Source of the DNA: Acidobacteriota bacterium
GTDB lineage: Bacteria > Acidobacteriota > Terriglobia > UBA7540
Reading direction: 5' to 3'
DNA: 6,980 nucleotides
Assembly: GCA_003165615.1 (NCBI GenBank)
Contig: PLWR01000717.1
Location: 1,626 to 8,605 of the forward strand
The translations under genes were made by a program, and so were the position numbers. Below the pieces are notes generated by a model that saw only the letters and a program-made list of their open reading frames with translations, did no database searches and had not been told where the DNA came from. Position 1 is the first letter of the stretch, and every line of letters starts with the position of its first letter. This document shows, piece by piece, positions 1 through 6,980 of this stretch.

Positions 1-872
1 CCAACCTGCCCTTCATTGGCCTTGGCAAGCTCGTAAACAGATTGCTTCTGGACCCGGTCACCCTCGGCGATGGTGAAGTCCCTGTTGAGTTGCTCAAGCC
101 TCTCGTCGTTGATATTCCCCTTATCCCCAACGTTCACAATCAGGTTTTGACGCTCATAGTCGATCAAAGCCTGCTGAGATTTCTCCACCTTCGACTTTAA
201 ATCCTGCAACTGATTCTGCATTTCGCCCGAAGCCCGTTTGGTAAAATCGTTCTGCTGCTGGAAACTGGATTCGATGTAGTTGTCGATTAATCGATTGACC
301 GCATTCGCCGCCAACTCGGGATTCTCGCTTTCGTAGCTTACCTGGAGAATGTGGCTGTCCTTCACAGTTTCAACGGTAAGGGCACCCTTAAATCCCCCAA
401 TGAGATCCGTCCTGCGGGCTCGGGCGATTTGCGCTGGCGATTGCCCCGAATTACCAGGCGAATCAGGGGACGCCTCGCGGTCCAGTCCAAGTTGCTGCAA
501 GGTTGTCCAAGCCAGACTGTCGCTTTGCAGGACCTGTATCTGGGTGGCCAGGAACGCTTCATTTTCCCCGGGAGCTTGGCGATAAACCTCGCTGAGGGTT
601 TGAAGTTGGGGGGAGGTGGACTCCACATCGACGGATGCCATCGCCCTATAGACGGGCTGCAACCTGAAGGTGTAAATCCCAGTCAGCACTGCCACCACCG
701 CGGTAACGGAAATGATGGTGGTAAGGCGCTTCATGATGATGTGCCAGAAGGAAGTAAAGGTGAACTGGGACTCACTCCCTTGCGCCTCTAAATCCAGCAT
801 CGTGGGCGTGAAGCTACTAATCCGTTGTGGCAATTGACGTTCAATGGGCGATAAAGAATCGTTGTCAGGCAC
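1..872 (-). CDS. Wzz/GumC-like polysaccharide chain-length regulator, N-terminal part
   Basis: The reading frame is open from a GTG at 872-870 to the left edge, about 290 codons, so the C-terminus is missing. The start is supported by a GAGGGA ribosome binding site at 881-886, eight bases upstream. The visible part has a cytoplasmic N-terminus of about 50 residues, one membrane segment at about 51-70 (TIISVTAVVAVLTGIYTF), and then PVYRAMASVDVE, the post-membrane motif typical of Wzz proteins. A periplasmic region follows that becomes rich in Gln, Glu and Lys (about 195-280) and is probably coiled coil. Known family members sit in the inner membrane and set polymer length or couple export to synthesis; many GumC-type proteins have a second membrane segment and sometimes a tyrosine kinase domain, neither of which is visible here. 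It lies 57 bp downstream of the export gene on the same strand, so they probably form an operon. Confidence 0.9.
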   Translation of the reverse strand, partial: MPDNDSLSPIERQLPQRISSFTPTMLDLEAQGSESQFTFTSFWHIIMKRLTTIISVTAVVAVLTGIYTFRLQPVYRAMASVDVESTSPQLQTLSEVYRQAPGENEAFLATQIQVLQSDSLAWTTLQQLGLDREASPDSPGNSGQSPAQIARARRTDLIGGFKGALTVETVKDSHILQVSYESENPELAANAVNRLIDNYIESSFQQQNDFTKRASGEMQNQLQDLKSKVEKSQQALIDYERQNLIVNVGDKGNINDERLEQLNRDFTIAEGDRVQKQSVYELAKANEGQV

Positions 873-929
873 CTTCTAACTCCCTCAAGAAAAAATCTAA
901 ACCCGCAATGGCCTCGGCAACTCTGGTCC

Positions 930-2036
930 TCAGCGGTAAATCATCAATGACGAGCTGCCGTAGGTCGCCACCTGAACAGCCGCACTAGCAGTAGTGCGCA
1001 AAGCCTTGGTCATGGCGCTTTCAGGTACAAAAAGAATATCGTCGGGCATCAGTCTAACGTCTGCTATCTGCCCCTTCAAAATAGCCTTGTAATTCACGGG
1101 GATTTCCACCCGCTTATCAGGCGGCCCCGACAGATCCCGGCGCATGATCATGATTTTGTTTCTTTTGGCAAGGCTGGTCACGTCCCCCGCCAAGGCCAAG
1201 GCTTTGATCGCCGTAATCTGCTGACGGGATTGGTTCAGCACGTATCCCCCCGGGCGGGCCACGGCTCCCAAAAGATATACGAGCTCGGCTCGCTGGACCG
1301 TGACTCGATCACCGGGATAAAGGTAGATATTGGTATCGTCGTCGCCCGTCTCCACCAGCTTTCGAATATTCAAAGTGAACGACCCTCCTTTAGCGGAAGG
1401 ATTCACCGCACCGGATCGGGCGCTTTCTGCCACGTCGGCGCGCGCGCCCATATCTCCACGCGAGATGATCGCATCATCGCCGGCGCTATTGTTCAGTCCC
1501 CCCACCTTTACGAGAACCTCGATGAGCCGTGTAGGACCAAGAAGCGGGAACGACTGAGGATTTCTCACTTCCCCGGAAACCAGTACCGTATGCAGCCTTG
1601 TTTCCTTAAGTGAAACTGACACTTGCGCGTTATTGAGCATGCCCGCATCGTGAAATTTGGTGGCAATCAGGTGGGAGAGTTGATCCAGCGTCACGCCGGC
1701 GGCGGGGATCGGCTCCGGCAACAGGGGCAGGGTCAGAAACCCATTCGAGCTAACCCGATAAGTGCGACTGACCTCCGGCACGTCCATGATCAGGACGTCC
1801 AACAGGTCTTCCGGGCTCACGGTATAATCGGTGGCGGGAATCTTCTGTGCCTCGGAGGGCGCCACAGGCGTGCTTTCCGGCTTCGAGGGTTCCGCGGATG
1901 GGGCGGCAGGAGTTGTCTTCGCTGGTTGCTGGGCCTCCGCCATGGCCAAACCCGCCAGAAGAAAAGCTGCGAGTCCCAACAAACACGCTTTCGCAAATTT
2001 CCGCGGCACCCAAACCGTTACCCGTTCACTGACCAT
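930..2036 (-). CDS. Outer-membrane polysaccharide export protein (Wza/GumB-like, SLBB domains)
   Basis: A 368-residue protein that would form the outer-membrane channel for exported polysaccharide. It has a signal peptide (about residues 11-33, cleavage probably after AMA) and a Pro/Ala/Ser/Thr-rich linker to about 66. A polysaccharide export domain starts at YTVSPEDLLDV (71). Two SLBB-like segments follow, at about 150-182 (VLVSGEVRNPQSFPLLG) and 253-300 (VYLLGAVARPGGYVLN). Wza of E. coli is a lipoprotein, but here there is no lipobox: the only early Cys (18) lies at the start of the hydrophobic core. I prefer the ATG at 2036-2034 because GAGGTG at 2043-2048 sits six bases upstream. A GTG at 2045 would add three residues, but its AAGGAG would be only four bases away. 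The neighbouring chain-length regulator is the expected partner. Confidence 0.94.
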   Translation of the reverse strand: MVSERVTVWVPRKFAKACLLGLAAFLLAGLAMAEAQQPAKTTPAAPSAEPSKPESTPVAPSEAQKIPATDYTVSPEDLLDVLIMDVPEVSRTYRVSSNGFLTLPLLPEPIPAAGVTLDQLSHLIATKFHDAGMLNNAQVSVSLKETRLHTVLVSGEVRNPQSFPLLGPTRLIEVLVKVGGLNNSAGDDAIISRGDMGARADVAESARSGAVNPSAKGGSFTLNIRKLVETGDDDTNIYLYPGDRVTVQRAELVYLLGAVARPGGYVLNQSRQQITAIKALALAGDVTSLAKRNKIMIMRRDLSGPPDKRVEIPVNYKAILKGQIADVRLMPDDILFVPESAMTKALRTTASAAVQVATYGSSSLMIYR

Positions 2037-2071
2037 AGGCCCCACCTCACTCCTTAAACCCTAGGATGCCC

Positions 2072-2077
2072 ATTATA
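2072..2077 (-). promoter_or_regulatory. Candidate -10 box for the export operon
   Basis: A perfect TATAAT on the minus strand lies about 36 bases upstream of the ATG of the export gene, which would give a 5' leader of roughly 30 bases containing the ribosome binding site. The sequence 17-18 bases further upstream (GTACGG) does not match a -35 box. A TTGACA at 2115-2120 is 37 bases away, too far to pair with it. If real, the promoter may depend on an activator. Confidence 0.45.
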
Positions 2078-2430
2078 AACCTGCCGTTCTCCCCCCGTAC
2101 GGTAGTTCGGTACATGTCAATTATCGGCAGATTGTTGGCGATTCCCGAGGGTGCGCAACTGCAACTCCCCTGGAGTGCTCTGTAGCGAATTGAGAGGCAT
2201 CTCCGGCTGGCGACTCATCCGCTGGGCATCTGCGGTCTCGCCGGGTTGAACTGATTCTTCACCGCCTCCGGGGCAGTTGCCCTTCAGCGGAGAAGTCGGG
2301 AAAGGGTTTTCAAAGCTTCGCGCACAAGCCTCGAATTGCGCAACCAGGCACGACGACTGAGATCGCCTCCCGTCTCGCCGTGCATTTCCTGAAACCCTCG
2401 GAAAGAACCGTCCCTAAAACCCGGCAAGGA

Positions 2431-2459
2431 AAAAAGATTGCCGCCTGTGCCATCTTTTT
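2431..2459 (-). terminator. A/T-rich inverted repeat, possible terminator
   Basis: AAAAAGAT at 2431-2438 and ATCTTTTT at 2452-2459 are perfect inverted repeats around a 13-base loop. Read on the minus strand, the right arm ends in six T residues. The stem is almost all A:T, so as an intrinsic terminator it would be weak. It lies about 170 bases downstream of the leftward promoter match at 2619-2647 and could end a short RNA from it. Confidence 0.25.
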
Positions 2460-2618
2460 CAGAGATGTTCTTCGGGGCCTCTTGGAATTAAGATGACACC
2501 CTGTACGTTCGCGGGCACGGTACTCGCAAGCCTACAACACCTAATCGAACGCCATGGCACTGGATCGGCGTAGCTATCAGGTTCCGGTAAGTTGCGCAAA
2601 CAAAATTCGTCGGGAGTT

Positions 2619-2647
2619 AGTATAAGACTACGTTGGCGTATTGTCAA
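2619..2647 (-). promoter_or_regulatory. Near-consensus sigma70-type promoter reading leftward
   Basis: On the minus strand TTGACA (2642-2647) and TATACT (2619-2624) are separated by exactly 17 bases, matching 11 of 12 consensus positions with ideal spacing. Transcription would begin near 2612 and run toward the export operon, whose start lies about 575 bases further on. The transcript would be either a long leader for that operon or a separate small RNA. No convincing gene starts directly downstream. Confidence 0.5.
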
Positions 2648-2677
2648 TAGAAGGAGAGGGTTGAGGAATTCAATTCA

Positions 2678-2791
2678 CCCCATCGATTGGACGGTAGTGC
2701 CCTAATCTTCGGCATAGCGCCGGGCTTTAGCCCGGCATGTGCCGCCCTAAAGGGCGGCGCTGCATTCAAACCAGGACACCACCGATTGGAC
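2678..2791. repeat. Twin-hairpin REP-like repeat with flanking direct repeats
   Basis: Two back-to-back hairpins are present. GCCGGGCTTTAGCCCGGC at 2719-2736 has a 7-bp stem and TTTA loop, and GCCGCCCTAAAGGGCGGC at 2741-2758 has a 7-bp stem and TAAA loop. A 4-base spacer separates them, and the two loops are complementary. The unit is flanked by imperfect direct repeats at 2678-2692 and 2777-2791 that agree at 13 of 15 positions and share CGATTGGAC exactly. The paired-palindrome layout is like REP/BIME elements, which are mobilised in other bacteria by RAYT transposases. No transposase is in the window and neither hairpin is followed by a T run. Confidence 0.6.
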
Positions 2792-2798
2792 ACGCCGC

Positions 2799-2826
2799 TT
2801 GACACCACCCTTCCAACCCCATTAGC
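2799..2826 (+). promoter_or_regulatory. Candidate promoter for UDP-glucose dehydrogenase, very close to the start
   Basis: A perfect TTGACA at 2799-2804 is followed 16 bases later by ATTAGC (2821-2826), a poor -10 box. Transcription would begin near 2833, after the first ATG (2827) but shortly before the second (2842), giving an almost leaderless message from the second ATG. GACAC occurs three times here (2775, 2789, 2801) at 12-14 base steps and could be an operator. The match is weak. Confidence 0.2.
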
Positions 2827-4287
2827 ATGGCAGCACCTATCATGAGCGACCCCGCAAATCAGCAAGCCACGAATTTCGATGATGCCACGATCACGGTCCT
2901 GGGCTTGGGCCATATTGGGCTGCCCACCGCGCTGGGCTTGGCGGAATTGGGACGGCGCGTTATCGGCGCGGACCACGATGCCAGCAAGGTTGGTCGCATC
3001 CGGTCGGGTGATCCGATTTTCTTCGAACCCGGCCTTGCCGACCTGTTGGCGAAACACCTCCAAAGCGGCCGGTTTCGGCCCGTCGATGATGTGGAAGCGG
3101 CGGTGCGTGACGGTTCCATCATCTTCATCTGTGTCGGAACCCCCCAGAAAGCCAGCGGCCAAGCCGACCTCGGGCAAGTGGAAGCCGTGGCGCGGGTGGT
3201 GGCCCGCAACCTGAACGGCTACAAGCTTATCGTCGAGAAAAGCACCGTCCCGGCCATAACCGCACAGTGGCTGAAGCGCACGATTGTACGCTACAGCTCC
3301 GTGAAGAACCCCGGGGCGGCAGTTGAGCCCACGGCGATGCTTTCTTCCCTCGCATCCGGGGATTTCGACATCGCCTCCAATCCCGAATTCCTGCGCGAAG
3401 GCAAGGCTCTGGAGGATTTCTTCCATCCCGACCGAATCGTGTGCGGGGTGGATTCCGGGCGGGCGCGCGATATCCTGACCAACCTTTATAACCCCTTAAG
3501 AAGGCCCCTAGTGGTTACCGACACAAGTACCGCCGAACTCATCAAGCACGCCGCTAACGCCTTTCTTTCCACAAAGATATCGTTCATCAACATGGTTTCG
3601 GACTTGTGCGACAAGGTAGGGGCGGACGTCACCGCGGTGACGCGCGGCATCGGTCTTGATTCGCGCATTGGCACCCAGTTTCTTGACGCCGGAATCGGCT
3701 ACGGAGGCTACTGCTTCCCCAAGGACCTGCGCGCCTTCATCCATCTGGCGGAAGAGCATGGGGTTGATTTCTCCCTCCTTCAGGAAGTGGAGCGCGTCAA
3801 CCAGCGCCGGGTGGAAGTCTTCCTCCACAAGGTCCACCAGGCTCTGTGGACCCTGCGCGGCAAAACCCTCGGCATTCTGGGATTGGCCTTCAAGGCGGGT
3901 ACCGACGACATCCGGGAGGCGGTTAGCCTCAAGATCATCCAAGCCTTGCTTGACGAAGGAAGCGTCCTCCGCCTATACGATCCGCAAGCCATGCCCAACA
4001 CCCAGGCGGTATTTCCCGCTTCGACGGAAGGCATCACCTACTGTTCATCCGCCCTGGAAGCGGCGCGCGGAGCGCAAGCCCTCCTGCTCCTTACCGAGTG
4101 GGAGGAATTCCGCCAGATCAACCTCCAGCAGGTGCGAGAGGTCATGGAAGTGCCCATTCTGGTGGACGGTAGAAACCTTTACGATCCTGACACCGTGCGC
4201 AAGGCGGGCTTCGAATATGTATCCATGGGGCGCGATGGGGCGCGAACCGCTGCCTCTCGCGCACATCCGGATAAACTTTCTGCCTAG
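2827..4287 (+). CDS. ugd: UDP-glucose 6-dehydrogenase
   Basis: Oxidises UDP-glucose to UDP-glucuronate with two NAD+, in the cytoplasm (EC 1.1.1.22). In the 486-residue frame the N-terminal Rossmann motif is [12 protein letters not shown] (24-35). [10 protein letters not shown] (65-74) follows, then the substrate-binding SNPEFLREG (184-192) and the central [14 protein letters not shown] (237-250) with Lys240 and Asn244. The catalytic Cys296 lies in [12 protein letters not shown] (289-300), and the C-terminal domain has [13 protein letters not shown] (352-364). Most relatives have Ser or Ala before the Cys; here it is Tyr. There is an extra loop of about 20 residues near 155-176. The start may be the ATG at 2827 or 2842; neither has a clear ribosome binding site. 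The C-terminal tail after VSMGR follows a 10-bp tandem duplication at 4225-4244. It is followed 38 bp later by the decarboxylase that uses its product, so the two are probably cotranscribed. A UDP-ManNAc dehydrogenase is less likely given these motifs. Confidence 0.95.
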
Positions 4288-4325
4288 GGCGGTCCATACA
4301 GGATGGGCAGGCATTGGGGCCCTTG

Positions 4326-5369
4326 ATGTCGAATTCCTCCGCAGGCGAGAACCTCCGTCCCCTGACCCTGGTCACCGGCGGAGCGGGTTTCCTAGGTTCC
4401 CACCTTTGCGACCGCCTCTTGGCCGAAGGCCATGAGGTCATCTGCCTCGACAACCTCATTACCGGTCGCCGGGAGAATGTCCAACACCTTCTCGCCCATC
4501 CGCATTTCCGCTTTGTACTTCACGACGTGACCCTTCCCATCGACTTCCCTGCCCTGCTTGCCCAATCCCCTCACCAACCTCCTTCCCCTCCCCGCACGTT
4601 AAGCTACATATTGCACTTTGCGTCACCAGCCAGTCCAAGGGACTACGCTCGGCATCCGATTCACACCCTGAAGGTCGGAGCCCTGGGAACTTACCATGCC
4701 CTGGGGTTGGCAAAGGCCCACGGAAGCGTCTTCCTGCTGGCCTCGACCTCGGAAGTCTACGGCGACCCGGAGGTCAGCCCCCAGCCCGAGAAGTATTGGG
4801 GACACGTCAACCCCATCGGTCCGCGCAGCGTGTATGACGAGGCCAAGCGCTTTGCGGAGGCCATCAGTATGGCCTATCACCGTGAGCACGGCGTCAAGGT
4901 GCGCATCGTCCGGATCTTCAACACCTACGGCCCGCGCATGCGCCTGGAGGATGGGCGCGCCCTGCCCAATTTCATGGTCCAGGCGCTCGAGGGCAAGCCC
5001 CTGACCGTGTATGGAAAGGGAAGCCAGACCCGCAGCTTGTGTTACGTCAGCGACCTTGTGGAGGGACTTTACCGCCTGCTGATGTCGAACCAAACCGGAC
5101 CGATCAACCTGGGAAACCCGGAAGAGGTTTCCATCCTGCAACTCGCGCATGCGATCATCCGCGCCACGCAAAGCAAGAGTTCCATCGTCTTTGAACCCCT
5201 TCCCGAGGATGACCCGCAGCGCCGCCAACCGGATATCACAGCCGCCCGGGAAAAACTGGGGTGGGAGCCCCACGTCAGTTTGGAGGATGGCTTGGCCAAG
5301 ACCCTGCCCTATTTCCAGTCCTCGCTACAGAACCCCTCACAGCCCACAGAGCCCCGCCGCGCGGATTAG
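4326..5369 (+). CDS. uxs: UDP-glucuronate decarboxylase (UDP-xylose synthase)
   Basis: Converts UDP-glucuronate to UDP-xylose through an NAD+-bound 4-keto intermediate (EC 4.1.1.35). It is an extended short-chain dehydrogenase of 347 residues. It shows the Rossmann motif [10 protein letters not shown] (17-26), LDN (41-43), FASPASP (98-104), and STSEVYGDP (140-148) with Thr141 and Glu143. Tyr170 and Lys174 lie in [10 protein letters not shown], followed by [10 protein letters not shown] (196-205) and DDPQRRQPD (295-303), whose Arg is typical of this family. The spacing Thr-x-Glu, Glu-27-Tyr and Tyr-4-Lys agrees with known UXS enzymes. A proline-rich insertion (about 76-92, SPHQPPSPP) sits where relatives have a short loop, and the last 18 residues are a polar tail. 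I chose the ATG at 4326; a TTG at 4314 is in frame but less likely. GGGG at 4316-4319 is a weak binding site. A plain 4,6-dehydratase or 4-epimerase is less likely because of the TSE and DDPQRR motifs. Confidence 0.94.
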
Positions 5370-5378
5370 CCGGATTTC

Positions 5379-6071
5379 TCACCACGTGCCTGGAAGGGGG
5401 GAGCCACGATTTCCGCGGTTCCCCAATGCTTCCCCGGGTGGTCCGAAGTAGCGGTAATGCCCGGTGATTTTCCAGTTGAACAAAACATCTTCCATTCGGG
5501 GACCTTGGCCGATGTTGTGGACCATCATGTAGCGTCCGCTGGCCGCCGATTTCTGGTCCACCACAATCCCGATGTGCGGCACATTCCCTCCCAGGTCCCA
5601 CGTGACTAAATCGCCCGGAGCGTAATCTTCCCCCCGGCCCGTAATCTTCAGCATTTCTCCATGGCGCGAGAAAAACACCATCAGGTTGGGCACGCGCCGG
5701 TGATCGATGTTCGCATCCGGACGTCCAAGTCGCCACGTTCGCAGATTTGGGTAAGCGGAAAAATTGCGCATCATATCTTCGTGGACTTCCTTTTGTAGAT
5801 CCACTCCGACGGCGCGGTAGGCGCGAATCACCTCGTCCGTACAGACCCCCGTGCCGGCAGGAACGTCTCCACCCGGATACGGAATCCTGACGTAGGCCGG
5901 ATCGTACCGCACGGAGTGATGCGTCCGTTCGATCGCTGCCGCCACCAGCCGTTTCAGGAATTCTTGGCGGACAATCGAAGGAACTGTCCTGACCTGGTCG
6001 GCGGCGAGAACTGCTGCGAGCATATTGGCCAGGGCAACCGCCGCGACAAACCTTGGCCGATCGATGGGCAT
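5379..6071 (-). CDS. DUF1287 family secreted protein (NlpC/P60-like fold suspected)
   Basis: A 230-residue protein with a signal peptide (RPRFVAAVALANMLAAVLAA), probably exported to the periplasm. I recognise DUF1287 by TGVCTDEVIRAYR, NIDHRRVPNL, PGDLVTW, HIGIVVD and VHNIGQG followed by GHYRY near the end. The Cys and Asp of GVCTDE and the His of PHIGIV are placed like the Cys/His pair of NlpC/P60 cysteine hydrolases, but no substrate is established for this family that I know of; cell-wall or polysaccharide turnover is only a guess. I chose the ATG at 6071-6069; a TTG at 6080 would add three residues. No ribosome binding site is visible for either. Its stop lies nine bases from the stop of the convergent decarboxylase, leaving no room for an ordinary terminator. 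The C-terminus (GNRGNRGSPLPGTW) looks like a non-conserved tail. Confidence 0.85.
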   Translation of the reverse strand: MPIDRPRFVAAVALANMLAAVLAADQVRTVPSIVRQEFLKRLVAAAIERTHHSVRYDPAYVRIPYPGGDVPAGTGVCTDEVIRAYRAVGVDLQKEVHEDMMRNFSAYPNLRTWRLGRPDANIDHRRVPNLMVFFSRHGEMLKITGRGEDYAPGDLVTWDLGGNVPHIGIVVDQKSAASGRYMMVHNIGQGPRMEDVLFNWKITGHYRYFGPPGEALGNRGNRGSPLPGTW

Positions 6072-6098
6072 GAGCGGCAAGTTAGCATGTTTCGTAGG

Positions 6099-6121
6099 GT
6101 CTGAGAAGATCTCTAACAGAC
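6099..6121. promoter_or_regulatory. Imperfect dyad upstream of the DUF1287 gene
   Basis: GTCTG (6099-6103) pairs with CAGAC (6117-6121), and AGA (6104-6106) pairs with TCT (6112-6114), separated from the right outer arm by two unpaired bases. The centre contains AGATCT. It lies 28-50 bp upstream of the DUF1287 start and could be an operator or a leader hairpin. Chance is not excluded. Confidence 0.2.
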
Positions 6122-6126
6122 TCTTG

Positions 6127-6161
6127 CGGGGTCAGGGGTTAGGGGTTAGGGATTCGGGGCG
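6127..6161. repeat. Degenerate heptamer tandem repeat (AGGGGTT type)
   Basis: Five consecutive 7-base units read CGGGGTC, AGGGGTT, AGGGGTT, AGGGATT and CGGGGCG. It lies between the DUF1287 gene and the upstream secreted protein gene. Similar short heptamer arrays are known as STRR repeats in cyanobacteria, and I remember comparable ones in Acidobacteria. Confidence 0.65.
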
Positions 6162-6174
6162 GTTTTTCCGACAT

Positions 6175-6195
6175 GCCACCTGCGACCTGCCACTT
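6175..6195. repeat. Second heptamer tandem repeat (GCCACCT type)
   Basis: Three consecutive 7-base units read GCCACCT, GCGACCT and GCCACTT. The sequence differs from the neighbouring AGGGGTT array, but the period is the same. Confidence 0.5.
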
Positions 6196-6206
6196 ACAAG
6201 TTGGGG

Positions 6207-6228
6207 GACTCGGAGTTCGGGCCGAGTC
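6207..6228 (-). other. Stem-loop downstream of the small secreted protein gene
   Basis: GACTCGG (6207-6213) and CCGAGTC (6222-6228) form a perfect 7-bp stem with an 8-base loop, 25 bases past the stop of the minus-strand gene. No T run follows on the minus strand, so it is not a standard intrinsic terminator. It could stabilise the 3' end of the message. Confidence 0.3.
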
Positions 6229-6252
6229 GTCGCGCCACTCTTCTCGCCCGAA

Positions 6253-6753
6253 TCAGGGTTTGGGTGCGGGAACTGTCGGTGCGCCGGTAATCTTTGAATC
6301 CACGCGGAATTTGCGGTAGTCACTGAATGTGGAAACGACATTAAACAATCTGTGGATGAAGAGCACGCGGGCGTTCAGATGAATTTCAACATAGGACCCC
6401 TCACTCAGGGGTTTGCCATTTTTGCTCACCAAACGCTCAATGAGCCAGGGGCCAATAAAGTGTTCCTCGTATTCCTTAGTCTCCGTAGATTTCACCTTGC
6501 CTTGAGAGTCAAACTCCTGATCTTTGCGGCGCGCGATGTAGTCCTTTCGGGCGGCTTCAATTTGTTTCTGGTTTTCCCCTATGGTCTTCATGAGCGCGGC
6601 GGGATCGGGCGGAACGGGGGATTCAATCGCAGGCCCCGGGTTTGATGACTGGCTCTCCGCGCAAAACCCTGATGCTCCTGCGAGCACCAGGAGCAAGGTA
6701 AATGGAGGAACGAGGATGCGCTTGGGGCGGGACTGCAACACTCTGCAGTTCAA
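6253..6753 (-). CDS. Secreted protein of an Acidobacteria-type family, apparently internally deleted
   Basis: The frame encodes 166 residues: a signal peptide (RILVPPFTLLLVLAGASGFCA), a Pro/Ser-rich linker to about 50, and a charged helical segment (about 52-95, MKTIGENQKQIEAARKDYIA). KEYEEHFIGPWLIERLVSKN then leads to GKPLSEG. From residue 120 the sequence is VEIHLNARVLF and STFSDYRKFRVDSKI. From memory, longer acidobacterial proteins of unknown function have these two parts at opposite ends with roughly 130-150 residues between them. The present gene therefore seems to be an in-frame internal deletion near 6395-6402, where ACCCCT/AGGGGT arms form a small hairpin (6396-6412). The start is uncertain: TTG at 6753, GTG at 6741 or TTG at 6738, none with a clear binding site. 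The function is unknown, and the protein may be a non-functional remnant. Confidence 0.65.
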   Translation of the reverse strand: MNCRVLQSRPKRILVPPFTLLLVLAGASGFCAESQSSNPGPAIESPVPPDPAALMKTIGENQKQIEAARKDYIARRKDQEFDSQGKVKSTETKEYEEHFIGPWLIERLVSKNGKPLSEGSYVEIHLNARVLFIHRLFNVVSTFSDYRKFRVDSKITGAPTVPAPKP

Positions 6754-6779
6754 TCGAAAATCGTAAATCGTAAATCGAA
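6752..6779. repeat. Heptamer tandem repeat (AATCGWA type)
   Basis: Four 7-base units read AATCGAA, AATCGTA, AATCGTA and AATCGAA, followed by a partial AATG. It lies between the tRNA fragment and the small secreted protein gene and overlaps the possible TTG start of that gene, which makes the TTG less attractive. Confidence 0.75.
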
Positions 6780-6788
6780 AATGTTATT

Positions 6789-6833
6789 TGGCTCCTCGGC
6801 CAGGACTCGAACCTGGAACCCTTCGGTTAACAG
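6789..6833 (-). other. 3' half of a tRNA-Asn(GUU) gene, probable integration attachment site
   Basis: Read on the minus strand, these 45 bases match tRNA positions 32-76. The anticodon loop CTGTTAA (anticodon GTT at 6831-6829) is followed by the 3' anticodon strand CCGAA, a 5-base variable region GGGTT, and the T stem CCAGG. The T loop TTCGAGT, CCTGG, the acceptor strand CCGAGGA, discriminator G and encoded CCA complete it. The 5' half is absent: the bases before the loop (AGTTATT) cannot pair with CCGAA, no D arm follows, and no TCCTCGG acceptor strand lies to the right. Truncation exactly at the anticodon loop is typical of tyrosine-recombinase integration into tRNA genes, where the displaced 3' part is left at the far end of the element. 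The orientation puts the element to the right of 6833 and the chromosome to the left. Confidence 0.85.
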
Positions 6834-6980
6834 AATAACTCAGCAGGGGTATCTCATTGATTTTGCGGCACGGTTGGCAACCGAAAAGCACGCAAAAGCA
6901 CGTTTGGAACGGTTAAGTTGTACCGGTCTTGTACTCGTTTTGTTATCTGCTAGTATAGTGTCTCATAAATAGCTTTACAG
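6834..6980. other. Unrelated flank beyond the tRNA fragment, possibly the end of an integrated element
   Basis: No recognisable gene. The last 50 bases contain 17 G or C (34%), clearly lower than the coding regions to the left. It contains an inverted repeat CGGTTGGCAACCG (6871-6883) and a direct repeat AAAAGCACG at 6884-6892 and 6894-6902, close to the tRNA junction. Short direct repeats beside a core site resemble the arm-type binding sites of tyrosine integrases. A 63-codon open frame spans the tRNA fragment and this flank but is a by-product of the junction. Confidence 0.45.

Follow-up and report, generated by a model that had tools for sequence, protein, structure and literature searches.

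A tRNA gene that stops exactly at its anticodon loop raises the question of whether the break marks one end of an integrated element and, if so, what kind of element lies beyond it. In the window (the whole stretch of 6,980 nucleotides analysed), such a gene lies close to the right end.

The cut tRNA-Asn gene and its left flank

The minus strand at 6789-6833 reads CTGTTAACCGAAGGGTTCCAGGTTCGAGTCCTGGCCGAGGAGCCA and, by sequence match and ARAGORN, corresponds to the displaced 3' half (positions 32-76) of a tRNA-Asn(GUU), which would represent the attachment (att) core; it runs from the anticodon loop at position 32 through the T-stem and loop to the 3' strand of the acceptor stem and the CCA. ARAGORN found no complete tRNA over the whole window, and an Rfam search of 6500-6980 returned a single match (E 0.97) and no tRNA. 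All 45 bases recur without a mismatch inside an intact tRNA-Asn(GTT) of genome G175 (contig C96, 3786-3860), which ranked first in a search of 399 genomes of a Terriglobia relative's class and whose order and family are meant wherever these ranks are named below. As a sequence comparison, an exact match of this length is not attributable to chance. Before the cut, the window reads ...GAGTTATT and G175 reads ...GAGCATTCGG, so that the 5' half of the gene and the 5' strand of its anticodon stem are absent from the window. The sequence-only reading, which had proposed that positions 32-76 alone are present and that everything 5' of the anticodon loop has been replaced, is thus confirmed on both points. 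Allowing up to 3 mismatches, the 45-mer is present in 34 of the 39 genomes of G175's family. Six places in relatives lack a full tRNA at the 45-mer (G187:C636, G187:C675, G091:C74 at 450-494, G167:C24, G163:C34 and G147:C409), and the remaining ones among the loci examined all lie in intact tRNA-Asn genes. A search of viral contigs for the 45-mer gave no match.

Leftward from the fragment follow an ORF of a family here called A1, a DUF1287 protein, a sugar epimerase, a sugar dehydrogenase, a polysaccharide export protein and a Wzz protein. The A1 ORF (6253-6753, minus strand; homologue search) encodes a hypothetical protein of 166 residues and lies 35 bases from the tRNA fragment; 2 of its 24 homologues carry the name Terriglobia bacterium, and a search of viral contigs for the family found nothing. 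The A1 protein is internally shortened: set against the majority of its homologues of greater length (~250-290 aa), it lacks ~130 middle residues through an in-frame gap between KPLSEG and SYVEIHL, as does P0001. Short AAATCG(T) repeats occupy 6752-6783, between the fragment and the A1 ORF, and overlap the first codon of the latter. Next come the DUF1287 protein (5379-6080, minus strand; domain search), an NAD-dependent sugar epimerase/decarboxylase (4314-5369, plus strand; Pfam Epimerase/GDP_Man_Dehyd), here called UXS, and a member of the UDP-glucose/GDP-mannose dehydrogenase family (UGDH; 2827-4287, plus strand; domain search).

Past the 3' end of the intact tRNA-Asn, the side that corresponds to the window's left flank, G175:C96 carries an integrase-like fragment, a thioredoxin-like ORF (recognised by eye), an A1 homologue, UXS and UGDH, with identities to the window's proteins of 50% for A1, 86% for UXS and 82% for UGDH. 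DUF1287 was not found near the tRNA-Asn in G175, and upstream of this tRNA lies an ORF that by eye resembles a PAS sensor kinase. Additionally, UXS and UGDH adjoin the cut tRNA-Asn of G187:C636, UGDH being the closest. Since A1, UXS and UGDH lie downstream of an intact tRNA-Asn in G175, gene order and similarity indicate that the left side of the window most likely consists of the DNA that normally lies 3' of a host tRNA-Asn locus. The comparison with related genomes that had been called for supplied an intact tRNA-Asn with these neighbours, but not a cleanly empty site, because the integrase-like fragment and about 2.4 kb lie in between. This fragment (ORF 3919-4389) is 46% identical over 137 aa to the integrase of G045 described below, and Pfam did not recognise it as an integrase.

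The attachment arm and its direct repeat

To the right of the cut, 6834-6940 (plus strand) is assigned as the element-side attachment arm, the relatives of which are 75-89% identical (matches below E 1e-10) and lie mostly beside cut tRNAs. The final stretch, 6941-6980 (plus strand), would be the start of the element interior, in which a DNA search recognised nothing, and the window ends 147 bases past the junction. When 6834-6980 was used as a DNA query, 29 of the 40 genomes of the order matched at E<=1, many of them by chance, and 17 genomes matched below 1e-10; most strong matches start just past a tRNA-like core. A sequence-only model of 37 arms, run against the 399 genomes of the class, matched 35 genomes at E<=1e-3. 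With the bound set at E<1e-11 it matched 21, all of them among the 40 genomes of the order, from which the arms of the model were themselves drawn. The underlying alignment, A2, omits two chance matches (L080, L081), one arm that is cut off (L108), two diverged arms (L100, L120), the second arm of L094, and L088 and L068, both of which are the G045 arm, hence absent from the model. Among the weaker loci L218-L226, eight of nine follow one shared core, identified from intact copies as tRNA-Met, the exception being L223.

Of 45 arms, the window's included, 35 begin directly after the cut 3' half of a tRNA, and these tRNAs are of many kinds. The cut tRNA was recognised by a T-loop at the expected place, a pattern that 1.7% of random 18-mers also show; a stricter version applied first had recognised 26 of 45, and the looser one then gave the count of 35. 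Among the other ten arms, one follows a tRNA 5' half and the rest at most a short stretch of anticodon stem, indicating that the arm can occur without its tRNA. In G167:C24 the same junction between tRNA-Asn core and arm recurs, with an arm 86% identical over 91 bases. Outside these genomes, the arm gave one 31-base match to phage records (E 0.4, taken as chance), no match to plasmids and, as an exact 24-mer, no match to viral contigs. Indels present in some arms spoke against a protein-coding role, and this reading was abandoned. In G087:C159 (L094, 7815 and 8086) two arms stand 271 bases apart, as if from two nested or successive insertions, and the arms of L102 (G191) and L187 (G171) share the core CTAACCCTTTGAAAATCTA, which is not a tRNA 3' half.

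A repeat scan detected within the arm the direct repeat TTGTAC-CGGTC-TTGTAC (6918-6934, plus strand), 84 nt past the tRNA cut. Repeats of this TTGTAC-N5-TTGTAC type lie at +84 nt in 35 of the 45 arms and at +82 to +86 in 3, and were unrecognised in 7. Both halves have the same sequence in 29 of 38 arms, namely TTGTAC/TTGTAC in 15, TGGTAC/TGGTAC in 13 and TTGGAC/TTGGAC in 1. Such covariation would be expected for two binding sites of one protein, although it is suggestive only, the arms being related to one another. Judged by its sequence and placement, the repeat at 6918-6934 most likely provides the arm-type binding sites of an integrase. As a 98-position profile, the arm marks island ends in draft genomes even where the integrase end falls on another contig.

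Complete relatives and their integrases

Six relatives with both ends on one contig (G045, G142, G200, G118, G178 and G009) share one layout, i.e., the cut copy, the arm, the element, an integrase and an intact tRNA, with the two tRNA copies in the same orientation and forming an exact repeat. In G045:C24 the exact copy of the core lies in an intact tRNA-Ala 196.8 kb away, and exact copies lie in intact tRNA-Met genes at 71.3 kb in G142, 50.3 kb in G200, 45.0 kb in G118 and 37.8 kb in G178; in all five, a tyrosine integrase beside the intact tRNA reads into it. G009:C125 is paired at 6.5 kb, with an integrase, and G111:C151 has its partner tRNA at 45.6 kb with 1 mismatch, an integrase not being found there. 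Finally, G151:C585 holds a 1.26 kb unit at tRNA-Pro(CGG) that contains a DUF5615/DUF433 pair and no integrase, which brings to eight the arms with a partner in an intact tRNA on the same contig. This unit, possibly a non-autonomous element whose DUF5615/DUF433 genes may form a toxin-antitoxin pair, carries TTGTAC or TGGTAC repeats near both ends (L114, 3893-5103). On shorter contigs, most arms are without a partner. Five further genomes hold the two ends on separate contigs, the cut copy with its arm matching over 30 bases an intact tRNA with its integrase (G015 tRNA-Asn, G038 tRNA-Pro(CGG), G099 tRNA-Asp, G191 tRNA-Pro(UGG) and G139 tRNA-Arg(ACG)), and in the last of these it is the 5' half that is displaced. 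A 9.3 kb element in G091:C74 has the same tRNA-Asn core and was set aside, as it has another integrase and no recognisable arm of the window's family.

These relatives also bear on the most serious alternative, namely that most of the element, or else its integrase together with the partner tRNA end, was lost or rearranged after insertion, so that the cut tRNA and arm are a scar. Eleven of the arms examined have at least 30 kb of sequence beyond them, a non-random sample (G045, G200, G142, G178, G118, G111, G009, G195:C450, two in G087:C159 and G191:C607). Three of them, the two neighbouring arms of G087:C159 and the arm of G191:C607, have no partner despite 31-39 kb on the element side, and that of G195:C450 has a decayed core, with its cognate intact tRNA-Pro(CGG) 15.9 kb further on and an integrase not found. 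Together with the arms that have no tRNA half and the lone integrase-like fragment beside the tRNA-Asn of G175, these unpaired, decayed or integrase-less copies imply that the copy in the window could likewise be decayed or non-autonomous. However, the window has an exact core and an undamaged arm and repeat, spaced as in most other arms, and for 7 of the 11 long arms an intact gene for the same tRNA does follow at a distance of 6.5-197 kb, with a tyrosine integrase beside it in 6 of the 7. A scar is therefore a minority reading that we consider unlikely, and a largely complete element probably still lies beyond the border.

The integrase beside the tRNA-Ala of G045 carries a PF00589 domain, and its sequence matches 29 of the 40 genomes of the order at E<=1e-20. 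The integrases at tRNA-Met (G200, G178, G142 and G118) are 61-98% identical to one another and 38-40% identical to that of G045. Thirty integrase loci were scanned, of which 18 encode proteins at least 50% identical to that of G045; 13 of these 18 adjoin a tRNA, and no tRNA was present in the sequence examined around the other 5. The 13 adjoining tRNAs are Ala (2), Asp (2), Pro CGG (1), Pro UGG (3), Asn (1), Arg ACG (3) and Thr (1). For 6 of the 13, an arm with the same 30-nt core exists in the genome (1 on the same contig, 5 on others), and for 7 no matching arm was found in their genome among the arms examined. A direct repeat with a spacing of 4-5 lies between integrase and tRNA at 12 of 22 loci (11 of 13 with close and 1 of 9 with distant integrases), the control rate of this pattern being 0.5%. 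The motif had been widened in spacing and letters after inspection of the sequences and is thus adjusted to the data; when only a spacing of 5 was allowed, the scan picked out G015, G091 and G151 clearly and G175 poorly. The two close loci that were missed, L250 and L262, contain near-copies of the repeat by eye. This shared repeat links the arm in the window to the G045 integrase family. Two integrase loci, L252 (G006:C18) and L253 (G087:C21), are identical over all 3927 bases although their genomes belong to different species, which may reflect a shared contig, mis-binning or very recent transfer.

Integrase subfamilies reportedly prefer one site within the tRNA. At the tRNA-Arg(ACG) loci, the integrase nears the 5' end of the tRNA in 2 of 3 cases (L248, L262). 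In G139 (L098, around 1229) the arm follows the 5' half of tRNA-Arg(ACG), and there, as in G052, it is the 5' end of the intact gene that the integrase nears. We lean towards the view that one Terriglobia integrase lineage has moved among at least 7 tRNA isoacceptors (Ala GGC, Asn GUU, Asp GUC, Pro CGG, Pro UGG, Arg ACG and Thr CGU, its more distant members using Met CAU and Glu UUC), with little change in the spacing of its att arms and repeats, and has flipped to the 5' side in two of the three Arg(ACG) cases. If this is true, the lineage constitutes a natural series on target change by core swap only. The family's sets of integrase, core and arm offer material for studying the evolution of target choice.

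According to a second alternative, the junction lies within a tandem array or is attP-like in its arrangement, in which case another element, and not the host, would have supplied the left side of the window. In 4 of 37 arms (G087:C22, G045:C24, G187:C258 and G143:C437) an integrase ORF, 436 aa long in G045:C24, does read into the core from the 3' side of the tRNA and ends within about 140 bases of the junction; G178 and G366 look alike, and these tRNA-side integrases are of several families. These are read as tandem insertions and could also be unresolved attP sites. In the window, no integrase-like ORF was found left of the junction, and the left neighbours A1, UXS and UGDH lie beside tRNA-Asn in G175, which makes such an arrangement very improbable here. 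Least credible of all is a random truncation or an assembly artefact unrelated to integration, for although the window ends soon after the junction, the same junction of core and arm exists in G167:C24 and is found dozens of times, at this very position, in other tRNAs.

Proposed origin, possible cargo and known systems

We therefore favour, with a probability of roughly 0.92, the reading of the window as host DNA, i.e., the 3' flank of a tRNA-Asn gene, joined to the first 147 bases of an integrated element. That site-specific integration at a tRNA gave rise to an element extending rightward from 6834, as had been predicted, agrees with the host-like left flank, the recurring arm and the layout in relatives, and it can be said with high confidence that the window holds the attR-like border of a genomic island at tRNA-Asn, which may be of the integrative and conjugative element (ICE) type. 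Recombination by a tyrosine integrase borne by the element would have joined an attP core, in sequence the same as the 3' part of tRNA-Asn, to the host gene at its anticodon loop. At the far end, to the right of the window, the copy brought by the element would have made the tRNA-Asn gene complete again, and the original 3' half would have been displaced to 6789-6833. The sequence at 6834-6940 would then be the attP arm retained at this end, with its direct repeat most likely serving as the docking site of the arm-binding domain of the integrase. The cut tRNA, the gene order on the left, the family of arms and the complete layout of the relatives are observed, and the integrase and intact tRNA of this particular element, its size, the function of the repeat and present mobility are inferred.

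The remark that integrated elements often carry defence, resistance or metabolic cargo holds only for some relatives, whose ORFs were called crudely. Among 25 listed of 54 families, the G118 element (41 ORFs) contains coupling-protein, TrbI, VirB8, TrbL, CagX and T2SSE families, as well as an AcrB-type efflux pump, AbiEii and a type ISP restriction enzyme, and its PADLOC matches include HerA, SIR2, AbiE and restriction genes (among 25 listed of 109); the HerA matches may simply be ATPases of the type IV secretion system (T4SS). The G178 and G200 elements (79 ORFs together) contain ParB, TIR and nSTAND1 domains and no T4SS family among 25 listed of 98 families, and LmuA/LmuB, Avs2 and pVip among 25 listed of 41 PADLOC matches. 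Single-protein PADLOC matches do not establish complete defence systems. Given the restriction, Abi and other defence-like genes in some relatives, these islands may move defence genes among these bacteria.

Tycheposons are a further example of tRNA-targeting elements with tyrosine recombinases. The conjugation families of the complete G118 relative, which are those expected of an ICE, resemble that class, whereas G178 and G200, with no T4SS family among those listed, and the 1.26 kb unit of G151, with no integrase, differ from it. The literature found on acidobacterial integrative elements did not seem to describe the island family of the window. A review on archaeal recombinases points out that an anticodon loop of 7 bases, framed by a palindromic stem, corresponds to the core layout that these enzymes use. 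PFGI-1 of Pseudomonas fluorescens Pf-5 (PMC2647930) is flanked by 49-bp repeats that include 45 bp of the 3' end of tRNA-Lys; its site covers the T and anticodon loops and its integrase lies near the intact tRNA, as in the relatives of the window's element, from which it differs in its tRNA and its phylum. The closest counterparts are the tRNA-gene islands surveyed in Islander (Hudson, Lau and Williams, 2014; PMC4383910), which number 3919, 3760 of them with a 3' fragment; its table gives 2083 anticodon-centred sites, 159 islands with a 5' fragment and 125 tandems of two or more. Its hallmarks recur here: a cut tRNA-gene fragment at one end lies in the window, a syntenic site with an intact tRNA in G175:C96, the intact cognate tRNA at the other end in the same orientation in 8 relatives on one contig, and an integrase inside the interval in 6 of these 8 (all except G111 and G151). 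The type of integration is well known, and the arm is that of a family of islands whose targets are many different tRNA genes of related bacteria. Sharing a displaced 3' tRNA fragment, a regenerated tRNA and a tyrosine integrase, the window's family showed no essential difference from Islander-type islands, although some of its tRNA-Arg(ACG) members displace the 5' half instead.
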